Shown here piece after piece: positions 1 through 64,000 of a stretch of 64,000 nt of DNA. The position numbers were made by a program, and so were the translations under genes. The notes beneath the pieces are model-generated. The model was not told the DNA's origin. It was given only the letters and a program-made list of their open reading frames with translations, and made no database searches. Source of the stretch: Thraustochytrium sp. TN22 (lineage: Eukaryota; Sar; Bigyra; Thraustochytrida; Thraustochytriidae); the NCBI GenBank assembly GCA_013306675.1, contig JABLUY010000002.1:186001-250000 (forward strand). Reading direction: 5' to 3'. The stretch's first letter is position 1; the number at the start of each line of letters is the position of its first letter.

Positions 1-39
<39 letters not shown>

Positions 40-59
40 ACTATTACTACTACTACAGC
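1..59. repeat. GCT/CTG trinucleotide repeat at window edge
   Basis: About 13 copies of GCT followed by degenerate ACT/ATT triplets. All three plus-strand frames stay open from the window start until stops between about 120 and 165, so this could be the end of a gene that begins outside the window. None of the three possible tails is recognisable, so it is called only as a repeat. Confidence 0.75.
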
Positions 60-792
60 GCCGCCTCGCCGTGCCACTACGCCCTCTCGAACGCGCTTCC
101 TCTCCTCGTTCGTCCTCTGCGATGCGATGACACGAGCGAGTCATGATACCGTTACGTTGATGTGAACGGCGCCGGGTTGAGCCTGGAGTCACAGAGGCGG
201 AGCCCAAGCCCAAACTGCCTCCTAGGTGCCATGGCTCAAGAAAGCCGTGGCCTCGCAGTCGAGACCCGAGAGGCTGGTTCGCTAGCTGCGCCTAGCTGCC
301 TTTGTGTACGCGTTCTCCGGATACCAAATTCGCTGCCACCAAGTGCGATAGCATTGGATCTAAGCATGCAAGGCTCGCTTCTGTTGCCAAAGGAGCCAGA
401 GTAAGCAAAGAATGATGCAGAGTGAGGACGTCGTCAGCAATCTCGCCCAGGCAAGTGATCGCGGCACCAAGTGATCAGGCTCACAGTAATGATCATCGGC
501 AATGCAATGCGATGCCGAGAGCAGGAGCTTTCTTGAGGAGCGCCAGTCCTCGCAGCTGGTTGCCTGTGTCGGGATCTCGTCCCAACTGAGTTCTCCTTCG
601 CAAGCCAACTGAGTTCTCCTTCGCAAGCCAAGCGTTCACCCGTCCCACCTCGGTGCTCCTTGACATAGACGTCGGGCTTGCCAAGTGTCCTCCTGGCGGC
701 GGTATGGCGTCCGTTGCGGAGAAGAAGAGAGAGTGAGCCTGACTCGGGAGTCCGCGGCGGCTCACGGCAAGCAAGCCCGCAACCTTGGCGCC

Positions 793-823
<31 letters not shown>

Positions 824-933
824 GGGTAGACGGCGGCGGCGGCGCAGCGGCGGCCCGTGCGAGAGCGGCCTTGCAGCGTTGCGCTAGCACGCGGCGCGCG
901 CGGCGGCCGTGTGGCGGCCCTGGGGCGGCCGCC
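60..933. other. Gene-free stretch with a 23-bp tandem duplication and CGG repeat
   Basis: No protein-like frame is seen. Positions 584-606 and 607-629 are an exact 23-bp tandem duplication beginning AACTGAG. Positions about 790-842 are a CGG-rich tract ending roughly 90 bases before the next ATG, probably part of its 5' leader. Confidence 0.5.
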
Positions 934-2694
934 ATGGCGGCCAAGGTGCTGGATGGGCTCTTCGTGGGCGACGCGCTCTCGTCGATGGACGTGAACTTCT
1001 TGGTGGCCAACAAGGTGGCCCGGGTGATCAACTGCGCGGCTTTGGAGCTGGAGAACAGGTGGCAGGCGCTCGGCATCGACTACCTGAACTTCGCATGGGA
1101 GGCGCGCGACGACTTCGACCTGCTGCGCGCCGACGGCATGTCTTCGGTCTGGCAGTCACGCGAGGACGCGCAGGCCTTTGAGGTGGACGGCTGCCCGTGC
1201 GCGTGGCTCGGCAAACTGTGCGCCTTCATCGAGGAGGCGCTTGAGGAGGGCCTCGGCGTGCTCGTGCACTCGCAGGACGGGACCAACCGCGCGTGCAGCT
1301 GCGTCCTCGCCTACATGATGAACGTGTACGGGTGGAACCTGCACAAGTCCATTTCGTTTCTTCAGAGCAAACGCTCCGACCTGCTGCCAAGCCAGCACTT
1401 TTACGAGCAGCTCCAGGTCGTCAGCGACTGGCTCGAGGATACCTACCGCGACGCGGTGCCGCACTCCGCGGACTGGGTCACCGTCAAGTTCCGCTCCTGG
1501 GACCTCGGCGACGTGGACCTACGCGCGGTCAGCACACGCGCCGACGAGGAGCTGCTCTTGCATAACACCTACCTCAACAGCGAGGTGCGCGACGGACAGC
1601 CGCATCAGGCCGCGGGGCCTGCTGGCCCTCTGTCGGGGCCGGCCTCAAGCACGCCGGTCGAGCGCGCCCCGAGCAGCCCTCGCTCGCGTCGCCGTCGCAA
1701 GTCGGTCTCTTGGATTGACTCCGAAGAGCTTGTGCGTAGCGGGGTGCCGGTCCTGCGCAGCCCGTTCAGCAAGCGGGCCATCCCAGAGCGCCCGCCAGGC
1801 CCGTCCTACGGCGCACTGGTTGTGACTGGCCTGTGGACTGAGGCCGATAGTGACGCGGAGTCCACCTCGAGCTCCGCGAAGTCTCCCTCCCCGGCGCGCC
1901 GCCGATCTCCCCTGGTTCGAGCGCATCTGCACGAGGATGTTACCACGCGCCTGCGCGCGCTGGGCGATACGCGCCTTGCCTCGCCGGTGGAAGCGGCGCC
2001 TGTGGCCTCTTCGGTTGCGGCGGCTGGGAGATCGACGGTGGCAGCAGCGGCGGCGGCGGCAGCGGCAGCGGCAGCGACGGCGGCGGCAACGACGACGACA
2101 ACGCTGCCTGTGCCCTTCGACCTGAAGAACCTAGATCTCGATCGCCTTCGCTCGCAGCTCCTGGCCAAGGGGGTCGCTGAGAGTGGTTCTCCGCACGCGA
2201 TGCGGCCGCCCTCGCCACCCATCTCGCCCGGTCGCCGCGCAAAGGCGCCGACCACTCCGACTGTGCGATCTGAAGCGCCGCGTGAGCCCAGGCCCAGGCC
2301 CAGGCCCCAGCACATCGCGTCGGCGGCTGCGACTCGTAACGTGCGCCGTGCCGTGACGGCCGGCGCCGCGTCCTACAAGCCTTCGAGGGCCAAGAAGGAC
2401 TCACTGTCCAGCAAGGCGACTTTGCACGCCGCCACCGCCGCAGCAGCTGCGTCAGCCGCCGGGACGCGCAAGCCGCCGCGCCACCTCGGGCGCTCCAGCA
2501 CGTCCAAGTCCGGTAGGGCTGACGCCGCAAAGTCACGGGGCGCGGAGAACCTGGAGCCCGCCAAGGTCCTCGCGAGGTCCTGTCCTGCACGACCCGGGGC
2601 GCACTCGCAGCAGTCTGTGCAGCAGCGCCTACAAAACGCCACCAAGCTCTCTGGCCGCCGCAAGCCTCGCGCCAGCTCCTATGATGGCGTCTGA
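934..2694 (+). CDS. Dual-specificity-phosphatase-like pseudophosphatase with long disordered tail
   Basis: 586 residues. The start was chosen at the ATG in GCCGCCATGG; the frame stays open upstream but only through Ala/Gly-rich repeats. Residues about 1-165 read as a dual-specificity phosphatase fold, opening with MAAKVLDGLFVGD and the conserved VINC strand. The P-loop is HSQDGTNRA (His112 to Ala120): the usual HCxxGxxR has Ser113 in place of the nucleophilic Cys, while His, Gly and Arg remain. Established knowledge: the cysteine is required for catalysis, and STYX-type proteins lacking it bind phosphoproteins instead. Inference: a phospho-binding scaffold, not an active phosphatase. Residues from about 200 on are Ser/Pro/Arg/Ala-rich and predicted disordered, with a poly-Ala run near 370-385. 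Ends in TGA. No operon context. Confidence 0.75.
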   Translation: MAAKVLDGLFVGDALSSMDVNFLVANKVARVINCAALELENRWQALGIDYLNFAWEARDDFDLLRADGMSSVWQSREDAQAFEVDGCPCAWLGKLCAFIEEALEEGLGVLVHSQDGTNRACSCVLAYMMNVYGWNLHKSISFLQSKRSDLLPSQHFYEQLQVVSDWLEDTYRDAVPHSADWVTVKFRSWDLGDVDLRAVSTRADEELLLHNTYLNSEVRDGQPHQAAGPAGPLSGPASSTPVERAPSSPRSRRRRKSVSWIDSEELVRSGVPVLRSPFSKRAIPERPPGPSYGALVVTGLWTEADSDAESTSSSAKSPSPARRRSPLVRAHLHEDVTTRLRALGDTRLASPVEAAPVASSVAAAGRSTVAAAAAAAAAAAATAAATTTTTLPVPFDLKNLDLDRLRSQLLAKGVAESGSPHAMRPPSPPISPGRRAKAPTTPTVRSEAPREPRPRPRPQHIASAAATRNVRRAVTAGAASYKPSRAKKDSLSSKATLHAATAAAAASAAGTRKPPRHLGRSSTSKSGRADAAKSRGAENLEPAKVLARSCPARPGAHSQQSVQQRLQNATKLSGRRKPRASSYDGV

Positions 2695-3012
2695 CGTGAG
2701 ATGCGGTCGACAACGTGGATAGCCAACACGTATGGTCGCTCGGTCGCTTCGTCGGTCATGATGGCTCAGTCGATACCGTAACCTAACCATGCTGTGATGC
2801 TCTGGAGTATTATTTTCCTCCTCACGTTGCTCGACGAGGCTCGGGTGATTGACTGCAGCGCTGCGCACCGCGCAGTGCTGTCGCGGTGGTGTGGCTCGGA
2901 TTTTTTGGCTCCGAGTCGTGCACGAAATCGCGTTAAAGCGAAGCAAAGAGCAAACGCAACTTGAAAGAAGTCCTGAGAGGAGCAAATCACGTTCGTCCGA
3001 CGCGGACGAGCC
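2695..3012. other. Intergenic, nothing recognised
   Basis: 318 bp between two plus-strand genes. No repeat, RNA gene or motif stands out. It must hold the 3' end of the phosphatase-like gene and the promoter of the transporter. Confidence 0.4.
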
Positions 3013-4797
3013 ATGGGCGCCTCGCTGCAGGGCGCAGGAGGGCGCGACGCGGCGTCGGCCGGCGCGCGCTGGCGCGCGCTGGCGAGCGGCTGCTGTTTGC
3101 TGCTGGTCGCAGGCAACATTTACGCGTTCGGCGTGTGGAGCGAGGCTCTCTCGCTGCGCTGGCCCGACGCACAGCGCGAGCACGCGCAGACACTGGTGAG
3201 CACGCTGTACGAGTTCACCCTCATTGGCACCTACCTGCCATTCCCGGGCTTCTTCTTTCAATGGTACGGAGCACGCAAAACGCTCGTTGCAGGCGCCTGC
3301 CTGCACGCAATCGCGTACGGGACCATTTTGGCGCAATTCTTCTTCGGCCCGCCGCGAGCGCCGGACGCATGGACTTACGTGGCTTTCTTCCTCGTGGGCC
3401 ACGCCACCTCATGCATCGACATCGCCGTGCTGGGCAGCAACATGCATAACTTCGCGGCGCACAACCGCGGCACTGTCATGGGCATCCTCAAGGGCTACTT
3501 TGGCCTAGCGGCCAGCGTGCTCGCGCTAGTGCATGGCACGGGCATCTCCACTCGTTCATTCCTGGTTCTCATCGGGCCGGTGGCCGCCATCCTCGTACTG
3601 CTCATGCTGCCTTGGCTGCCGGCCACCTCGCAGTTTGAGCGCGAGGCCGAATCACCGCGCAAGCTGGGATTCCTGCTCGCTATCGTCATCACCATGGCCT
3701 GCATGCTCTTCGTCTTCTCGCTTAGCGTCCCGGACGAGGCACCGCGCGCGTCATCCTTCATGGCGGTGCTCGTGGTTCTCATGTTGACGGCCTCCTTCGT
3801 GCCGGACCGTGGGCTCGCCGCATACAAGATGATCGTTGGCGATGCCATCACGCTGCGTCACGAGATCGACTATCGCGAGGGGACCGAAGCGCTGCCGCGC
3901 GTGCGACGAGTGAGCCCGCGCCGCGCCGGTCGCGAGACCTCAAGTCTGCTTGAGCCAGGAGCCCCGGCCACCGCCACCGCGAGCCCGCCGCGAAGCCGCG
4001 AAACGAACGAACTGCAGCTGCTAGATGACGGCGACGAGGCTGCCCTCCGAAGGGCCGGGGAGTGGCCGGACGTCAGTGTCGATGCGGAGCCGGAGCCCGC
4101 AAAGGAGGAGTCTCTCTCGGTCTCGGAGGCGCTGCGGGCCCCGGCGTTTTGGCTTCTTTTCGTGATGCTTCTCATCCTCATGGGCTCAGGCCTTTTCCTC
4201 GTGGGCAACGCCGCGCGCATCGTCGAGGCCAAGGGCGGCGGCCCAACTGAGGTGGAGACGCTTGTGTCCATCATCTCCGTTTCCAACTGCCTCGGCCGCG
4301 TCGCCGTCGGCTATCTGGCTGACCACCCCGTACTGGACCGCCTCGGCATTGGCCGCCCGGCGCTGCTCGCCGGAAGTCTCTTTGTGATGGCCTGCACGCA
4401 GGTTCTCTTTGCGGTACTCCCGCTGCACGCGATTCCAGTCGCGGGCCTGCTCGGTGGCGCGTCCTATGGTGCGGCCTGGACGCTCGACCCAACCATCCTC
4501 GCGGACATTTGCGGCTTGGCCAACTTCGGCAAGCTCTACGCGCTCGTGGGCTTCGCACCAACCTTTGGTTCGCTCTTCTTCGCCAACCTGCTCGCCTCTG
4601 CCGTCTTTGCGCGCCACGCTTCTGCGGACCCGGTCACGCACCTTGACGTGTGCGTCGGGAACAGCTGCTTCGGCCTGGCGCACTGGACGTGCGCCGTAGC
4701 CTCGCTACTCGCTGCTCTCATCGCCGGGCCGGCTCTCGCGCGTCTCCAGGCGCACCACCGCCGCGCCCTCCAAGAGGATGATAGTAGTGACCTCTGA
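3013..4797 (+). CDS. Nodulin-like (NFD4-type) major facilitator transporter
   Basis: 594 residues, start ATG in CCATGGGC. Residues about 20-230 form six hydrophobic segments and resemble the nodulin-like N-terminal half of NFD4/MCH1-type MFS transporters, including the early run VAGNIYAFGVWSEAL. A charged hydrophilic loop (about 280-370) separates the two halves, and six more membrane segments follow from about 375 to 580. Known relatives are plant nodulin-like proteins and yeast Mch1; substrates are mostly unknown, with monocarboxylates or organic anions proposed for some. The motif GRVAVGYLADHP in the second half matches the MFS loop between membrane segments 8 and 9. Which membrane it sits in cannot be read from the sequence. 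Confidence 0.75.
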   Translation: MGASLQGAGGRDAASAGARWRALASGCCLLLVAGNIYAFGVWSEALSLRWPDAQREHAQTLVSTLYEFTLIGTYLPFPGFFFQWYGARKTLVAGACLHAIAYGTILAQFFFGPPRAPDAWTYVAFFLVGHATSCIDIAVLGSNMHNFAAHNRGTVMGILKGYFGLAASVLALVHGTGISTRSFLVLIGPVAAILVLLMLPWLPATSQFEREAESPRKLGFLLAIVITMACMLFVFSLSVPDEAPRASSFMAVLVVLMLTASFVPDRGLAAYKMIVGDAITLRHEIDYREGTEALPRVRRVSPRRAGRETSSLLEPGAPATATASPPRSRETNELQLLDDGDEAALRRAGEWPDVSVDAEPEPAKEESLSVSEALRAPAFWLLFVMLLILMGSGLFLVGNAARIVEAKGGGPTEVETLVSIISVSNCLGRVAVGYLADHPVLDRLGIGRPALLAGSLFVMACTQVLFAVLPLHAIPVAGLLGGASYGAAWTLDPTILADICGLANFGKLYALVGFAPTFGSLFFANLLASAVFARHASADPVTHLDVCVGNSCFGLAHWTCAVASLLAALIAGPALARLQAHHRRALQEDDSSDL

Positions 4798-5102
4798 GCT
4801 TTTTTTGGTGTCGGCATGATGGTGGCAGTCTCGAACCCACAACGGGGGCGAAGGAAAAGGACGACGAAGCAAGCGTAGTTCCAAGGTGGTCCTGTTTGGC
4901 CGCGAAAGGCCTCCTACGTTTCAACTGTGTTTCCCGCGCCCCTCACACCACGCAAACGCTGCAGGAAGACGAAGCACATTCTTTGTTGTGAAGTACACAT
5001 CTCGCGCCTACGACGCGTACGACAGGCGGGCGCCACCCTCTGCGTCCCCTGACGATCAAAGGGGTATAGGCGCTCGCCACGCGCTCGCTGCGCTTGAAAC
5101 AC
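4798..5102. other. Convergent intergenic, nothing recognised
   Basis: 305 bp between two stop codons. No repeats or RNA gene seen. A tRNA-like T-loop string on the minus strand near 4834 does not form a stem. Confidence 0.4.
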
Positions 5103-6167
5103 TCAAACCTCGTCCTCAAACCAGAACGTTGGCGGACCGGGCTGGCAAAAGAAACGACGCTTGTTCTCGGTGTGCCGGCGCAGGTGGCGCAGATATTTGG
5201 TGTGTGCGCTACGCACGTAGAGCTCGCCCGTCGCAGGGTCGCGCTTCAGTCGCTGCCCTTGGGGCGGCACGGGGGCGGGGCGCTCGCAAAGGTACTGCGG
5301 CACGTAGGCCGGAAGGATGTCGAGGTCCGCGAACTCAAGCCAGAGGAAAAGCTTGTGCGCCGCAGCAAGGCTGAATAGCTTGCACGCAAAGACGGCCAGG
5401 CCCCGCGCCCGGAAGGCGCTCTCGTGGCGGTGGACGATGGCATTGACTCGCTTAATGTGCCAGTAACCGGAGCGCAGCTTCGACTCGCGTGCCAGGTCGG
5501 CCGCCATGGCCTGATAGGTGGCTAGCGCGTTCTTGTGTCGGAGCAGAAAATCTAGACGCTTCGGCAGGTCCTTTTCGACATCCGCATTCGGTTTGCTGTC
5601 CGGCACCAGCTTGAGCACGCAAACGTTGGGCATGATGACACGGAGCAGATCCTGGGAGCCCAGGCAGATGCACATGGGCATGATGAATGTGGTCCGCACG
5701 GACCACTGACTCTGGTAGTCCGCTGGTGCCTGGTTCGTGTCAACAAACTCGATCCACTGCTCCATGAGCGGCTGATGTGTGTCGCGCGCCACTCGCGCGC
5801 GGTGGCACACGCTCAGCACGAGGCCGAACTTGTCAAAGTCCGACTGGTAGTCCATAGCGATGGTGAAGACCTCCATGGTGGCCTCGTAAATGTCCAACTC
5901 GCCCACATTGCGCATGAAGGCGCGCCAGTAGAGCTGATTCTGCTCTCTCTTGCGCTCGCGTCGATTCGGCACGGGCGCAGCCAGCTTGCGCTCAATCTCC
6001 TCCACGAGCTCCGTGTAGACCTTGACGGCGCCCAGCCTGTGGAAGAGCCCCAGCGGGTACCGCTCGCACAGTCGCAAGCCCGTCGCGCGTGAGCGGTCCA
6101 GCAGCAGCGGCTGGGTCGCCACGCCGACCGGGACCAACACCTCGCCGCCGCAGATGTACGCCGCCAT
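5103..6167 (-). CDS. Unrecognised 354-residue protein
   Basis: The start was placed at ATG 6167 (MAAYICGGEVLVPVG); everything upstream in frame is repeat-derived Arg/Ala sequence. I do not recognise the family. The protein looks globular: an N-terminal region with VPVGVATQPLLLDRSRATG, a basic NRRERKREQNQ segment near residue 75, then alternating hydrophobic and charged helices without clear membrane spans. Ordered sequence and normal codon use make it a genuine gene. A GGCGC pentamer array lies 54-90 bases upstream on its own strand, as for other genes here. It is divergent from the acyl-CoA oxidase gene and might share its promoter region; nothing links them functionally. Ends in TGA. Confidence 0.65.
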   Translation of the reverse strand: MAAYICGGEVLVPVGVATQPLLLDRSRATGLRLCERYPLGLFHRLGAVKVYTELVEEIERKLAAPVPNRRERKREQNQLYWRAFMRNVGELDIYEATMEVFTIAMDYQSDFDKFGLVLSVCHRARVARDTHQPLMEQWIEFVDTNQAPADYQSQWSVRTTFIMPMCICLGSQDLLRVIMPNVCVLKLVPDSKPNADVEKDLPKRLDFLLRHKNALATYQAMAADLARESKLRSGYWHIKRVNAIVHRHESAFRARGLAVFACKLFSLAAAHKLFLWLEFADLDILPAYVPQYLCERPAPVPPQGQRLKRDPATGELYVRSAHTKYLRHLRRHTENKRRFFCQPGPPTFWFEDEV

Positions 6168-6842
6168 GGCCGCCGCGGCCGCCGCCGCGACCGGCGCCCG
6201 CGCGGGGCCGGCCGGCCAGCGCCGCGCCGCGCCGCGCCGCGCCGCGCCGCGCCGCGCGCGCCGCTTGCTTGCCTGCGGCCTGCCTGTGATCGATGAAAAC
6301 GTGCCGAGACACTGACGTGAGCGCGAGACTGCTCGACCGCTGTCCGCCCGCCGACCCGTGGTGTGCGCCGCCGTTGGGAACGCGTCCTGGGCGCGCGAAC
6401 TGGCGCCACTCGGGGTTGCGTAGTGGCATTGTCGGCTGGCCCAGGCAGTGGCAGCCACTGCAGCCTGATCAGACAGGGATGGCAGAGGCGCTGTCCGCGC
6501 GCGCCGCGGCCACGGCCGCCGCGGCCGGCACGGGCGCGAGCCTGCCAGTGGGCGCTGTCTCCGAGTCGGAGTCCGCTCGACGTGGTCGTCCTAGTAGGCC
6601 TACTCTGCTGCGCCAGGAGGTGGCGCGGCGCACCTGCCGGCCAGAGCTGAGGCGGCAGTCCGACGAGAGGCAGGGAGGCGGACCCACGGATACGAATGGC
6701 ACGATGTCGCGCCTTCCTTGCGGCGCTGTTCGGTACGACCCGACCCACTGCAGGAGTTGGCTTGTTGCTAGCCTTGCTAGCCCGGTGGCTTGGTCGCAGA
6801 TCGAGAATCACTTGAGGCCCGTCGGCAAGGGCAAGGAGCACG
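6168..6842. other. Divergent promoter region
   Basis: 675 bp between two divergent start codons. 6221-6256 is a run of GCCGC pentamers (GGCGC on the minus strand, the strand of the left gene). Short TGGCAG/CTGCCA motifs occur near 6447-6460 and 6540. No coding frame looks real. Confidence 0.5.
6221..6256 (-). repeat. GGCGC pentamer array upstream of start
   Basis: Seven perfect copies of a 5-bp unit, G-rich on the minus strand and 54-90 bases upstream of ATG 6167. It is one member of the sense-strand GG array class described in the findings. Confidence 0.85.
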
Positions 6843-9166
6843 ATGAGCTCGGAGCTGGAGCGCGAGCGCGCCAAGGCGACCTTCGATGTGGAGCAGATGA
6901 CGCACGTGCTCAACGGCGGGCTCAAGGAGACGCTGAAGCGGCGGTGGATCATGGACGCGCACGCGGACGCGGCCACCTTCGTGCACGCGGAGAAGGACCG
7001 CGAGGAGCAGATCGGTCATGCCGTGGCGCACTTCATGGAGGTGCACAAGCCGCACTTTGACCGCGGCTACATCCCGCGCGGCATGGATATGCAGCACATG
7101 AGCGACGCGCGCATGACCTCCTCGTACGTTTGCGCGAGCCCTCACCTGCCGCGCGGCCCTTGCAGGGCCCGCGTGGCAAAAGGCGTTGGTGGCGGCGTTG
7201 GCAGCGGCGCCGGCGGCGCCGGCGGTCACGGCGGGAAAGAGCGGCGTGGAGAGGGAAAAACACGGACGGACAACTGACTCTGACTTGGCTAACCTACCAC
7301 AGCGCTCTGACGATTAACTTTGGAGTCTTTGCATCGTGCCTGCGGTCAAACTGCAGTGACGAGCAGAAGCGGTGGTGGCTGGAGAAGGCGCAGGTGGGCA
7401 AGATTATCGGCGCTTACGCGCAGACGGAGCTGGCCCATGGCACCTACGTGCGCGGCCTGCTGACGCGCGCCACGTACCTGCCGGAGTCTCAGGAATGGGA
7501 GCTGCACACGCCCTCGGTGGAGGGCATCAAGTGGTGGATCACCGGGCTGCCGCTGGCGACGCACGCGGTCGTTTTCGCCGAAACCTACGTGCAGGGCAAG
7601 AACATGGGCCAACAGTGGTTTATGGTGCAGCTGCGCGGCGCGGGCGAGGACAAGCTGGAGCTGCTGCCGGGCGTGGAGGTGGGCGACGTGGGCGAGACCC
7701 TGGGCGAGCGCGATGCAACCATCGGCTACCTGCGGCTGGACCACGTGCGGGTGCCGCGGCGGCACCTCTTGGAGAAGCGCGCCCACGTGACGCCGAGCGG
7801 CGAGTGGGTCTCTGGCCCGGAGCAGGGCTCCATGGATGCCAAGCCCAAGGGCGGCGCGGCGGCGCAGAAGCAGGCGGCCAAGGCGGCTGTCTCGCCCAAG
7901 ATGCAGCAGGCGCTCAAGTACGTGACCATGATGGGCACGCGCATCGCGCTGGCGTCGACGGCGGCCGGCGCCCTTGCCAAGGCGTGCACGATTGCGACGC
8001 GGTATTCGTGCGTGCGCCGGCAGGGCTACGCGCGCGAGGAGCGCACCGGCCCGGAGACGCAGGTGATCGACTTTTCCGTGCAGCGCTTCCGCGTGCTCAA
8101 GTGGATCAGCGCGGCCTACGCCTTCAAGGCCGCGACGCAGTGGATGGTGATGCGCCGCCGCGAGGTGACGGCTGGCGGCGAGGTGAACCTGGACGACCTC
8201 CCCGAGACGCATGCCACGGGCGCCGGCCTCAAGGCGCTCACCACCACCATGGCGGCGGACGGCATTGAGGACCTGCGCCGCTGCTGCGGCGGCCACGGCT
8301 TCCTCATGAGCAGCGGCATTGCGCCGCTCGAGGCGGACTTTAAGGGCCCCAACACGACTGCCGAGGGCGACGGCGTCGTCCTCTCGCTGCAGACCGCGCG
8401 TTTCCTCATCAAGCAGTACGAGGCGGCGCGCCGCGGTGAGTCGCTCAGCGGCCTCACGGCCTGCCTCGCGCCGCTCGGCGAGCCGGACTTTGAACCTGTG
8501 CGCGGTGGCCGCCGCCGCCTCGGCCTCGAGGACCGTCCGCTCACTGCGGATGCCCTGCAGGACCCGCAGGTCATCCTGGCGCTCTTCGAGTGGCGCACGC
8601 TGGTCGTCATCTCGCGCGCCGGCGCCCAGCTCGAGGCGGCGCGCACCGCCATGGGGCCTGGCCGCGCTGCCGAGGCCTGGAACCAGACCGCGCGCATCCT
8701 CTACGCCGCCTCGCGCTGCCACGTGCGCTACTTCATTCTCGTGCGCTTCCGCGAGGTCATTGTCGGCGTGCAAGATGCCGCCTGCCGCAAGGCGCTCGAG
8801 CGCATGTTTGCTCTCTTTGGCGTCGCCGACATCCTTGAGGGGGAGCAGTGGCTCGGGCTCATCGACGCCACCGCGCTTGATGCTGCCGAGGAGGCCTCAC
8901 AGGCGCTCTGCGCCGCGCTGCGTCCCGACGCCGTCGCCCTCGTCGACGCCTGGGACTTCCCCGACCGCGTCCTTAACTCCACGCTCGGCCGTTTCGACGG
9001 CAACGCCTACGAGGCGCTCTACGAGGAGGCCAAGCGCTCGCGAATCAACCGCAACGCCGTGCGTACCGTCCCGTCCTTCTTGCGCCGCCTCGACAAGTAT
9101 ATCGACAAGGAGGCCCTCGAGCCCTGCAACCGCTACGTGCCGGGATCCCCGCGCACCAAGCTCTGA
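6843..9166 (+). CDS. ACOX: Peroxisomal acyl-coenzyme A oxidase, two exons
   Basis: First enzyme of peroxisomal beta-oxidation: oxidises acyl-CoA to trans-2-enoyl-CoA with FAD, passing electrons to O2. Exons 6843-7123 and 7303-9166 give 714 residues, close to animal ACOX1. The start is supported by the family N-terminus (ERERAKATFDVEQMTHVLNG, compare ERDSASFNPELLTHILDG in human ACOX1). Visible family blocks: IGAYAQTELAHGTYVRGL, the KACTIATRYSCVRRQ flavin-domain segment, CCGGHGF, and AEGDGVVLSLQTARF holding the conserved catalytic-base Glu. The C-terminus ends TKL, a weak variant of the PTS1 peroxisomal signal. This is the only clear intron in the window. Divergent from an unknown gene and followed on the same strand by kaptin. 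Confidence 0.95.
7124..7302 (+). other. Spliceosomal intron in acyl-CoA oxidase gene
   Basis: 179 nt. Donor GTACGT at 7124; acceptor CTACCACAG ending at 7302, with a branch-like GGCTAAC about 15 nt before it. Splicing joins ...MTSS to ALTINFGVF, restoring the conserved acyl-CoA oxidase alignment. Unspliced reading breaks that alignment, and the intron itself is Gly/Arg-rich in translation. Confidence 0.9.
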
Positions 9167-9715
9167 GTTCATCCTAGAAGGAAGGCGCCGGCCTACACAA
9201 AGACTTCTACGCATGCAAGTTGTTGTTCCCATGTGGTAAAAGATTTGAGCAAGTCCCTCAATTTCGCGCATCCCGACATTAGCTGAGAAGGCAGCTGGCA
9301 AGATCCTCCTTGTGAACACAACGCGGCCACTTCGCAAGGCGTTCGCTAGTCCTATGTCGCCGCCTTCTACTACAAGTTGTCCGCAAGCAAAACCATACCA
9401 AGGTACGTTCCCGCCGCCCACAAAGAAACAGTCAGCTTCTCTCCTTCTGGCCGATGCTACACAAGCGAGACTTCCTTCCGCTCAGGGGGTTTCCCTTGCG
9501 ATGTACTACCTCGCCGATCTCCTTGTAAGGGCCGCCCTCTCGAGCCGCAGCTGCCGCTCGTACGGCTCGTCCTCGACGGTGGTAGTCCTCAAGCAAGCAA
9601 GCGAGCAAACTCGCTTCTGCCGCGCGGTGATCGCAGCGGCGAGCGGCGGGCGGCGGGCGGCGGGCGGCGGGCGCGGCGCGGGGCCGACGGCTGGGTCGAG
9701 CGTGGTCCTCGCAGG
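9167..9715. other. Intergenic with G-rich leader of kaptin gene
   Basis: 549 bp. The last 80 bases (about 9636-9690) contain repeated GGCGGGC units on the plus strand, ending about 30 bases before the kaptin ATG. The rest shows no gene. Confidence 0.5.
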
Positions 9716-12250
9716 ATGAAGGAGGTGCAGTACTTCGAGGTGAGCTCGGTGAACAGCAGCATCTTCAATGCGAGCTGCTTCGAGCAAGCCGGGCTGCCGC
9801 GGCTGTTGGTGGCGAGTAGAAACCAGCTGCTCTCGCTCGAGGCGGAGCTCAAGCGGTTCTCGATTCAGGCGCTGCAGCTCGAGAACGTGCCGGACGACGC
9901 GGAGATCGTCTCCTTGACCGGCTTCGCCACGGACGCGCTGCGCACGAATCAGAGCGTCTACTGGCACAATCGCGAGCGTGGGGTCAGCCAGCAGAGTGCG
10001 ACGCGCGCGGTTATCGCTGTTGCTTATACACGCGCCAGCTTCGAAAATACCTTTGAGGAGGGCGCCGACGCAGCCGGCTCCGCCGTTGCGTCTTCGACGG
10101 CCGGCACCGCCGGTGCGCCTTCGACGGCCGGCGGCGAGGCCATCACCTACACCTTCGCCGCTGACTCATCGCGCAAGGCCCTGCGCAATCAGTCCATCGC
10201 GACGATTGGCGACGCTGGCAGTGCCACGACGACAAGTGGCGGCGGCAGCGGCGGCGGCGGCGGCGGCGGCGGCAGCCGTGCGCGTAGTGAGGGAGGCGGC
10301 CTTGGCACTCGACTGGCGCAGCGTCACAACTCGGCAAGCTCCTCCGTCACCAGCCACAGCCGCGACAGCGGGCCGTCTGGAGCTGGGAGCGGCGTTGGCC
10401 CTCGCTCGACCGGTGCAGCGGCTGCGGCCGGAGCTGGCGTGGCGAGCTCCGCCGCCGAGGCTGCCGCCGTTGCGCGCCCCCGCTATCATCTCAACATCTA
10501 TTCGAACCTCACTGAGGTGAGCGATGCGGATGCCGACATGCACAATCTGGTGCAATCGGAGCCGCAGCGCATCGAGCTCTCTTACGCGCCACTGCGCCTG
10601 GCGAATTGCCAGGTGCCGGTTCCCTTCAGCGAAGCGAGCAGCCAGTGGCTCGTCGTCTCGGGCAACGATGATGATCATGGCCTTCACTTCTATCAGCAGA
10701 ATCGCTCGCCGTATCCTTCCAAGCGAGGTGCTGGCGCGCGTGGCCTCCATCTCGGGCGAGGGCTCGCGTCCTGGGGTGTGGCGCAGGGCGACTTCCAGTT
10801 CCCGGCCTCGCCCACGTCGACCACCTCCGGTGGAGTGCGCAGCCGCGGCGACGAGGAGAGCGACGCCGAGGATGACGCCTCGGGTCGCGCGAGCTCCCCC
10901 ATGGACGGGCGCGAATTCCAGGAGGAGGACGATTTGGACGACGATGACGATCTTGACGAGGAGGAGGACGACGAGGAAGAGGACGAGGAAGACGATTTTG
11001 ATGACGAAGACGAGGACGAGGACGAGGACGACGACTTTGATGATGACGACGAAGACGAGGATGAAGAGGGAATCAGGTCTTCTTCGATCGCAGACGACGA
11101 CATCGACGAGGACGACCTCGAGGACGAAAGGGACTCACAAACCCCTTCCCCGGTGCGTAGCGCACATGAGCGCGCGCTGGATGACGAGGAGGACGAAAAC
11201 CAGAGCGAGGACGAGAATAGCGATGAGAACGGCGAGGAGGGCAGCCCCGCGTCGCGCGATGATGATGAGAGCTACAGGGCCGATGGCGCAAAGCCGCGGT
11301 CCGGTCCCAGAGCTCAGGCAGGCCGGGCTCGAGCCGGCAAGGGGTCGACGTTGCGCAGACAGGCGGCCTCCTCAGGGACAGCCAGCTCGAGTCACCTCAT
11401 GTCGCTGGTCGCCGGGAATGACGGCGCTATGCGCGGCGGAAGCGCGTACTCGTCCATGCACGGATCGGTCGGGCCGGAACTCTTCGTGCGCATGCGCAGT
11501 GTGAACGCGCCGCTCGCCGGAATGCGGCGGTGCGGTTCACCCGTGCTGAGCTTCGCCGCGCAAGAGTTGCAGCGCAACAAGGCGAAGCAGCTCTTCGCCG
11601 CCGGCTGCGACGATGGCGAGCTCTGTGTCGTCGCCAAGCACCTGGACAACCAGAACGTGAACGACAGCTACAAGATCTTGCGCTTTACCGGGCCTCTTCC
11701 ATGCGTGGACATCATTGAAAGTGCTGGCAGCAGCGAATGCTGGGACGTGGTGACCGGGGGCAGCCTGGGGTTCGCAGCCGTCGTTCAGGCCTCGATGGAC
11801 CGTGGGGAGCTGGCGCTCTCGGAGCCAGCACTTTTGCCGGGGTCCACAGAGTACGACAGCGTTCTGTGCTCGCACGTGGCGGACATTGACTGGGACGGCG
11901 AGCCCGAGATTCTCATTGGCACCTACGGGCGGCGCCTGATGGCGTACAGCCGCGTCGCAGAGGGCGTCTCTCTTGGTGCCGCGATCAGTGAGGACGCTGA
12001 TGCGCGGCGAGCGGAGTACGCGCCGTCGTGGGAGCGCAGCTTCGCGTACCCGCTCTTCGCCATCGCGTCGGGCGACTTCAACCAGGACGGCGCGGACGAG
12101 GTGGTCGTGAGCACGCTGGGCGGCGTGCACATTCTGCAGCCGGATCTGGATGCTGCCGCGGACAAGATCCTCCTCGCGGCGAGCCGCCTCGCTGAGCTGC
12201 AGCTGGCGTCCGCGGCCAGCGCTGCGCATGGCAATAGCCGGGCTTACTGA
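9716..12250 (+). CDS. KPTN: Kaptin (KICSTOR subunit) with long acidic insertion
   Basis: 844 residues; human kaptin has 436. KICSTOR (KPTN, ITFG2, SZT2, C12orf66) tethers GATOR1 to lysosomes and represses mTORC1 when nutrients are low. Matches to human kaptin: DDAEIVSLTGF near residue 60; HLNIYSNLTEVSD near 258; VVSGNDDDHGLHFYQ near 310; LLPGSTEYDSVLC with DIDWDGEPEILIGTYG near 705-735; GDFNQDGADEVVVSTLGGVH near 785-805. The last two are FG-GAP-like DxDxDG repeats. Residues about 75-250 and 335-560 are low-complexity insertions, including a nearly pure Asp/Glu stretch (about 402-455). The start is the first in-frame ATG and gives the family N-terminus; upstream frame is repeat-derived. Tail-to-tail with the oxidoreductase gene, 178 bp apart. 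Confidence 0.9.
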   Translation: MKEVQYFEVSSVNSSIFNASCFEQAGLPRLLVASRNQLLSLEAELKRFSIQALQLENVPDDAEIVSLTGFATDALRTNQSVYWHNRERGVSQQSATRAVIAVAYTRASFENTFEEGADAAGSAVASSTAGTAGAPSTAGGEAITYTFAADSSRKALRNQSIATIGDAGSATTTSGGGSGGGGGGGGSRARSEGGGLGTRLAQRHNSASSSVTSHSRDSGPSGAGSGVGPRSTGAAAAAGAGVASSAAEAAAVARPRYHLNIYSNLTEVSDADADMHNLVQSEPQRIELSYAPLRLANCQVPVPFSEASSQWLVVSGNDDDHGLHFYQQNRSPYPSKRGAGARGLHLGRGLASWGVAQGDFQFPASPTSTTSGGVRSRGDEESDAEDDASGRASSPMDGREFQEEDDLDDDDDLDEEEDDEEEDEEDDFDDEDEDEDEDDDFDDDDEDEDEEGIRSSSIADDDIDEDDLEDERDSQTPSPVRSAHERALDDEEDENQSEDENSDENGEEGSPASRDDDESYRADGAKPRSGPRAQAGRARAGKGSTLRRQAASSGTASSSHLMSLVAGNDGAMRGGSAYSSMHGSVGPELFVRMRSVNAPLAGMRRCGSPVLSFAAQELQRNKAKQLFAAGCDDGELCVVAKHLDNQNVNDSYKILRFTGPLPCVDIIESAGSSECWDVVTGGSLGFAAVVQASMDRGELALSEPALLPGSTEYDSVLCSHVADIDWDGEPEILIGTYGRRLMAYSRVAEGVSLGAAISEDADARRAEYAPSWERSFAYPLFAIASGDFNQDGADEVVVSTLGGVHILQPDLDAAADKILLAASRLAELQLASAASAAHGNSRAY

Positions 12251-12428
12251 CTGACTAATTGGTTGATTTGATTGATGGATGTATCTGTGTTTGTGCCATA
12301 GCCTTTCTAACCGCCACTGCACTGCAGCAAGCTTGGGGCATGAGGAGGAGAAGCATGGTTACGCTCGAGCAGAGGGAGGCCACGTAAAGCCCAGAGAGGC
12401 CGGCCGTTGTGGTGCGACGACGGCGCCG

Positions 12429-13553
12429 TCACTTGGAGGGGTCGATGACGATACGACCCGTGGTTTCGCCCTTGAGCATGGCGGCAGAGATGTCAAAGAG
12501 CTCCGAGAGGCCGCGGGTCTCAAACTTGTCAAAGTACTGGGGCGGGAAGTCGGTCTCGAGGCGAGTCCAGACGGCCTTGCGGCTCTCCATGTCGAGCTGC
12601 ACAGAGTCGATGCCGAGAAGCGAGATACCGCGCAGGATGAAGGGAAACACGGTCGTGTCGACCTTGGGGCCGGCCGCAACGCCGCTGAGTGCGATGGCGC
12701 CGCCATACTTGACGCGGGGGATAATGGCGGAGGTGGTGGCACCACCGACGCAGTCGATAGCCGCGGCATAGAGCTCCTTGTCGAGTGGCTTGGCCGGCTC
12801 GAGGCGCGGGATGACCTGCGCGGCGCCGAGCGAGCGCAGCCAGGACTCGTTCTCCTCGGCGTGGCCCGTGCTGGCCACCACATTGGTGTAGCCGAGCTTG
12901 CCGAGGATGGCAACGGCCGTGGAGCCCACGCCGCCCGTGGCGCCCGCCACGAGGATGGGCGAGTCCTTCTTCAGAAAACCCAGGCGCTCCACGGCCATGA
13001 TGCTCTGCATGGCCGTGAAACCGGCCGTGCCGATGATCATGGCCTGCTCCGCCGTGAAGCACGAGGGCAGCGGAACGAGCCAGGACGCCGGCACGCGCGC
13101 CAGCTCCGCGTAGCCGCCGTTCACGTGCTGGCCCGCATAGTGGCCCGTCAGCACGACCGCCTGGCCCTGCGAGAACGTGCCCGAGTCGTCCTGCTCGATC
13201 TCGCCCGCGAAGTCGATGCCCGGCACGAGCGGGAACTTGGTGGCCACGCCCGGCAGCCCCTGGCACACCATGGCGTCCTTGTAGTTGATCGTCGACCGCT
13301 GCACCTTGACCGTCGCCATGGCCTCGCCCGCGTACTTGCCCGCGTCCGCCGCCGGCAGGCTCTCCAGCGTCGCGTCCTCCAGCAGCTCGTGCCGCGCCGG
13401 GTCCGCCTTGCCCTCCTTGTGCACCACCAGCGCGCGGAACCCGCGGGTCGCCATCCCGCCGCGCGACCTCGCGCTTGCCTCCACGCCCGCGCGCCCCAGC
13501 AGCCCTTCGCCCAGCCCGGCGCGCATCGCTCTGCTGCCCATCTGCAGCGCCAT
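12429..13553 (-). CDS. YhdH/AcuI-family NADPH oxidoreductase, probably organellar
   Basis: 374 residues of the medium-chain dehydrogenase superfamily, YhdH/YhfP branch. Bacterial AcuI of this branch reduces acrylyl-CoA with NADPH. Core motifs: STINYKDAMVCQG near residue 85, FPLVPGIDFAGEIE near 105, the dinucleotide-binding VAGATGGVGSTAVAILGK near 200, and the substrate-side GIDSVQLDMESRKAVW near 325. It lacks the structural zinc cysteines, as expected for quinone-oxidoreductase-like members. The first in-frame ATG gives a 34-residue Arg/Ala/Gly-rich N-terminal extension without acidic residues apart from two Glu, consistent with a mitochondrial presequence; a second ATG (MATRGFRAL) would give the mature length. 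Substrate cannot be fixed from sequence; acrylyl-CoA is plausible. Confidence 0.9.
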   Translation of the reverse strand: MALQMGSRAMRAGLGEGLLGRAGVEASARSRGGMATRGFRALVVHKEGKADPARHELLEDATLESLPAADAGKYAGEAMATVKVQRSTINYKDAMVCQGLPGVATKFPLVPGIDFAGEIEQDDSGTFSQGQAVVLTGHYAGQHVNGGYAELARVPASWLVPLPSCFTAEQAMIIGTAGFTAMQSIMAVERLGFLKKDSPILVAGATGGVGSTAVAILGKLGYTNVVASTGHAEENESWLRSLGAAQVIPRLEPAKPLDKELYAAAIDCVGGATTSAIIPRVKYGGAIALSGVAAGPKVDTTVFPFILRGISLLGIDSVQLDMESRKAVWTRLETDFPPQYFDKFETRGLSELFDISAAMLKGETTGRIVIDPSK

Positions 13554-14891
13554 GACGACGGACGACCCCGCCTCCCTCGCCAAGACCTCCGCTTCCGCCC
13601 GACCGACGCCGGCAATACCGCGACCGCGAGCCGAGATAGCTAGCGAGCTAGCTAGTCAAGATCCTGCCTGCGCACCGCCGCGTCTCTTGATCGCCGCGTC
13701 TCTTGATCCGCACGCAGTCCGACGGATGATCCTATGATTCTGCAGTGCGCAGTGATGGCGCTCGACGGCGACTCGACTTGCGTCTGAAGTTCTCTCAGAA
13801 CAGCAGCCGTCATGTCATCACAGGCGATGCAAGCGTCGTCTCGGGTCTCGTTCGGCGTCCGCCACCGCGAACGCGGTCGAGGCACTGCGGCAGCCTGCGG
13901 CAGCCTGCGGCAGCTGCGGCAGAGCTCGTGCGAGTTCGTGCGAACTCTCGGCCAGCAGAGGCAGGCAGGCCAGGCCAGGCAAGGAAAGATCGCGAGTGGT
14001 TGCTTGTGTCATGCGCCGTGTGCGGCGAGCCTCTGGCGACGTGCCGCAAGCTTTTGCGTCTTGGAGATTACCAGGTGTTACGTGCGATCTCTGAAAGTCC
14101 CCGTCGTGCTTGCTTGTGTCATGCGCCATGTGCGGCGAGCCTCTGGCGACGTGCCGCAAGCTTTTGCGTCTTGGAGATTGGAGGGTGTTACGAGCGATCT
14201 CTGCAAGTCCCCGTCGTGGTCCTTCTCCTCCTCCCCCGAGCTGCCTCACGGCACCGCTGCGACTCGAGAAGCCACCGCGCCGGTTCTCAATGGTCGCTTG
14301 CTTGACGTACTTGCTTGTTTGCTCGTTCGCTCGCTTGGTGCTCTCGTTGCGATTACCGCTCAAACAAATCCTTCTTGGCTTTGTGATTGCGCCTGAGCGC
14401 CGTGCAGAGCCTGACGGAGCATACCCAGCGCAGTCGCAGTCGCAGTCTGAAAGCTGTGAGCGTCGAGAGTCGCTCGTGAGACCGCGGGCCGCGGGCGGCG
14501 GCGTCCTGCTCCCACTGGGACCCACTCGTCGTTCGTGACCTATGGCCTTGAAGATGCCATGCCATGGTTGTGTCCTTGCGACTGCGACTGGGCGTCAAGA
14601 GGCCGCGTTATGCAGAGAGACGGCGACTCGGACTTGGAGGTCCAGCATAGCCTGACAGTAGTTTGCGTCTGGCGTCGCTCGCGGTCTCGTGGTCCTATGC
14701 GTCCTGCTCCCACTCGTTGGTGCCTGCGCGTGCCTGCGTGCCTGCGCGTGCCTGCGTGCCTGCGACCTTGGCGACGTTCTCACTACCGGCGACGTTCAAC
14801 TTGAAGTCCTCGTGGCTTCTGGCTTGCTGCGCTGCTGCGCCAGTTCGGGCGCGACCGCCAGTGCCCGTGGCAGTCCAGAGCGAGAAAACCC
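13554..14891. other. Divergent intergenic region with 110-bp tandem duplication
   Basis: 1.34 kb between divergent starts. Contains the 110-bp duplication (14001-14220), GCAGCCTGCG-type repeats at about 13887-13920, and a GCGTGCCTGC repeat at about 14727-14765. Open frames here shift across the 110-bp units (110 is not a multiple of 3) and look non-coding. Confidence 0.5.
14001..14220. repeat. 110-bp tandem duplication
   Basis: Units 14001-14110 and 14111-14220 both begin TGCTTGTGTCATGCGCC and end CCCCGTCGTG plus two bases. They differ at only a handful of positions, so the duplication is recent. No coding function is visible. Confidence 0.9.
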
Positions 14892-15440
14892 ATGGCGACT
14901 CCGGCGGCGGCGGCGGCGGCGGCGGAGACGACCGCAGAGGCGCAGGGCGCGGTGGAGTGCGTGGTGGTGGATCGCGAGGCGGAATGCTGCGGCGTGTTCA
15001 TGCGCGGTGGCCTCGTGGGCGACGCCAAGTTCGGGCGGCGGAAGCGCGCTGACCGCGAGGTGCTGGCCACGGCCGTGCCTGGGGAGGGCGCGGCGGAGGA
15101 CTGGCAGCCCGGTCAGGCGAACGAGCAGCTCGTGCTGGAGGGTGTCGACCTGGGCAGCCTCCGTCCGGGCGACGTGCTGCGAGTGTGCCCTGGCGCGCAG
15201 GACGACACCAAGGCCGGCGTGGCGGGCGCTGTGGAGGCGCGCTGCAACGCGATCGCGCGCAAGCTCTGGCCGCCCGAGCGCGGCCCGCGCAAGGACTGCG
15301 TTGACTTTGTCTTTCACGAGGCGCGTGACTGCGGCTCCGGCGGCGCCTTTCTCTCCTCCGCCAAGCCGGGTCTCGTCTGTGCAGGCGACACGGTTGACGT
15401 CGTCCCGGCCGCTGCTGCCTCATCCACGCAAGACAGCTAA
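14892..15440 (+). CDS. Small MOSC-domain-like protein
   Basis: 182 residues, ATG in CCCATGGC. After an Ala-rich start, residues 20-170 follow the pattern of short MOSC domains: GGLVGDAKFGRRKRADREV (compare GxxGDxHxGRxxRQV), then NEQLVLEGVDLGSLRPGDVL, typical of the ENLVxEGxDLxxLxxGxxL signature, and a final GDTVDVV strand. MOSC domains occur in molybdenum-cofactor sulfurases and in small proteins such as bacterial YiiM that handle N-hydroxylated compounds or sulfur carriers. The conserved MOSC cysteine cannot be placed with confidence; candidates are Cys in KDCVDF or RDCGSG. Function is therefore inferred at domain level only. Its stop lies 78 bp from that of the convergent LRR gene. Confidence 0.6.
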   Translation: MATPAAAAAAAETTAEAQGAVECVVVDREAECCGVFMRGGLVGDAKFGRRKRADREVLATAVPGEGAAEDWQPGQANEQLVLEGVDLGSLRPGDVLRVCPGAQDDTKAGVAGAVEARCNAIARKLWPPERGPRKDCVDFVFHEARDCGSGGAFLSSAKPGLVCAGDTVDVVPAAAASSTQDS

Positions 15441-15518
15441 GCTACAGTAGGCCTACTCCCGGGGAACTTCGAGTTGTGGCATCGAAAAAGGCGACTCTGG
15501 TTCCTGGGCTAGGTTTGA

Positions 15519-16436
15519 TCACTCATCAATCTCCTCGAGCTTCTCGAGCTCCTTGATCATGGTCGCCTCGAGCTGATTGCCCGCGAGCGTGAAGCGACGC
15601 AGGTTGCCCGCGCTCTTCACGAGCTCTTGCGGCAGCTCCGCAAGACAATTGCTCGCGAGGAGCAAGTGCTTGAGCTTGGGCAGCCTGGCGATGCGCTTCG
15701 CGACGCCGGTCAGCTGGTTGTTCTCGGCGTTGATCACCTGCAGCGCCTCGCAGCGGCCCAAACACGCGTGCAGCTTTACCAGCCGGTTGCCCTGCAGGTA
15801 GACGCGCTTTAGCGCCACGCATCCGCCCATCGTCTTGGGCAGGCGCTCCAGCTGGTTGCCTTCTGCGCGAAAGACCTCTAGATTGACGAGGTTGCCAATG
15901 GACTGCGGAAGTGCCGAAAGCTGATTGCGCGTGAACGTCAGCTGCCGCAGCTGCGTCAGCTTGCCCAGCTCCTCCGGCACCTCGGTCACCGCATTATCGT
16001 CCAGATACAGCTCTTCGAGCGCCGTGAGGGTCCACAGACAGCTCGGCATGGCCGTCAGCTTGTTTCGGTGCAGCGGGAGACCTTTGAGCGCCGTCAGCGT
16101 GCCGAAGCTGGCGGGAAAGCCCTCCTCGGTCATCTCATTATCCTCCAGGTACACGGTGTCGAGCGCCTGCAGGTCGCCGATCGCCTCCGGCAGCGCGGCG
16201 AGCTTGTTCTTGCGTAGGTACACCTCCTTTAGCTTGATGAGCCGCTCCAGACCGTTCACCTGCGTCAACTCGTTGTCCTCAAGAAAGAGCCCCTCCAGGT
16301 CCGGGCACTTGTCGAAGACCACGGCCGGCACCTCCTCGAGGCCCTTCTCCGACAGGTCCAGCTCTGTCAGCACCTCCTCATCCTCGTCCACGTCGATGTC
16401 CAGCTCCTCCACGAGTTTGGCCAGCTCCTCGTCCAT
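15519..16436 (-). CDS. Leucine-rich-repeat protein
   Basis: 305 residues beginning MDEELAKLVEEL; the in-frame upstream extension lacks good start context. After an acidic N-terminus come about ten tandem 23-24-residue LRRs of the LxxLxLxxNxLxxLPxxIG type (as in SHOC2/PIRL and adenylate cyclase LRRs), for example LKEVYLRKNKLAALPEAIG and LEELYLDDNAVTEVPEELG. There is no signal peptide, membrane span or kinase domain, so it is probably a cytosolic or nuclear binding scaffold. The ligand cannot be read from the sequence. Ends with a Glu/Lys-rich helix (IKELEKLEEIDE). Confidence 0.85.
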   Translation of the reverse strand: MDEELAKLVEELDIDVDEDEEVLTELDLSEKGLEEVPAVVFDKCPDLEGLFLEDNELTQVNGLERLIKLKEVYLRKNKLAALPEAIGDLQALDTVYLEDNEMTEEGFPASFGTLTALKGLPLHRNKLTAMPSCLWTLTALEELYLDDNAVTEVPEELGKLTQLRQLTFTRNQLSALPQSIGNLVNLEVFRAEGNQLERLPKTMGGCVALKRVYLQGNRLVKLHACLGRCEALQVINAENNQLTGVAKRIARLPKLKHLLLASNCLAELPQELVKSAGNLRRFTLAGNQLEATMIKELEKLEEIDE

Positions 16437-17365
16437 GCCGCAGCGCGCCGTTGAGCGCCGCGATTGGCGCGTTGGCGCGGCGCGCCTCACACCCGCCCGA
16501 GCGCGCAGGACGCTCCGGCGCCGCGCCGCGGTGGACTCCTGGCCCGCGCCCCGCCCTGCCCCCTGGTCGCCTCGCGACTGCGCGCGTGAGCGCCTCCGGA
16601 CTCGGTCGAGGCGCGCGTCGCCGCGTCCTGACTTGCCAGTGCTGGGTGAACGGCGGCAACGGTGCCAGTCAGACCGTGACTGGGACTCGGACTGCCAGTG
16701 GGACCGCCTGGGGCCGCCGCTTCCGCTGGGTCCGCTCGCACTTCTCCTTTCTCCTTCTTTTCGCCAGAACCTGGCAGTGCCACGTACGCTGCCAGGGTCA
16801 GTGCCGGGCAGCGCCGGCCCTCAGCCAGCGAGGCCAGTTTGGGTGGGGTGCTAGTCTTGAGCAGGCAGCCAAACCTGCGAACACGAAGCAGAGCGCGCGA
16901 ATCGGCCACAGCAACACGATGGTCGCTGCTGAACCTCGAGACCTCGTGCAACTCACCACATCTCTTTCCCGCGCTCGTCTGCAGATGGCTTTGAGCTTGT
17001 CCTCCGCGCGCACAGCGCACTGGCCAGGGCCCGCCACCGGCGGCAGAGGTGCTGGCAGAGCCCAGTGACTGGGCTCGCGCACACCCGCAGCGGTCCGCGC
17101 CAAGGCTCGCTTTTCCGCGCCGGCGGGCCCGCGCTGGTCCAGCTTTACCGCGGCGCGGGGCGGCGCGGCGCGGGATGGCATGGCGTGGCATGGTATGGTA
17201 TGGCACGGCTCGGCTCGGCGCGGCTCGGCGCGGCGCGGCGCGGCGAGGCGAGGCGTGCGGCAGAGGCGGAGCGGAGCGCAACGTCCGGGCACCGGCACTG
17301 GCGTGCGGTCACGGCAATTTGCCTGTGCAAGGCGAGCGAGGTGCGGCGAGGTCTGACAGTCAGTC
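16437..17365. other. Divergent promoter region
   Basis: 929 bp between divergent ATGs. Contains a perfect TGGCAGTGCCA palindrome at about 16772 and the 19-unit GG pentamer array at 17162-17253. No convincing coding frame. Confidence 0.5.
17162..17253 (+). repeat. GG-every-5-bases array upstream of coiled-coil gene
   Basis: GG recurs at exactly 5-base spacing for 19 units while the other three bases vary (CGC, CAT, CGT, TAT, CAC, CTC, CGA). It ends about 112 bases before ATG 17366 and is G-rich on the sense strand. The variation shows that the spacing is kept while the unit sequence drifts. Confidence 0.9.
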
Positions 17366-18844
17366 ATGTCGCGGCGGGAGGCGCTGCGCAGAGCTCGGCT
17401 GGGCGAGCGCGCGGACGTGGAGGCGCGCGAAGCGCTGGCGAACGAAGGGCTTCTGGAGCAGGTGCGCGACAGGGTCGCGGAGTGGGTGAACCGCGCGATT
17501 GCGGAGAATGGCGTGCACGACGTGAAGCACATCGTGCAGCAGGTGTGCGCGGACGCGCGCTACCACGTGGACCAGGCACGCATGCCGCCGGCGCTGGCGA
17601 GCGAGGACATGTGCAAGTTCTGTCGCTCGCGACTTGCGCATTGCGCGTGCGGCAACTCAGCCAGCAACAGTTCACGGAGCCAGCCGCAGCAACTCCCAGA
17701 GCACCTCGTGCGCGATGAGTACGCTCTGCTGGCCCTGGCCCGGGAGGACGAGGCGCGCGACGACGCGCGCAAGGCGCGCATGGAACTCCTCGCCCAGCGG
17801 CAAGCCTATGCAGCGGACCTGGAGGTGCACCTGGCCGAGCAGCGCGCCAGGAACGAGGCACGCGAGCGGGAGAAGCGCGAGGATGCGGCCCGCCTCGCAC
17901 GTGATGCGGAGGCACTCCGCCGCGAGCAGGCCAGCGCGGCCCAGGCCGATTGGCAGCAGCGGCGGCGTTGTGCTGACGAGCTCGACAACTTCTGTGCTCT
18001 GCAGCGCGAATCTGCGCAGGAGCAGCAGGCCGCCGACCGCGCCGAGGAGCGGAAACTGCTTTCGCTGGCCCTGGCGCAGGATGCCCAGGTCAGGCGGCGG
18101 CAGGCGCTCTTGAGGGAGCAGCAGCGCGCTAGCCTGCTGAAGGACCAGCGCATGTACGCGCAGCAGAGCGAGCAGCGGCAGCGCGATGAGGAGGCCGAGC
18201 GCCTCCGCGACCTGGACTTCATCCGCAAGGCCGCCAAGCTGGAACAGGAGCGGGAGGAGCGTCGCGAACGGGAGCGCCAAGCCGTGCTTGCCAAGCAAGA
18301 CCAGATCTTCAACTCCATGGGAGCGGAACTGGGTCGCGTCGAGCGGGAACGACGAGAGGCGCTTGAGGGCGCCTTCGAGCGCTGGGAGCTCGAGCGGCGG
18401 CAACGGGACGCCGCTCAGGCCAGCATCAAGGAGCACCAGCGCCAGCTCTCCATGCAGCGGCTGTGCGCAGCGCGCGCCGAACAGATTCAAGAGCGAACCG
18501 AGGCGCATCAGCGCTCTGCCGCGGAGAATGCCGCGTACGCGCGCGAGCTCGAGCTTCGCATGCGTCTCCACGAGGAGAGCGAGCGCCAGCGCCGCCAGGA
18601 GCAGGCCCGGGCCCGCCATGTCTACAAGAGCGACCTGGAGTCACAGATTCTTGAGGAGCATCGCACACGCAAGGAGCGCCAGTTCATCGGCATGAATGAG
18701 GTTGAGCGCAAGATGAACCACCGCCTGCTTCGCTCTTACAACCTCGTTAACGATAGTGGGCAGGTCAACACGTGCTGGACAGGCCGCTGCGGGAGCGTCT
18801 GTACTTGCCCCCGCACCCTGCGTGAGCAGCGTTATCACGTGTGA
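17366..18844 (+). CDS. Coiled-coil protein of the trichohyalin-plectin/CFAP type
   Basis: 492 residues. Residues about 20-75 are helical (LLEQVRDRVAEWVNRAIAEN). A Cys-rich knot CKFCRSRLAHCAC near residues 83-95 could bind zinc. From about 110 to 445 the protein is one long Arg/Glu/Gln-rich coiled coil of the trichohyalin-plectin-homology kind seen in flagellar proteins such as MNS1 and CFAP53. A flagellar role is inference, supported by DNAAF11 in the same window. The last 30 residues after KMNHRLLRSYN look out of character and may be intron read-through: a strong acceptor-like CTCCTTTTCAG ends at 18915. No donor could be fixed, so the uninterrupted frame is given. Start ATG follows the GG pentamer array. 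Confidence 0.7.
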   Translation: MSRREALRRARLGERADVEAREALANEGLLEQVRDRVAEWVNRAIAENGVHDVKHIVQQVCADARYHVDQARMPPALASEDMCKFCRSRLAHCACGNSASNSSRSQPQQLPEHLVRDEYALLALAREDEARDDARKARMELLAQRQAYAADLEVHLAEQRARNEAREREKREDAARLARDAEALRREQASAAQADWQQRRRCADELDNFCALQRESAQEQQAADRAEERKLLSLALAQDAQVRRRQALLREQQRASLLKDQRMYAQQSEQRQRDEEAERLRDLDFIRKAAKLEQEREERRERERQAVLAKQDQIFNSMGAELGRVERERREALEGAFERWELERRQRDAAQASIKEHQRQLSMQRLCAARAEQIQERTEAHQRSAAENAAYARELELRMRLHEESERQRRQEQARARHVYKSDLESQILEEHRTRKERQFIGMNEVERKMNHRLLRSYNLVNDSGQVNTCWTGRCGSVCTCPRTLREQRYHV

Positions 18845-19037
18845 CGTTGTTTTTCCGATTCCCTCCGGGTTCTTCCCGCCGTTATTACCGAATAGCTCCA
18901 CCGCTCCTTTTCAGGTCGCCTATCGCAGGGTCGAGCTCATTGTCCATGTCGGTATCGATCTCCATCCCGATATCACACAAGCAGAGCTTTGCAGACCTCT
19001 TTCGAAACTTCTAAGTGTAAGTTTGAAGGTAGTTTGG
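18845..19037. other. Convergent gap with possible 3' splice acceptor
   Basis: 193 bp. Holds CTCCTTTTCAG ending at 18915, followed by a frame reading SPIAGSSSLSMS and ending SFADLFRNF before a stop. This could be the true last exon of the coiled-coil gene, but no matching donor was certain. Confidence 0.35.
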
Positions 19038-21281
19038 TTAGTAGTTGATGCGGTTCGCCAGGAGTGGGACATAGTACAGGAGGACGCTCGGGTCAAAGGC
19101 GTCGACGTAGAGGCGCTTGCGAATGCGCTCCAGAACCTCCTCGGAGTCCTCGTGCTCCGGGTTGGTGAGCACCGAGGTGTCGCGAAGTGAAAAGTCCTTC
19201 GCAAGCTGGTCGCACGAGAAGGTGGCGCCGGCCTCCGCGTTGGTGGCCTCGTTCACCACGGTGAGCTCAACGTCGTCGTCGATGGGGCGCACGCCAACGA
19301 TCTTGAGGTGCTGGCCCTTCTTGTTGACAAAGGCCAGGTAGGCGGCCTCACGCGCGCGCTCCACCTGCATGAGCTGGGCCACCTGGCCGTCTGCCAGGAG
19401 CACCTCGACGGCAGCGAGCCGCTGTGCCGGCGGGCAGAGCGCCACAAGCTCAGCAATCTGCTGCGGTGCGACCGCCGGGTCCGAGGCGACCTCGTCGCGC
19501 AGGCGGTCTGGGCAGATCTCGGGCGGGAGCAGGGCCTCGAGGCGGAGGAGGTTGTGCGTGCGCACCTCGGTGGCCTCCTCAAGGGCCGCTGGGTCGCCGC
19601 CGAGGCTGCACAAGGCCTGCGCCGTAGCCGCCGCGGCCGCGACAATGTCGTGGCGGCTGAAGATCGCCCGCGAGACGACGCGCACTGCGGTTAGGTTGCC
19701 GTGCACCGCCATGGCGAGCCGGGGCACGCAAAGCGCGCGGAAGATGGTCTCCGAGGTTACCACAAAGTCTCTCGTCTCCTCGCCCTTTTCCTCGGCCGCG
19801 TCGTCCTCGGCCGAGGCCAGCTTGAGGAGCGCTGACAGCAGAGCCTTCTCCACGCGCGCGACGCCCACGGGCGAGGACGAGTAGCACATGTACACGTGGC
19901 GCGCGAAGGCCAAGCGCACGGACCGCAGCTGCTGGCCCAGCTCCTCGCGCGAGGGCGCCTTGATGAGCTCCGCATCCTCTTCGTGCGCCTCCTGGAGCGC
20001 CATGAGCGCGTTCACCTCGGGTGCGCGCAGGCCCACGGCAGCGTCCCTGAGCATGGCACGGAAGTCGGCGCGCACCAGGAACTGAGGGCTCGGGGCGGCT
20101 TCGTCGCCATTCTTGGATTCCTTGTTTCCGGTGCTCTTGGCGTCCGCGCTCTTGGCGTCCTTGCTGTTGCCGCCCTTGGTGGCGTCGCCGGTCTTGGACG
20201 CCTCGCCCTTTTTGCTCTCCGCGGCCTTGGCGTCCTTCTTCGGCTCGGCAGCCTTGGACTCACCACCCTCCGCGGACTTCTCTTCGTCTGCCTCGTCAGA
20301 CTCAGTATCGGCCTGTGCCTGCAAGAGGGCAAGGAGCGCGTTGCCAGCTTCGGTCACAGTCGCGTCGAGCTCCGGGCTGTAGGCATCCAGCAAGCCCTCG
20401 GTCCACAGATTGGCGCACGTCTCATACAGCTCGCTGGTGAGCCTGCGTTTGAGCACATTGGCGACTGCCTTGCCGAGCCGCGCAAGGCTGATATCGCCGT
20501 TGTCCACGCAGGCGTAGAGCAAGATGAAGTCCTCTGGCGAGGCCGAGACCGCGTGGCCTAGCTCCTGCACGAGCTCCAGGGCCGCAAAGTATGAAACAGA
20601 AGAAACCTCGCCGGCCTCCGAATCTTCTTGAGCTGCGGCCGCGGCGCTCAGGACGGTCGCCACCTTGTGATCGATTTCCTCGCGCAGCGCCAGCGCGGTG
20701 GCCGGAATCTGGCCGACGTCGAAGTCGTCGTCGTCAGAGTCGTCATCGAGCGGCCCGAGCAGGTCCTCATCTGGCAAGAAGTCGTCCTCGGAGTCGTCCT
20801 CGTATACGGGAAGGCGCGCGTCGTCCGCAATCTTGGTCTCCTCGCGAACTTCCTTGTCGAAAGGGATTTGGCCACGGGACGCGCCGAAGTCGTCGCGCAC
20901 AATAGTCTTGTACCGCTCGCGGACGCATAGCTTATCCGAGAGCGCGCGATCCACGAGTGCCTCCGAAAAGGTAGTCACCTCGCGCCAGTGCAGCACGCTC
21001 TCGAGCCGATACCGGATCACCGGGGTCGCCGCCGGGCCGCTGCTATCCTCCAGCTTGGCCTCGCCGATACCCTCGTCGCCATCTTGCACCTCAAAGCGCA
21101 CGTGCACAACGGCGCTCGGCACTGGCGCCAGGTTCGTCGGCCGGCTCAGTGTGCCGTCGATGCGCCAGCTCAGCGCCTGGCGCACTGTTCTCGTCAGCTG
21201 CAGCGCGCAGCTCGTCTTCCAGTGCTCGCGCACCGCCTGCGTCACGCACACGCGCGCATCCGACGCTGACAGCGGTGCCAT
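19038..21281 (-). CDS. Unrecognised 747-residue acidic protein
   Basis: Start at ATG 21281 (MAPLSASDARVCVTQAV). I do not recognise the family. Residues 1-150 look globular and beta-rich (VVHVRFEVQDGDEG, IRYRLESVLHWREVTTF). Residues about 165-200 are a run of Asp/Glu (EDDSEDDFLPDEDLLG). Residues 215-330 are helical. A low-complexity Lys/Glu/Ala/Ser/Gly insert follows (about 340-410). The C-terminal 330 residues are mostly helical, with PPEICPDRLRDEVASDP and a final LLYYVPLLANRINY. No membrane span. The helical bundle with an acidic linker suggests a scaffold or chaperone-like protein, but no function is claimed. Ends in TAA; CTCG/GAGC repeats lie upstream at about 21430-21455. Confidence 0.65.
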   Translation of the reverse strand: MAPLSASDARVCVTQAVREHWKTSCALQLTRTVRQALSWRIDGTLSRPTNLAPVPSAVVHVRFEVQDGDEGIGEAKLEDSSGPAATPVIRYRLESVLHWREVTTFSEALVDRALSDKLCVRERYKTIVRDDFGASRGQIPFDKEVREETKIADDARLPVYEDDSEDDFLPDEDLLGPLDDDSDDDDFDVGQIPATALALREEIDHKVATVLSAAAAAQEDSEAGEVSSVSYFAALELVQELGHAVSASPEDFILLYACVDNGDISLARLGKAVANVLKRRLTSELYETCANLWTEGLLDAYSPELDATVTEAGNALLALLQAQADTESDEADEEKSAEGGESKAAEPKKDAKAAESKKGEASKTGDATKGGNSKDAKSADAKSTGNKESKNGDEAAPSPQFLVRADFRAMLRDAAVGLRAPEVNALMALQEAHEEDAELIKAPSREELGQQLRSVRLAFARHVYMCYSSSPVGVARVEKALLSALLKLASAEDDAAEEKGEETRDFVVTSETIFRALCVPRLAMAVHGNLTAVRVVSRAIFSRHDIVAAAAATAQALCSLGGDPAALEEATEVRTHNLLRLEALLPPEICPDRLRDEVASDPAVAPQQIAELVALCPPAQRLAAVEVLLADGQVAQLMQVERAREAAYLAFVNKKGQHLKIVGVRPIDDDVELTVVNEATNAEAGATFSCDQLAKDFSLRDTSVLTNPEHEDSEEVLERIRKRLYVDAFDPSVLLYYVPLLANRINY

Positions 21282-21979
21282 CCTCTCCACTGGCCCTCAC
21301 GCAGCGCGCCTCGCGCCTCGACGCGACGCTACACCACGATCGCCGCCTGCGGTCGCCGTCCCGGGCAGGACGGACAACTCCCTCGCTCGCTCTATCTCTT
21401 GTTCTGCGCAATCAGCTCCGGCTCGGCCTGCCCGCTCGCTCGCTCGCTCGCTCACTCTTGCTGCCCCGCGCAGTCAGAGCGCGTGCCCAAGCACACGTGC
21501 GCTCTCCTCACTCCAGCGTGCGCTCGTGCAGCAAAGACAAGACTTGGTTGACAAGAGCGAGAACTTGAACGGAGGCAAGAGGCTGCCACGAACGTCCAAA
21601 CGTGGCGGGCTGACATGAAATGAAATGAAAAGGAAGCCGGCCGAGAAACGTAGCAGTGCAGCTGAGATCAGCGGCGCGATCAAGATGCAGTGCAACGCAG
21701 CCTCGCCTGTGAGCGCAAAGCACCGCGAAGCACCGCAAGCACCGTAACGGATCTAGTTCCGCGGATGGGTGCGTGAGGCGTGCGCGCGGCGAGAATACAG
21801 GTAGGAACAAAGGGAGCAAAGGGCTCATGCGGGCTCATCGGGCTCATGGCGCTCATGGCGCTCGTGGGCAGGAAGGAGGATGATGCCTCGCGCCGCCATA
21901 CAGAGTTGGACCTTGTCGCGCTCTCGGGCACGAGCACGAGCACGAGGCGGAAGGCCTGTTGGCGCGGAGCAGCGCCGCC
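21282..21979. other. Divergent promoter region
   Basis: 698 bp between divergent ATGs. Contains a CTCG tetranucleotide run at 21431-21453, GGCTCATG-type repeats at about 21824-21860 (GGGCTCATGCGGGCTCAT and on), and a CGAGCA run near 21930. No coding frame looks real. Confidence 0.5.
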
Positions 21980-22573
21980 ATGGCCGCCGAAACGAGCGCA
22001 GAGGCGCCGGCAGCGGCGCTGGCGCCGGCGGCAGCGAGGTTGCCGACGACGCTGCAGGTGACGGTGCTGGAGGAGGGCGACGGCGCGACGTACGCCGCGG
22101 AGGGAGACACGGTGGAGGCGTTCTACACGGGCACGCTGGCGGCAACGGGCGCACAGTTTGACAGTAATGTGGGCAAGGAGCCGCTGCGCTTCGTGGTCGG
22201 GGCCGGCATGATGATTGAGGGCTGGGACACGGCGCTGCGCGAGGTGGCGCTGGGCGCCAAGGCGCGCATCTTCGTGCCGGCTAAGCGAGGCTACGCAGAG
22301 GAGGGATACCCGAGCCCGGACGGTGAGGGCTACGCCATCCCGCCGCACTCGGACCTGCTGTATGAGGTGGAGGTTGTCAAGATCGAGAAGGCGCGAAAGA
22401 AGGACGCGGAGCCCGCGCCACTGACGGAAGCGGAGCGCCTGCGTTTGCTGCGCGAGTCTCTGGCCAAGCCCGCCGCAGACGCTGGTGATGGCGGCGGCAG
22501 CGCCAAGGGGGAAAAGAAGAAGAAGGCCGCGGCTGCCAAGAAGGGCAAGAAGAAGAAGAGCGGAAAGCGTTGA
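21980..22573 (+). CDS. FKBP-type peptidyl-prolyl isomerase with basic tail
   Basis: 197 residues; start in GCCGCCATGG. Residues about 20-135 form one FKBP domain. Against human FKBP12, the active-site residues are present: the Tyr in FYTG, Phe-Asp in FDSN, Phe in LRFVVG, Ile and Trp in MMIEGWD (Met for Val55), and Tyr in AKRGYAEEGY. It should therefore be catalytically active and able to bind FK506-type ligands. A 60-residue charged C-terminus ends in Lys-rich stretches (KKKKAAAAKKGKKKKSGKR), which resembles a nuclear or nucleolar targeting and nucleic-acid-binding tail. No signal peptide. Stop is 76 bp from that of the convergent EF-hand gene. Confidence 0.92.
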   Translation: MAAETSAEAPAAALAPAAARLPTTLQVTVLEEGDGATYAAEGDTVEAFYTGTLAATGAQFDSNVGKEPLRFVVGAGMMIEGWDTALREVALGAKARIFVPAKRGYAEEGYPSPDGEGYAIPPHSDLLYEVEVVKIEKARKKDAEPAPLTEAERLRLLRESLAKPAADAGDGGGSAKGEKKKKAAAAKKGKKKKSGKR

Positions 22574-22649
22574 GGCGTCGAGGCCAGAGCCAACCTGATA
22601 TTTACGATTCACGGCTGGATTGCGATCTTGCCGGAGTTGATAGCATTGG

Positions 22650-23726
22650 CTACTTGTGGCGGTCCGCTGTTTGATGCAGAGCGCGCAGGAAGGCCACGTA
22701 GTTGATTTTCTCCGGGTGACGCGCGGGAAAGGCCCGGTGGATGGTCTCAATTTTCGCGTCAATGCCGGTGCCCGGGAGCAGGCCGAAGCTCTTAAGCACT
22801 GCCTGGAACTGGGCGAGCGTGATGGCCTTGATGTGATGGCGATCGAACTTCTCGAAGCTGCCATCCAACGTGAAGCGGCGGATCAGGCATGTCTGGCGCA
22901 TGGGGTGGAGGATCTGCTCGAGCGCCTCCTGGAGCTCCTCTTCCTCGTTGTTGTCGGGCAGGCTGCAGTCGCCGCCGGGCCAGGCGTGGCGCGAGGCGGC
23001 TGGCGTCGCTGAGCCGTCCATGGCTTGCAGGAAGCGCTGATAGTCGACCTGGAGCGTGTCGTCCGCCGTGAGGAAGCGGTGCGCCACCCAGTCGATCTCT
23101 GGTCCGTGAGCACTGTGCAAGCCGGCCATGTGCAGCGCGCTCTTGAATTTGCTGGCCGGCATGCGGCCCTTGCGCAGCAGGTCGTGCGGCGCAAAGAAGT
23201 CACGCAGGCGGATGCGCTTGGTGCGGCACTCGAGCCGCATGTCCGCCACGATGCCGTCCACGGTGCTCTCGTCGGGGCCGGCAGCAGCCTTACCGTGGGG
23301 CGCGCTTTGGGCGGCGGTTGCGGCTCGATCGAGCGCCTCGCGGCGCTTCATGCTTTGGTACTCCAGCTCGGCGACTGTATCGGGCGAGAGGCCGGGCGGC
23401 ACGTTGCCGGCCGGGGCATCAGCGGCCCGGATGAAGGCGCGGAAATCCACGCTGAGCCCCTGGGCGCCCGAGTCGCGCGAGAAGAGGTGGCAGAGCGCCA
23501 CCAGCACGGGCTCGCGCGCCTGCTTGACACTGCGCAGCTGCAGCGTCGTGAGCGCACGTCGGAAGCGGGACGCCGTCAGCTTGCCGGAATTGTTCGAGTC
23601 GAAGGCCACGAAGACCGGTGACAGCAGCACACGAGTCGACCGCACCTCGGTCCTGATCTGCTCCACAAGGCTCTCCGCCTCACGCAGCGTCTCGGCGTCC
23701 ACCTGCTCCATGTCCCACTCGTCCAT
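22650..23726 (-). CDS. Degenerate EF-hand protein
   Basis: 358 residues starting MDEWDMEQVDAETL. Several EF-hand-like helix-loop-helix units can be seen. The clearest is FVAFDSNNSGKLTASRF near residue 45, with Asp, Asn, Ser and Gly at loop positions 1, 3, 5 and 6 but Ser instead of Glu at position 12. Others (RDSGAQGLSVDFRAFI, FAPHDLLRKGRMPASKF, FDRHHIKAITLAQF) keep the helices but have lost most calcium ligands. So most sites probably do not bind calcium, and the protein may act as a structural calmodulin-like scaffold. Proteins of this shape occur in flagella, but nothing here proves it. Stop codon TAG. GAGC tetranucleotide repeats lie just upstream (about 23744-23770). Confidence 0.75.
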   Translation of the reverse strand: MDEWDMEQVDAETLREAESLVEQIRTEVRSTRVLLSPVFVAFDSNNSGKLTASRFRRALTTLQLRSVKQAREPVLVALCHLFSRDSGAQGLSVDFRAFIRAADAPAGNVPPGLSPDTVAELEYQSMKRREALDRAATAAQSAPHGKAAAGPDESTVDGIVADMRLECRTKRIRLRDFFAPHDLLRKGRMPASKFKSALHMAGLHSAHGPEIDWVAHRFLTADDTLQVDYQRFLQAMDGSATPAASRHAWPGGDCSLPDNNEEEELQEALEQILHPMRQTCLIRRFTLDGSFEKFDRHHIKAITLAQFQAVLKSFGLLPGTGIDAKIETIHRAFPARHPEKINYVAFLRALHQTADRHK

Positions 23727-24762
23727 GCTTTCGTGCGTGCGCTGAGCGAGCGAGCGAGCGAGCGAGAGAGAGACTACGTGCGTTGTTTCCGAAGTCGGGT
23801 CGCGCCTCACGCCGACGCGCCTCACACCAACAACGAGCCGCGCACCAAGGACACGCCTCACCTAATTCTAACACTGCGCCTCACAACGTTATGCGTCTGC
23901 TCGCCTCACTCTCAGTGAACCTTGTTTCCAGCGAGCGCAGTGCCGAATGCAGAGGCCAGGCCCTACAACTCTTTGGCTGGCGGCAGTCGACTGAGCCTGC
24001 CCTAGCGTGAGCTAGAGGCAGGCAGATTGGTAACCTTGACTTTTCTTCTTTCTTCGGAGAACAAGGTTTCCGTTGGCGAGCTGATGGTGATGTGAAAAAA
24101 AACAATCAGAAAAAAAAATGCAGACAGCGAGCCGCCACTGGGCGAGTGACCGCTGTTCATGAGCGTGACATCAGAGCCGCTGGCACAGCCTGAGTGAGCG
24201 AAATGGCGGGCAAAGCAAGGTGCGTGGCGCCGTTGGCGTTGAGCCTCAAGACTTCTTGGCGCTGCCAAGGCAGTGCCATCCACACCGCCTTCCAGGCGGC
24301 TTCCCATGCTATCTGGTCCGCTGTGACCACTTTCAAAAGCTATCCGAGTCCGAGTCTGAGCCTTGCTTCGCCGGCTGGCTGGCTGTGCTTGCAAGGCGGA
24401 CCACGGCACCAAAGGACTTCGAAGAATTGTGGACGCTTGATTGCTTTTTCTGTTTGTCAGTGTCAGTGGAGAAAGAGAAATTGTGAATGCTTGGTTTCTT
24501 TTGTTCGTCATGAAGGTCTTTTTCTCGCCCCGAAGCAGCGCCGCGATCCGTCAGGAGTACGCGGGCCTCAAAGCGCAAAATGTACGTGAGCCCGGAGAAG
24601 AGAGAGCCGAGAGCGATGCAGAGGGCCCGCTCTTGGATCATGGTGTCCTTGGGTTGCACGGAGCGATTGATCGCGTGGCGCGAGGCGCACGCCACGTGCG
24701 AGTTTGCAGCGAGGAAGCTCGGTCGCTCCAGGACTTACTTGGCACGGCGAGCATGCCGTAGT
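23727..24762. other. Gene-poor, less GC-rich stretch
   Basis: 1.04 kb between two minus-strand genes. GAGC tetramers at 23744-23770 and two A-runs at about 24095-24118. Visibly lower GC than neighbours; small frames are short and without recognisable features. Nothing further supported. Confidence 0.45.
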
Positions 24763-25389
24763 CTACTTGGCTCCGAGGAGCTTGTCCTTGGCCTCGTTGA
24801 TCTTGGTGGCCACGTAGGTGGAGCCGCCGGTGTCCGGGTGGTTGAGGAGCGCGAGGCGACGGTGTGCCTCGCGAACCTTCTCACGCGGCGCGGACTCACG
24901 GATGCCGAGGATGAGCGCGGCCTCGCGCTTGGTCATCTCGTCCTCGAAGCCGCCCTCGTAGAAGTTCTTGCCGAGCATGAAGTTGAGCCAGCTAAGGAAG
25001 CCGCCCTCGCTCTTGTCGGCCTCCTTGGCGCCCTCGCCGCCCTCAGCGGCGGCGTCCGCCTGCGCCTTGGCCGCGGCATCAGCCCTGGCCTGGCGCCGGT
25101 CGATGGCCTCCACCACGAGCTTGCCGGCGTAAGCGACGACAGCGACGCCGCCGCCCACGAGAAGCGGCGAGACCGACTGCTGCGGCAGCGTGGACCGGAA
25201 GCCGCGCGCCTGCACGAGTGCGAAGCGCTGGCGGCGCAGCTCCGCCTGCTCCGCGTCCTCCAAGTCGTCCAGCCGCGCGCCGGCCGTCACGCCGCCGCGC
25301 AGCGTGCGCACGCGCAGGCCATGGCCATGGCCGCTCGCGCCCACTCTCCGCGCCGCACCGCGCGCCGCCTGCGCTGCGCGCGCCTGCAT
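24763..25389 (-). CDS. Pam18/Tim14 (DNAJC15)-type J protein
   Basis: 208 residues. Pam18/Tim14 sits in the mitochondrial inner membrane and stimulates mtHsp70 to pull preproteins through TIM23. Start ATG 25389 gives a basic presequence (MQARAAQAARGAARRVG). A hydrophobic segment, SPLLVGGGVAVVAYAGKLVV, lies near residues 70-90. The J domain is at the C-terminus: GGFEDEMTKREAALILGI, then the J-motif HPD at residues 184-186 in LLNHPDTGGSTYVATKINEA. All three HPD residues are present. The order (TM then short J domain ending the protein) and the KREAALILG string match DNAJC15/Pam18 rather than general DnaJ. A 35-residue Ala/Glu/Gly-rich linker precedes the J domain. GGCGC and GGGC repeats lie upstream on its own strand. 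Confidence 0.9.
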   Translation of the reverse strand: MQARAAQAARGAARRVGASGHGHGLRVRTLRGGVTAGARLDDLEDAEQAELRRQRFALVQARGFRSTLPQQSVSPLLVGGGVAVVAYAGKLVVEAIDRRQARADAAAKAQADAAAEGGEGAKEADKSEGGFLSWLNFMLGKNFYEGGFEDEMTKREAALILGIRESAPREKVREAHRRLALLNHPDTGGSTYVATKINEAKDKLLGAK

Positions 25390-25734
25390 CCCTGCCTGCC
25401 TGCCACGCGCCTGCCCGCCCACCCGCGCGCCCGCCCGCCCGCCCGCCCGCCCGCTGCTGCCGCGCCGCGCCGCGCCGCGTCGCCAAGAACTTGACTGCAG
25501 GAGTCGGCGTCGTCGCGAAAACTTTTGGTTGGCCAGAAGCGGTTCGGCTGCGTCAGCAGCACTCACAGTTGGTCAGCCGCGGCAGGGACTCACTCTTCTG
25601 CATCCATCTCTTTCCATCTCACCAGCCGGGTCTCGTCGCCGGGCACCTCGCGCCGCTGATTTAATCCTCACATTACCCACGTCACATCGTGTCGTCTCCG
25701 AGTCAACTCAAGTCAACTCAAGTCAACTCACAAC

Positions 25735-25832
25735 TCGTCTCGTCTCGTCTCGTCTCGTCTCGTCTCGTCTCGTCTCGTCTCGTCTCGTCTCGTCTCGTCT
25801 CGTCTCGTCTCGTCTCGTCTCGTCTCGTCTCG
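25735..25832. repeat. CGTCT pentanucleotide array
   Basis: About 19 perfect copies of a 5-bp unit over 98 bp, preceded directly by three copies of a 10-bp GTCAACTCAA unit. Every frame is open, giving artificial Arg-Asp-Glu-Thr or Val-Ser-Ser-Arg-Leu peptides. Confidence 0.95.
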
Positions 25833-26032
25833 TGTTGCGCTCGAACGACGATGAGGAGAAGAAACTTGAGCCCGTCGCTGAGCCTGAGCCTACGACGGGC
25901 GACCGCCTAGGCAGCAGCCAGCACGCCATGCGGGTCGCCTCGAGCAGCAGCCAAGACCAGCGTTGCTCCGGTGGGACGCACCGGCGCTCCGAGCCTCGCT
26001 CGTCCCTCACCTTTCCTCGAAGGCCCCTCCTC

Positions 26033-26033
<1 letters not shown>

Positions 26034-26089
<56 letters not shown>

Positions 26090-26108
26090 CTCGTCGTCGT
26101 CGTCGTCG
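26034..26108. repeat. GTC trinucleotide array
   Basis: About 25 near-perfect GTC/GAC triplets with one interruption near 26089. No protein homology around it, so it is treated as a microsatellite. Confidence 0.9.
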
Positions 26109-26558
26109 GGCGGCGGCGGTCGCCGGTCGGGACGCCGTGGATGGACATCGTGGACAATCGAACCGCCCGCGAATTCCGTGCTCTCGCGAGGCGCGACCCG
26201 AAGACGAGAGACCCAAGCGAGGCAAAGCCCAAACTCTTGTACACAAAACATTACGTCAGACAGCTAGCTGGCACTGGCCAGTGGCTGGCCACTGGCGAGG
26301 CGGCTGCAGGCAGGCCGCAGGCGCTGCCTCTCCAGGTGGCCGAGCGCGGACGTGTGAGTGGCGCGGTACCAGCACCAGTACCAGGAGGCCTATCGCTTCT
26401 TGATCAAGTTCAACTTGTAAAAGGAAGGTGTAAGTACCACTACCACATCGCCGAGAAAAGCAGCGTGAAATGAAATGAAAACTCTGGACGGCCGGCCTGG
26501 CGGGCGCGGCGCGGCGGCGCAGCGCGGCGAGGCGAGGCGAGGCGCGGACAGAGCGGCA

Positions 26559-27503
26559 ATGCTGGCGAGGGCGCGGGCGCGGCGGTGGGCGAGCGTGCGC
26601 GCGCGGGTGGGGCTCGGGCTGACGATGGCGAGTCTCTTCGGCGCAGCGGCGGCGAGCCAGGTGGGCAAGATGCGGCGCGAGGGGTCGACCATCGTGGTGG
26701 AGCCGCCTCAGGAGGCGGACTCGTCCGTGATCATCATGCACGGGCTGGGCGACACGGCGGACGGATTCGCGGACGTGGCGACCATGTTCTCGCAGCGCAT
26801 GCCCACGACGCGCTTCGTGCTGCCGACGGCGCCCACGCAGCCGGTCACGCTCAACGGCGGCTTCCGAATGCCGTCCTGGTACGACATCGTGGGTCTGGAC
26901 GACCGCGCCAATGAGCAATGCGACGGCATCGAGGAGAGCAAGACTACGATCGAGGGCCTCTTGGACCGCGAGAACGCACGCGGCATCCCGTACAAGCGCA
27001 TGGCACTCGCGGGCTTCAGCCAGGGCGGCGCCCTGGCGCTCTTCACCGGCCTGCAGCTCCCAGCCGAGAAGCAGGTCGGCGGCCTGCTCGTCATGAGCGG
27101 CTATCTGGCGGGCTCCAAGAAGTTCAAGCTCACGCCCGGCCTCGAGACCACGCCCGTTCTGCACCAGCACGGCGAGGTCGACCCCATGGTGCGCTTCGTG
27201 CTAGCTGAGCGCACGCGGGACCACCTGCTCGGCCTCGGCGCCTCGCGGTACACGCTCGAGTCGTACCCGAACCTGCAGCACTCTGTCTCGCCGCAGGAGC
27301 TCGGCTCCGGCCTCTCCTTCCTGCAGCGCGTGCTCGCCGAAAACATCGGTGCCCCGGTCTCCGCGGCCAAGCCCATTGACGACATGTCTGACGAGGAGCT
27401 CAAGGCCGCCATCGCACGCGGAGGTCTCGGCACCAAGGCTGTCGGCCTTCTCGACCGGGACGACCTCGTCCGCCTGCTCAAGGAGGAGCGCGATGAGCTC
27501 TAA
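26559..27503 (+). CDS. Acyl-protein thioesterase/carboxylesterase with signal peptide and RDEL-like tail
   Basis: 314 residues of the LYPLA (APT1/2) alpha/beta-hydrolase family, which removes palmitate from cysteines or cleaves lysophospholipids. Core: VIIMHGLGDTADGF near residue 55, the nucleophile elbow AGFSQGGA (Ser154), Asp208 in HGEVDPMV and His241 in LQHSV complete the triad. Unlike cytosolic APTs it has an N-terminal Arg-rich then hydrophobic stretch (LGLTMASLFGAAAASQV) resembling a signal or targeting peptide, and a C-terminal extension. The extension, DMSDEELKAAIARGGLG and on, is SAP-like as in the C-domain of MANF, and the protein ends KEERDEL. RDEL is a known variant of the KDEL/HDEL ER-retrieval signal. 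Inference: ER-lumenal enzyme. GGCGA pentamers end 12 bases before the ATG. Confidence 0.88.
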   Translation: MLARARARRWASVRARVGLGLTMASLFGAAAASQVGKMRREGSTIVVEPPQEADSSVIIMHGLGDTADGFADVATMFSQRMPTTRFVLPTAPTQPVTLNGGFRMPSWYDIVGLDDRANEQCDGIEESKTTIEGLLDRENARGIPYKRMALAGFSQGGALALFTGLQLPAEKQVGGLLVMSGYLAGSKKFKLTPGLETTPVLHQHGEVDPMVRFVLAERTRDHLLGLGASRYTLESYPNLQHSVSPQELGSGLSFLQRVLAENIGAPVSAAKPIDDMSDEELKAAIARGGLGTKAVGLLDRDDLVRLLKEERDEL

Positions 27504-28567
27504 GTAATTCGCCTCGCGTGCGCTTTCCAATCGCTTCCGCGTCCAAGTCTGTGGCGCGCAAGCTACAGCGCACTTGTACCGACGCCACTTCGCTCCGAGT
27601 CCTCGCCTACTTGTGAAAATTGATTTTGAGAACGATCACGTCGGGACCACGTCGCTCGCTACAAGAGCGGCCGTGTGCATCGAGTGATCGCAAAGAGTGT
27701 ATGCGACGCAAACGGGGTTCCCGCTGCGCTCCCTGCGAGTGCCAGGCAGTGCCAGCCAGCACCGCTGGCATCATGATCTGAGGCATCCATCAGTCCAGGG
27801 CGACAGGGAGCCTGACAGTGAGAGTGGGTGAGTGGGCGAGCGAGTGAGCTCCCCTAACGGTCGCTCCGTGGCGCCCCCCACTTGACACTGCAATCAATGC
27901 CTGTAGTAGCCTAGTGCAAGCTCATCTCCAAGGCTTCCAAGCGCCAGCGGTTCGGAGCGCCACGCCTTCTCGTGCCGGCGCCCGCCTGCCGCGGCCGGCG
28001 CGCCGGCGAGCAGGCGCAGGAGGTACGTGAAGAGTCAGCCGAGGCCTAGGGCAGCCGACCCACTTTGGTTTAGCTAGCTGCCAAGGCTCGGGCTGCACTG
28101 GCACCGGCAGTGCCAAGAGCTCTAACTTGCTAACTTACGACCACGATCCTGGGGCGCTCCTCACTGGCACTGCCAGACCTCAGGCTGTGATTGTCTGTGT
28201 GACAATCTGTGCCACATCATTGTGAGGTTCCGCGCCGCCGCTGGTGCCAGCCAGTGCCACTGGTTGGGCCAGTCGGGCCAGTGGCCCTCCGCGGCACGGT
28301 GGTTATCACGGCGGCGGCAGACCTGAAAACGCAGGCGCGCGGGCAGCGGCGGCGGCGGCGGCGCGCGCGGCGCGGCGCGGCAGGCAGGCAGCGGCGGCGG
28401 CGGCGGCGCGGCGCGCGACCTCGGTCGCGGCAGCGCGGCCCGGCTGTCGGCGGAGCAGGCAGGCAGGCGGGCGGGCGGGCGACGCGGCGAGACGCAGTTG
28501 GCGGCGGCGCACGGCACGGCTCGGCACGGCTCGGCACGGCACGGCGCTCGACGCGGCGGGAGGGATC
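27504..28567. other. Intergenic with TGGCANTGCCA motifs and G-rich leader
   Basis: 1.06 kb between plus-strand genes. Several copies or near-copies of TGGCANTGCCA (about 27746, 28105, 28169, 28245). From about 28340 the plus strand is CGG/GGCGC-rich; 28512-28545 is a GG-every-5 array. No coding frame is convincing before ATG 28568. Confidence 0.5.
28512..28545 (+). repeat. GG-every-5-bases array (GGCAC/GGCTC)
   Basis: Seven units with GG at 5-base spacing, ending about 23 bases before ATG 28568, sense strand G-rich. Confidence 0.85.
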
Positions 28568-30616
28568 ATGGCGGACTTTCAAAAGGTGGAGCGGAAGAAG
28601 AAGGGGTCCAAGGCGCCCAAGCCGCCGCGGTCGGAGGATGAGCTGAAGGAGATCTACACGCGAATGGTGACTAAATTCAAGACGGACCTGTGCAAAGAGA
28701 CCAATTGCAAGGAGAAGAAGTGCTTCAACGCCCACACGACGCAGGAGCTGCGGCGGCCGCCGTTCCGCGCGAACGGGGAGCAGGCGTATTCGCGCGGTTT
28801 CTGCCAGCACAAGGTCCAGGACCGTGAGGGCGACTGCCCCGAGGGTAAAAACTGCCACTTTTCGCACAATGATCACGAGACCATGTATCACCCGCGCACG
28901 TACAAGACCAAGCCGTGCAAGCACCGCAATAAGTGCGAGCGCGGCATCTACTGCGCTTTCATGCACGAGGAGGACATTCTGACGCCGAAGCTGCGCCATG
29001 AGCTTTTCTTCAAGGATGAAGACGTGGCGGCGCCCAAAGAGCGCACCAGCCAGAATGGCCCCTCTACGCGCCACGTCAAGGCCAACGAAGCCGCCTGGGA
29101 GGCGCAAAACGCAGAGATTGCTAAGAACTTCCCTCCGCCCGCGGCTCCATCGGCTGCTGTGCCGGCCGGCTTCGCACAGCCGCCCCCGGTCGCCGCCGGC
29201 TTTTCGGGCTTTTCGGCCGCCCCTGTTAGCGACTCCTGGTCTTCGCTTGCCCCGGGCTCTGCTGCCATCCCGCCGGCGTTAAGTGTCGCGCGCGATACGA
29301 GCCCAGACGAGGAGGCCTTTCGACACCAGCTGTCTCTGGGCCAGCAAGACCAAGGAGGCCAAGACGACGACGACGACGGTGATGGTGACGGTGACGATGA
29401 CGGCAACCTTGCCGCTCAAGCCCTCGCGGCCCATGTTTTGCCGCCGCCGCCTCTACAGCAGCAGCAGCAGCAGCATCAAATGTCTCCCCTGCAGCTACCG
29501 TCGCCTTCGCCGTCGCCTCCTGCACTATTGATGCCCTTGGCGCAGCCGTCACCGACGTTGCAGCCGCAGGTCTTCGCGGCGCCGCCGGTGGCCTTGAAGG
29601 TCCAGAACCCGCTCGATATCCCTCAGAGCGCCTATGTGCAGCACCACGCGCCACCCACGCCAGACTCGGCCAGCAGCGCGCGCGTGGCCCCGGCCGCGGC
29701 ACGCGCTGCGGCCGCCAGCATCCTCGCGCTCCTCTCCTCGACAGACGCCAACCTGACCGACGCGCAGCGTCAGGATATGCTCGTGCTCGTGGCTGCCAGT
29801 GGCCAGGGCGCCTATGTGGCGGACGCCGAGGGCAACACGCCGCTCATGTTCGCCGTGCACCGCGGCCTGCTAGACCTCGTTCCGGCGCTCTCTGGAACCG
29901 CTTCGGTGGATGCGCGCAACTTCGCCGGCGTCTCGGCCATGGACCTCGCCATCCAGCGCGATAACATCGCGGCCCTCGAGGCACTCATTCGGGCCGGCGC
30001 CGATGTCAATGACGGCATCGGCGCGCTGCACATGGCTATCCAGCGCGAGGCCATGCAATGCGCCTTTTATCTTGTCGAGCTACCTTCGATCAAGCTATCG
30101 CTGCGCGATGCCGCTGGCTGCACGGTTCTGGCCGCCGCCGCCTCGCGCGGCTTTGAGGGCCTCGTGCGCAAGCTCGCCGTCCACCAGGGGTTGTTAAACG
30201 TGCCTAACGCGCTCGGCGAGACGCCTCTCGCGCTCGCTGCCAAGCGCGATCGCGTCGGCGTCATCTTCGCCCTGCTCCAGGCTCATCCGGACCTCAACTT
30301 TCCGGACAACGATGGCCGTACGCCGCTCATGCACGCGCTCGCAAGCGCCAGCACCTCTGCTAGCGCCGAAGTGCTCCTGCAGATGGCCGGCCCAACCATC
30401 GATGTGCACCGCGTCGATGCGGCCGGCCACTCCGCTCTTTCGCTCGCTCGCGAGCGCAACCTTCCTGAGCTGGCTCGCAAGATCGAGGGCATGCCCAAGG
30501 TGGCGCCTGTTCAGCCGCTGCCGCCGGGGTTTGCAAACCAGAACGGCGCCCAGCTGCCGCGCCTCAGCGCGCAGCAAGCTCACGCTGCAGGCGCCTACGA
30601 GGGCAAGTACCCGTGA
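28568..30616 (+). CDS. CCCH zinc-finger and ankyrin-repeat protein
   Basis: 682 residues, start MADFQKVERKKK. Three CCCH-type fingers lie near the N-terminus: C42-x4-C-x4-C-x3-H (TDLCKETNCKEKKCFNAH); C-x10-C-x5-C-x3-H around residue 80; and C-x5-C-x5-C-x3-H in KPCKHRNKCERGIYCAFMH with the lead-in YKTKPC typical of RNA-binding tandem fingers. A disordered, Pro/Gln/Asp-rich linker (about 165-385) follows, then five to six ankyrin repeats (about 410-640), for example EGNTPLMFAVHRGLLDLV and GETPLALAAKRDRVGVI. Plant TZF proteins combine ankyrins with CCCH fingers in the opposite order. Inference: cytoplasmic post-transcriptional regulator that binds mRNA through the fingers and partners through the ankyrins. 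Confidence 0.9.
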   Translation: MADFQKVERKKKGSKAPKPPRSEDELKEIYTRMVTKFKTDLCKETNCKEKKCFNAHTTQELRRPPFRANGEQAYSRGFCQHKVQDREGDCPEGKNCHFSHNDHETMYHPRTYKTKPCKHRNKCERGIYCAFMHEEDILTPKLRHELFFKDEDVAAPKERTSQNGPSTRHVKANEAAWEAQNAEIAKNFPPPAAPSAAVPAGFAQPPPVAAGFSGFSAAPVSDSWSSLAPGSAAIPPALSVARDTSPDEEAFRHQLSLGQQDQGGQDDDDDGDGDGDDDGNLAAQALAAHVLPPPPLQQQQQQHQMSPLQLPSPSPSPPALLMPLAQPSPTLQPQVFAAPPVALKVQNPLDIPQSAYVQHHAPPTPDSASSARVAPAAARAAAASILALLSSTDANLTDAQRQDMLVLVAASGQGAYVADAEGNTPLMFAVHRGLLDLVPALSGTASVDARNFAGVSAMDLAIQRDNIAALEALIRAGADVNDGIGALHMAIQREAMQCAFYLVELPSIKLSLRDAAGCTVLAAAASRGFEGLVRKLAVHQGLLNVPNALGETPLALAAKRDRVGVIFALLQAHPDLNFPDNDGRTPLMHALASASTSASAEVLLQMAGPTIDVHRVDAAGHSALSLARERNLPELARKIEGMPKVAPVQPLPPGFANQNGAQLPRLSAQQAHAAGAYEGKYP

Positions 30617-31281
30617 GATGAGCCGGACTGGCACACCTTATTTAGGCGTGCGTGACGATCTTGTTGCGCGTCGCGAAAGATGCCTTCAAGTCTGCTGCAG
30701 GCAGGCCGCTGCATCACTCGTACGTCTAAGCTAATTCCCTTTTTTTGCAAGAGCAAGCACGCTCCTTGCATCCCAGTCCAAGTGATGTCCGCGAAGAGAT
30801 GCGCGTGCGATCCCTTGGGCATTCATTGATGCATTCATCCCTACGAAAGATCTGTGTGTTGCGGGCTTTGGCATCGGGCCAGGCGCGCCCATGTGCCGCT
30901 CGCTCACTGCCCCCGGACCTTGCTTTTGGTCGTCATGGTTTGACGACTTGCTAAGTTTCGCGGCGTCGGTGACCGACTCGGAGATCTCCTGCGCGCCGCG
31001 ACTTTCGCGCGCCATAAATTTGAAAGCGGGCTCGCAGGTGGCAAAGCTTGATGTGCGACGGCCTACCCATGCCGAGACCGTCGTAAAGCCCCGTCGTGGC
31101 CCGGATCCTGAAGAGTTTCCAAGAACACACAGTTCCTCACTTTGGATTCACACAATTGATCGGTTTTCCTCTCTCTTTCTCTACTTGCATACACACTACA
31201 CACCACAGAAACATACACATCCGCGCAGATGGCCAATGTGTAGATGTACATCCGCGCAGATGGCCTACGTGTAGATGCCGT
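30617..31281. other. Convergent intergenic with 31-bp tandem repeat
   Basis: 665 bp. Nothing coding is seen. The right end (31218-31277) is a 31-bp tandem duplication that touches the end of the next gene. Confidence 0.45.
31218..31277. repeat. 31-bp tandem duplication at gene 3' end
   Basis: Both copies begin CATCCGCGCAGATGGCC and contain GTGTAGATG, starting at 31218 and 31249, with two differences. The unit abuts the stop of the glycosidase-like gene. Confidence 0.85.
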
Positions 31282-34008
31282 TCAGGCAGTCCTCGTCCTG
31301 CTCAAACTCCATCGTCGCGTAGGCCGGGAAAGCTCCTCGAAGGAGGCTCGAATCGTGGTCGAGTTCACCAATGTATCGCTTGTCGTCACGTGACCGTCCG
31401 CCCACTCAATGACACTACGAATGTCGTAGGTTCCCTTGGAGCTGCTGCGCGACTTCTCCTCGGCGATGTGCAACCACACGCGAGTGGTTGCACCGACCAG
31501 GGCACTCTCAAACTCGCGATAGTACAGCAGCTGGCCATCGTCCGTCTCGTGCTGAAGCGCCAGGCCGCGCGGCTCGCCAAGACTGTGCTCGTACTCCGGA
31601 TAAAAGTGGTTGCCCGCCCAAAGCTCCTCGTCCGAGAGGCCGAGCGCCTCGTTCTCCGGATACCTTTCGTTCCAAGGATTGTCCGTAATGAACCCCATGG
31701 CGCACGAGTAGTACGAGTACTTGCACATGCCGATCAGAAACATGGACAAGGTGTTGATGCGCATGAAGCGCCCACTCACTAGCTGCGGGCCATTCGCTAG
31801 GCTAATGGTCACGTTGTCATAGGAGCACGGGTTCGCAAATGCCTGCATAAGCTTGCCGCTGCGCGCGCCCTCCATGAAGGTCTCCAGTGCCTGCGACGGC
31901 TTCAGGTAGTACTCCTCAATGCCGAACTTCTCGTGCTGCCGACCGCGCAGGCCATCTACATTGCGATTGTTACCCACCACGACGCCGTTCGGAAAAACTT
32001 CCTGCTGCATGCGCGTCATCGTCGCGTCGTGTGCGCTGTCCCACGCCAGCGCCTGGGCCCAGCTGGAGAAGGTGTCCGGGACCCAGCTCGAGTCGCACAC
32101 TCGTCCGCTGCTGCACTGCACGTCAGCTCGGTCCAGAAAGATCCCGTCGAAGCCTGCGTCCGCCGTTCGCTGCGCGAACAAGAGCATGGCATCAACCACC
32201 TCGCTCTTGCGCATATCGAAAACCGGAATCTCGCCCTCCGACGAGGCCAGACTCGATGTCCGCGTGTACGTGCCGTCTTCCTGCAGGACGCAGCCGTACC
32301 GCGGCCTGTCCGAATGCTGCAGCGTCGCATTCGGCAGGTTGCCTTCGAGCGCGTCGACCGTACACCAGAGCGTGTCCAGCATCGGAAAGTTCAGCACCGA
32401 GTTCAGATACGAATACACCGGCAGCTCCGGGATGAGCGCGCGCACGCTCGTCAAGTCCGCCTCCATCTTGTCGAGGCAACCGCGGTACGCCGGAGATACT
32501 TCCAGCGAGACCGACTTGCTCACCACCAAGTGCGACACGGGGTAGTCGCGCAGGAACGCCAGGTCGCTGTCCGAAATCCCGCCCTGCTTGCGCCCGCGCT
32601 GTGTCCAGATCTGCACCCAGTCCCAGTCCCAGTACGGCATCCCGTTTGTGTCCAGCGTTCTGTTAACGTCCATCGACCGCACCGGAATCGTCGGCGCGGG
32701 CGTCGGCGGGGCAGTCGTCGGGCTCAGCGTGGGCGCCGACGACGCCGTCGGCGCCGCGCTGTCGATGCCCGAGCTTCCTGAGTTCTCGCCGCTAAGTACC
32801 TGACTGCCCTTGCTCTCCGTCGTCAGCGCCACCACGCACGCAGCCGCCGCCGCCGCCACAATTACCAGCGCCAGTATCAGGAGGCCCGCGCGCCGCCGCT
32901 TGCGGCGTCGCTCTTCAGCCACATCGTCGGGCTCGCTGCTGCCGTCCTCTGCGCTGCCTTTGCTAGCTCCAGCCCTGTATGAGGTCGCGTTCTGCAGCTG
33001 CGGTAGAAAGCTGCCCGGCGCGGCCTGCCGCCCCCATGGCGCCTTGGTGCGGCCATCATCGCGCGAGTCCTCGTGATACAGCTCGTCAAACTGGTCTTCG
33101 TGCGAGCGCGGCGAGGCGTGCACAGGTGGCGCGCCGCGTGCTGCGAGCCAAGGAGGCGCCTCCGGCTGCTGGCGCTCTGGGTATTGTTGGTGCTGTCCTT
33201 GCTGCCACCGCTGCTGCTGCTGCTGATGATGATGATCCTGTCGAGCCGACGCCCCAAACGGGCTCTGTGGCGCCACCTGCCACGAGGGCGGTGGAACGGG
33301 GCTGCGCGCGGTGCCTTGGCCCGGCAAGCGAAACGGGCTGGCTGCCGCCGTCGCGTGACCCTGGTCGCGCACCACGGCGTGCGCCGGGTTGCGGAACGGG
33401 CTCTTCCCCACCGCCGGCGCATGGTCCAGGCCACCTCGCGCTCCTGGACCGGGCGTTCGAAAACCGCGAGATGCAGCAGCAGCACCCGCAGCCTGGCCCT
33501 CCTCCTCCTCCTGCTCCGGCGCCAGGTCCACGAACCCGCGCGCCAAGCGAGGTTGCGGCCTCTGCTCCTGCATCTGCTCCTGCATCTTCTGGCGCTGCTC
33601 CCGCTGCGTCGCACCGCGGCTCCACGCGAAGCTGCGGCGGCCGGCGCCCTCGTCCTGCCCGTGTCGCCGCGAGCGCCTCGGCGGCGCCGGCGGCGCCGCC
33701 CGCTGCGGCAGGCCGTCCTGCTGCCGCTGCTGCTGCCGCTGCTGCGGCGGCGGCCACTGCCATCTCGAGCCCTGCTGCTCCTGCTGCCGTCGCTCCAGCT
33801 CTCGCTCCCGCTCTCGCTCTCGCTCTCGCTCTCGCTCGCGCTCGCGCTGCTGCTGCGCCGCGGCGCCGTCGTCGTGGCCGAGGTCGACGAAGAGCCTCCG
33901 CTGCGCCGCCGCCACGGCCGAGCCCGGCGGCGCGTGCGAGCGCAGCGGGTCGCGCCCCGCCGGCGCCGCCGCCTGCCAGCCGCGCCAGCCGCGCCGCGCG
34001 TCCTCCAT
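31282..34008 (-). CDS. Type II membrane protein with glycoside-hydrolase-like lumenal domain
   Basis: 908 residues from ATG 34008 (MEDARRGWRGW). Residues 1-365 are disordered and Gln/Pro/Arg-rich, with an alternating Arg-Glu tract near 60-75. RRRKRRR then a single membrane segment (GLLILALVIVAAAAAACVVAL, about 370-391) orient the rest outward. A Ser/Thr/Pro stem follows. The domain from about 445 to 890 resembles TIM-barrel glycosidase-like proteins (GH114 or hypothetical family 15): YPVSHLVVSKSVSLEVSP, DAGFDGIFLDRADVQCSS, GIEEYYLKPSQALETFMEG. Asp in IFLDRAD is a candidate catalytic residue. Probably a Golgi or surface carbohydrate enzyme; substrate unknown. The last 20 residues compete with another reading frame (see findings). 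Stop TGA. Confidence 0.65.
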   Translation of the reverse strand: MEDARRGWRGWQAAAPAGRDPLRSHAPPGSAVAAAQRRLFVDLGHDDGAAAQQQRERERERERERERERELERRQQEQQGSRWQWPPPQQRQQQRQQDGLPQRAAPPAPPRRSRRHGQDEGAGRRSFAWSRGATQREQRQKMQEQMQEQRPQPRLARGFVDLAPEQEEEEGQAAGAAAASRGFRTPGPGARGGLDHAPAVGKSPFRNPAHAVVRDQGHATAAASPFRLPGQGTARSPVPPPSWQVAPQSPFGASARQDHHHQQQQQRWQQGQHQQYPERQQPEAPPWLAARGAPPVHASPRSHEDQFDELYHEDSRDDGRTKAPWGRQAAPGSFLPQLQNATSYRAGASKGSAEDGSSEPDDVAEERRRKRRRAGLLILALVIVAAAAAACVVALTTESKGSQVLSGENSGSSGIDSAAPTASSAPTLSPTTAPPTPAPTIPVRSMDVNRTLDTNGMPYWDWDWVQIWTQRGRKQGGISDSDLAFLRDYPVSHLVVSKSVSLEVSPAYRGCLDKMEADLTSVRALIPELPVYSYLNSVLNFPMLDTLWCTVDALEGNLPNATLQHSDRPRYGCVLQEDGTYTRTSSLASSEGEIPVFDMRKSEVVDAMLLFAQRTADAGFDGIFLDRADVQCSSGRVCDSSWVPDTFSSWAQALAWDSAHDATMTRMQQEVFPNGVVVGNNRNVDGLRGRQHEKFGIEEYYLKPSQALETFMEGARSGKLMQAFANPCSYDNVTISLANGPQLVSGRFMRINTLSMFLIGMCKYSYYSCAMGFITDNPWNERYPENEALGLSDEELWAGNHFYPEYEHSLGEPRGLALQHETDDGQLLYYREFESALVGATTRVWLHIAEEKSRSSSKGTYDIRSVIEWADGHVTTSDTLVNSTTIRASFEELSRPTRRWSLSRTRTA

Positions 34009-34697
34009 CGCGGCGCGCGAGCGCGATCGCGACTGCCGAGGCCGAGGCGCGCGATGCACAGCGGCGCGCGCGCGCCGCTTGACGCAGGACCGAGCTCAGG
34101 CCAGCGACAGGTGCACCCCCGAGGCCACTAAGCCAGCCAGCGGCGCCGAGCACCGCCGGCGGCGCCGAGCAGGCCGAGCACCGCGAGCAGGGCCGCGACC
34201 CGGACCCGGAGAGGGAGACAGACGAGAGCCGCGACCGACGCGGGCTCGGACGCGGGCTCGGACTCGGACTGCCCGCCACTGCAGCGCAGCCGCGCGACGA
34301 CGAGGATGCTGGCGACGTCGAGCGAGCGGGGCCCGGCGCCGCGTCAGGCTCCCGCAGAAGTCGAGCTGGAGCTGGCCGGCCAGCCCGTCCTGGCTGGCGG
34401 GGGCGTGCAGACGCGCCGCGGCAGCCTGCAGTGGCGGCCGGCCAGCTCGCCGAGGGCGAGAAGCGCGGGGAGCGCCCGGTCTGGGCCACATGGCCGTCTG
34501 GCCCGGCGCGCCCCGGCGCGACGAAGATGGCGGTCCGTGCAGTGCAGTACAGCCTGAGTGCAGGTGTGCACGAGAGGAGTGGCCTGCGACCGGGGATGGG
34601 CCACGCACTGCGTGCGGCGCTGCGGTGCCTGGACGCAGTACGTAGTACGTATTCGGTACCACCGCCGTGAGCGTGACGTACGAGCTCGTGGAGAAGC
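34009..34697. other. Divergent promoter region
   Basis: 689 bp between divergent starts. GC-rich; short GAGCACCGCGAGCA-type and GGACTCGGACGCGG-type repeats near 34150-34270. Long open frames on both strands are composition-driven. Confidence 0.4.
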
Positions 34698-35720
34698 ATG
34701 ACGCGGGAGGTGGGCGGCTTCGCGCGCGCGTGGTCCGTGGGCGCGTCGCACGCGTACGTGTGGTCGGCGTATGCGGCTGCAGGCGGCGTGGGCGCGGCTG
34801 CGGCCGTGGCCGTGGACCAGGGCGTGAGGCTCGAGCACGTGCAGCTCGGGGGCGAGCCGGCGCGCGCGCTCGTGCTTGCAGCCGTGGCGGACGCGGCGGC
34901 CACGGTCGCCGTCTGGGTGGCGGCTGTCGTGGTGAACAACTCTAGCCTGTACGACCCCTACTGGAGCGTGGCGCCGCCGGCGCTCGCGGTGTACTGGGCT
35001 GCAGCGGCGCACGCTGATGATGAGCGCGGCGTGGAGGTCCCGGTGGCCCGCCTGGCGCTCGTGATGCTGAGCGTGTGGGTCTGGGCCGTGCGCCTTACGC
35101 GGAACTGGGCCGTTGGCTGGACCGGCGGCCTGGCGCACGAGGACTTTCGCTACGTGAACATCCGCGAGGGCATGCGCCGGGCCGGCCTGCCGGGGTGGGT
35201 CTACTGGCTCGCTGGCTCGCTGGCCGGCATCATGATGTTCCCGACGGTGCTGGTCTTTCTGGGCTGCGTACCGATCTTTTTAGCGCTTTCGAGCGGCCCG
35301 GCGGCAGCCCCCTTCAACGCGCTGGACGTGGTCGCCGCGGTAATCTGCGTCGGTGCTGCCTCGCTGCAGCTCGCGGCGGACGAACAAATGCGCGCGTGGC
35401 GCCGCGCGGACCATGGTCCGGATGCTTGCATGCAGGAGGGGTTGTGGCGGTTCTCCCGCCACCCGAACTACTTTGGCGAAGTGGCCTTTTGGTTCGGCGC
35501 CTACGTGCACGCGCTGGCAGCGAGCTCGTCCTTTTGGTGGTCCGGCGCTGGCTTCGTCTGCATGGTGCTCCTCTTCGTCTTCGTATCAGTTCCGCTCATG
35601 GAATCGCGCATGCTGCGCCGGCGTCCAGCGTACCGTACCGTCCAGGAGACCACCTCGATGCTCATCCCATTCTTCCCATTCGCGACCGAGGGCCGCGTGG
35701 CGGCCGCGACGGCGCCATGA
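34698..35720 (+). CDS. DUF1295 / steroid 5-alpha-reductase-like membrane protein
   Basis: 340 residues with about seven hydrophobic segments. The C-terminal half matches DUF1295 and the related steroid 5-alpha-reductase C-domain: MQEGLWRFSRHPNYFGEVAFW near residue 246 is the hallmark GLWxxSRHPNYxGE cofactor region, preceded by QLAADEQMRAWRRA. The early VVNNSSLYDPYWSVAPP block is also typical of DUF1295. Proteins of this group bind NAD(P)H and reduce double bonds in lipids or act as methyltransferase-like membrane enzymes; the substrate of DUF1295 members is not generally known. Expected location is the ER membrane. Stop codon lies 80 bp from that of the convergent receptor gene. Confidence 0.85.
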   Translation: MTREVGGFARAWSVGASHAYVWSAYAAAGGVGAAAAVAVDQGVRLEHVQLGGEPARALVLAAVADAAATVAVWVAAVVVNNSSLYDPYWSVAPPALAVYWAAAAHADDERGVEVPVARLALVMLSVWVWAVRLTRNWAVGWTGGLAHEDFRYVNIREGMRRAGLPGWVYWLAGSLAGIMMFPTVLVFLGCVPIFLALSSGPAAAPFNALDVVAAVICVGAASLQLAADEQMRAWRRADHGPDACMQEGLWRFSRHPNYFGEVAFWFGAYVHALAASSSFWWSGAGFVCMVLLFVFVSVPLMESRMLRRRPAYRTVQETTSMLIPFFPFATEGRVAAATAP

Positions 35721-35743
35721 CCCGCGGTCCTGAGCCAGAGTAG

Positions 35744-35770
35744 CTAGGCTAGGCTAGGCTAGGCTAGGTT
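35744..35770. repeat. CTAGG pentanucleotide repeat
   Basis: Five tandem CTAGG units in the 80-bp gap between two convergent stop codons. Too short and single to be telomeric. Confidence 0.8.
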
Positions 35771-35800
35771 AACGCGAGCTAGCTCGAGCGCGTAGCGTAT

Positions 35801-37792
35801 TTAGCTGACGGGCGTCGTCGGCGTCCCGGCCGGTGCGGAGGCCAAGTTCGTGAGAGTGTCCGTGTCGACCGGCACCGGCGCGGGCGCGGCCGGGGCAATC
35901 CTGGCCTTACCTGAGCGCTGCTTCTTGTGCGCGAGCCGGCTCGGACCGATGTGACCGCCAACGGAGGCGAGTTGGTGAATCGCCTCAGAGCCGAGCAGGA
36001 AGATGGCAACGAAGAGAGGGAGGGCGTCGTAGGAGAAGATGGTGGCGATGATAAAGGCGGGGCCGGCCTTGGCGGGTTCTGGCGCCGTGCACGTGTCGCC
36101 GTCTCCAATCGTCCGGCATGCAATGAATTCATCAAAGGCCACGGTGAAGACCCGCATCTGGTTGCGCAGAACGGTGTTTCGCAGCGCCGTGGCAAGGAGC
36201 AGAACCAAAGTGCTTAGAGCAAGCGCAGATATCCTTGTGGACAGCGCCGCCACGTGCCTGTCAACCTTGCGGAGCCACTCTGTGCGCATCGCGGCCTTGG
36301 AAAACGAATCGCACATTCGATAGAAGCGGAACGCGTAGAAGAGACAGGCAATGACATTGAGCAGCAGCGGTCCCTCTTCCACGACGCGCTCCATCCATGC
36401 GGAGGAGAAGGACGGTCCACAGACGCGCAGGTAGCGCACGAGGTCGAGCGTGTAGCGCTCATCGAAGAAGTTAACGAGATCAAATCGTCCCGCCACCAGC
36501 GTCGCGAACGCGCCGCAAAGTGGAATGATGAGCATGTAGGTGAAGGCGAGAGCGCGCGAGCACGCGTGAATTTGCCTTGATGACTGCGCGCGAAGGGCGC
36601 CGCTCACGCGGTCGTGCAACACGATTATGAGCGCGGTGAGCGTCCCAAGCATGGCCTGCAGGAGGTGAACTGAGACTGTCATGACCGTGCAAGAGGCGCG
36701 TTGCAGCCGGTTCGAGGTCCAGAAGTCGCCGGTCGAAACCGTATTGTAGACGCCGTACGGCGAACGCATGACGCCAGTCGCTGGGCAGCCGTTCTCGGCG
36801 CTGCCCACGAAGAAGAGGGTCAGCACCGCGAGCAGGAGGCCTTCGGCTGCGCAGATGAAGATGAGGGTATCCGCGATGGACCGACGCCTCTGGAAGACGG
36901 CTCGTCGCCGTCGCGCCAAAATCATGCCCAGCATCGGCGCCGCCAGGATGCTGATGATTAGCTTCATGCGGGCCATGGCAAGGGCCACGTCGACGCCACC
37001 CATTGGGCAGCTGATCCCGCAGGTTGGGCACCCGACGTCGTCCACAGACGCGGCGAGCGGCTCGCTGCATGAGACCGGGGCACACTCCTGCAACCGCTCG
37101 GCGAACGTGGGGTCTGTGTGCTCCATGACCGGGGTCTCATTTCGGCAGCTCAAGGTCACCGAGTCGACCTCGTAGGTATCCGACTGAAACTCGCGCAGGC
37201 CCCACATATCAGCAGGCAGCGCGGGCACGCCGTAACTGATCTCGCTCAGCAGCGGCTCGTCCGTGAGCGACCAAGCGTCGTCGACCAAGCCGCACAGGGG
37301 CCGGTCCAGGCCCTGTAGATGATAGAGAAAGAGGAGGCCCTGCAAACAATTTGATTCCTTCCACAGGTCCAGGCACGTGCTCTCGCAGGACAGCCGTGGG
37401 TATGCACGTCCGCCGATCTCCACGCAGCCGCGATACGTGTACATGCAGGCCACTTTGAAGCTCGCCAAGTGACATGCCGTCGAGACGAAGCCCTGGCGCT
37501 CCCGGTGGATCGCTAGCTGCAACGTCTCGTACGCGTGCAGGTGCTCCGGTCCAAGCAACACCCGCGTGCCGTTGCTCAGAAGCGCTTCTTCTGGCACATA
37601 GACGAGCCTGTCCGCGCCTTCCAGGTCCTCCAGCGCATAGCGGCAGAGCCCCTGCGGCGAGAGCGCCTCGCAACGCCCGCTCACGTCCACGACGGTGACA
37701 GGGCTGTCGCCCTGGATCACGCCTGGCAACAGCAGCAGCAGCAGCGCGTGGGAGCCAAGCGCCCCGACCCAGGGCCAGCCGCGGGGCCCCAT
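35801..37792 (-). CDS. Frizzled/Smoothened-like seven-membrane-span receptor
   Basis: 663 residues. A signal peptide (LLLLLLPGVIQG, residues about 17-28) precedes an extracellular Cys-rich domain (about 35-180): FKVACMYTYRGCVEIG and RLSCESTCLDLWKESNCL follow the spacing of Frizzled CRDs. A second Cys cluster (VGCPTCGISCPMGG, near 250) leads into the membrane part (about 270-630), which has seven hydrophobic segments. Class F receptors bind lipid-modified ligands in animals; amoebae and other protists have Frizzled/Smoothened-like receptors without Wnt. The KTxxxW Dishevelled-binding motif is not visible after the last segment, so signalling would differ. The cytoplasmic tail is short and Pro/Thr-rich. 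Divergent from the CDC50 gene across 1.4 kb. Confidence 0.75.
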   Translation of the reverse strand: MGPRGWPWVGALGSHALLLLLLPGVIQGDSPVTVVDVSGRCEALSPQGLCRYALEDLEGADRLVYVPEEALLSNGTRVLLGPEHLHAYETLQLAIHRERQGFVSTACHLASFKVACMYTYRGCVEIGGRAYPRLSCESTCLDLWKESNCLQGLLFLYHLQGLDRPLCGLVDDAWSLTDEPLLSEISYGVPALPADMWGLREFQSDTYEVDSVTLSCRNETPVMEHTDPTFAERLQECAPVSCSEPLAASVDDVGCPTCGISCPMGGVDVALAMARMKLIISILAAPMLGMILARRRRAVFQRRRSIADTLIFICAAEGLLLAVLTLFFVGSAENGCPATGVMRSPYGVYNTVSTGDFWTSNRLQRASCTVMTVSVHLLQAMLGTLTALIIVLHDRVSGALRAQSSRQIHACSRALAFTYMLIIPLCGAFATLVAGRFDLVNFFDERYTLDLVRYLRVCGPSFSSAWMERVVEEGPLLLNVIACLFYAFRFYRMCDSFSKAAMRTEWLRKVDRHVAALSTRISALALSTLVLLLATALRNTVLRNQMRVFTVAFDEFIACRTIGDGDTCTAPEPAKAGPAFIIATIFSYDALPLFVAIFLLGSEAIHQLASVGGHIGPSRLAHKKQRSGKARIAPAAPAPVPVDTDTLTNLASAPAGTPTTPVS

Positions 37793-39157
37793 CGAGCATT
37801 GCAGCAGCGGCTTTGCTGCTTCCAGGCTGCAGCGCCGGGCGTGCGCCAGCCATCGGGCAAGAGCTCGTCGCGGCGAAATCGCACGAAAAACTTGGCGGAA
37901 AGTGGCCGTTCCCTACACAGTGAAGGCAGAAGGACAGCCTTTTGAGTGGCCGAAGGACAGCCTTATGAGGGGTGGCTCGCGGAAAATCGTCCCTCCCCTC
38001 CCAAGTTCTCCTTTTCGCTTCCGCGAGCACTTCTTTTGTCACCATTGACAGCGTCCTCATGCGGCGCAGGGCGAGCGAGTCTCTCGCTCTCAACTTTTTT
38101 TTCAACGAGGAAGCGAGACATCTCGATGGCGGCGCGCGCCGCACTCCTTCCGAAACGTACCACTTAGCATCGCCCTAAATCACCAACCCATGCCATGCCG
38201 GGCTTCCAAGGTTGGTTCGTCTGACGCTGCCTCTAAACTCTAGAACAAGCCCTGTTCGACCGCGTTCGACCCTCGGCGCACCTGTTCCTGCACCTGCAAA
38301 GCATGCTTGCGCGGCGTCGTCTTCCGCGGCCCGCCAGGGGGGCCAGGCTTTAAGGACTTCGCCACAACTTTTACCAGCCTACTAAAATCCTCTCTTCTCC
38401 AACCTTTTCCAGCAGCCTGCCTGAGCCAGCTGGTCCTCCAGCTTTAGCTCGACACTGCCAGCTCCAGCTCCAGCTCCAGCTCCAGCTCCGGCTCGAAGCT
38501 GAGCTCAGGGCCTGAGCTGAGCACGCAAAGCCGTTGAGCCTGTTTGCGTCGCGATAGGCCGCGGCCTGGCCGGGGTCAGCCTCTCCCTCGCCGAGTCGCC
38601 GCTGCCGTGCCCCCTCGCGGGCGCGCGCGGGCGGGGCGCGCGGGGCGTGCGGGCGCGGCGCGGCGGCGGCGCGGCGGCGGGCGCGCGCGCGCGGCGGCGG
38701 CCGGCGGCGGCCGGCGCGCGGGCGGCGGCCGCAGCGGCCGACGGGATCGGCCGGCGCGCCTCGTTCCTGCCTTCGCGCGCGGGGCTTCAATTGAAGTGCC
38801 TGCGGCGCCTGGTCTCTGCTCGACAGAGTTTGAACGCGGCGCGGCGAGGAGCAGGTCGGCGCGGCGCGCGCGAGGGCGCGCGCGCGCGGCGGAGGGCAGC
38901 GCGAGCGCGAGCGCGAGCGGGCGCGGCGGCGCGGCCCCGGCCCCGGCCGGCCCCGGCCCCGGCGGCAGCCCGTGGCGCGAGAGCGGGGCTCGGCCTGAGC
39001 CCGAGCCGAGGTCGGCAGGCGAGTCCTCCCTCCTCCCTCCTCCCCGTCGGCTCGGTCGGCCAAGGAGGCCGGTCCGCCCGTCGCGGAGCGGAGCGCGGCG
39101 CGGCGCAGAGAGGCAGCGGGCAAAGATTGATCCGCGGGCGGCGGGCGGGCGGGCGCG
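37793..39157. other. Long divergent promoter region
   Basis: 1.37 kb between divergent starts. CTCCAG hexamer repeat at about 38460-38490; extreme CG-rich stretch 38600-38960; GCGGC pentamers near 39090-39105; GGGC repeats 39135-39154 directly before the CDC50 ATG. No coding frame accepted. Confidence 0.5.
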
Positions 39158-40624
39158 ATGACGGCGCAGGACGACGGCGCGACGACGCAGACGGGCGAGG
39201 CGCCGCACTCGAACCGGCCGGAGAACACCAAGTTCAAGCAGCAGAAGCTGGACGCCTGGCAGCCCATCCTCACGCCGGCATGGGTGATTGGCACCTTCGT
39301 GGTGGTGGGCGTCATCTTCGTGCCGGTGGGCGCGTACCTGTGGAAGCTGTCGGATGACCTGTTTGAGAGCGTGGTCACCTACGACAGCTACGACAACGAC
39401 GCCATCAGCGCGGGCGTCGCGGACGCCTGCCGCATCTCGAACCTGAACGATGGGTACGCGATGCTCGCGAACGGCTCGCGCACATTTGATGCCTGCGAGC
39501 TCGAGTTCGAGGTGACCCAGGACATCGCGGAGAGCGAGGACGTCTTCGTGTACTACGAGCTGTCGAACTTTTACCAGAACCACCGCCGCTACGTCAAGTC
39601 TGTGAGCGAGTCGCAGCTGCTGAACGAGATCAGCATCAATCCGGTGACCAACTTGGGCGACAGCACGCTGAGCACCTCGTGCGACCCGTCTGAGAGCTTC
39701 CAGAACAACGACCAGGGCAACCGCATCTACTACCCGTGCGGGCTTATCGCGCTGAGCGTCTTCAACGACGGCCTGGCGCTGAGCCGCTTCGAGCGCCCGG
39801 GCGAGGCGGTCGTAGACTATGCGGCCGGCGTGCCGCTCAACGCCTCGGACCTGGCCATCTCCCTCGACACCTCGGGCATCGCCTGGCAGTCCGACCTTGA
39901 CAACAAGTACTCAAACCCGACCAGCGACTCATGTGAGAGCTCCCTCTCGAGCCCGGGCGGCAACCTCTGCCCGCTCCGCTACCTGCAGTACCAGTACCTG
40001 TGGCAGACGTATGACCAGTTCGTCTGCTACCCACCGCTGGCTGACAACCCGGACGCGCCCGACCTCTCGCAGGGCATCTCGGCGTGCAAGACCTACGACA
40101 CCTACGTCAACGAGCTGGGCGAGGCCCAGTACGGCAGCTCAGACTGGGCTAGTTTCACGGCGGACCAGCCGAGCTTCTACGGTACTGGCTGTGCCGCCTG
40201 TGAGGACGACTCGCACGTGCTGGTCAGCGCCGGCGGCATTCCGCGGCCCAGCGACACCTCGTCCGCGACCAGCTCGGGCGGCGTGCGCGACGAGCGCTTC
40301 ATCGTCTGGATGCGTACGGCCGGCCTGCCCACCTTCCGCAAGCTCTATGCTCACATCTCGCCGCCGGCGGGCGGTTTCAAGGCTGGCGATAAGGTTACGC
40401 TTTCCGTCGTGCCCAACTTCCTCGTGCAGAGCATCGAGGGCACCAAGTCCATCGTGCTCGGCACCACCTCGCCGCTCGGCGGCAAGAACGACGTCCTCGG
40501 CATCGCCTACCTTTCCGTCGGCTCCATCTGCCTCTTCCTCGCCGTCGTTTTCGCCGCCAAGCAGCGCCTCAACCCGCGCCGCCTCGGCGACCCCTCCTAT
40601 CTCGCCTTCGGCAACAAGAAGTGA
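39158..40624 (+). CDS. CDC50/LEM3 subunit of P4-ATPase phospholipid flippases
   Basis: 488 residues. CDC50/LEM3 proteins are the obligatory partners of P4-ATPases, needed for their exit from the ER and for phospholipid flipping. Layout matches the family: short cytosolic N-terminus with FKQQKLDAWQPILTP (family FKQQxLxAWQPxLTP), first membrane span about 41-62, a large extracellular loop with YYELSNFYQNHRRYVKS, the YPCGLIALSVFND motif, and a second span about 443-466 followed by a short tail. Cysteines in the loop are positioned for the known disulfides. The loop is longer than in animals (about 380 residues) because of a segment around 260-360 with extra cysteines. GGGC repeats end three bases before the ATG. 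Confidence 0.95.
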   Translation: MTAQDDGATTQTGEAPHSNRPENTKFKQQKLDAWQPILTPAWVIGTFVVVGVIFVPVGAYLWKLSDDLFESVVTYDSYDNDAISAGVADACRISNLNDGYAMLANGSRTFDACELEFEVTQDIAESEDVFVYYELSNFYQNHRRYVKSVSESQLLNEISINPVTNLGDSTLSTSCDPSESFQNNDQGNRIYYPCGLIALSVFNDGLALSRFERPGEAVVDYAAGVPLNASDLAISLDTSGIAWQSDLDNKYSNPTSDSCESSLSSPGGNLCPLRYLQYQYLWQTYDQFVCYPPLADNPDAPDLSQGISACKTYDTYVNELGEAQYGSSDWASFTADQPSFYGTGCAACEDDSHVLVSAGGIPRPSDTSSATSSGGVRDERFIVWMRTAGLPTFRKLYAHISPPAGGFKAGDKVTLSVVPNFLVQSIEGTKSIVLGTTSPLGGKNDVLGIAYLSVGSICLFLAVVFAAKQRLNPRRLGDPSYLAFGNKK

Positions 40625-41075
40625 GTGAACCAGTCAATGAGGGTTGTGCCATCTGCATCTGCATCTGCTTTTGTCTTGCCGTGTTTTTTCCTTGGGAGCC
40701 AGGGAGCCTTGCTTTGTCTTGTTCGTCGCGCAAGGCCTCGCGGCGAGTCTTGCTTTGTCGCCGTGCTCGCCAAAGCCAAGGCCTCGCGCCTTGCTCCGTC
40801 ACTCGCTCGCTCGCTCGCTCGCTCGCTCGCTTCTTCGTCTCGTCACCTCGCCTCGTCTCGCCTCCCTCCAACTTGAGGCCCACTGACAGTGAGATAGATG
40901 CAGCAAAACTCCTTCGACACAGCTTCGCGCTTGCCCGGCCCGCGCGCGCGAGCGTGGAGGCGCCGGAGGGAAAACGCAGGCGCTCCGCCGAGCCGCGCTG
41001 CGGCCCGCGCAGCGGTCGCTCTTGAAGCGGGCGGCGGCGCGCGACCTCGGCACGTCCACCGACGCCAGCGCCACC
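40625..41075. other. Intergenic with CTCG repeat
   Basis: 451 bp between two plus-strand genes. GCATCT repeats near 40650-40666 and a CTCG tetranucleotide run at 40800-40832. Nothing else seen. Confidence 0.45.
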
Positions 41076-41121
41076 ATGGCCTCGCGCGGGCGCGGCGGCG
41101 CCTACTACCGCGAGCGCTACG

Positions 41122-41159
<38 letters not shown>

Positions 41160-43079
41160 GGCGGCGGTCGTGGTCGCGGCGAGTACTATCGCAACAAGTA
41201 TGGCGGCGGTGGGCGCGGCGGAGGCGGCGGCGGCGGCGGTGGTGGGCGCGGCGGTGGGCGCGGTGGCTATGGCGGAGGCGGCGGCGGCGGCGGCGGTGGG
41301 CCCTCGGCCGCGGAGGTAAACCGCGTTCGGTCGAGCGACGAGCTATACAACCTGCTAGTGCGCATTGACAACGCGTCGTTTGGCGCGTACAAGGACCTGT
41401 ACGGAACGTGGAAGTTCGGGTCGCTGGACCTGACCTTTGACCACATCCAGTCGGATCCGTTCGCGGCGCCCACGCGCGCGCACGTGACGGTGGCCGCGGC
41501 GGACGCAGCCTTCCCGGAGTGGACGCGGTCCACGGCGCTGCGCAGGACCGCCTTTTGCGACTACCTGAGCCGCGCGTTTACTTCGGTGGCCAAGGCCATG
41601 GGCGCCGACCAGAAGCAGCAGAGCGCAAGCTACGGCGGCGCCAAGGGCGGCGACATCAGCATGGACGTGCCGTCGCAGCACGTGCTGGAGCGCACCTCGG
41701 TGCTGGTGACCGCCGAGGGCGCCGTGGAGGCGCGCTTCACGGTCGGCCTGCCGGCGCGCGGCCGCAGCGTGCTCGGCGAGTGGGCCTACAACATCCTCTC
41801 GCAGCATCTGCCCACGATCGCGCAGCGTAGCCTCTTCGTCACGGCTCATAACCTGGACGCGTTGGAGCGCCACCTCAAGAGTGTCGAGGACCAGACGGCA
41901 CTGCGCAAGCTCATCAAGGAGCGCGGCCTGGCCGGCTTCGTGGCCGACGGCGCTGTGCTCCCGCGCGCCAGCGGTGCCAGCGACCTGCCCATGGAGGGCG
42001 CCGACGTAGTGCGTTTCAAGTCGCCGGAGTCCATGGCGCAGTCCTTTGATCTGCCCAACGCGGGCAGCATCACCGGCATGGCCATCCCGCGTGGCGTCAC
42101 GCTCATCGTCGGCGGCGGCTTCCACGGCAAGAGCACCGTGCTGCAGGCGCTCGAGATGGGTGTCTACAACCACGCGCCGGGCGACGGCCGCGAGTTCGTC
42201 ACCTGCTCCGAGCGCACCGTCAAGGTGCGCGCCGAGGACGGCCGCAGCGTCTCGGGCGTCAACATTTCGCCCTTCATCTCCAACCTGCCCATGGGCCGCG
42301 ACACGACCGCCTTTAGCACCTCGGACGCCAGCGGCAGCACATCGCAGGCAGCCAACATCGTCGAGGCCCTCGAGGCCGGCGCCGACACGCTGCTCATCGA
42401 CGAAGACACCTGCGCGACCAACTTCATGATTCGCGACGAGCGTATGATGGAGCTCGTCTCCAGCGACAAGGAGCCCATCACACCCTTCATCTCCAAGGTG
42501 CGCGCGCTTTACGAGGAGCACGGCGTCAGCACCATCCTCGTCATTGGCGGTGCCGGCGACTACTTCGACGTCGCTGACACCGTGGTCATGATGGACTCCT
42601 ACCGCCCGTTTGACGTCTCGGCCAGGGCCGCCGAGATCGCCAAGCGCCATCGCGATGCGCGCGGCGACGCAGGCGCCGCCGCCCGCCTCGCCAGCCCCTA
42701 CGGCCCGCTCTCTAGCCGCGCCCCGCACCTCGACGGCTTCGTGCCACATGGCGAGCTCAGCTCCAAGGTCGTGGCGCGCCGTCTCGATACCATCTCATAC
42801 GGCGACGAGAACCTCGATTTGGCCGGTGTGGAACAGCTCGTCGAGGTCAGCCAGGTCCGTGCCATCGCCGACATCACCCAGTGGCTCGTCAAAAATCGCG
42901 CGCTCAACGGCCAGCGGAGCATGGCGCAGGTCCTCGACCTCGTCGAGGCCGAGCTCGAGCGCGCCGGCCTCGACGTCTTTGCAGCCTTTGGCAAGGCTGG
43001 CAACCTCGTGCGTCCTCGCCGCTTCGAGCTCGCCGCCGCCATGAACCGCCTGCGTACTGCTCGCTTCGGCCCCGCGTGA
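41076..43079 (+). CDS. Predicted ABC-class P-loop ATPase with RGG-rich N-terminus
   Basis: 667 residues, start in CCACCATGG. Residues 1-75 are almost all Gly, Arg and Tyr (RGG-box-like, as in RNA-binding proteins). The rest matches the family of predicted ATPases of the ABC class found in bacteria, plants and protists. Walker A is GGGFHGKST at about residues 346-354; Walker B is TLLIDEDTCATNFMIRD near 438; VLVIGGAGDYFDVADTVVMM near 490 is a further signature. The family's biological role is not established; RNA or nucleotide metabolism has been suggested, and the RGG box here would fit RNA contact. No membrane segments, so it is not a transporter. C-terminus helical. Confidence 0.88.
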
Positions 43080-43243
43080 CTGAGCTAAGAGAAGCGGAAG
43101 AGCGAAAAGACAAAATGGGAATTGAGACGAGCGAGTGAGTTGGGACAAGAGAAGATACACTACTTTCTGGAGAAGACAGCTTAGACTTGCTTGCTGCGGA
43201 ATGCATCGTGTTTGAGTTCCGGCCGTCATGCGTCCATAGATGT
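43080..43243. other. Short convergent gap
   Basis: 164 bp between convergent stops; nothing recognised. Confidence 0.4.
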
Positions 43244-44923
43244 TCAGGCCGCAGCGAGGCTCGCCTGCGAGACGAGCACGCGAGGGTGGTTGAAAGGGAG
43301 TATCACCTCGCGCTCCTCGTCGCTGGCATCGTCAACCCAGTAATCGCGTTCCACGAGCGCGTTGCCGGCCGTCTCGAGCGAGAGCAAGACGGTCGTTGCC
43401 GCCGCGAACCAAAAGAAGGAACCGTGTACCGCAGTCACCACCGCAAAGCTCGCGTGCTCCGCGAGCGCCGTAAGCAGAAAGGGGGAGACCACAGGCACCG
43501 CGCGGCTCACGAACTGGCACAGGCTGAATACCTGCACGCGCACCTCGGTAGGCATCACCTCCGGCGTATAGGTGAACATACCGTGCTTGGAGATGGCCAT
43601 GCCGATCCGGAGAGCGATGAGCAGCGCGAAGATGAGCACCCGACTGTCGCCCACGCTGCCCAGGGCAAGCACACTCAGGCCGGTGGCCAGCTCACCGACA
43701 CGCAGCTCCGTGACGCGTTTCATGCGGTACGCCGCGAAGGCCACAACGGTGGATCCCAGCCACTCGCCCACCATGGACACCAGGGCAACCTGGAAGTGCG
43801 TGTCAGCGCCCCCGAGCTCCTGCTTGATGAGGAGTGGCAGGAATCCAAGGATTGTCATGCCGGCCGCGTTGAGGGCCCACAAACCGCACAGCGGCACAAG
43901 GAGTGCCCGCACGCGGTGCATTCCCCACAGCGACCAGAGCGTCAGCGCCCGCTGCTGCTGCTGCTGCTGCTCTTGCTGCTCTTGCCAACGTGCAGAGGAT
44001 TCGTTCGTCTCGCTGGTGCCTCGTAGGGCACGCAGAGTCAGGAAACGCGGCATGGGCCGGGCGTTCATGCGGGCGAGCTTGGTAAAGGAGTTCAGCGCCT
44101 CCTCATAGCGGCCTTGCAGCACCGAAAAGCGCATCGACTCGGGCGCATGCACGGCCAGGACATAGAGTGCCGGCAAGCCGGCCAGAGAAGCGGCGCGGAC
44201 CAGCCAGCGCCAACCGCACCGGCGCATGAGCGCCCAGCTCAGGACGATGACCACCGTGGACCCGAAGCTCCAGGCGTAGCCCTTGACAGCAGTGTAGCGG
44301 CCGCGCTGCGCGGCAGGCGAGACCTCCAGGAGCAGCGGCACCGCGGTCACTGAGACGCCGCCATAGCCGAGTCCAACCGCGAGCCGAAGTACCGCGAAGC
44401 TTTGCACCCCGCTTGCGAAGGAGCTCACGAAGCCAAAAACCACGGAAATGAGCAGACTCCAAAAGTACGTGCTCTTGCGCCCTCGTTTGTCCGCAAGCCA
44501 GCCCGCGCCGAGGCAACCAAGCACCATACCGAGCGACGTCAAACTCTTGATGATGGGCAGGTCCTGCGCCGCGACACCCCACTCTGCCTCGAACTCCGCG
44601 TACAGCAGGCCCACAATGGCCATCTCGGCGGCCTCCACAAAGAAGCCCACGGCCGCCACAACCATCATCATATGCTGGAAGGGCCCGCCGCCGACCTCCT
44701 CCACCGCGCGGTCCAGCAGACGAAAGCGCTCCGCATCGTTGCGCGCCGGCTGCACGTCGTGCCCCTCCGAGTCGGCCGCCAGCGGATCGTTCGCGAGCAG
44801 CGCGCGCCGGACCGCGCTCTTCTTCTTCTCTTTTTCCAGGTCCTGTGCGCCCGCGCCTTCGCCTGCCCGGCCTCCCGGCTCCTGGTCCTCGTCTTCGTGC
44901 CGTCGCGCCGCGCCCTGCAGCAT
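43244..44923 (-). CDS. SV2/organic-ion-type major facilitator transporter
   Basis: 559 residues from ATG 44923 (MLQGAARRHEDEDQ). An upstream in-frame ATG at 45067 would add 48 residues but would run through the GGCGC array, so the downstream start is preferred. Twelve hydrophobic segments begin at about residue 80. MFS motif A, GWLADKRGRKSTYFW, lies between segments 2 and 3, and ESMRFSVLQGRYEEAL after segment 6 is typical of the SV2/SLC22 and bacterial metabolite:H+ symporter group. A Gln run (QEQQEQQQQQQ) sits in the central loop. Substrate is unknown; relatives carry organic ions, aromatic acids or niacin. Convergent with the ABC-class ATPase gene, divergent from the enolase-superfamily gene. 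Confidence 0.85.
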   Translation of the reverse strand: MLQGAARRHEDEDQEPGGRAGEGAGAQDLEKEKKKSAVRRALLANDPLAADSEGHDVQPARNDAERFRLLDRAVEEVGGGPFQHMMMVVAAVGFFVEAAEMAIVGLLYAEFEAEWGVAAQDLPIIKSLTSLGMVLGCLGAGWLADKRGRKSTYFWSLLISVVFGFVSSFASGVQSFAVLRLAVGLGYGGVSVTAVPLLLEVSPAAQRGRYTAVKGYAWSFGSTVVIVLSWALMRRCGWRWLVRAASLAGLPALYVLAVHAPESMRFSVLQGRYEEALNSFTKLARMNARPMPRFLTLRALRGTSETNESSARWQEQQEQQQQQQRALTLWSLWGMHRVRALLVPLCGLWALNAAGMTILGFLPLLIKQELGGADTHFQVALVSMVGEWLGSTVVAFAAYRMKRVTELRVGELATGLSVLALGSVGDSRVLIFALLIALRIGMAISKHGMFTYTPEVMPTEVRVQVFSLCQFVSRAVPVVSPFLLTALAEHASFAVVTAVHGSFFWFAAATTVLLSLETAGNALVERDYWVDDASDEEREVILPFNHPRVLVSQASLAAA

Positions 44924-45623
44924 CCTCTCTCGCAGGCGCGACTGCAGCGGTCTGGGCGCTCTGCGCGGGTCGCACTGGGGCTCGCGCCGTGCAGGCGCCG
45001 CGCCGCGCCGCGCCGCGCCGCTCGCGCGTTGGGCGTCTGCCTGCACGCTTGCCGTCGGCCATCTCATCTCATCTCATCACCTTTGCCTCGCAAGATGGGA
45101 CGGCGCGGGCTCGCTCCCATGACCACGCGCGCCGCGTACGAGCCAAACGCAGAGCCTCCCACCAACTTCGGTCGCCGTGGGCGAGCCGGCGATCGTGCCT
45201 GCAGCGAGCGCGCGCGCGCGCTCTCGCGGGCGCCGCCCGGCGGCGCGCGCAGCGGAGCGAGCGCGAGCCCATGGCGCCGCCCGAGCGAGCTCCGTCTCGC
45301 CACGGCGGGCATCCATGACAGACAGACTGCGAGACCCCGCGTCGCCGTCGGCGCGGCGCGCAAAGCGCAAAGCGCAGCGCGCGGCGCGCAGAGCGCAGAC
45401 AGGCCAGGCCTCCGCAGGCGCTGCGCGGCGGAGCGAGGCTCGCGCTGCGCTGCGCTGCGCTGTGCAGAGCGCGGGCTGGGCTCGAGCCGCGGCGGCGGCG
45501 ACCCGTGGCTGGCCCTGGCAGGCGCGCAGGCAGGCGGGCGGGCAGGCGCGCAGGCGGGCGCGCGGCAGGCAGGCAAGCGGGCGGCGGGCGGGCGCGAGGC
45601 AGGCAGAGCGCGAGGAGGAGGAG
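44924..45623. other. Divergent promoter region with two opposed G-rich blocks
   Basis: 700 bp. CGCCG pentamers at 44995-45020 and ATCTC pentamers at 45060-45075 read as GGCGC and GATGA on the minus strand (transporter side). From about 45510 to 45620 the plus strand is rich in GGGC, GCAGG and GGCGC (enolase-superfamily side). The strand of G-richness switches in between. Confidence 0.6.
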
Positions 45624-46751
45624 ATGGCGTCGCGGCCGCACGTGCACATCGTGGAGGTGCTGGTGCACCGCGTGGAGCTGGCGCTGTTCGAGGGCTCGTA
45701 CCGGTGGTCGCAGGGGCGCAGCGTGGATGTCCTGGACTGCACCATCGTGCGCGTGCGCACGAACCGCGGTATCGAGGGCGTGGGCGAGGTGACGCCGCTG
45801 GGGCCGGCGTACCTGCCAGCGTACGCGGAGGGCGTGCGCACGGGCATTCAGACGCTGGCGCCGCACCTGCTGGGCGAGGACCCGACGCAGCTGGCCAAGA
45901 TCAACGAGATCATGGATGCCGCGCTGGCTGGCCACAAGTACGTCAAGTCGGCGCTGGACATGGCGTGCTGGGACATCCTGGGCAAGCTCACGGACCAGCC
46001 TCTGTGCGTGCTGCTGGGCGGCCGCTTCGGCGACGGCATCGACCTCTACCGCGCCATCTCCCAGGAGGACCCGGAGACCATGGCGGCGCGAGTGGCCGAG
46101 TACCGCGAGCAGGGTTACCACAAGTTCCAGCTCAAGGTGGGTGGGTCGGTGGCCGAAGACCTAGAGCGCATCCGCGCCGTGGCGGCCGTGCTCGACTTCC
46201 CGCGCGACACGCTGGTGCTGGACGCCAACAAGGGCTGGGCGCTGCATGAGGCCGCGCGGGTGCTGGACGCGATCCGGGACCTCGATGTCTTCGTGGAGCA
46301 GCCCTGTGCCTCCTACGAGGAGTGCCTCTCGCTCCGCCGGCGTTCGGCGCGGCCCTTTATTCTGGACGAGTGCATCGACTCGCTGCAGCAGGTGCTGCGC
46401 GCGCACGCGGACGGCGCGGCCGATTGCATCAACCTCAAGATCAGCAAGGTGGGTGGCCTCACCAAGGCGCGGCAGATCCGCGACCTCTGCGTCTCGCTTG
46501 GCATCGCCATGATCATCGAGGACTCCTGGGGCAGCGACGTGACGACGGCGGCCATCGCGCACCTTGCGCAATCCACGCCGGAGCGCGCGCGCCTCGCCGC
46601 CACGGACTTTAACTCGTATGTCACGGTATCCACGGCCAAGGGCTCGCCCACGCGCCACGAGGGTCGCATGAAGGCGTCCACGGAGCCAGGGCTTGGCCTC
46701 GAGCTGAAGGAGGATATCATCGGCGACCCGCTCTTCGTGGTGGGCTTTTGA
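45624..46751 (+). CDS. Enolase-superfamily dehydratase/epimerase (mandelate racemase/MLE family)
   Basis: 375 residues; start MASRPHVHIVEVLVH. Fold and active site fit the mandelate racemase/muconate lactonising group: Lys171 in KFQLKVGG, metal ligands Asp200 in LDANKGW, Glu225 in VEQPC and Glu249 in ILDECIDS, and the second base Lys272 in NLKISKVGG, then IIEDSWGSDV. The SALDMACWDILGK block and FQxKVGG spacing resemble cis-3-hydroxyproline dehydratase and hydroxyproline-betaine epimerase relatives, so an amino-acid derivative substrate is likely. Exact reaction cannot be assigned. Such genes are common in bacteria and patchy in eukaryotes, so bacterial origin is possible, but codon use and GC match the neighbours. 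Stop is 73 bp from that of the convergent gene. Confidence 0.88.
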   Translation: MASRPHVHIVEVLVHRVELALFEGSYRWSQGRSVDVLDCTIVRVRTNRGIEGVGEVTPLGPAYLPAYAEGVRTGIQTLAPHLLGEDPTQLAKINEIMDAALAGHKYVKSALDMACWDILGKLTDQPLCVLLGGRFGDGIDLYRAISQEDPETMAARVAEYREQGYHKFQLKVGGSVAEDLERIRAVAAVLDFPRDTLVLDANKGWALHEAARVLDAIRDLDVFVEQPCASYEECLSLRRRSARPFILDECIDSLQQVLRAHADGAADCINLKISKVGGLTKARQIRDLCVSLGIAMIIEDSWGSDVTTAAIAHLAQSTPERARLAATDFNSYVTVSTAKGSPTRHEGRMKASTEPGLGLELKEDIIGDPLFVVGF

Positions 46752-46810
46752 TTCTGTTGTTCCAAAGGGGAGCTTTGATTCTTTACTGGTTCTGCTCGGA
46801 TGGTGACGTC

Positions 46811-46855
46811 CGCTGCTGCTGCTGCTACTGCTGCTGCTGCTGCTGCTGCTGCTGA
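46811..46855. repeat. CTG/CAG repeat spanning a stop codon
   Basis: On the minus strand: nine CAG codons, then TAG, then four more CAG. The stop of the minus-strand gene lies inside the repeat. Confidence 0.9.
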
Positions 46856-49377
46856 CTGTGAAGCTGGCGAATGATTTTGTCGGCGGACTCCAAGCCCTCC
46901 TGGCAAGCCTGCTGAAATGTCCGTGTGAGCCCGCAGGCCACTTCAAGTGCCTGCACGGCCACATTTGGCACAAGGTCCACGGGCATGTCGGCGCGGCTGC
47001 TCTCGCTACCGGCCACGGACGTTGCGTCGCTGAGTCCCTGCAAACTTGCGTGGTCTATGTCGGACACTTTGTCTGCGCCGCCAATCTCACGAGCCACGAC
47101 CTCCTGAATGGCCTGGGCTTGGCGCATCCACAAGCGCGCCTGGCTTGTGGACCGCAGCTCGGCACCAGCCTCTCGGCTGGTGCAAAGGCTCTGGCCCTGT
47201 GGACCACTGGCAGGTCCCGCGAGGGCCGCACGCTCTGACGCTGCTTCAGGCAGAGCGCTGGCCACGTCGTCGCTGACTTGCTGAACGAGGTCCTGGATGG
47301 ACGCAAGCGCGATGCGGTCCGCTTCAATGCGGGTATTGGCCTGCGCCGACAGGAGGCGGTACTGGTCTTCAAAGCAAGCGAGTAGCGCGCTCACATCACT
47401 GAGGTCCTGCGCCGTCACCGAGATGGGCGTTTCCGCCGTGATCTTACCGAGTTGCAGCTTCGCGCGCCCGAGGAGCGCATCCACCTTGGTGCGGAACCTG
47501 CGTGAGGTTCGTCGCAGGTCCTTGCTCGCGAAGTGGCGCTCCTTGATGCGCTGACTCGCACCCTCGCGTTTGCCGTGCTTGGGGGCGGTCTGTGAGGGGT
47601 GCGCCTTGCCACGCGCCTTTCGGGACCGGCGCCGTGCACCTGGCTCTGGGCTGTGCGTGAGGCTCGCCGCGCTCACTGGCATGAATGCACCGCTGCTCAA
47701 AGGGCTCCCTGGGCTCCCTGGGCTCCCTGGGCTCGGCGACCACGGCGACCGCGGCGATCGCAGGCCCACGACATCCGGGTGCCCACCAGCACCAGCTGGA
47801 CGGGCCCGACGCACGCGAGGGCTCTCCGTGTGGCGCGCCTTGCGAGGGGAATCCGGCTGCACAGGAGCGAACTTTCCAGATGGCCTGCAGATCATGGACC
47901 CCTGCTTACTGTAGTCATCCTCCGAGAGCTCCTCGTGCAGTAGGGTGGAGTCGAGCCGCAAGGCTGTAGCCCCTCTGCCCGACATAGAGAAGGACACCTC
48001 CGAGGAGTACGAGCTATTCGAGGCGCGCCGGCGGTCGTGCGAGGCGGTCGCGGCCGCGCTCGCCTCTTGGTTCAAGCGCGTAACGATGTGTGGTGAGGGC
48101 GCCCGGTCTGGCGCGCGAGATGACGGGACAGCCACGGGCTCCGGGGAGGCAATCGAAGCGGCGGCCTGCGCCGCGGCGACGGCGGCTGCGGCAGTACTTG
48201 GGACGGACTTCTTCTTCGCCACGCGGGGAGGCCGGCCGCCTGTTGCGTTCTGGCTTCGCACCGGCTGAATCTTGATGTCGGGGGGGGGCGTCTCACCGTA
48301 GATGGCACACGTGAGAAGCTGCTTTTTCTTGAGGCGCACAGGCGACTCGATACGCCGTGCGCCACCCAGGATGCCACCTCCCGGCGAACACGCACGCCCG
48401 GTCATGGGCGGTGGCGAGGTCATCTCCTCTTCTTCGTCATCGCGCACGTCCACCTGAAGATTTGGCGCGTCCGACGTAATAATAGCTGATGCCATTGGGC
48501 TTGGCGACGACGGTGACTGGGCCATCGCCGAGATGCCCGACAGGGGCGACGCGTGGCTCTGCACGCCCGCGTGCGACTCGCCATGAGGCGACACAAGGGA
48601 AGGCGCTGGCGAAACGGGCAGCGCTGGCGAAGCGGGCGACGCTGGCGAAGCGGGCGGCGAACCCGGGCCCGTCTTGGGCAAGACTGGTGAGTCACTGTGC
48701 GAAGGAGAGTTCTCTGCCGCCTTCTTGAGACGCGAAGCGCGACGCTGGCTGCGTGTGCTGGACGCCGAGAGTTCTGCGGCGCCCCCGGCCATTGCAGCGG
48801 AGGCCGAAGATGGAAGCGTCGCGTACGGGCTCGCAACACGCGTCTCGGACACCTCCGCCTCGGGTTGCTTCTCGACGGGCGCGCCTGGCTCTGCTGCAAA
48901 AACAAGCGGCGCCTCCACGAGCTTAGCGGAGCGCTCCACTGAGCCCGAGGTGCGCGGGCACGTGGTCTCTGGCACATGTTCTGCCTCTGGCATGGCGGCC
49001 TTGGCCGCGGCCTCAGAGGCGTCTTCTTCAGAGGTGCGACTCGAACGCCTTCTCCGCCTATTTATGCCACCCTCATCAGCTGCGAGAGCGACCGCCTCTT
49101 CAGGTTTGATCAGGCCCTTGCTGGACATTTCGTTGATGAGCATGTTCTTCTCCCGAGTGGACGGGACGCGCTGTACCAGCTGCTGCAGCGAGAGCTCGGC
49201 GGCATCGGTGTCGCCCAGTTTCTCAGTGAGCTTGACCGCAAGAGCGCGCCGAGCCTTCTCCCGCGCGGCCGCGGTCTCATCCTCCTTGATGCGCTCTGCC
49301 TCCTTGCGCTGCCTCTCCTCGCGCTGCAGTGCAAGGCGCTCCTTGCGCGACAGCTTGTTGGAGCCGCCGCCCTCCAT
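46825..49377 (-). CDS. Large disordered protein with coiled coil and polyQ end
   Basis: 850 residues from ATG 49377 (MEGGGSNKLSRKERLALQ). I do not recognise a family. Residues 8-60 are a Lys/Arg/Glu coiled coil. A central region (about 110-600) is Ser/Pro/Ala-rich and disordered, with imperfect SPASPASP and GSPGSPGSP repeats and many possible SP phosphorylation sites. Residues about 620-840 are helical and may be the only folded part (DLRRTSRRFRTKVDALLG, FEDQYRLLSAQANTRIEADR). The protein ends in nine Gln. Possible cytoskeletal or adaptor protein, but no function is claimed. Its length and lack of stops over 2.5 kb, together with a plausible helical C-terminus, support a real gene; the antisense frames lack features. 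Confidence 0.6.
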   Translation of the reverse strand: MEGGGSNKLSRKERLALQREERQRKEAERIKEDETAAAREKARRALAVKLTEKLGDTDAAELSLQQLVQRVPSTREKNMLINEMSSKGLIKPEEAVALAADEGGINRRRRRSSRTSEEDASEAAAKAAMPEAEHVPETTCPRTSGSVERSAKLVEAPLVFAAEPGAPVEKQPEAEVSETRVASPYATLPSSASAAMAGGAAELSASSTRSQRRASRLKKAAENSPSHSDSPVLPKTGPGSPPASPASPASPALPVSPAPSLVSPHGESHAGVQSHASPLSGISAMAQSPSSPSPMASAIITSDAPNLQVDVRDDEEEEMTSPPPMTGRACSPGGGILGGARRIESPVRLKKKQLLTCAIYGETPPPDIKIQPVRSQNATGGRPPRVAKKKSVPSTAAAAVAAAQAAASIASPEPVAVPSSRAPDRAPSPHIVTRLNQEASAAATASHDRRRASNSSYSSEVSFSMSGRGATALRLDSTLLHEELSEDDYSKQGSMICRPSGKFAPVQPDSPRKARHTESPRVRRARPAGAGGHPDVVGLRSPRSPWSPSPGSPGSPGSPLSSGAFMPVSAASLTHSPEPGARRRSRKARGKAHPSQTAPKHGKREGASQRIKERHFASKDLRRTSRRFRTKVDALLGRAKLQLGKITAETPISVTAQDLSDVSALLACFEDQYRLLSAQANTRIEADRIALASIQDLVQQVSDDVASALPEAASERAALAGPASGPQGQSLCTSREAGAELRSTSQARLWMRQAQAIQEVVAREIGGADKVSDIDHASLQGLSDATSVAGSESSRADMPVDLVPNVAVQALEVACGLTRTFQQACQEGLESADKIIRQLHSQQQQQQQQQ

Positions 49378-50389
49378 GCCGCTGCCCAAGGCGCCACGCA
49401 GCGCCACGCGCAGCTGCCACGCGTCGAGTCTGGCGCCACCGCGCAGCTGCTGCCTCCTGCGGTGCCTCCGTGAGGCTCTTGACCGTGAGGAGAGGCCAAG
49501 CTCTCGTCGGTGTCGGCGCGGCCTACTTGCTGACGCGTGGATGCGAATCCCTTGGCAGTGCTCGCTCGCTCTCCACCGGATCGATTTCTCCACGGCGCAC
49601 ACCTGGCTCGCATTTAGCTCGCTAGTACTAAGGCCTACTCCACGCCGTGGTGAGAATCAGTCAGTCAGTATGACAGTCAGTCACCGCGTGCGCTGCACCG
49701 TGACGGTGACTCGGAGCCAGTGACCGTGCCGCCATCGGCAATGTCCTCGAGTGGTACGAGTTTGAGCGCAGCGGCGTCGCATGTGGGTGGGTCAGCTGGA
49801 GAATCGACCTTGACTCGGAGAACAATGATCCTCTCCTCCTTGGCTGACAGGCGCTGACAGCCTGACGCCGACGCTGTCAGCAGCCAGGCATCTCAACTGA
49901 TGACCAGGCGAGCCAGGCACTGCAGGCTGTCTGTGCGTCCCGCTGGCCACGCCTCCCCAACCAGCAATGACAGCCAGTCCGCTCGCTCACGCCGCCCGCC
50001 CGGCCGTTCCGAAGCAAGCCGAAGCCGAAGCCCGCCTGACTCGGACGGCCGCCCCTCACCGCTCGGCCTGTCGTTCGCTGCCTCAGACGCTCTGCACGTT
50101 CTCTCTTCGGGCTTGACGAGCCGGAAGCCCGGCAAGGCCCCGGCGAGGAAGGCGCCGGAGCGGCGCGCGCGTTCTAAACGGCGTCCGGGACGATTGGGAC
50201 GCGGCGACAAGCGCCCGACGCCCGACGGCGCTGGTGTATCAAAATTCAAACGCGGCAGCGCAGCGAGGATCCGCGCGAGGCTCTCTCTCGCGCGCGGCGC
50301 GGCGGCGAGGTAGGTGCGGCGGCGCGGCGCGGCGCGGCGGCGCGGCGCGGCGCGGCGAGCGCGGCGCCCGGCCGCGCGCCCGCCGGAGC

Positions 50390-50431
<42 letters not shown>

Positions 50432-50640
50432 GAGCGGGCGAGCTTCAGGCGGGCCCGGCCAACCCGCCCCAAAAGCAGAGGCCCAGACTGCCCGCTCGGG
50501 TCGGCGCGGGCGAGGCGCCGCGGCGCGAGCGACGACACGGCGGCAGGCGGCGGCGGAGGCTGGCTGTGCTGTGCGCCGCGCCGTGCCGCGTCGCGTCCGC
50601 AGGCGCGCAGAACCGTAACGAGGTGGCGCGGTGCGTGGGC

Positions 50641-50676
<36 letters not shown>

Positions 50677-50897
50677 TGGCTCCGCTCTCGTTGGGCTCGT
50701 CTCGTTCCGGCACTTGCGGCGCAGTCTGACGACGGCGCGGCGCTGAGCGGAGCGGTGGCCCGCGAGCGGCGAGGCCAGGGCGGCCGGCAAGGGCAGGCAG
50801 GGAGTAGGAGCGTGCGATTGACTGACAGACGCGCGGGCGGCGGCGCAGGTAAAGCGAAGAGAGCGGCGAGCGGAGCAGGACGGCGCTGCGCAGCAAG
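49378..50897. other. Long divergent promoter region
   Basis: 1.52 kb between divergent starts. Short CAGTCAGT and CTGACAG repeats near 49660-49690 and 49845-49880. GGCGC arrays at about 50317-50357 and CGG repeats at 50393-50421 and 50641-50676 lie on the strand of the 6-phosphogluconate dehydrogenase gene. Open frames through these are repeat artefacts. Confidence 0.55.
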
Positions 50898-52373
50898 ATG
50901 GCGGACTTCGGTCTCTATGGCCTGGCGGTGATGGGCCAGAACTTCGCCCTGAACGTGGCGGAGAAGGGCTTCTCGATCTCGGTGTGCAACCGGTCGCCCA
51001 GCAAGGTGGACGATTGCGTGGAGCGCGCCGAGAAGGAGCTGGGCGACCAGGCGGGCAACCTCAAGGGTTACAAGGATCCTGCGGAGTTCGTCAAGTCGCT
51101 GGCCAAGCCGCGCAAGGTGATGTTCCTGGTCAAGGCCGGCGCGCCGGTGGACTCGTGCATCGACCTCTTCCTCAGCCACCTGGAGGAGGGCGACGTGCTT
51201 ATCGACGGCGGCAACGAGTGGTTTGAGAACTCGGTGCGCCGCGGCGAGCGCTGCGCCGAGCAGGGCATCATGTACCTGGCCATGGGCGTGAGCGGCGGCG
51301 AGGAGGGCGCGCGCAACGGCCCCTCGCTCATGCCGGGCGGCCCCAAGGAGGCCTTCGACCTCATCAAGCCCATCATCGAGAAGGTGGCGGCGCAGACCGA
51401 GGCCGGCCCGTGCACCACCTACATTGGCGGCCCCGGCTCGGGCAACTACGTCAAGATGGTGCACAACGGCATCGAGTACTCTGACATGCAGGGCATCGGC
51501 GAGGCCTACACCATCCTCAAGGCCGTCGGCGGCCTCGACAACGAGGAGCTCGCCAAGGTCTTCTCGGACTGGAACAAGGCCGAGCTTGACTCCTTCCTCA
51601 TCGAGATCACCAGCAAGATCCTCGCCAAGCGCGACACCGACATTTACCACGCCGACAGCGGCGAGAAGCTCGAGAGCAACGAGTCTCGCTACATCCTCGA
51701 CATGGTGCTCGACCGGACGGGCTCCAAGGGCACGGGCCGCATGACCGTGCAGTCGGCCGCCGAGCACGGCGTCGCGGCCGGTGGCATGAGCGCCGCGCTC
51801 GACGCCCGCTACATTGCCTCGGACAAGGACGCCCGCGGCACCATGGCCCCGCTCCTGGACGGCCCAACACAGATGCCGGAGATCGACAAGGCGCAGCTCA
51901 TCGAGGACGTGCGCAACGCCCTCTACTGCACCAAGATCTGCTCCTACGCTCAGGGCCTCAACCTTATTCGCGAGGCCTCGCGCCAGCGCGACTGGAACGT
52001 CGACCTTGGCGAGTGCGCGCGCATCTGGCTCGGCGGCTGCATCATCCGCGCCAAGTTCCTTCACCGCATCAAGGAGGCCTACGACCGCGACCCGGACCTG
52101 GCCAACCTGCTCGTCGACTCTGAGTTCAAGGAGGAGATGGCCACCAAGCAGAAGTCCTGGCGCCGCATCGTCTCGCTCTGCGCCGCCGTCGGCCTTCCGG
52201 CCCCGTCCATGATGGCCTGCCTTGCCTACTACGACCAGTACCGCCGTGAGACCCTCCCGGGCGCCGCTCTCGTCCAGGCCCAGCGCGACTTCTTCGGCAG
52301 CCACACCTTTGAGCGCAAGGACAAGCCGCGTGGCGAGATGTACCACTGCCGCTGGACCGACAAGCACTTCTAA
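50898..52373 (+). CDS. 6-phosphogluconate dehydrogenase, decarboxylating
   Basis: 491 residues, full length for the long eukaryotic/Gram-negative type. Converts 6-phosphogluconate and NADP+ to ribulose 5-phosphate, CO2 and NADPH in the oxidative pentose-phosphate pathway. N-terminal Rossmann motif GLAVMGQNFALNVAEKG; NADP-selecting NRSPSKVDD; VSGGEEGARNGPSLMPGG; catalytic Lys and Glu in KMVHNGIEYSDMQ; C-terminal substrate region with HTFERKD. All expected active-site residues are present. No N-terminal extension, so cytosolic; the C-terminus (DKHF) is not a peroxisomal signal. An oil-accumulating protist would use this NADPH for fatty-acid synthesis, but that is inference. Strong codon bias towards C/G third positions suggests high expression. 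Confidence 0.97.
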   Translation: MADFGLYGLAVMGQNFALNVAEKGFSISVCNRSPSKVDDCVERAEKELGDQAGNLKGYKDPAEFVKSLAKPRKVMFLVKAGAPVDSCIDLFLSHLEEGDVLIDGGNEWFENSVRRGERCAEQGIMYLAMGVSGGEEGARNGPSLMPGGPKEAFDLIKPIIEKVAAQTEAGPCTTYIGGPGSGNYVKMVHNGIEYSDMQGIGEAYTILKAVGGLDNEELAKVFSDWNKAELDSFLIEITSKILAKRDTDIYHADSGEKLESNESRYILDMVLDRTGSKGTGRMTVQSAAEHGVAAGGMSAALDARYIASDKDARGTMAPLLDGPTQMPEIDKAQLIEDVRNALYCTKICSYAQGLNLIREASRQRDWNVDLGECARIWLGGCIIRAKFLHRIKEAYDRDPDLANLLVDSEFKEEMATKQKSWRRIVSLCAAVGLPAPSMMACLAYYDQYRRETLPGAALVQAQRDFFGSHTFERKDKPRGEMYHCRWTDKHF

Positions 52374-52806
52374 AGACACAGCTTCAGTCAGCTCGCTGAG
52401 ATTGCGCACACAAGTCAGACACTTTTCCCTCTTTTTTTTTTTTGGTTCTGGTCTTCAAGTTACTTTTTCCTGCAATGTGCGACTTGAGGGATGTAGCCTG
52501 CGGCGCGTCCAGAGCGTCTGTCCAGGACGTACATACTCTCTTTTGGAGTGTCGCCCTTGGAGCGTCATGTGAGCTATGTATGCTCTTGGAGCGCCATTTT
52601 CTACAATACCAGGCACAAGCTAATGTAAGTAGCTTGGTCTGCGAACTCGTCGCTCGCCGTGCCCGCCGTGCCCTCTTCGCACTTTTGCCCATGTTCAAAC
52701 TTGTCTCGCTTTGGCGCTTGCACGACTGTCCCCATGTCCTGTTCGCTCACGGGATGCAATGAACATGCGCAAACTCGTTCCGAGTTGCCGTATTCGCTCG
52801 CTTGCT
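52374..52806. other. Convergent intergenic, low GC
   Basis: 433 bp between convergent stops. A T-run at 52431-52443 and several GGAGCGxCAT-like repeats near 52557-52600. Lower GC than the genes. No RNA gene or coding region recognised. Confidence 0.4.
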
Positions 52807-54174
52807 TCATTCTTCGTCGTCGTCATCATCGTCGTCGAGCGCAGGCACGTGCAGACTCGCCTCAAGGCGCTCTTGCGCCTTGACCGCCGCTGGTGCCGTG
52901 GAAGTGGCCTTGAGGCCCACATCCGCGGCCAAGTTTGGATTCTCCTTGCCCTGGTAAATGCGCCGCACGTCCACCGCGTGTTTGAGAATCTCGTCCGCGC
53001 GCTTGCCGGACTGCGCGAGGCGCCGCACGCGGCCGCCTTGGTCATCTGCCTCCGACGATGATGACGACGACGACGCCGCAGCACGCTGCTTGTTGAGGTC
53101 GCGCAGCGGCTTCTCCGAGGCCGCCGAGACCGTCAGCATAACGGACGGCTCGAGCTTAGGCAGGGTCACCTTGAGCTCGCCAGATGCCTTGGACCGCTCC
53201 GTCTTGGCGCGGTCCGCACAAACCTCGGCGTTGGTCCCGCCCGGGTACGCCAGGCGCAACGTCTTGTCGCGGAAAACGACCTCTACGAAGCGCGGGAAAA
53301 CCTGGCAGTCGATGAGTGAGGTGTCCACGTAGCGCGGGAGCTGCACGCGGAGGTAAAAGTTTGGCTCGTCCTCCTCGAAGCAGAACTCCAGGCCGCCCTC
53401 ATTGCACTGCCGCACGCGGCCGTCGGGGAAGAACTGCTTCTCGCGCGCGCGCGCCACGGCGTCGGCGTGCTCCTTCTCATAGTTTCGCTCCTTGGGCATG
53501 CGCTCCTTCTCGCGCGCCTCCTTCTCCGCCTTCTCCTCGGCCATCTCGCGGTACATTTCCGTACGCAGCTCCGGGGTGTACGGCGCATTGTCGCCCGAGG
53601 TATTTGCCACGGCCGGCTTCGCCGCCTCGGCGGCGCGCTCCGTCTCAATGCGGGCGGCCAGCTCGTCCTGCAGCACTGCTCGCCGCTGCGCCGCGCGAAT
53701 GCGATCCGACTTGGTGATGCGCATGCCGTCGAGCTTCTCCAGCCACGGTAGGTGTAGGATGATGTAGTCCTTGTGGCCGTCCCAGTCGGCGCACGGGTTG
53801 CCCACCACGTACAGCTCGCGCAGCATCTTGTTGTGCTGCAGGTTCTCCACGCTCTCCTGCAGCGCGGAGCACGGCACGAAGTTCAGCATCATATCTAGCT
53901 TGTTGAGAAACTCGCACGATTGCAGGCCCTCCACCTTGGTGATGTTGTTTTGCGAGATGTTCAGGTACTCGAGCTCCTTGAGATGCTGCAGGTTCTCTAG
54001 CTTGCCGATGATGTTATTTTGCAGGTACAGGATCTTGAGCCGCCGACAGAGCGTGCCCACCACCTCGATCTTCTCGATTTCCAGCTGGTGCAGCGCCAAC
54101 TCCTCCAGGTCCGCCATAGTCCCCTCATTGTGCTCCGACTTGCGCCGGATCAGCTCCGCCGAGATGCGCACCAT
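52807..54174 (-). CDS. DNAAF11: DNAAF11/LRRC6 (axonemal dynein assembly factor)
   Basis: 455 residues starting MVRISAELIRRKSEHNEG, which matches human LRRC6 (MGRITEDLIRRRAEHND). The protein helps pre-assemble axonemal dynein arms in the cytoplasm with other DNAAFs and HSP90-type chaperones. Residues about 20-140 carry the short LRRs (RLKILYLQNNIIGKLENL, LEYLNISQNNITKVEGL), then the LRR cap ELYVVGNPCADWDGHKDY. A charged coiled coil follows (about 185-265). A CS/p23-like domain spans about 290-380, with LPRYVDTSLIDCQVFPRF matching human YRYMDTSLIDVDVQPTY. Ends in an Asp/Glu run. Presence implies motile cilia or flagella. Divergent from the lectin/PSI gene. Confidence 0.95.
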   Translation of the reverse strand: MVRISAELIRRKSEHNEGTMADLEELALHQLEIEKIEVVGTLCRRLKILYLQNNIIGKLENLQHLKELEYLNISQNNITKVEGLQSCEFLNKLDMMLNFVPCSALQESVENLQHNKMLRELYVVGNPCADWDGHKDYIILHLPWLEKLDGMRITKSDRIRAAQRRAVLQDELAARIETERAAEAAKPAVANTSGDNAPYTPELRTEMYREMAEEKAEKEAREKERMPKERNYEKEHADAVARAREKQFFPDGRVRQCNEGGLEFCFEEDEPNFYLRVQLPRYVDTSLIDCQVFPRFVEVVFRDKTLRLAYPGGTNAEVCADRAKTERSKASGELKVTLPKLEPSVMLTVSAASEKPLRDLNKQRAAASSSSSSSEADDQGGRVRRLAQSGKRADEILKHAVDVRRIYQGKENPNLAADVGLKATSTAPAAVKAQERLEASLHVPALDDDDDDDEE

Positions 54175-54615
54175 GGTGGTCTGCCAGTCGAGCAAGGACG
54201 GCCGCCCCCCCCCCTCGCGCGCACGCACTAACGCACAGAGAGGGGTGGAGTCGTCCACGAGCGGGCGGCGCCGCGCCACGGGCCGGGTGTTGACGGCAGA
54301 GGCTCTTGGCGAAGCCAGGCAGGCAAGCAAGTCTGCTGCAGCAGGCAGGAGCCCGCCCACCCGCCGGACGCCAACCGGCGCAAGTGCGCAACGCCTTTTC
54401 GCCTTAGGCCGCCTCAACGGCACGCAGAGGTCTCAGACTTGGACCAGGGCTGGGCTGGGCTGGGCTAGCTGGCCAGGCCACTACGTTGGAGCTCTAGCCT
54501 CCAGAGAGGGCCTTTAGGATTAGGCCTGGACCTTACATTAGAAGTTATTTGTCAGCGACGAGCCTCGCTCACGCTGGTGCTGGCGAACCAGGTTGCCAAA
54601 GCTTCTTCGAGGTTG
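54175..54615. other. Divergent promoter region
   Basis: 441 bp. GGCTG pentamers (three to four units) near 54445-54465. No coding frame accepted. Confidence 0.45.
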
Positions 54616-57360
54616 ATGATGGTCGGCCCTGGCCGGGGCGCCGCACTCGGCCTCGCAGCCGTGCTGCTTCTGTCCGAAGGGCCCGAGCATGCGGCCGCGC
54701 TCGACACGCTCTGGCGAGACTGCCTGGACGGCGACTGTTTCCATGTGGTCGGCCCCTTGGACGAGTACGAGGACCTCGTGTCGGCGTGCGAAGGCTTTGG
54801 CGGCCAGCTCTTCTCGGCGGGCAACTGGACCACGCTGGAACACCTGCAGGGGCTATTCGAGGACACCGCGGTGGACAACGCCACTGGCGCCCAGCCCGTA
54901 CTGCTCGTGGGCGGCCAGTACGACAGCAGCGCAACTGCAGGCGTGGTCTTTCACGATGGGAGCGCTCCAAATGAGGATTTCCTCGCGACGGTCCTGGTGG
55001 ACGCCTCCGGGGCCGGGTCTTGCCTGCAGTCGCGACGGAGCGAGGGTCGCGCGGCGCCGGCCATCGAGTGGACGCGGCGCTCGTGTGAGGAACCGGGTCG
55101 TCTGTACTCCGTGTGCAAGCATGAGGCACCTGAGGCGGGCTTCTGCTACGAGATCCGCTGGCACGACACGGAAAATCGCGTGCGACGGCGCGTGCTAGAG
55201 CCCGTTACGCGGTTCCCGCTGACGCACCCCAAGGTCGCCAATGGCGTGTGCGGCGGATCAGCCGACGGCTACATCCCGCGCAGTGGCCTGTGGTCCGAGA
55301 GCGGCGCGGAGGACGCCTCAGCCAAGTCCTGTGAGGAGGTATCTGGAGGTGAGCTCTTCTACGGCTACAACTTTCCCATGACCTCGAGCTCGAACACGGG
55401 GTTTTCCGCGGACAACGCGTTGGCCATGTTCTTCGTGGTCGATACGGACTACCGCGGCTACTGGGTGCTCACGATCGACAAACCGGACGGCGTGGACGAG
55501 GACGACGGCTACTTGGACCTTCGCATCAATGGCAGCGGCTGGTCAGACGCGAGCTCGGTCGAGATCCAGCTGCACGACGACCCAGCCATGGCCGGCACAG
55601 GCGATGAGTGCCGCGCCAACGACATGGAGAGTGACAACTTCAATCGCGACTGCTACGCGTGGGACGGCTTCCAGGGTTCCTTCATCTGGCGCTGGCACCC
55701 GTGTTGCACGGACGGCATGGTCCTGGGGCGGCTTCCAGCGACGGACTTTTGCATTGACGTGCAGGTGGAGTCTCGTCAGGGGCTTACCGAGATGCTCATC
55801 GGCGACTACATGCCGGACGAGCGCGATATCAAGCTGACATCCATCCCATTCAACAGCACGATCAACGTGTGCGGGTACGATTGCCCGGCCTTTTGCTCTG
55901 CCATCGACAACTGCGGCCAGTGCTCCACGACGGCGGGCTGCGGCTGGTGCCCCGGCGTGGGCTGCGAGCCCATCGGGGCCAAGGGCGGCTGTGCGGCCGG
56001 CTGGACCGACAGCAGCAACGATGATTGCTGCCCCGAGTGCATCGCGATCGACTCCTGCACCGAGTGCACCTCCACCGCCGGCTGCGGCTGGGACCGCCGG
56101 GCTGGCGTGTGCAAATCTGGCAATAAGTACTCCCGCGAGCTCTGCGCCACGTCTTCGGACATGGAGACGTACTTTGCCTTTTCCGAGGAGGAGTGCGCCA
56201 CGTCGGCGCCCTCAGCGCCGCGCGAGGTCGTCGACACGCTCGCGCCGGCACCGCCTTCGGCGGCGCCAACACTCGGTACGACCAGCCCGACCGGCGTGCC
56301 CTCGGAAGCGCCCGCCAAGGTGGCCAAGGCGCCCACGCCGCGGCCCACCAAGGCTCCGAGCGCGCCACCTTCCGCATTGCCGACCAAGGCGCCGGCGATC
56401 ACAGAGCAGAACCGCGAGAGCGACGGCAGCGACGGCTCCTCGGACGCTGGGACCAACACGTCGGCGGTCGTGGCCACGAGCGCTTCCACCAACGACGGCT
56501 TCGTGGAGCTCTGGTGGGTTGTGCCCGTGGCGGCAGCTGCCGTGAGCGGCCTGGTCGCCTTCTTCTTCGTGGCGCGCAGGCAGCGGCGGCGGCGGCGGCG
56601 GCAGCAGCAGCAGCAAAAGTCCGACAGCGACTTGGACGGCATGGCCGAGCCGCTCAGCGCCGGCGCACTCTCGCCAGGGTCGCCCTTGTCGCCGCCAGGC
56701 GCGATCGGCGCCAGGCCGGCGGCGTACAGCCAGGGCAACCCGCTGTTTGGGGGCATGAGCGCGCCGGTCGCGCCAGCACGCAAGCGCAGCACGTCAAACC
56801 CGCTCACGCTGGCGCTGCGCGAGCACAAGGACGCCATGATTCAGTTTCGCCTGTACACAAACAACCCAGGGATCGCCATGCAGCTCTCCAAGCGCACCAA
56901 GTGCTTTGTGCGGTGTACCGAGGACGATGGCGACCTCCTGGACCGCCTGGAGAAGCCAAGCGCGCTCGGCGCCATCATGGACCTGGCGCGCCACGGGAGC
57001 AAGCCCAAGGGGTCGGCCTCGCGCGTCAAGACGCACTTGCAGGTGAAGATGCGCGACGAATGGACGCGGCACGTTGACCCGGCCACGCAGCGCGAGTACT
57101 TTTACAACGGAAAGCAGAACGAGGTCGTCTATGACGCCGCCGGCGTCGTGGAGACCAAAGCATCCGCGGAGGCGACACACGCGGACCCTCTGCGCTGGGA
57201 GTTCGCCCCGGACGAGTTTGACGACTTCGACAAGGTTCTCGAGGTCCTGAGCCGAGCCGACTGGCTCCTACAGGAGGACCTCCACCTGGACTATTACAAG
57301 GACTCAAAGACGAACGAGCGCATGTGGATCGAGGTCGCCACCACGCTCTCGCTCAACTAA
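54616..57360 (+). CDS. Type I membrane protein with lectin-like and PSI domains and a WW-like tail
   Basis: 914 residues. A signal peptide (MMVGPGRGAALGLAAVLLL and on) is followed at about 30-175 by a region resembling a C-type lectin domain, with the closing cysteines of SCEEPGRLYSVCKHE. Residues 200-420 are an unrecognised Cys-containing domain. Two PSI (plexin) repeats follow: NCGQCSTTAGCGWCPGVGC near 430 and SCTECTSTAGCGW near 482. A Pro/Thr/Ala stem leads to one membrane span (about 632-653, VVPVAAAAVSGLVAFFFVA), then Arg-rich sequence and Gln run. The cytoplasmic tail has a WW-like segment at about 813-840 (DEWTRHVDPATQREYFYNG), with the second Trp replaced. Inference: cell-surface recognition or adhesion receptor. 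The start is the first ATG; the second directly follows. Confidence 0.7.
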   Translation: MMVGPGRGAALGLAAVLLLSEGPEHAAALDTLWRDCLDGDCFHVVGPLDEYEDLVSACEGFGGQLFSAGNWTTLEHLQGLFEDTAVDNATGAQPVLLVGGQYDSSATAGVVFHDGSAPNEDFLATVLVDASGAGSCLQSRRSEGRAAPAIEWTRRSCEEPGRLYSVCKHEAPEAGFCYEIRWHDTENRVRRRVLEPVTRFPLTHPKVANGVCGGSADGYIPRSGLWSESGAEDASAKSCEEVSGGELFYGYNFPMTSSSNTGFSADNALAMFFVVDTDYRGYWVLTIDKPDGVDEDDGYLDLRINGSGWSDASSVEIQLHDDPAMAGTGDECRANDMESDNFNRDCYAWDGFQGSFIWRWHPCCTDGMVLGRLPATDFCIDVQVESRQGLTEMLIGDYMPDERDIKLTSIPFNSTINVCGYDCPAFCSAIDNCGQCSTTAGCGWCPGVGCEPIGAKGGCAAGWTDSSNDDCCPECIAIDSCTECTSTAGCGWDRRAGVCKSGNKYSRELCATSSDMETYFAFSEEECATSAPSAPREVVDTLAPAPPSAAPTLGTTSPTGVPSEAPAKVAKAPTPRPTKAPSAPPSALPTKAPAITEQNRESDGSDGSSDAGTNTSAVVATSASTNDGFVELWWVVPVAAAAVSGLVAFFFVARRQRRRRRRQQQQQKSDSDLDGMAEPLSAGALSPGSPLSPPGAIGARPAAYSQGNPLFGGMSAPVAPARKRSTSNPLTLALREHKDAMIQFRLYTNNPGIAMQLSKRTKCFVRCTEDDGDLLDRLEKPSALGAIMDLARHGSKPKGSASRVKTHLQVKMRDEWTRHVDPATQREYFYNGKQNEVVYDAAGVVETKASAEATHADPLRWEFAPDEFDDFDKVLEVLSRADWLLQEDLHLDYYKDSKTNERMWIEVATTLSLN

Positions 57361-57672
57361 ATATTGACGCGCTCTCTCCGGAGCTGTTCACAGAACATAA
57401 CAAGCGCGTCCCACTGCACCCAGCGGCGTGCTCCCTGGCGCAGCCTTTCTTCATTAGGGGGGAACGGGGGAGTCGAAGGAGGGGTGGGGGGAGACTCGGT
57501 TGAGGCACGTGGCTCCTGCGCAAAGATCCGCGCCTTGGCCATTATTCGTTGCAAAGGACTGGCGAACGAAAGCGCACATGCAGATAGATGGAGGCCGACA
57601 TGTGTTTTTCCCAGAATCTCAACTTTCATGTGTGCGATACCACCTTCAAAAGGGCTGGCGGGTTGTCCTTTC
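57361..57672. other. Convergent gap, nothing recognised
   Basis: 312 bp between convergent stops; G-runs near 57460-57490, otherwise nothing. Confidence 0.4.
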
Positions 57673-58686
57673 TCATGGAGCACGCCGCACGGCGGCGCGC
57701 AACTTGGCGCTTCTGGAGCGCGGATTGGCGTCGCGCTCCGCCTCCGAGGGCTTGCGCACGCCACGAAAGAGCGGGTCCCAGCCGCGGGCCGAGGTGAGCG
57801 CCTGCTTCACGCGGCGGTCCTCGAGGCTGTGAAAGGAGATGATAGCGAGCAGGCCGCCAGGGCGCAGCAGCGCCGGCGCGGTGGCCAGAAAGCCGTCCAG
57901 GTGGCGCAGCTCATCGTTGACCGCGATGCGCAGCGCCTGGAAGACGCGCGCTGCCGGGTGCGAGGTGGCGTTCTTCCAGTCCAGCATGGGCGCGATAGCG
58001 CGCAGGAGGTCTTGCGTCGTGTCGATGGGCTGCTTGGCGCGGGCGCGGACGATTTGGGCGGCCATCCGGCGCCAGTTGCGCTCCTCGCCAAAGTCGCGCA
58101 GCACGGCCTCCAGCAGGACCTGGCGGCCCTCGTTCACGAGCTTCCAGGCGTCCACCGGCGCGCTCGGGTCCATGCGCATGTCGAGGCGGCCGTCGTGGCG
58201 GAAGCTGAAGCCGCGGTGGCCCTGGTCGAGCTGCATGGACGAGACGCCAAGATCCAGGAGCACGCCGTCCACCGGCGCGCCGACCTGGTCGCGAAGCGCG
58301 GCGCCGACCTCGGAGAAGTTGCCTCGCAGCGCGCGGAACCGCTCGGGCCAGCGTGCGAGCCGGCCGCCTGCCAGCTCGAGCGCCTCCGGGTCACGGTCCA
58401 CGCCCACCACCTCGAGGTCCACGCCGAGGTCGTCGTGCAGGCGCTCCAGCAACGCCTGGCTGTGGCCACCGGCGCCCAGCGTGCCGTCCACCACGACCGT
58501 GCGGCCTCGGCGCCCGCCCAGCGCCGCCGCGAAGGCCTCCACCACCTCGTCGCGCAGCACGGACGTATGCCGCGCCTCGCCGCCGCCGCCGCTGCTGCTG
58601 CTGCTGCACAGGCTGCGCGGCCGCCGCCGCCGCTGCCACCACGCAGCGCGCCGGCCCAGCGCCGTGCGCGCGTTCGCCAGCGTCAT
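57673..58686 (-). CDS. RsmH/MraW-type rRNA m4C methyltransferase, organellar
   Basis: 337 residues. RsmH (METTL15 in animal mitochondria) N4-methylates the cytidine equivalent to E. coli 16S C1402 in the small-subunit decoding centre, using S-adenosylmethionine. Core motifs: HTSVLRDEVVEAF, SAM-binding VVDGTLGAGGHSQALLE, VGVDRDPEAL, DGVLLDLGVSSMQLD with HRGFSFRHDGRLDMRMD, then LLAIISFHSLEDRRVK at the end. The domain is full length. The 35 residues before HTSVL are Arg/Ser/Ala-rich and act as a probable transit peptide; mitochondrion is most likely, a plastid cannot be excluded. GGGCGC hexamers begin just upstream of the ATG on its strand. Shares a 532-bp divergent promoter with the Aha1-like/LRR gene. 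Confidence 0.95.
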   Translation of the reverse strand: MTLANARTALGRRAAWWQRRRRPRSLCSSSSSGGGGEARHTSVLRDEVVEAFAAALGGRRGRTVVVDGTLGAGGHSQALLERLHDDLGVDLEVVGVDRDPEALELAGGRLARWPERFRALRGNFSEVGAALRDQVGAPVDGVLLDLGVSSMQLDQGHRGFSFRHDGRLDMRMDPSAPVDAWKLVNEGRQVLLEAVLRDFGEERNWRRMAAQIVRARAKQPIDTTQDLLRAIAPMLDWKNATSHPAARVFQALRIAVNDELRHLDGFLATAPALLRPGGLLAIISFHSLEDRRVKQALTSARGWDPLFRGVRKPSEAERDANPRSRSAKLRAAVRRAP

Positions 58687-58688
58687 GC

Positions 58689-58691
<3 letters not shown>

Positions 58692-58738
<47 letters not shown>

Positions 58739-58742
58739 GCGG
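58692..58742 (-). repeat. GGGCGC hexamer array at RsmH start
   Basis: About eight copies, ending 6 bases from ATG 58686, G-rich on the minus strand. Confidence 0.9.
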
Positions 58743-59052
58743 CGGCCTTGGCCCTCTGCGCTGGCCGCCACCGAGCCCGTGGTGGCGGTGGACGCCGCCG
58801 TGCAGCTCCAGGCCGCCGCAGACAGACAGACGCCGCGACGGGAGGCCCCGCGCCGCCCGCGTCGTCGTCGGCGCGGCGGCGCGGCTGCCGTCGCCGCCCC
58901 GCCGCGCTGGAGGCAGGCAGCCGGCCTCCTCGTCCGGGCTCTGCAGCGCGGGCGGCGCAGGCGCGGGCTCGCCGCCGTCTGGGCCGCGGCCATGCTGCCG
59001 TTGAAGGGCAGCGAGCGCGCGCGGCCGCGCGGCGCAGGCAGAACGGCAAGGC

Positions 59053-59119
59053 GGCGCGGCGCGGCGAGGCGAGGCGCGGCGCGGCGCGGCGCGGCGAGGC
59101 GAGGCGAGGCGAGGCGAGG
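59053..59119 (+). repeat. GG-every-5-bases array upstream of Aha1-like gene
   Basis: Fourteen consecutive GGCGC/GGCGA units on the plus strand, with a second block of five units at 59183-59204, ending 15 bases before ATG 59219. Confidence 0.9.
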
Positions 59120-59218
59120 AGGCCGCGCGAGGCCGACGGCAACGCGTGCGCGTCTCGCGCCCCCGCGTGGCGTGCGAGGGACGGCGCGGCGCGGCGCGGC
59201 GCGGCGCGTCCCACAAGG

Positions 59219-60364
59219 ATGAGCGCGACGAGCGGCGCGTGCAGCGAGGACGTGGAGCACGAGCGCGCGGCGGAGGGCGCGGAGGGGAGAGGCAAGGGCG
59301 CGGACTTTAGCTATAGCGAGCGGGACCTGATGCCGGAGCTGACCAAGGCGCTGCGCGGCGAGCTGGTGGAGCTGGCGCTCGTGGAGGACGCGCGCGAAGA
59401 GGCGCACGTGACGCAGGTGATGGCGTACGGGGAGGCGTTTGAGAGCAGGGCTCGTGCGCCGAAGCACAACGGCGAGCAGGTGGTGAAGCGCGCCTTCTCG
59501 GCGCGGATGGAGGTGAGCTGGTGGGGCCGCGTCACGCTGGGCAGCACGACGCTAGGCAGCGCCACGGGCAAGATCAAGGTGGGCGAGGTCGACCTAGAGA
59601 CCGTGGACGACGTGAGCTCGTGGCAGCTGGAGACTAAGCTCGACCTGGAGTGTGTGCCGGGGATGCCGGCCAACGCCGCGCCCGAGCCGGAGCTTTCCGA
59701 GGTGGAAGCCTTGCTGAAGCGGCGCGTGCGCGAAGAGGGCGAGGCCAAGGTCGCGCACGCAGTGCAGCGTGTGATGCAGCGCGTGCTGGTAGCAAAGGGC
59801 GGAGCCTCCAAGGCCAGCGAGAACCAGCAGCTGGAGGGCGGGGAGACGCAGCACGCGCACAACAGGGAGCGCGAACGACAGGATGAGGTGGAGGAGAAGG
59901 AGAAGGGCGAGGGCGACGCGCTGTGCAGCGACTTGCGCAGGCAGCTGCTGGGCGCCGAGTATTTGCGCATCGTGGACGGTGAGGACGCGAGCGTGCTGGA
60001 GATGCCCACGTGGCAGCTGCGCATCTGTACTATCAACGACCGGGACGTGCCGGCGCTGTGCGCGCGACTTGCAGACCATCCGGCGCTGCGTGGGTTGGAG
60101 TTGTACTTTAACTACATTGGTGATGAGGGCGTGGGCGAGCTGGCCAAGGCGCTGTCCGGTCTAAAGGCGTTGGAACGCATCGACCTGCGGCGCAATCGCA
60201 TCACGGACGTCGGGCTTCAGCTGCTGGTGGCGGCGTTGGGCGCCGGGCACGCACCGGCGCTTAAAGAGCTGGATTTGCGCGAGAATGAGGCCATTGGCGA
60301 TCTCGGCAAGCGCATGGTGGAGGCCTTGGCTCTCCTGCGGCCCGCCATCAAGGTGAGCCTGTAG
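59219..60364 (+). CDS. Aha1-N-domain-like protein fused to leucine-rich repeats
   Basis: 381 residues from ATG 59219. Residues about 25-180 resemble the N-terminal domain of Aha1, the HSP90 ATPase activator: VTQVMAYGEAFESRARAPK, FSARMEVSWWGRV (compare FFYEWSVKLNWTG), TGKIKVGEVDLETVDD, and the closing helix KRRVREEGEAKVAHAVQRV. A charged linker (about 205-240) follows. Residues about 245-381 contain three RNI-type LRRs (LRGLELYFNYIGDEGVGELAKAL, LERIDLRRNRITDVGLQLL as separate units). The Aha1 C-domain is missing. Inference: HSP90 co-chaperone with an LRR client-binding part. The similarity to Aha1 is judged by eye. Stop is TAG; a decayed LRR copy lies just after it. Confidence 0.65.
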   Translation: MSATSGACSEDVEHERAAEGAEGRGKGADFSYSERDLMPELTKALRGELVELALVEDAREEAHVTQVMAYGEAFESRARAPKHNGEQVVKRAFSARMEVSWWGRVTLGSTTLGSATGKIKVGEVDLETVDDVSSWQLETKLDLECVPGMPANAAPEPELSEVEALLKRRVREEGEAKVAHAVQRVMQRVLVAKGGASKASENQQLEGGETQHAHNRERERQDEVEEKEKGEGDALCSDLRRQLLGAEYLRIVDGEDASVLEMPTWQLRICTINDRDVPALCARLADHPALRGLELYFNYIGDEGVGELAKALSGLKALERIDLRRNRITDVGLQLLVAALGAGHAPALKELDLRENEAIGDLGKRMVEALALLRPAIKVSL

Positions 60365-60740
60365 AGATCTTCGCGCGAAGTCCCCTTGCGCGAGAATTAG
60401 TCCACTGGCGATCTCGGCAAGCGCATAGTCAGGCAAGCATCCGCTCCAAGTCGCGGCAGCTCGATCACTGGCCGCCAGTCTCCTCCATTTCTGCGAGCCC
60501 GCTGCGAGCTCGCCGGCACCCCCCTCGCGACCACGCACTGCGAGGCGCTCGGGCCCTCCGCGTCCACGAGCGCCTCCGAGCCGCGCCGCCAGCAAAGCAA
60601 AGCAAAGCAAAGCTTGCTTGGCTAGGCCTTTGCCCTTCTGGGAAAGCTTCGGGTAACGTTACTGGTACCACTCAATTTCAGAGGGCCACTTTCATCAAGT
60701 CGAGAAACCTTGGTTCTGACTTTGGAGAGCTCTACTCTAG
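60365..60740. other. Convergent gap with decayed LRR-unit copy
   Basis: 376 bp. 60386-60430 repeats 60275-60318 of the gene before it (see repeat). AAAGC pentamers near 60592-60614. No intact gene. Confidence 0.6.
60386..60430 (+). repeat. Relic of a duplicated LRR unit downstream of the stop
   Basis: Positions 60386-60430 match 60275-60318 with a few differences; both start TTGCGCGAGAAT and contain GGCGATCTCGGCAAGCGCAT. The offset is 111 bp, a whole number of codons, so an in-frame LRR unit was probably duplicated and lies outside the present reading frame. Confidence 0.85.
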
Positions 60741-61520
60741 CTAGAAGGAGGCGACCTTCTCGGAGACGAGCACCTTGAGGTCGGTGTAAATGGCGTCGCT
60801 GCGGCGGTTCTGGCGCACGAGCTCCGGGTGGTTGTCGCCGGTGAAGGTGTAGAGGATGCCGAGGTCCTCGTAGTGCTTGAGGAGCGGGTGCGTGAGCTCC
60901 ATGTACATCTCAAGGCGGTGGCGGATCTTGTCGGGCTCGTCGTCGGCGCGGCGCGTGAGCGGCTCGCCGGTCTCGTCGTCCTTGCCCTCAACCTGGGGCG
61001 GGTTGAAGGCGTACGAGTACATGCGACCGGAGTGCTGGTGGATCCAGCGGTCGCTGAGGCGCTCGATGATCTCGCTCTGCGGGACCTCGAGGTCGACGAC
61101 AAAGTCGATGGACAGCTTGTCCTCGAGGGCCTTGGCCTGCGGCAGCGTGCGCGGGAAGCCGTCCAGCAGCACGGGCCCGGTCAGCTCCATGACCTCGTGC
61201 ATGATGAGGTCCACCATGAGCTCGTCGGGCACGAGGTCGCCCTCCGTCACGTACTTCTTCGCCTCCTTGCCGATGGCCGTCTGGTCCTCCATGTGCTGGC
61301 GCAGCAGGTCGCCGCTCGACAGGTGCGCGAAGTCAAACTCCTTCTTGAGCCGCTTGCTGATGGTGCCCTTGCCGCCGCCCGGCGGGCCGGTGATGAGGAC
61401 CACGTGGCTCGGCCCGCTCGCGGCGCTGCCCGCCAGCCCGCGCGCCGCCACTTGCGCCCACGCCGGCCGCGCCAGCGCCGCGCGCCCCGCCGCGCGCGCC
61501 ATGCCCACCATGCCGAGCAT
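60741..61520 (-). CDS. Mitochondrial adenylate kinase, AK3-like long form
   Basis: 259 residues. Transfers phosphate between nucleoside triphosphate and AMP; the AK3 branch prefers GTP and works in the mitochondrial matrix. P-loop GPPGGGKGTISKRL near residue 45; NMP-binding SSGDLLRQHM; LLDGFPRTLPQAKAL; LID domain starting SDRWIHQHSGRMYSYAFNPP and with DDETGEPLTRRADDEP, the long-LID form without zinc cysteines, as in AK2/AK3. Start ATG 61520 gives a 35-residue basic, Ala-rich presequence (MLGMVGMARAAGRAALARP) without acidic residues. Further in-frame ATGs at 61511 and 61502 would still give a presequence. CGCAG pentamers lie 51-100 bases upstream. Ends in TAG. Confidence 0.95.
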   Translation of the reverse strand: MLGMVGMARAAGRAALARPAWAQVAARGLAGSAASGPSHVVLITGPPGGGKGTISKRLKKEFDFAHLSSGDLLRQHMEDQTAIGKEAKKYVTEGDLVPDELMVDLIMHEVMELTGPVLLDGFPRTLPQAKALEDKLSIDFVVDLEVPQSEIIERLSDRWIHQHSGRMYSYAFNPPQVEGKDDETGEPLTRRADDEPDKIRHRLEMYMELTHPLLKHYEDLGILYTFTGDNHPELVRQNRRSDAIYTDLKVLVSEKVASF

Positions 61521-61570
61521 CCTGCCCTCGCTCGCCGCCCGGGGCCGCCTGCAGAGCTCGCGCGCCGGGC

Positions 61571-61620
61571 GCTGCGCTGCGCTGCGCTGCGCTGCGCTGC
61601 GCTGCGCTGCGCTGCGCTGC
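61571..61620 (-). repeat. GCAGC pentamer array upstream of adenylate kinase
   Basis: Ten perfect 5-bp units, 51-100 bases upstream of ATG 61520; CAGG tetramers follow to 61650. Confidence 0.9.
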
Positions 61621-61960
61621 CTGCCTGCCTGCCTGCCCGCCTGCCTGCCGGCCTGGCCTTGCGCGCGCGAGCTCGCGGGCTTGGCGCTTTGCGAAGGCGA
61701 CCACGGCGAGCGCGGCAGCCGCAGCGCCACAGCAGAGCAGCCTCTCTGAGGGAGAGCAGGTGTTGAGGCGACACCGCCAGTGCAGGCCTGCAGCGGGCGC
61801 GCTGCGGCAGCCGCTGCGGCGCGGGCCCGGCCTGCAGGGGCTCACGGCCCACGGCCGAAGTCCTGCGGCGCTTTGGCCGAGTTTGGGCGCCTCGCGCTGC
61901 GCCGAATGATGGCCAGGTCGGCAAGGCAGCGCAGTGTGTAGAGTGCGTGCAGTACTGGTA

Positions 61961-62019
61961 CAGTGCAGCGGAGTGCAGTGCAGTGCAGAGCAGTGCAGTG
62001 CAGTGCAGTGCAGTGCAGG
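61961..62019. repeat. CAGTG pentamer array
   Basis: About eleven CAGTG/CAGAG-type units with two interruptions, between the two divergent promoters. Confidence 0.85.
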
Positions 62020-62478
62020 ACAGGGCTGGCAGAGGAGCTTCTTCTTTTTACACGTGGACGCGGGAGTGGGTTCGTCCATGACGAGCAGGTCTGCGTCGGG
62101 CTTCGGGCAGTCTACGGGGAGAAATCGTTTGGATCTCCCACAGACTTGATGAGCCAGACGAGCCAGGGAACACATGGGTCTGATCGATCTCAGTGAGGCT
62201 CTGAGCTCGTTGTGATTGATGATGCCATTGGCGTGGAGCTAAATCTTCGAAAGATGCTATACGATGGTACGCAGCGCTGCTGTGAGGAGCCACGAGGCCA
62301 GCTGCTGCAGCCTCGCTGGCCAGTCTGCCAGCCTCGCTGGTCTAGTACCAGTCTTGGTCTCAGCCGGAAAGGCCCTATCGACAGCGATGAACCTCTTGGT
62401 GGTCTCGCCGGCGCCGATCGACGCCAGCCGGCCGCTCCAGCGCCGCAGATCGTTGAGGCCGTCGCGGGCGTGCGGCGC

Positions 62479-62528
62479 GGCGGCGGGCGCGGCGGGCGCG
62501 GCGGGCGGGCGGGCGGGCGGGCGGGCAG
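62479..62528 (+). repeat. GGGC tetramer tract touching a start codon
   Basis: GGCGGGCGC units followed by seven GGGC tetramers, ending two bases before ATG 62530. At least six GGG runs in 30 bases, enough for a G-quadruplex in DNA or in the leader RNA. Confidence 0.85.
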
Positions 62529-62529
62529 G

Positions 62530-64000
62530 ATGGGGGACGCGAGCGGGCGCATCGCGGACTACACGAACCGCATCCGGCTGATGGGCCACCACCCGGACAA
62601 AGTGACCATCAACGCGCTGACCATGGTGGCGGGGGACGTGAAGAAGGGCAGCGTGACCGGGGTGACGCCGGCGGACATCGTGGGCGCCGTGGAGGCAAGG
62701 CTGCTGCGCGCGCCGCCACGGGAGAAGCTGCCGGCCATGTATCTGATGGATTCGATCATGTACAACGTGCGCGAACCGTACCCGGCGCTCTTCGGGAGGG
62801 GCCTGCCGCACCTGTTCCAGGACACCTTCCGAGCGGTGGACGACTCGGGTAAGGCGAGCCTGCGCAAGCTGCTCAACGCGTGGCCCGCGCGGCGGCCGGA
62901 CCAGGGCGCTCTGCCGCCGCGCGTCCTGGGCGAGATCTTCCGGCGCGTGGAGCGTAACTTCGATGTGGATGCCTTCGTACGAAAGCAGGAGCGCGCCTTT
63001 CCGGAGTGGGCGGCCGCAAACGCGCCGGCGTCGGGACGCGGCGGGCCGGATGCCGCGTCATCAGGAGGCCCAGGTCCGGGCGCGCCGCCGACCATGCAGC
63101 AGCAGCAGCAGCAGCAACATCAGCAACCGCACCAGCAGCAAGCGCCGCCACCCCTGCCCTTGAATACGAGCGTTTCTCAAGCGCAGTACGATCAGATGCT
63201 GCACGAACGCGCCTCCACCATCCTTGCCAACTTGCAAACCAGCCTTGAGGTGCCGGAGCACGAGCGCATCCAGCTGAGCGATCTGCCGGAGCGGCCCGAG
63301 CTCTGGCAGCAGGTCTACGACCGTGCGCGCGCCGAGCTCTCGGCCGGCGGCATTACAGTCAGGCAGGGCCCAGCAGCGGGGGCGCGCGCCGCGCCCACCT
63401 ACGTGGCCGCCTCGCAGCCCTCGGTCTTCCAGCCCCATGGCGAATTGCATTACGGCCAGGGCGCCTATGCCGCCCAGCACGCGCAAACACAGCACCCACA
63501 GCAGCAACAACAGCCGCCACCGCAAGCTGCGGGCCCGCCCGGTCCTGGCGCGGCGCACTACGGCGCTCCGGGCCGCGGCACGCCGCCGCTCGCGCCAGGG
63601 CCCAAGGCGCGCCAGCCGTGGGACCCGGACGCTATCCGGGACACCTCGAACGCCGCGCAGATCGCCTCCACGCTGTACAACATGTGCCTTCCCGACGGGC
63701 CCGAGGTCGACTCGACCTCCGGTTTGCACTTTCCGGACGCCGTTCACCTGCACGCTTACCAGACGGAGCGCTCGCAACTGGACCGCGCGCTAACCGAGGC
63801 GAAGCGCCCCCCCGCGGCCAACCGCATGCTGCGTCGCGCCTGGTTCAACGACCTCGACGCCTGGCGCGCCGGCAAACCACAGGAGATGCGCGTGGAGCAG
63901 TCCGACTTTGACGTCGACGACGACGATGCCGCCCCTGGCGCGGCCGCCGCCGGCATGGGCGCCGGCGCCGCCGACGACGACGCCTTCCGCCGCCAGACCA
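62530..64000 (+). CDS. PCF11: Pcf11-like CTD-interacting protein (partial, runs off the window)
   Basis: 490 codons are visible without a stop; the gene continues past the right edge. Pcf11 binds the phosphorylated RNA polymerase II C-terminal domain and acts in 3' end cleavage and transcription termination. Residues 1-140 are a CID: VTINALTMVAGDVKKG, IVGAVEARLLRAPPREKLP, AMYLMDSIMYNVREPYPALF, HLFQDTFRAVDDSGKASLRK and LLNAWPARRPDQGALPP follow the Pcf11 order (compare KYKLPxLYLLDSIxKNVG). Gln/Pro/His-rich linkers follow, as in Pcf11, then FPDAVHLHAYQTERSQLDRA and AWFNDLDAWRAG, which resemble the Pcf11 segment near its zinc fingers. An Asp-rich stretch is near the end. Start ATG is directly preceded by GGGC repeats. 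Confidence 0.9.
   Translation, partial: MGDASGRIADYTNRIRLMGHHPDKVTINALTMVAGDVKKGSVTGVTPADIVGAVEARLLRAPPREKLPAMYLMDSIMYNVREPYPALFGRGLPHLFQDTFRAVDDSGKASLRKLLNAWPARRPDQGALPPRVLGEIFRRVERNFDVDAFVRKQERAFPEWAAANAPASGRGGPDAASSGGPGPGAPPTMQQQQQQQHQQPHQQQAPPPLPLNTSVSQAQYDQMLHERASTILANLQTSLEVPEHERIQLSDLPERPELWQQVYDRARAELSAGGITVRQGPAAGARAAPTYVAASQPSVFQPHGELHYGQGAYAAQHAQTQHPQQQQQPPPQAAGPPGPGAAHYGAPGRGTPPLAPGPKARQPWDPDAIRDTSNAAQIASTLYNMCLPDGPEVDSTSGLHFPDAVHLHAYQTERSQLDRALTEAKRPPAANRMLRRAWFNDLDAWRAGKPQEMRVEQSDFDVDDDDAAPGAAAAGMGAGAADDDAFRRQT

Follow-up and report, generated by a model that had tools for sequence, protein, structure and literature searches.

The question raised by this locus is why, on the coding strand ahead of several start codons, the dinucleotide GG should recur at every fifth base. 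A preliminary description of the 64-kb window (the whole stretch of DNA analysed, 64,000 nucleotides in length) had drawn attention to these arrays and had proposed that the period itself is what matters. The 5-base ladders, a ladder being defined throughout as GG repeating at exact spacing, are real, but they are one size class of a wider gene-start repeat pattern with units of 3, 4, 5, and 6 bases. The explanation regarded here as moderately probable is that they are G-rich microsatellites grown by slippage and oriented by a skew domain at the 5' ends of genes, a domain that is itself probably tied to transcription.

The letters of all nine stretches named in the preliminary description are as it gave them. 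Ten period-5 ladders of at least five rungs are present in the window when either strand is counted (Table 1), whereas 20 shuffles that preserve dinucleotides average 0.5, and three of the ten (35747-35768, 38937-38958, and 59276-59297) were absent from that description. Ladders of other periods are also in excess in the window, most clearly those of periods 3, 4, 6, 9, 10, and 12. The array at 38937-38958 is the sole window ladder that opposes its nearest gene, and its strand says little because the array is nearly palindromic, while that at 35747-35768 is not an upstream element because it lies in a convergent gap. The array at 61571-61620 reads GCTGC/GCGCT on the plus strand and GCAGC/AGCGC on the minus strand and is devoid of GG. 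Two ladders (26526-26547 and 44998-45019) fall inside the longest ATG frame of their gene (from ATG 26475 and 45067, respectively) and upstream of the preferred starts 26625 and 44923; the stretch 59053-59204 lies within a long plus-strand open frame from 57839, the first part of which is omitted by the coding model.

Table 1. Five-base arrays of the window and their position relative to start codons
Feature	Position	Strand	Relation to genes
Period-5 GG ladder, 21 rungs (main array)	17152..17253	+	112 bases upstream of ATG 17366
Period-5 GG ladder, 5 rungs	26526..26547	+	77 bases upstream of preferred ATG 26625, phospholipase/carboxylesterase-like gene
Period-5 GG ladder, 7 rungs	28513..28544	+	23 bases upstream of ATG 28568, ankyrin-repeat gene
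Period-5 GG ladder, 14 rungs	59053..59119	+	99 bases upstream of preferred ATG 59219, leucine-rich-repeat gene
Period-5 GG ladder, 6 rungs	59178..59204	+	adjoins preferred ATG 59219 on its upstream side
Irregular sense ladder, 5 rungs	59276..59297	+	within called coding sequence of the gene starting at 59219
Period-5 GG ladder, 7 rungs	6222..6253	-	54 bases upstream of ATG 6167
Period-5 GG ladder, four rungs	25460..25480	-	about 70 bases upstream of ATG 25389
Period-5 GG ladder, 5 rungs	44998..45019	-	74 bases upstream of preferred ATG 44923, sugar transporter-like gene
Pentanucleotide array without GG (AGCGC on minus)	61569..61636	-	about 50 bases upstream of adenylate kinase ATG 61520
GGCCGGGGCC-type array scoring as a ladder	38937..38958	.	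nearly palindromic; nearest gene CDC50-like, ATG 39158
GGCTA array	35747..35768	+	gap between two convergent genes

Other tandem repeats were encountered in the same window. A perfect array of 20 CTCGT units (ACGAG on the minus strand) occupies 25734-25833, about 345 bases ahead of the minus-strand gene whose start is at 25389, and fifteen copies of AGTGC, likewise without GG, occupy 61942-62018 in the intergenic region that also holds the GCGCT array. The model treats a run of 25 TCG units with 97 percent matches (26034-26108) as a brief coding segment, and a 110-base unit is present in two tandem copies with 92 percent matches at 13996-14218, in sequence that is not called as coding. The window also has a dynein assembly factor-like gene (52810-54174), and an Rfam scan of the window returned zero matches over the gathering scores.

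The assembly comprises 37.9 Mb in 453 contigs at about 67 percent GC, of which approximately 0.25 Mb was analysed outside the window, in random loci and in loci picked for ladders, the latter drawn from contigs C1-C5. Genes were called by a seven-state coding model, self-trained on the window and 20 loci, according to which 64 percent of that sequence is coding; locus L017 (124 bases) was excluded from the gene-model counts by the length filter. All start codons are predictions from the coding model, 90 being usable in the window and random loci and 116 when the targeted loci are included, and every position given below is relative to these predicted starts. The window arrays are included in the counts of start-region skew, masked skew, fourfold sites, coverage, perfect repeats, and ladders in 87 upstream regions; the strand test on ladders outside the window is the one that is free of them.

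For that test, each ladder was assigned to the nearest start codon irrespective of strand, and each start was counted once per period. A total of 53 period-5 ladders were available outside the window (21 in random loci and 32 in ladder-picked loci), four of them without a start. Within 200 bases, 15 starts had the ladder on the sense strand and one on the antisense strand (two-sided binomial p of about 0.0005), a split contributed as 4 to 0 by the random loci and 11 to 1 by the ladder-picked loci. The bias was gone farther out, with 8 sense to 7 antisense at 201-400 bases and 7 to 8 beyond 400 bases. Ladders in called coding sequence were treated under two even-handed rules, the count within 200 bases being 15 to 1 under the one and 14 to 1 under the other, by which such ladders are dropped. 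A cluster-based count (n = 49) gave 20 sense to 5 antisense within 300 bases (p 0.004), 7 to 7 at 301-800, and 2 to 4 beyond 800, the rest being one sense cluster inside a called gene and three without a start. The clustering joins 59053-59204 to the ladder within coding sequence at 59276-59297, and that cluster is consequently scored as opposing a neighbouring gene. The window itself has 6 sense to 1 antisense ladders within 200 bases. That the arrays precede start codons and carry their GG on the sense strand, as first proposed from the window, is thus borne out in the loci analysed elsewhere in the genome.

Coverage in the window and random loci describes the same confinement. In every 50-base bin out to 200 bases upstream, period-5 sense ladders account for 1.2 to 2.5 percent of the bases, whereas antisense coverage is 0 percent in the three bins nearest the start codon (to 150 bases) and 0.02 percent at 150-200. 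Across the seven bins from 250 to 600 bases upstream, there is no sense excess for period 5, the antisense value being the higher in five. The preliminary description had reasoned that arrays equally frequent on antisense strands, in coding regions, or in convergent gaps would speak against it. The data do not go against it on these grounds: period-5 ladders all but skip coding sequence (coverage of 0 to 0.16 percent), and the two strands are level downstream of stop codons (0.20 versus 0.22 percent).

Since the genes were called by a self-trained model and not from transcripts, it could be argued that the model simply favours whichever strand is rich in G around starts. Such an artefact is very hard to credit. 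Position -3 is a purine in 84 percent of the called starts (A in 47 percent, G in 37 percent), and the strand is set by the whole gene because the called genes average 468 codons. Pfam matches over the cut-off on the called strand were found for 11 of the 20 sense-facing array-bearing genes outside the window, as opposed to one of the five opposed genes; in the window, 6 of the 10 frames first scanned had such a match. The genes are those of a eukaryote, and a whole-genome search for the light-harvesting family PF00504 gave zero matches, so that this single-celled organism is probably not an alga; with the dynein assembly factor-like gene of the window also considered, a non-photosynthetic protist with flagella is probable. 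The depletion of upstream ATG was also tried as a marker of transcribed leaders and was set aside: the count of ATG in the nearest 150 bases, relative to that in the next 150, is 0.50, which says nothing specific because CAT (0.34), ATC (0.50), and TCA (0.45) are likewise depleted.

The claim that the period is what matters did not survive comparison with other unit lengths. In 87 upstream regions of the window and random loci, sense ladders of at least five rungs numbered 18, 14, 13, and 19 for periods 3, 4, 5, and 6, respectively, against 1, 0, 1, and 3 on the antisense strand. Periods 8, 9, 10, and 12 are likewise sense-biased, partly as multiples, and periods 7 and 11 are rare. In the random loci, the ratio of sense to antisense within 200 bases was 12 to 1 for period 3, 4 to 0 for period 4, and 10 to 1 for period 6, so that these periods share both placement and strand bias with period 5. 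A DNA element with strict 5-base phasing, half a helical turn, that is read by a protein or by nucleosomes would accord with the existence of long exact ladders (21 rungs at 17152-17253), with the abundance of six-rung words genome-wide (3381 and 3447 occurrences on the two strands of the whole assembly), and with some excess of antisense GG pairs at lags 10 and 11 (z of 6.3 and 4.2, lag 6 being the highest at 7.8). On the sense strand, however, lags 10 and 11 fall short (z of 3.3 and 0.7) of lags 3, 5, 6, and 12 (z of 9 to 12), and no single helix-related period is favoured. With the lag counts and the ladders of periods 3 to 12 taken together, a strict period was rejected, and the phased element is deemed most improbable.

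Perfect repeats, counted by unit, show the same polarity. In the 300 bases upstream of starts, CGG was found 21 times versus 4 for CCG, and GGCGC 13 times versus 2 for its complement, with further instances of AGGC (6), CGGG (5), AGGCG (4), and AGCG (4, versus 3 of CGCT). The bases within these upstream repeats are G 1120, C 718, A 160, and T 86, as compared with G 280, C 271, A 193, and T 180 in the 300 bases after coding segments, where AGGC was found four times. Per 10 kb, the density of perfect period-5 repeats is 9.1 over the 300 bases upstream, as compared with 5.2 for deeper intergenic sequence and 3.3 for 3' flanks, and that of period-3 repeats is 9.7, 4.5, and 5.7, respectively; perfect period-4 repeats have no upstream excess (6.2, 5.5, and 8.6). 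The deeper intergenic repeats were not turned by gene, and their figures refer to density and not to orientation.

Repeats of the other periods also run on into the genes. Pooled periods 3, 4, and 6 cover 2.85 percent of the first 150 bases of coding sequence on the sense strand and then 1.46, 0.67, and 0.30 percent of the following bins, while the matching values for period 5 are 0.16, 0, 0, and 0.07 percent; period-5 ladders are nearly gone from coding sequence because units of five would shift the reading frame. In the 300 bases after stop codons (the window together with loci L001-L021), the pooled periods 3, 4, and 6 cover 0.68 percent on the sense strand versus 0.11 percent on the antisense strand, an excess that is not predicted by a domain anchored at the start. 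The 50 bases following stop codons are also AT-richer (0.453), with A over T.

The second claim, that GG is kept while the other bases drift, was examined in arrays seeded solely on lag-5 identity and then lengthened in whole units, with 3 of 5 positions required to match, i.e., without reference to GG. Out of 127 such arrays, 89 had a GG consensus and fewer than four G, and the mismatch rates of their columns 1 to 5 were 0.100, 0.094, 0.094, 0.108, and 0.161. With the end units removed, the rates were 0.085, 0.080, 0.082, 0.085, and 0.126 in 62 arrays, and 0.101, 0.067, 0.067, 0.082, and 0.120 in the 34 arrays from the window and random loci. The two G columns vary about as much as columns 3 and 4, faster drift being confined to column 5, and a special protection of GG was rejected on these rates. 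The impression of a preserved GG arises, we think, because ladders are recognised by GG in the first place.

Behind the arrays is a strand-biased domain around the start codon, in which G outnumbers C and A outnumbers T over the last 150-200 upstream bases. GC skew (G over C on the sense strand) is zero some 330 bases upstream and climbs to +0.15 beside the start codon. Of the first 150 upstream bases, 22-24 percent lie in tandem repeats, as do 18 percent at 150-200 and 10-15 percent beyond; with the repeats masked, the skew is still +0.116 ± 0.025 at 0-50 bases and +0.075 and +0.087 in the next two 50-base bins, then 0.02-0.04 from 150 to 350 bases, and finally zero to -0.05. The skew continues into the genes at fourfold-degenerate sites, where successive bins give +0.233 (codons 1-20), +0.237, +0.173, +0.130, +0.028, -0.079, -0.179, and -0.200 (codons 300-500); the bootstrap ranges by gene for codons 1-60 (0.16 to 0.27) and 180-500 (-0.24 to -0.13) do not overlap. 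AT skew (A over T) is also positive in the first three upstream bins (+0.22, +0.18, and +0.08) and at the fourfold sites of codons 1-20 (+0.165), and turns negative after codon 40. A sense ladder of period 3-6 is present in 37 of 86 genes, and these genes have a skew of 0.098 outside the ladder versus 0.037 in genes that have none (p 0.005). As genes with a sense ladder are thus more skewed outside it too, the arrays mark the domain and do not make it. Over the same region (the window and loci L001-L021), the 100 bases preceding the start have a GC content of 0.744, the next two segments outward 0.713 and 0.691, and the value at -400 is 0.668.

A gradient of this kind might be produced by selection on the mRNA for a 5' region that is rich in purines and less prone to pair with itself (purine loading), with the arrays as mere passengers. 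The purine fraction is indeed highest by the start codon, declining from 0.585 beside it to 0.50-0.52 at -200 to -400 and from 0.614 to 0.397 along the fourfold sites of genes. In addition, the 100 bases before the start are predicted to fold 2.8 ± 0.95 kcal/mol more weakly than unskewed shuffles of equal GC. Nonetheless, the first 100 coding bases fold 2.2 ± 0.7 more strongly than such shuffles, and the other eight folding windows are within two standard errors of the control, a mixed outcome for structure avoidance. Effects of initiation usually extend less than 100-200 codons, a reach that the skew gradient exceeds. Purine loading as the primary cause is hence judged rather unlikely.

The explanation favoured here, slippage repeats oriented by a gene-start domain, would run as follows. 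The domain spans roughly -200 to +300 around the start codon, with G over C on its sense strand and, closest to the start codon, also A over T. Given this skew, a repeat arising from local sequence would be likelier to be G-rich on the sense strand, with units of 3, 4, 5, and 6 behaving alike, and replication slippage would lengthen the resulting arrays. Slippage had been the last of the alternatives offered in the preliminary description and is the one among its readings that fits best. Growth by slippage is suggested by the simplicity of the units, by the local runs of alike units, and by the excess over shuffles. Composition may explain the orientation of the ladders and not their abundance, because they exceed shuffles that keep each region's dinucleotides (13 period-5 ladders versus 0.8), and it is for this abundance that slippage is assumed.

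The skew domain is probably tied to transcription, an anchoring that we infer from its polarity and its gradient. Simple deamination of C on the non-template strand fits poorly, since it would raise T, which is low near the start. A G-rich non-template strand favours R-loops and quadruplexes. R-loops are a plausible candidate cause of the skew, and it may be suggested that exposure of the G-rich non-template strand, as an R-loop or a G-quadruplex, maintains the bias.

It could also be proposed that the repeats are themselves functional G-rich elements in the leader or the DNA, in which GG runs of any period would fold as two-layer G-quadruplexes and tune transcription or translation. Motifs of the form (GG N1-4)x3 GG number 190 on the sense strand versus 36 on the antisense strand of 86 upstream regions, and 29 to 2 when the loops are exactly 3; four GG runs with loops of 1 to 4 are present in 62 of the 86 regions on the sense strand and in 23 on the antisense strand. 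Allowing quadruplexes is predicted to improve folding in 14-18 percent of 100-base sense segments between -200 and +200, versus 0-2 percent of antisense ones. This motif excess would, however, follow from the skew, which is present also outside repeats and at synonymous sites. Furthermore, the GG columns are kept no better than the others, the main array (17152..17253) is predicted to form hairpins at -43.7 kcal/mol that are unchanged by the quadruplex option, and 49 of the 86 genes are without any sense ladder of period 3-6. Such elements are considered unlikely as the explanation, although selection for a G-rich leader would be expected to look much alike. A more specific version, which we hold to be quite improbable, is a tunable G-ladder in the 5' leader of many genes, wherein GG repeated on the non-template strand by a small unit of any length would keep an R-loop or two-layer quadruplex open at the gene start, slippage in the number of units would tune the expression of individual genes, and the purine skew of the first 60-80 codons would be part of the same device.

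Taken as slippage repeats in a skewed domain, the arrays illustrate how a repeat ladder resembling a phased element can follow from local composition. The passage from G-rich to C-rich synonymous skew along genes, together with oriented repeats, preserves a strong natural imprint of a process that acts asymmetrically on the two strands where genes begin, and the skew could serve as a guide to the position of gene starts, and to their strand, in GC-rich genomes of protists for which no transcripts are available. Searches of open-licence papers turned up no account of oriented G-rich gene-start arrays with this skew, although several related systems are described there. In human promoters, tandem repeats are dense at gene starts and the G-rich versions CCG/CGG and CCCG/CGGG prefer the coding strand, as is the case here, albeit more weakly according to the part of that study concerned with orientation (59-60 percent, counted up to 5 kb from the transcription start, PMC3566118, 2013) than the 15 of 16 starts within 200 bases found here for units of 5. 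Across 1270 eukaryotic species, the content of short tandem repeats delineating gene bodies shifts near translation starts (PMC11686069, 2024), a likeness in position; the portion of that work dealing with this shift centres on units of one and two bases and does not report strand orientation for longer G-rich units.

With regard to the skew, a strand bias of G and C centred on the 5' ends of genes is a shared feature, yet in plants and fungi C outnumbers G around the transcription start, opposite skews being noted for several protists and animals (PMC555766, 2005), whereas G exceeds C here; the word microsatellite is absent from that paper. The vertebrate substitution asymmetry near transcription starts, for which transcription-associated mutation and repair have been proposed (PMC2927911, 2010), is similarly a strand bias near gene starts. 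In mammals, the sense strand has G+T over A+C (cited in PMC555766), while G and A are together in excess near the start here, and this purine direction, unlike the mammalian G and T, therefore separates the candidate causes. The present case belongs to this gene-start microsatellite and skew kind, being stronger in its orientation and directed towards purines.
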